This document shows positions 1 to 5,405 of a stretch of 5,405 nt of DNA, piece after piece. This DNA is from an uncultured Selenomonadales bacterium (GTDB taxonomy: Bacteria > Bacillota_C > Negativicutes > Selenomonadales > Selenomonadaceae). The notes below the pieces were generated by a model that saw only the letters and a program-made list of their open reading frames with translations, was not told the origin of the DNA and searched no databases. The stretch is taken from positions 1 to 5,405 of the forward strand of contig CALGGX010000106.1 of the NCBI GenBank assembly GCA_937916025.1, given 5' to 3'. The stretch's first letter is position 1, and every line of letters starts with the position of its first letter. A program made the position numbers and the translations under genes.

Positions 1-370
1 CGAGATTTTCGAGCAAAATGATCTCAGGCTTCGGATCGAGCAAATCCATGTCATAGACGTGAAACGACTGAAAATCACTGACGACGATCCATTTCGACTT
101 GTCTTTGAACGGCAGAAGTGCGTCATACGATTTCGCCTGCAAAAACGCGGCATTGAGGTCTCGATCGATTGATTTTTGCTCGATCAGAACATGCGTCGAG
201 GGAATGCGCGCGTCGATGAATTTGCCTTTGATCCGATGCTCGAAGATGAGCCAATCCTCCGGCTCGTCAATTGAAAAAAGAACGCGGAAGAGCATGAGCC
301 AGAAAGTTTGCATCTCGCCCTTCTCGTAACCATGCCCCTGCCAACGTTCCATGAATTGTTGTATATCCAA
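1..370 (-). CDS. MmeI-like type II restriction-modification protein, N-terminal part (cut by window edge)
   Basis: The 123 visible residues match the N-terminal region of single-chain restriction-methylation proteins of the MmeI/type IIL class, which cut and methylate DNA with one polypeptide. The opening (MDIQQFMERWQGHGYEKGE), then QTFWLMLF, is typical of that family. A PD-(D/E)XK nuclease core is visible: Asp53, then after ten residues Glu64-Gln-Lys66 (the ExK pair). The helicase-like spacer, methyltransferase and target-recognition domains would lie beyond base 1, so activity cannot be judged. I chose the TTG at 370 because the sequence GGGGGTGA at 383-376 is a near-perfect ribosome binding site five bases upstream and the protein then starts as its relatives do. 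A GTG at 379 is in frame but sits inside that site. The gene has its own promoter at 403-430. An alternative reading is an orphan or BREX-type adenine methyltransferase with a similar N-terminus. Confidence 0.8.
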   Translation of the reverse strand, partial: MDIQQFMERWQGHGYEKGEMQTFWLMLFRVLFSIDEPEDWLIFEHRIKGKFIDARIPSTHVLIEQKSIDRDLNAAFLQAKSYDALLPFKDKSKWIVVSDFQSFHVYDMDLLDPKPEIILLENL

Positions 371-375
371 ACTCT

Positions 376-383
376 TCACCCCC
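376..383 (-). promoter_or_regulatory. Ribosome binding site that decides the TTG start at 370
   Basis: GGGGGTGA differs by one base from the ideal GGAGGTGA and is five bases from TTG at 370. It overlaps the alternative GTG at 379, which therefore has no room for its own site. Confidence 0.6.
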
Positions 384-402
384 GAAGAAACGCTTGAAGC
401 AT

Positions 403-430
403 TTTATATCGGCAACTTCGGAGGCGTCAA
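403..430 (-). promoter_or_regulatory. Sigma70/A-type promoter for the restriction-modification gene
   Basis: Reading leftward, TTGACG (430-425, five of six consensus bases) is followed after 16 bases by TATAAA (408-403, five of six). A slightly shifted TAAAAT also fits with 18-base spacing. Transcription would start near 396, leaving about 25 bases of leader that contain the ribosome binding site at 383-376. It lies in the short gap after the secreted-protein gene, so the restriction gene need not depend on readthrough from the peptide operon. Confidence 0.6.
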
Positions 431-443
431 GGACATTTGCCGG

Positions 444-905
444 TCAACTGCCGTAGCTGAGTCCGTTCGCAACGCGAATTTTTATGCGTTGAATTCCCGT
501 ATCGCAGTAATAGCAAACCATGATTGAAACGTTACAGTAATGCGGCGTCTTTTTTCTGCCGAAATTGACATTGGAAACCGATTTGGAGCCGGTGTAATCG
601 AAATAGTATCTGACATATTTATGAGCGGATGAGCGAGTGTAATCCTCGACATCATTGCCGTCGCAGCTGAAAGGATAATTATTCGTCAGCAAATTGATGT
701 ATCGCCGAACATAATTATCACCGCCGGAGTTAACTTCGCAATCGTAATCGTAGCTGACAAAACCGTTCTTTGAGCTTTGAGTGCCTGCAAAAGTGACATT
801 GTTTCCGGCGACGGATTGAAAGTTCGGAACGTCTGCAGCCTCCGCGAGTATCGTCGGAAACATCAATGCGATCGCAACTGTCATCGATATAAAAAACTTT
901 TTCAT
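444..905 (-). CDS. Small secreted protein with five cysteines, unknown function
   Basis: I do not recognise this 153-residue protein. It begins with a classic Sec signal peptide: MKK, a hydrophobic stretch over about residues 4-19, and a likely type I cleavage site at Ala-Glu-Ala (21-23), giving a mature protein of about 130 residues. There is no lipobox cysteine near the cleavage site, no sortase motif and no later membrane helix, so it should be free outside the membrane. The mature part is rich in Tyr, Asn and Ser, probably beta-rich, with cysteines at 56, 81, 124, 131 and 134; the last three are clustered near the C-terminus. The start is supported by AAGGAGA at 920-914, eight bases upstream. 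It follows the ABC exporter gene by 55 bases with no promoter or terminator that I can see, so it is probably the last gene of the peptide operon. Immunity protein, product-binding partner or unrelated envelope protein are all possible; nothing in the sequence decides between them. Confidence 0.8.
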   Translation of the reverse strand: MKKFFISMTVAIALMFPTILAEAADVPNFQSVAGNNVTFAGTQSSKNGFVSYDYDCEVNSGGDNYVRRYINLLTNNYPFSCDGNDVEDYTRSSAHKYVRYYFDYTGSKSVSNVNFGRKKTPHYCNVSIMVCYYCDTGIQRIKIRVANGLSYGS

Positions 906-960
906 GACGAATTTCTCCTTCGTAATTCATTTTTGATTGAAGTTGATAATTTCATCGGAA

Positions 961-2640
961 TTAATCGGCTGTTGATTCCCTCAAAAATTCAATCGTTATC
1001 ACGTCCGAAACATATTTACAAACTTCTTTTTTGTGAGTAACAATAATAATGGTTTTGCGGTAAACTTGCCCGGTCAGCCTCGTTAAGAACAACTTTTCCG
1101 TTTCCGCATCCGGCGCGGAGGTCGGCTCATCCATTAAAATTACTTTTCCGGGGCGTAAAAAACTCCTTGCAATTGCAATTCGTTGCGCCTGTCCTTCACT
1201 GACACCGACTCCGCTCTCGCCCGCCTCGGTATCCAATCCGTCGGGAAAATCCTTAATAACAAATTCTGCCGCCGCCGCATAAAGTGCTTCGCGCATTTCA
1301 TCTTCGGTCGCATCAGTTTTTCCCAGCAACAGATTATAGCGGATCGTGCCGCTGATCAGACTGTTTCCTTGCGGAACGTAAACACAAATTCCGCGCGTGC
1401 GCGGACTTGCCGTGTAATATTGCAATGTGCCGTTTTCGTTTCCGTAAAAAGAAATGTTGCCGGAGTTCGGAGTCAAAACGGCGAGAATCAACCGCAAAAG
1501 CGTACTTTTACCGGCTCCGGTCTCGCCCAGAATCGCCGTTATACTGCCGGGGGCAAAATCATGATTGAAACCATGATATATCCGACGAGAAGCCTTTGTG
1601 TAGCGAAAATCTACTTCTGAAAATTTAATGCCGACAGGAACCGAAAACTTAACAGGAGTTTCAACATCTGCCTTCGGCATATTCTCAATTTCCATCAATC
1701 TTTCGACGGAAGCAATCGACGTGATAAGCAACGGATACCGATGGTTAAATTGAATAAACGGAACCTGAATTTGTTCCGCCAACTGTAAAAAAACAACCAA
1801 CTCGGCATAGGTAAAAGTCTTGTTTTGTATGCCGCAAATGCCCCAAATCAGAATGATGATATAACTGATATTCAAGGCACTGTCTATCAAAGACATGTTG
1901 AAAACATTTAATTTTGTACCGGTTATAATCTTTTCATACAGCGCATTTTGAAGTAATTTCAGCCTGTTCCAAATGAACGAAGTTTTTTCCAGAGTAACAA
2001 TTAATTCGCGATGCTGAAGATGTTCCTGCATAAATTGGTGCGCTTTACTGTCGCGGATTCTTATTTCTCTGTGTACAGGCAATAATTTTTTTGCGTATGA
2101 TTGACCAAACATTATATTTACGGACATAATCAAAAGTATCACCAACGTTAACGCGGGGTCGATTAACGAGAGATAAACACAAGTAGCGATAAGTTGCACA
2201 AAAGCATAAATCAAATCCGGAATGGTTCCCACCAAACAATTGGAAACGTTAAAGACATCTGTCGTCAGCCTGCTCAGTGAATCGCCGGAATGTACTTTTT
2301 CGTTGTAAGAGATGTTGTCGGAGAACAGTTCTTTAAAGAATTTTAAGGTGAGCTCATTGTTCATTAAGCGGATTTGTTTTTCGCGCAAATAAAATTTAAG
2401 TGCAACGCAAAGTATGTTGCCGCCTTTGATCATCGTAAGCGACACTGTCAAAAGTAAGAAAGAAAAATTTTCGCCTCGTTCTAAGGCTTCCATAAAAATT
2501 TTGGTGATTTCCACAAACAGCAATGAAAATGCCACCGTCAATGTACTCAGCAACAAGTAAAGCAGTATACTCTTTTGGAACGTCCCGACATGATTATGTA
2601 ACCACTCGAAATATTTTCTAATTGTGCTCCGATATGTCAT
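961..2640 (-). CDS. ABC exporter, fused permease and ATPase, lacking a C39 peptidase domain
   Basis: This 559-residue protein is a half-transporter that should dimerise in the cytoplasmic membrane and export a substrate using ATP. Residues 1 to about 320 form the membrane domain with roughly six hydrophobic segments (near 24-44, 60-80, 140-160, 162-180, 250-270 and 278-295). Residues from about 337 form the ATPase: Walker A GETGAGKST (372-380), Q-loop Gln424 in VPQGNSLISGTI, signature VSEGQ (480-484) followed by AQRIAIAR, Walker B VILMDE (500-505), D-loop SAPD (508-511) and switch His536 in VTHKKE. All catalytic residues are present; the signature and D-loop differ slightly from the usual LSGGQ and SALD. 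No papain-like C39 domain precedes the membrane part, unlike PCAT exporters that cleave double-glycine leaders. Its start codon overlaps the end of the ClpP-like gene by 23 bases, with GGGGAT six bases upstream. Its place in the operon makes the modified peptide the likely cargo (inference); a lipid or drug exporter is the alternative. Confidence 0.9.
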   Translation of the reverse strand: MTYRSTIRKYFEWLHNHVGTFQKSILLYLLLSTLTVAFSLLFVEITKIFMEALERGENFSFLLLTVSLTMIKGGNILCVALKFYLREKQIRLMNNELTLKFFKELFSDNISYNEKVHSGDSLSRLTTDVFNVSNCLVGTIPDLIYAFVQLIATCVYLSLIDPALTLVILLIMSVNIMFGQSYAKKLLPVHREIRIRDSKAHQFMQEHLQHRELIVTLEKTSFIWNRLKLLQNALYEKIITGTKLNVFNMSLIDSALNISYIIILIWGICGIQNKTFTYAELVVFLQLAEQIQVPFIQFNHRYPLLITSIASVERLMEIENMPKADVETPVKFSVPVGIKFSEVDFRYTKASRRIYHGFNHDFAPGSITAILGETGAGKSTLLRLILAVLTPNSGNISFYGNENGTLQYYTASPRTRGICVYVPQGNSLISGTIRYNLLLGKTDATEDEMREALYAAAAEFVIKDFPDGLDTEAGESGVGVSEGQAQRIAIARSFLRPGKVILMDEPTSAPDAETEKLFLTRLTGQVYRKTIIIVTHKKEVCKYVSDVITIEFLRESTAD

Positions 2641-3136
2641 TTACGATCCCCAAATCCTTCGCTTTTTGCGGAGTCAACAGACAACCTTTTTTCATCAGAC
2701 GCTTCCAGTAAGATTTATTTTTATTGCTTGTACTCGCGAGAATTGTCGCCACTTTATCCGTATTGAACGCCATTTCTTTTGCTTCGCGCAATAAATCTTC
2801 GGCGGTGAAGTTGCCGTTCAGATTTTTGGTAACGGAATGGACATAAAAGGTTGAACACGGCAAGCTGATGCGCTCGGTACCGGCGGCAAAAATGATAATC
2901 GCCGCAGAATTGACGCAAGAGATATTTACCATCCTTATCTTGCAATCCAACAGCTTTAGAAAATAAAAAAGCTCGACGGCAATGTCAACGCTTCCGCCCG
3001 GAGAAGAAATATATATGGTCAACGAGGTACTCTCCGGATTTTCTTCAATCACCGTCTTTATTTCATTGATGAACGCTCGAACGGTCTCTTCATCAACTTT
3101 TCCCGTAAAGCTGAGTTTTACATCTGCGTTTTTCAT
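2618..3136 (-). CDS. ClpP-like stand-alone serine protease (peptidase S14 fold)
   Basis: This 172-residue protein has the ClpP/crotonase-like fold. It shows the SSPGG oxyanion strand (44-48), a candidate nucleophile Ser77 in VNSAAIIIFAAG, and a candidate His100 in FYVHS; the Ser-to-His spacing of 23 is close to the 25 of E. coli ClpP. The position where ClpP has its catalytic Asp, just before the (F/L)(S/T)-x-x-x-A segment, appears here as Gly151 in KKGCLLTPQKA, so the acid may be missing or supplied elsewhere. Compared with housekeeping ClpP, the N-terminal axial-loop region of about 20 residues is absent: the protein starts directly at the first strand (VKLSFTGKV). It is therefore a non-canonical paralogue and not the cell's main ClpP. 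The start at 3136 has only a weak purine stretch upstream. It lies behind a terminator-like hairpin and overlaps the exporter gene by 23 bases. Leader removal or processing of the modified peptide is an inference from this context. Confidence 0.85.
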   Translation of the reverse strand: MKNADVKLSFTGKVDEETVRAFINEIKTVIEENPESTSLTIYISSPGGSVDIAVELFYFLKLLDCKIRMVNISCVNSAAIIIFAAGTERISLPCSTFYVHSVTKNLNGNFTAEDLLREAKEMAFNTDKVATILASTSNKNKSYWKRLMKKGCLLTPQKAKDLGIVNDISEHN

Positions 3137-3162
3137 GTCAACTTTCTTTCATTTGCTTTACG

Positions 3163-3205
3163 AAAAAAACGGTGCAACCGCCTGTCAGACTGCCGCGCAC
3201 CGTTT
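3163..3205 (-). terminator. Hairpin with T-tract between precursor and protease genes: likely attenuator
   Basis: On the minus strand the arms AAACGGTGC (3205-3197) and GCACCGTTT (3175-3167) pair perfectly over nine bases around a loop of about 21 bases, and the RNA then ends in seven U (3169-3163, overlapping the lower stem). This is a textbook intrinsic terminator placed about 95 bases after the precursor stop and 30 bases before the protease start. As no promoter is evident between the hairpin and the protease, partial readthrough is the simplest explanation, giving many precursor transcripts and fewer for protease and exporter. Confidence 0.8.
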
Positions 3206-3300
3206 CTCCGTAAATTACTTGCCTGTTGAATTTCAAATCATTTCAAACAAAATCGAATAAACCTCAACAGCCTCGCCTCTCGCTACTTCCGGAACGGGCA

Positions 3301-3501
3301 TTAATAGCGACCGCTGCTGCCTCCAGAACAACTTCCGGAACAGGAATTATGGCAAGAACCGGTACATTCGGTACCGCAGTGCCCGGTGCACTGGCAATAA
3401 TCCATGTTTGCCGATTCGTGCTCGGCGATCGCGCCGTTCTCTTTGCCGTACTCAGCCAATTTGAGTTCAAGAGCTTTGAGAGCATCCATATTCATCTTCA
3501 T
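3301..3501 (-). CDS. RiPP precursor peptide with six tandem CXXX repeats
   Basis: This 66-residue peptide is the probable substrate of the adjacent radical SAM enzyme. Residues 1 to about 35 look like a leader: an amphipathic helix (MDALKALELKLAEYGKENG) followed by an acidic linker. The tail carries Cys36 and then cysteines at 38, 42, 46, 50, 54 and 58, exactly four apart. The units read CTGH, CGTE, CTGS, CHNS, CSGS, CSGG, after which the same register continues without cysteine as SSGR and a final Tyr66. The spacers are mostly Gly, Ser and Thr. The start is ATG at 3501, six bases after a perfect AAGGAGGTGA; a TTG at 3507 is in frame but too close to that site. It follows the maturase by 107 bases and precedes an attenuator. 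The composition and neighbour fit the CXXX-repeat class of radical SAM targets, where thioether crosslinks are expected (family knowledge; not shown for this peptide). A metal-binding metallothionein-like peptide is the main alternative. Confidence 0.85.
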   Translation of the reverse strand: MKMNMDALKALELKLAEYGKENGAIAEHESANMDYCQCTGHCGTECTGSCHNSCSGSCSGGSSGRY

Positions 3502-3507
3502 TTTCAA

Positions 3508-3517
3508 TCACCTCCTT
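3508..3517 (-). promoter_or_regulatory. Very strong ribosome binding site of the precursor gene
   Basis: AAGGAGGTGA is fully complementary to the 3' end of 16S rRNA and lies six bases before ATG 3501. It is the strongest such site in the window and fits a gene product needed in high amount. It rules against TTG 3507 as the start. Confidence 0.85.
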
Positions 3518-3554
3518 TCCGATTTTTCTCGACGGTACAGATATAGAAACTTAT

Positions 3555-3589
3555 TGATGCTGTGGAGTTAAAATCATGCAGTTGCATCA
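3555..3589. repeat. Short inverted repeat in the maturase-precursor gap
   Basis: TGATGC (3555-3560) and GCATCA (3584-3589) are inverted copies around 23 bases, and the inner sequence ATGCAGTTGCAT contains a second small inverted repeat. There is no T-tract, so it is not a standard terminator. It could be an RNA processing or stabilising structure for the precursor message, an operator, or chance. I found no convincing promoter in this 107-base gap. Confidence 0.3.
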
Positions 3590-3608
3590 GATAAGGGATC
3601 TATCATAT

Positions 3609-4763
3609 TTAAATTACATACGGACTTTTACTCTTTTCGATGTCCAGATATTTTAATACTTCGTATGCTTGGAGAGCCACTTTGCCGTGGTGTGCATCTT
3701 GCATATCAAGTTTATCCATCTTGGAAATAAGCTCCACTTGGAATTCGCAAGCTGTTAATGCTTCCGCCAAAACCATCGGACACCAACGTTTATCTCTAAC
3801 GGCAAGATGTCCGCGATTTTTATAATTGAAGCCCGGACATGTCGGACAAAAATTTCTCAACACGCAACTTTTACAATAATCATCAGCATTTAACTCCGGA
3901 GAATCCCATTCAACCGCATCTGCCGATAAAGCTCTGTTACTCCCCAAGACCAACGGCGTAAACATCTGGCAACCGTATTTCTTCCCGTCAATATCATAAG
4001 TCGCCATATATTTTCCCGTGCCGCACCATTTCTCTTGGACTTTTTCTGCAGGCGGCGCATTGGAAACATTGACGAATCTTGTCAGTCTGTTAAATGGAAT
4101 AAGTTCGGTGTTTTTTAAATAGGCATCTTTTAATATGCATAATTGATCGCGATACATCAGTGCATCTTCGATTGTCCAATCTATGCCTTCCGCCAAAGCC
4201 GCCTCGACTTTATATCCTTTTTTTTGTATATCCAGAACGCCCTCCGCCAAAGTTGGAAGAGTCTCTTTTGAAATCGTCATGTGCAAAGCCTGATGAGACC
4301 ACAACTCATTGAAAAAAGCTAAGTCTATGTCATGCTTCTCTGTACCGCGATTAATGATCTGCATTTGACCGGTTCCGTCGTAGCTTGCACCAAGATTGAT
4401 GGCGTCTTTATGCGCTCGTAACCAGCTTTTGATTTCATCGGTAAGCAACGTGGCATTTGTTGTAGCAAAGCAAATCCACGGAACATCAATGACGCCGGTT
4501 TCCAACCATTCGACGACATATTTTATCAGCGGAAAATTCATGAACGGTTCGCCGCCCATAAAATCTATCTCCAACTCGTCGAAACGATCGCTCTCTTTAA
4601 CAAATCGTGCCTCACGCAAAATAATTTCCGTTGCCAAGTCCGTGTCCATATGAGCATTTTTCTTATAAGGCTCATAGCAATAACTGCAATTAAGGTTACA
4701 GGCGTGAGTTACCATCAGCATACAAGTACGTCTGCGTATTGAGCTTTCAACGCCCCAATCCAT
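3609..4763 (-). CDS. Radical SAM/SPASM peptide maturase
   Basis: This 384-residue enzyme should cleave S-adenosylmethionine to a 5'-deoxyadenosyl radical and modify the neighbouring precursor peptide. The radical SAM cluster motif CxxxCxxC is at Cys22, Cys26 and Cys29 (ACNLNCSYCYEP), and GGEP, which contacts SAM, is at 70-73. The C-terminal SPASM domain, which holds auxiliary iron-sulfur clusters, shows Cys247 and Cys265, then Cys297-x2-Cys300-x5-Cys306-x2-Cys309, and Cys328, the expected spacing pattern. No N-terminal RiPP recognition element (RRE) is present, since the cluster motif starts only 21 residues in, and no separate RRE protein is encoded nearby. Enzymes of this type make thioether or carbon-carbon links in sactipeptides, ranthipeptides and related peptides; the CXXX repeat of the next gene points to thioether formation (inference). 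It has a promoter at 4810-4838 and an AAAGG site nine bases upstream, and is the first gene of the operon. Confidence 0.93.
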   Translation of the reverse strand: MDWGVESSIRRRTCMLMVTHACNLNCSYCYEPYKKNAHMDTDLATEIILREARFVKESDRFDELEIDFMGGEPFMNFPLIKYVVEWLETGVIDVPWICFATTNATLLTDEIKSWLRAHKDAINLGASYDGTGQMQIINRGTEKHDIDLAFFNELWSHQALHMTISKETLPTLAEGVLDIQKKGYKVEAALAEGIDWTIEDALMYRDQLCILKDAYLKNTELIPFNRLTRFVNVSNAPPAEKVQEKWCGTGKYMATYDIDGKKYGCQMFTPLVLGSNRALSADAVEWDSPELNADDYCKSCVLRNFCPTCPGFNYKNRGHLAVRDKRWCPMVLAEALTACEFQVELISKMDKLDMQDAHHGKVALQAYEVLKYLDIEKSKSPYVI

Positions 4764-4786
4764 TACACTCTACCTTTCTGAGTTCG

Positions 4787-4798
4787 TTTTTTTTTTTT
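4787..4798. repeat. Homopolymer run of twelve T (A12 in the maturase mRNA leader)
   Basis: An uninterrupted run of twelve T on the plus strand lies between the promoter and the ribosome binding site of the maturase gene, so the mRNA begins with an A-rich leader. Such a run can change length by polymerase slippage, but being outside the coding region it would alter expression, not reading frame. It may also act as an unstructured ribosome standby site. Confidence 0.6.
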
Positions 4799-4809
4799 CG
4801 TACGATTGT

Positions 4810-4838
4810 ATTGTAAAGCAACACAAATCAAAAGTCAA
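4810..4838 (-). promoter_or_regulatory. Near-consensus promoter of the peptide operon
   Basis: Reading leftward, TTGACT (4838-4833) is followed after exactly 17 bases by TACAAT (4815-4810), each matching five of six consensus positions. A second overlapping TACAAT follows at 4810-4805. Transcription would start near 4803, giving a leader of about 40 bases before the maturase start. The promoter begins just 13 bases after the T-tract of the upstream terminator, so the operon is insulated from nifJ transcription. I see no obvious operator apart from the overlapping TACAAT copies. Confidence 0.75.
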
Positions 4839-4850
4839 GAGAATGAGCAC

Positions 4851-4880
4851 AAAAAAAAAAGAGACTCCGTAGGGAGCTTC
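4851..4880 (-). terminator. Intrinsic terminator upstream of the peptide operon
   Basis: Minus-strand GAAGCTCC and GGAGTCTC pair around the loop CTAC, with one wobble and one mismatch, and are followed by ten T (4860-4851). It would stop leftward transcripts that escape the nifJ terminator or that arise between 4890 and 5130. Its core resembles the nifJ terminator at 5134-5170 (GAGAC, C or T, CCGTA, then GGAG). Confidence 0.7.
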
Positions 4881-4896
4881 TTCAGGATTACGATGA

Positions 4897-5085
4897 TCAA
4901 TTGCCATGCAATGTCGGCATCGCTGACGTCAAAAACAAGTCCTTGATTTTTGCATTGCTTGATATAACAAATCGCGGCGGCGTTTTCATTTCAATAGGCT
5001 GATGTTGCTCCGAGTTTTTCAAGTCCGGATAACGAGCATAATTTTTATGACTGACGGCGTATTTGTCCACATACAAAGAAGCCAT
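4897..5085 (-). CDS. Doubtful 62-codon ORF between two terminators
   Basis: I do not recognise the product. The ORF starts at ATG 5085 without a visible ribosome binding site and ends just before the terminator at 4851-4880. The peptide is hydrophilic with no signal, membrane or cysteine motif. It lies in the same frame as the nifJ stop upstream, with no stop between, so an open frame here may be chance or a remnant of an older gene. A TTGACT at about 5124-5119 could be a -35 box, but the matching -10 (TATTTA) is poor. The remaining bases of the gap from 4881 to 5133 show no tRNA or riboswitch fold that I can recognise; a small RNA ending at the terminator is possible. Confidence 0.2.
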   Translation of the reverse strand: MASLYVDKYAVSHKNYARYPDLKNSEQHQPIEMKTPPRFVISSNAKIKDLFLTSAMPTLHGN

Positions 5086-5090
5086 GCAAT
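4903..5090. repeat. Ten-base direct repeat GCCATGCAAT at the ends of the doubtful ORF
   Basis: GCCATGCAAT occurs at 4903-4912 and again at 5081-5090, spanning the last and the first codons of the 62-codon ORF. It could be a footprint of an insertion or duplication, or chance. Confidence 0.35.
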
Positions 5091-5133
5091 TGAATAAATA
5101 ACCCGTACAATCGGGCGAGTCAACTGCGGAACG

Positions 5134-5170
5134 AAAAAACAGAGACCCCGTATTGGAGTCTCCGTTTTTT
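5134..5170. terminator. Bidirectional terminator after nifJ
   Basis: A hairpin of about ten pairs (5140-5163, arms CAGAGACCCC and GGAGTCTCCG with wobbles) around a four-base loop is flanked by six A on the left and seven T on the right of the plus strand. For nifJ, read leftward, the hairpin is followed by T-rich 5139-5134. It begins about 20 bases after the nifJ stop. Confidence 0.85.
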
Positions 5171-5190
5171 GATCGAGTGATCGCTCGAAA

Positions 5191-5405
5191 TTATTTTCCT
5201 GCCAATTTTTTATATCCCGCAATACGATCTTCGGCGTCGTGTTGCGTCTTCTCGAAGAGTGCCTCCGCCGCCTCGGGGAAGTTGCGCTTCAATGACGAAT
5301 ATCTCACTTCGCCCTGCAGGAACTCATTAAACTTGCTGAAGTCGGGCTCCTTGCTGTCGAGCGTGAACGGATTTTTTCCCGCGTCTTTTAATTGAGGATT
5401 GAAAC
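5191..5405 (-). CDS. nifJ: Pyruvate:ferredoxin (flavodoxin) oxidoreductase, C-terminal end (5' part outside window)
   Basis: The final 70 residues match the C-terminal extension of the large single-chain pyruvate:ferredoxin oxidoreductase: NPQLKDAGKNPFTLDSKEP, then DFSKFNEFLQGEVRYSSL, then a helical KRNFPEAAEALFEK tail ending in GYKKLAGK. The full enzyme, normally near 1170-1200 residues, converts pyruvate, CoA and oxidised ferredoxin to acetyl-CoA, CO2 and reduced ferredoxin in the cytoplasm of anaerobes, using thiamine diphosphate and [4Fe-4S] clusters. Those domains lie beyond the window edge. It is followed by a bidirectional terminator, so it is a separate transcription unit from the peptide operon and marks the conserved flank. 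Confidence 0.92.
   Translation of the reverse strand, partial: FNPQLKDAGKNPFTLDSKEPDFSKFNEFLQGEVRYSSLKRNFPEAAEALFEKTQHDAEDRIAGYKKLAGK

Follow-up and report, generated by a model that had tools for sequence, protein, structure and literature searches.

The locus raises the question of what a protease of the ClpP fold would be doing between the gene for a cysteine-rich peptide and the gene for a peptide exporter. The window analyzed here (the whole stretch of DNA, 5,405 nucleotides) comes from an uncultured Selenomonadales bacterium of the rumen, with relatives among Selenomonadaceae/Quinella MAGs. On the minus strand, between positions 961 and 4763, the genes for a maturase, a precursor, a ClpP-like protein, and an ABC exporter are all adjacent. 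A sequence-only reading had proposed a four-gene RiPP locus at 961..4763, and the open reading frames, the Pfam profiles, and a model of the ClpP fold confirmed the four genes. This reading had also failed to recognize the combination as characterized, in agreement with our search of the open-licence literature (subscription papers lay outside it), in which no account of such a cassette was found. The features are as follows.

3609..4763, minus strand: radical SAM/SPASM peptide maturase, 384 aa (Pfam and NCBIfam, invariant Cys, structure model)
3511..3515, minus strand: GGAGG resembling a Shine-Dalgarno site, nine bases upstream of the ATG of the precursor (sequence)
3301..3501, minus strand: precursor peptide, 66 aa, with a conserved leader (about 1-34) and a CXXX-repeat core (alignment of homologues)
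3163..3205, minus strand: hairpin (3205-3167) and T-run (to 3163) in the spacer between the precursor and ClpP-like genes (sequence, position)
2618..3136, minus strand: ClpP-like protein, 172 aa, with Ser77, His100, and Gly151 at the triad-Asp position (Pfam, model, alignment)
961..2640, minus strand: ABC exporter, 559 aa, membrane domain and ATPase, no C39 peptidase (Pfam, NCBIfam)
444..905, minus strand: 153-aa protein encoded 55 bases downstream of the exporter gene, its start resembling a signal peptide (by eye); possible companion

The maturase exceeded the Pfam cut-off for Radical_SAM (41.7 bits versus 29.5). Its CX3CX2C motif (C22/C26/C29) was invariant in 22/22 aligned rows, and so were seven other cysteines spaced as in SPASM domains (C247, C265, C297, C300, C306, C309, and C328). 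The nearest PDB entry to its structure model (pLDDT 86.7) was the thioether-forming CteB (5why_B, TM 0.67 by query length). Against NCBIfam, the best match was NF047865 (PapB), with 108.3 bits for a cut-off of 340; the CXXX-repeat maturase family TIGR04115 gave 84.3 bits (cut-off, 350) and the SCIFF maturase TIGR03974 gave 60.4 bits (cut-off, 425). The enzyme probably cross-links the cysteine-rich precursor.

The precursor begins at a TTG (3507) in the list of open reading frames, while the ATG at 3501, behind the GGAGG (3515-3511), gives a peptide of 66 aa. Six of its seven cysteines lie in an unbroken CXXX register, which 8 of 200,000 shuffled versions of the core attained. There were 256 homologues at an E value of ≤1e-3, and the statistics given here refer to the 120 best of these matches plus the window (121 in total), a choice that favors conserved leaders. 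Among these 121 precursors, the leader was near-invariant, with no Cys at all in residues 1-30, whereas the core was variable around CxG[S/T] repeats. The next Cys came four residues after a Cys in 577 of 684 spacings, the 577 CXXXC units contained 216 different tripeptides, and Asp plus Glu made up 3.3% of the core. A precursor was found in 19 of 20 related maturase loci, that is, all but L020 (L019 was counted by its different short peptides).

The assignment to the CXXX theme made from the sequence holds only loosely. The core has C-x-x-x repeats, but in NCBIfam the maturase stayed far below its threshold and the precursor reached only 17.6 bits with TIGR04117 (CXXX target; cut-off, 50), with a similarity covering the core only (residues 38-61). 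Some TIGR04117 similarity at an E value of ≤1 appeared in 15/19 precursors. The FibroRumin target TIGR04135 gave 11.7 bits (cut-off, 45). A precomputed Pfam label, PF27846, was carried by 11 of the 120 best-listed precursors and was not returned by the Pfam copy used; some of these peptides may already belong to a more recent family. It could be argued that the CXXX peptide is metal binding or structural and that the radical SAM protein serves to activate another target, given that Cys-rich repeats are found in metal-binding proteins as well. We consider this extremely improbable in view of a leader far more conserved than the core, the Cys-free residues 1-30, and the fact that maturase, precursor, and exporter stay together across three phyla. 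Judged by its enzyme motifs and by the leader/core precursor beside the maturase, the locus is most probably a RiPP cluster with a radical SAM/SPASM maturase.

At the other end of the cassette, the ABC gene product was above the Pfam cut-off for both ABC_membrane and ABC_tran, and a C39 peptidase domain was absent in 5/5 exporters scanned (the window and four others). The exporter and ClpP-like genes have 23 bases in common (2618-2640), and the two overlapped or nearly touched in 15/15 loci examined as well as in the window. A relative of the possible companion was located directly 3' of the exporter in L003, L009, and L017, and its family was present in 7/10 cassette genomes versus 7/179 others.

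The ClpP-like protein scored 79.7 bits with Pfam CLP_protease (PF00574; cut-off, 20.2), and the top PDB matches of its AlphaFold2 model (pLDDT 93.4) were ClpPs. Ser77 was present in 139/139 and His100 in 138/139 aligned rows, a set that includes P0121, a database entry identical to the window, and excludes the proteins of L007 and L012, both truncated at contig ends (with a frame break as well in L012). On the basis of profile, modeled fold, and catalytic Ser and His, the protein is a member of the ClpP/S14 peptidase family. It nevertheless departs from canonical housekeeping ClpP: Asp was found at the triad position (151) in 0/139 rows, the N-terminal segment is missing, and the housekeeping equivalog TIGR00493 gave 44.9 bits for a cut-off of 308.6. 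At that segment, the cassette protein is at least 23 residues shorter than 7 of the 8 other ClpP-type proteins of these genomes (20 to 30% identity to the eight), and residue 2 of the model pairs with residue 22-26 of most PDB ClpPs listed (residue 1-3 of 9uxt). In the preferred reading, this dedicated paralogue is probably ATPase independent.

Given that position 151 is never Asp, the activity of the protein may be low or may need a partner. A noncatalytic or partner-dependent ClpP, acting as a scaffold or in mixed rings with housekeeping ClpP as do Listeria ClpP1 and ClpP2 (heterocomplex 4ryf), would fit the lack of the triad Asp throughout the 139 rows, the presence of Listeria ClpP1 (Asn at the aligned position) among the closest structures, and the other ClpP-type genes in these genomes. 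We regard it as distinctly unlikely, as Ser and His are kept nearly always and a pure scaffold needs neither. Moreover, the triad-Asp position of the eight other ClpP-type proteins holds Asn in three (Bacteroidales) and Glu in one, so this Asp is not universal.

Self-resistance, in which the peptide would attack competitors through their ClpP while the cassette copy shields the producer, is very unlikely in our judgment. The precedent is a clpP near the cluster for ADEP (an acyldepsipeptide), which PMC12607617 describes as a proven resistance determinant of the producers. However, the cassette protein lacks both the triad Asp and the N-terminal segment and is distant from the eight other ClpP-type proteins, its gene overlaps that of the exporter, and a core as variable as this one is unlike a ligand for a single conserved pocket.

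Mobile origins of the ClpP-like protein were considered and rejected. The window had 51.4 bits with the phage head-maturation ClpP NF045542 (cut-off, 120), and none of 36 IMG/VR stretches matching ClpP-like patterns encodes a relative. In a phage collection, MT836223 was the sole strong match (44.6% identity), with four others at ca. 30%. This unverified human fecal scaffold carries a complete cassette of the Bacteroidales type together with genes that look SusC/SusD-like by eye and was therefore treated as chromosomal. Two plasmid matches had 25 to 27% identity.

The same unusual gene set recurred in gut bacteria of three phyla (Bacillota, Bacteroidota, and Verrucomicrobiota). Co-occurrence of the four genes across species, which the sequence-only reading had proposed to check, was seen well beyond a single genome, with maturase and ClpP-like gene linked in 18/20 related maturase loci and also in L075 and L084; one of the two loci without the ClpP-like gene had a deleted maturase, and the other had two maturases of 38 to 40% identity. 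Among 189 genomes of the family, the ClpP-like gene and the maturase were found in the same 10, and an 11th maturase match was an internally deleted copy. Searching with the ClpP profile alone retrieved L075, another complete cassette with the gene order of the Akkermansia locus. Linkage was kept where gene order changed, with the ABC gene before ClpP in L018 and L075.

In the maturase tree (built without the partial L017 and the deleted L020 and with the longer of two open reading frames for L016), the 20 ClpP-linked first maturases formed one clade (support, 97/91) spanning the three phyla, in line with the distinct subtype that the sequence-only reading had suggested. This reading had named relatives without protease and exporter as evidence against it. 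Nine maturases without ClpP were indeed found, all of them outside the clade, with no ClpP-like gene or exporter of the cassette kind nearby: seven from Bacteroidales (32 to 41% identity), five of which adjoin small peptides with 4 to 9 Cys, and two from Akkermansia (38 to 40%). Thus, the ClpP linkage is a trait of the subtype and not general to CXXX systems. Inside the clade, the exporter was missing once (L002).

With the ClpP profile, cassette copies in 19 genomes scored 166.8 to 294.3 bits, a fragment of a broken copy scored 78.0, and all others scored ≤71.2. Farther out, where at most 8 candidates per genome were scored and a copy could have been missed, the most distant cassette copy (L075) had 113.1 bits and three Bacteroidales homologues, judged on short stretches to be outside cassettes, had 89.1 to 100.5. 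Among 18 Verrucomicrobiales matches, 16 had 75 to 80 bits, with the context seen in three short stretches of these.

The hairpin was present in 11/11 Selenomonadaceae spacers examined (a plain presence count), and its exact pattern occurred at the cassette only (8 places in 7/10 genomes; reversed control, 0). RNAalifold gave 17 pairs, with just 2 changed on both sides, so sequence and position carry more of the case for the hairpin than covariation does. The fold of precursor tail plus spacer was no more stable than shuffles (z, -0.90). We consider the hairpin a likely attenuator. A promoter scan found 13 matches versus 9.8 expected.

The cluster is best read as a new subtype of RiPPs whose own, dedicated paralogue of ClpP would replace the C39 peptidase. 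We find it somewhat probable that this is a complete biosynthetic cassette for a radical SAM-modified Cys-rich peptide, with leader removal by the ClpP-like protein and export by the ABC protein. The maturase would bind the conserved leader and join the evenly spaced Cys to nearby residues, most likely by thioethers, while the terminator-like hairpin would keep protease and exporter scarcer than the peptide. The ClpP-like protein, from its fold, would assemble a ClpP-type ring. In ClpP, the N-terminal segment gates the pore; because this segment is missing here, the ring could admit short peptides with no help from an ATPase. The protein would then remove the leader, standing in for the C39 domain missing from the exporter, and the ABC protein would export the product. 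This scheme draws on linkage, the ClpP clade, gene overlap, the kept Ser/His, the C39-less exporters, the leader/core contrast, and the CteB-like model.

Weighing against it are the cassette without an exporter, the outside-clade relatives that modify Cys-rich peptides without ClpP, and a most distant cassette ClpP (113 bits) barely above unlinked Bacteroidales homologues (89 to 101 bits). As for the leader-peptidase role, ClpP normally degrades and does not make a single cut, and the cleavage site is not readable from the sequence. Along these lines, the ClpP-like protein might serve quality control by degrading un- or mismodified precursor or freed leader, while the leader is either retained or cut by a host protease encoded elsewhere. 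ClpP ordinarily acts as a degradation chamber, and the open pore suggested by the absent segment would suit unstructured peptides. Still, we judge this unlikely: in the 15/15 loci examined, the gene is linked to or overlaps the exporter gene and not the maturase gene, and a C39-less exporter would leave leader removal without an assigned enzyme. A serious though tentative possibility, which we place just short of probable, is that an ATPase-independent Ser-His ClpP paralogue serves as leader peptidase for a so far undescribed class of CXXX-repeat radical SAM peptides in three phyla.

If true, this would be a new route for leader removal, a key step of RiPP biosynthesis, with the ClpP fold as a maturation protease acting in trans with a C39-less exporter. 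A 2023 review of leader proteases (PMC10885120) makes no mention of "Clp," "S14," or "SppA," and a cassette that brings its own protein of the ClpP fold in three phyla would extend the known protease folds by one. It would also exemplify a natural ClpP without the N-terminal segment working on short peptides, and the cassette would serve as a marker when rumen and human gut bacteria are mined for this hypervariable family of peptides.

Among known systems, the PapB/freyrasin ranthipeptides (NF047865) share the best maturase match, regularly spaced Cys, and repeated four-residue units, but the maturase here falls below their cut-off and, to our knowledge, a ClpP and an exporter of this type are not part of the PapB system. 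PapB acts on Cys-X3-Asp/Glu, according to PMC9413430, whereas repeats of that unit are not found here, the fourth residue being usually the next Cys. SCIFF/CteB offers the closest PDB structure and a Cys-rich substrate, but the maturase is shorter (384 versus 453 aa of the CteB chain), lacking the N-terminal part, and the precursor is different. The CXXX-repeat families TIGR04115/TIGR04117 share the core repeats, although both window scores are below cut-off. Listeria ClpP1 and other accessory ClpPs differ in that the cassette protein has Gly instead of Asn, no N-terminal segment, and a gene within a peptide cassette. ClpP-ADEP of Streptomyces hawaiiensis is similar in that a clpP homologue adjoins a peptide natural-product cluster (PMC12607617), but that protein confers resistance to an antibiotic directed at ClpP and cooperates with Clp-ATPases, while the cassette gene shares bases with the gene of an exporter for a ribosomal peptide. 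Finally, the C39 exporters (PCAT/AMS) are a functional analogy, with dedicated peptide export tied to a protease, although here the exporter has no C39 domain and the protease is encoded separately and differs in fold.

The four genes of the sequence-only reading, encoding a radical SAM/SPASM maturase, a CXXX-repeat precursor, a ClpP-like protein and an ABC exporter, were all found in the window, on the minus strand:

4763-3609, minus strand: maturase
3501-3301, minus strand: precursor, start at the ATG at 3501
3136-2618, minus strand: ClpP-like protein
2640-961, minus strand: ABC exporter

ORF calling placed the precursor start at a TTG, but the ATG at 3501, preceded at nine bases by a GGAGG, is the better choice. 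Outside the cassette, at the two ends of the window, are an MmeI-type N-terminal domain (2-379) and the C-terminal end of a pyruvate:ferredoxin oxidoreductase (5191-5403). Closest to the window among named relatives are Quinella sp. and Selenomonadaceae MAGs, with record titles mentioning mostly ruminant hosts or organs.

A scan of genome contigs with a maturase-alignment profile turned up 20 loci, spread over 19 genomes, and the co-occurrence across species suggested beforehand as a check was largely borne out: a ClpP-like gene was present in 18 of the 20 loci and an exporter in 15 of those 18. Two of the remaining three (L007 and L012) end too early to show an exporter; in the third, L002, a long primase/helicase-like gene (by eye; 6414-9452) occupies the exporter's place after ClpP on the opposite strand, either by insertion or by misassembly. 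One genome (G004) carries two cassettes, L004 and L007. As for the two loci without a ClpP-like gene, L020 (in genome G019) is a decayed cassette whose maturase remnant (8001-8543) has lost its middle to an internal deletion. The other, the Akkermansia locus L019 (7911-10914), is a different, duplicated peptide system, with two maturases of 38 to 40% identity beside two nearly identical 46-residue peptides of another kind, with four cysteines (9148-9288 and 9549-9689), and neither ClpP nor exporter was seen there.

Of 189 family genomes, 10 were positive for the ClpP-like gene (E ≤ 1e-20) and 11 for the maturase (E ≤ 1e-60), namely the same 10 plus the deleted copy (Fisher P = 9e-16, counting genomes as independent). 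The ClpP profile had 18 matches in 288 genomes of the Akkermansia locus's order: the known one, 16 at 75 to 80 bits and one at 113 bits, which proved to be part of a complete cassette (L075) with maturase, CXXX precursor and exporter. One of 393 Bacteroidales genomes had the cassette ClpP, with weaker homologues in other contexts in three, and the 249 genomes from the genus of the Prevotella-titled genome G010 yielded two, both already known. These counts show that the cassette is rare yet widespread. One further cassette came from a human fecal scaffold (L084, MT836223.1) labeled “Bacteriophage sp.,” which resembles a Bacteroidales chromosome fragment. Locus L016 is titled “Bacillota bacterium” but its genome is classed in the genus of G010, and the record is probably mislabeled; its maturase has a frame break. 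Just upstream of a cassette or remnant, we observed a tyrosine integrase (L013:6416-7618), the C-terminal part of an integrase (L084:1-360) and a resolvase N-terminal domain (L020:7475-7738), which would fit mobility.

A tree of 35 maturases placed the 20 ClpP-adjacent first maturases in a single clade (97/91), comprising 11 Selenomonadaceae (including the window), 7 of Bacteroidales type and 2 Verrucomicrobiota, while nine relatives without ClpP fell outside, several on long branches. Seven Bacteroidales maturases (32 to 41% identity) had no ClpP-like gene or such exporter within their 11- to 15-kb stretches, five of them adjoining small peptides with 4 to 9 cysteines. Therefore, the combination of maturase, precursor, ClpP and exporter defines a subtype. 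The distinct subtype suspected originally thus stands for the ClpP-linked clade; relatives without protease and exporter do exist, but outside it. Most simply, this maturase lineage would have gained ClpP and exporter once and then kept them through changes of gene order. Bacteroidales-type cassettes (L011 to L016 and L084) carry a second maturase, about 30% identical, between precursor and ClpP; six of these, without the L016 copy, grouped apart (100/100). Their precursors differ too, for example, in a GGGG separating the first cysteine from the later ones. Two distant maturases (L100 and L102), with Cys-rich peptides amid GTPase-like, kinase-like and PP2C-like genes (by eye), perhaps belong to another kind of system.

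Precursor statistics were based on 121 distinct sequences, the best 120 of 256 matches plus that of the window. Across this set, M1, L11, E12, K14 and G23 were invariant, residues 1 to 30 had a mean entropy of 0.66 bits, and none of the 121 had a cysteine there. Neighboring cysteines were spaced by four in 577 of 684 pairs, in a repeat unit C-x-G(62%)-S/T(56%), and the 577 CXXXC units contained 216 different tripeptides. The longest CXXX run was matched by ≤1% of same-core shuffles in 111 of the 121; for the window precursor, 8 of 200,000 core shuffles reached the observed run. The family is one of constant leader and diversified core. A precomputed Pfam label (PF27846) was present on 11 of the 120 matches. 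A single cassette, L008, has two precursors with different cores (1472-1642 and 1779-1967).

A hairpin with a T-rich tail lies between precursor and ClpP-like gene in all 11 Selenomonadaceae spacers examined. Its exact pattern was present at eight places, all of them at the cassette, in 7 of the 10 cassette genomes, versus no occurrence of the reversed control pattern. Pairs were mostly kept, with changes on both sides in 2 of 17. We infer that the hairpin is an attenuator.

The window exporter has a membrane domain and an ATPase, and a domain scan of five exporters, this one included, found no C39 domain. Its gene overlaps the ClpP-like gene by 23 bases; in nine Selenomonadaceae loci the exporter ATG sits 19 to 22 bases ahead of the final base of that gene, and in six Bacteroidales loci it lies at -3 to +7. 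Directly after the exporter is a secreted-looking protein (window 444-905), also seen in three of ten Selenomonadaceae cassette genomes (L003:9054-9479, L009:3862-4278 and, twice, L017:3402-3863 and 3888-4304). Its family occurred in 14 of the 189 genomes, including 7 of the 10 with cassettes (Fisher P = 2.4e-7, genomes again counted as independent); an immunity or binding function would be a guess.

In the mechanism that we propose, the maturase would bind the leader and cross-link the peptide, a ClpP-type ring would remove the leader, and the product would be exported. Cleavage by the ClpP-like protein is favored by the presence of a leader alongside an exporter without a peptidase domain, and by the position of its gene beside the exporter even in reversed order. 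Against it, the triad Asp is missing, and a single cut is puzzling for a ClpP chamber. Neighboring genes were read by eye, so that another linked protease might conceivably be present. Of the reasons for a clpP gene to lie next to a peptide cluster, self-resistance, as with ClpP-ADEP (PMC12607617), is the best documented; it stands as a rival explanation here, if an improbable one. Among the open-licence papers listed as matches, no title or abstract opening connected ClpP with a cluster for a radical SAM peptide. “Clp” and “S14” were absent from the text of a 2023 leader-protease review (PMC10885120), as was “Clp” from two surveys, one of Bacteroidales RiPPs (PMC10352776) and the other the Hungate1000 survey (PMC13289728).

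The maturase CX3CX2C motif and seven other cysteines were invariant in 22 of 22 aligned rows, at identities down to 39%. The top NCBIfam model was the PapB ranthipeptide maturase, at 108.3 bits far under its cutoff of 340; the CXXX-repeat maturase model scored 84.3 against 350. In the AlphaFold2 model (pLDDT, 86.7), the first strand starts at residue 11, and the maturase is therefore predicted to lack an N-terminal recognition domain. The nearest PDB structure to this model was the thioether-forming maturase CteB (5why_B; TM score, 0.67).
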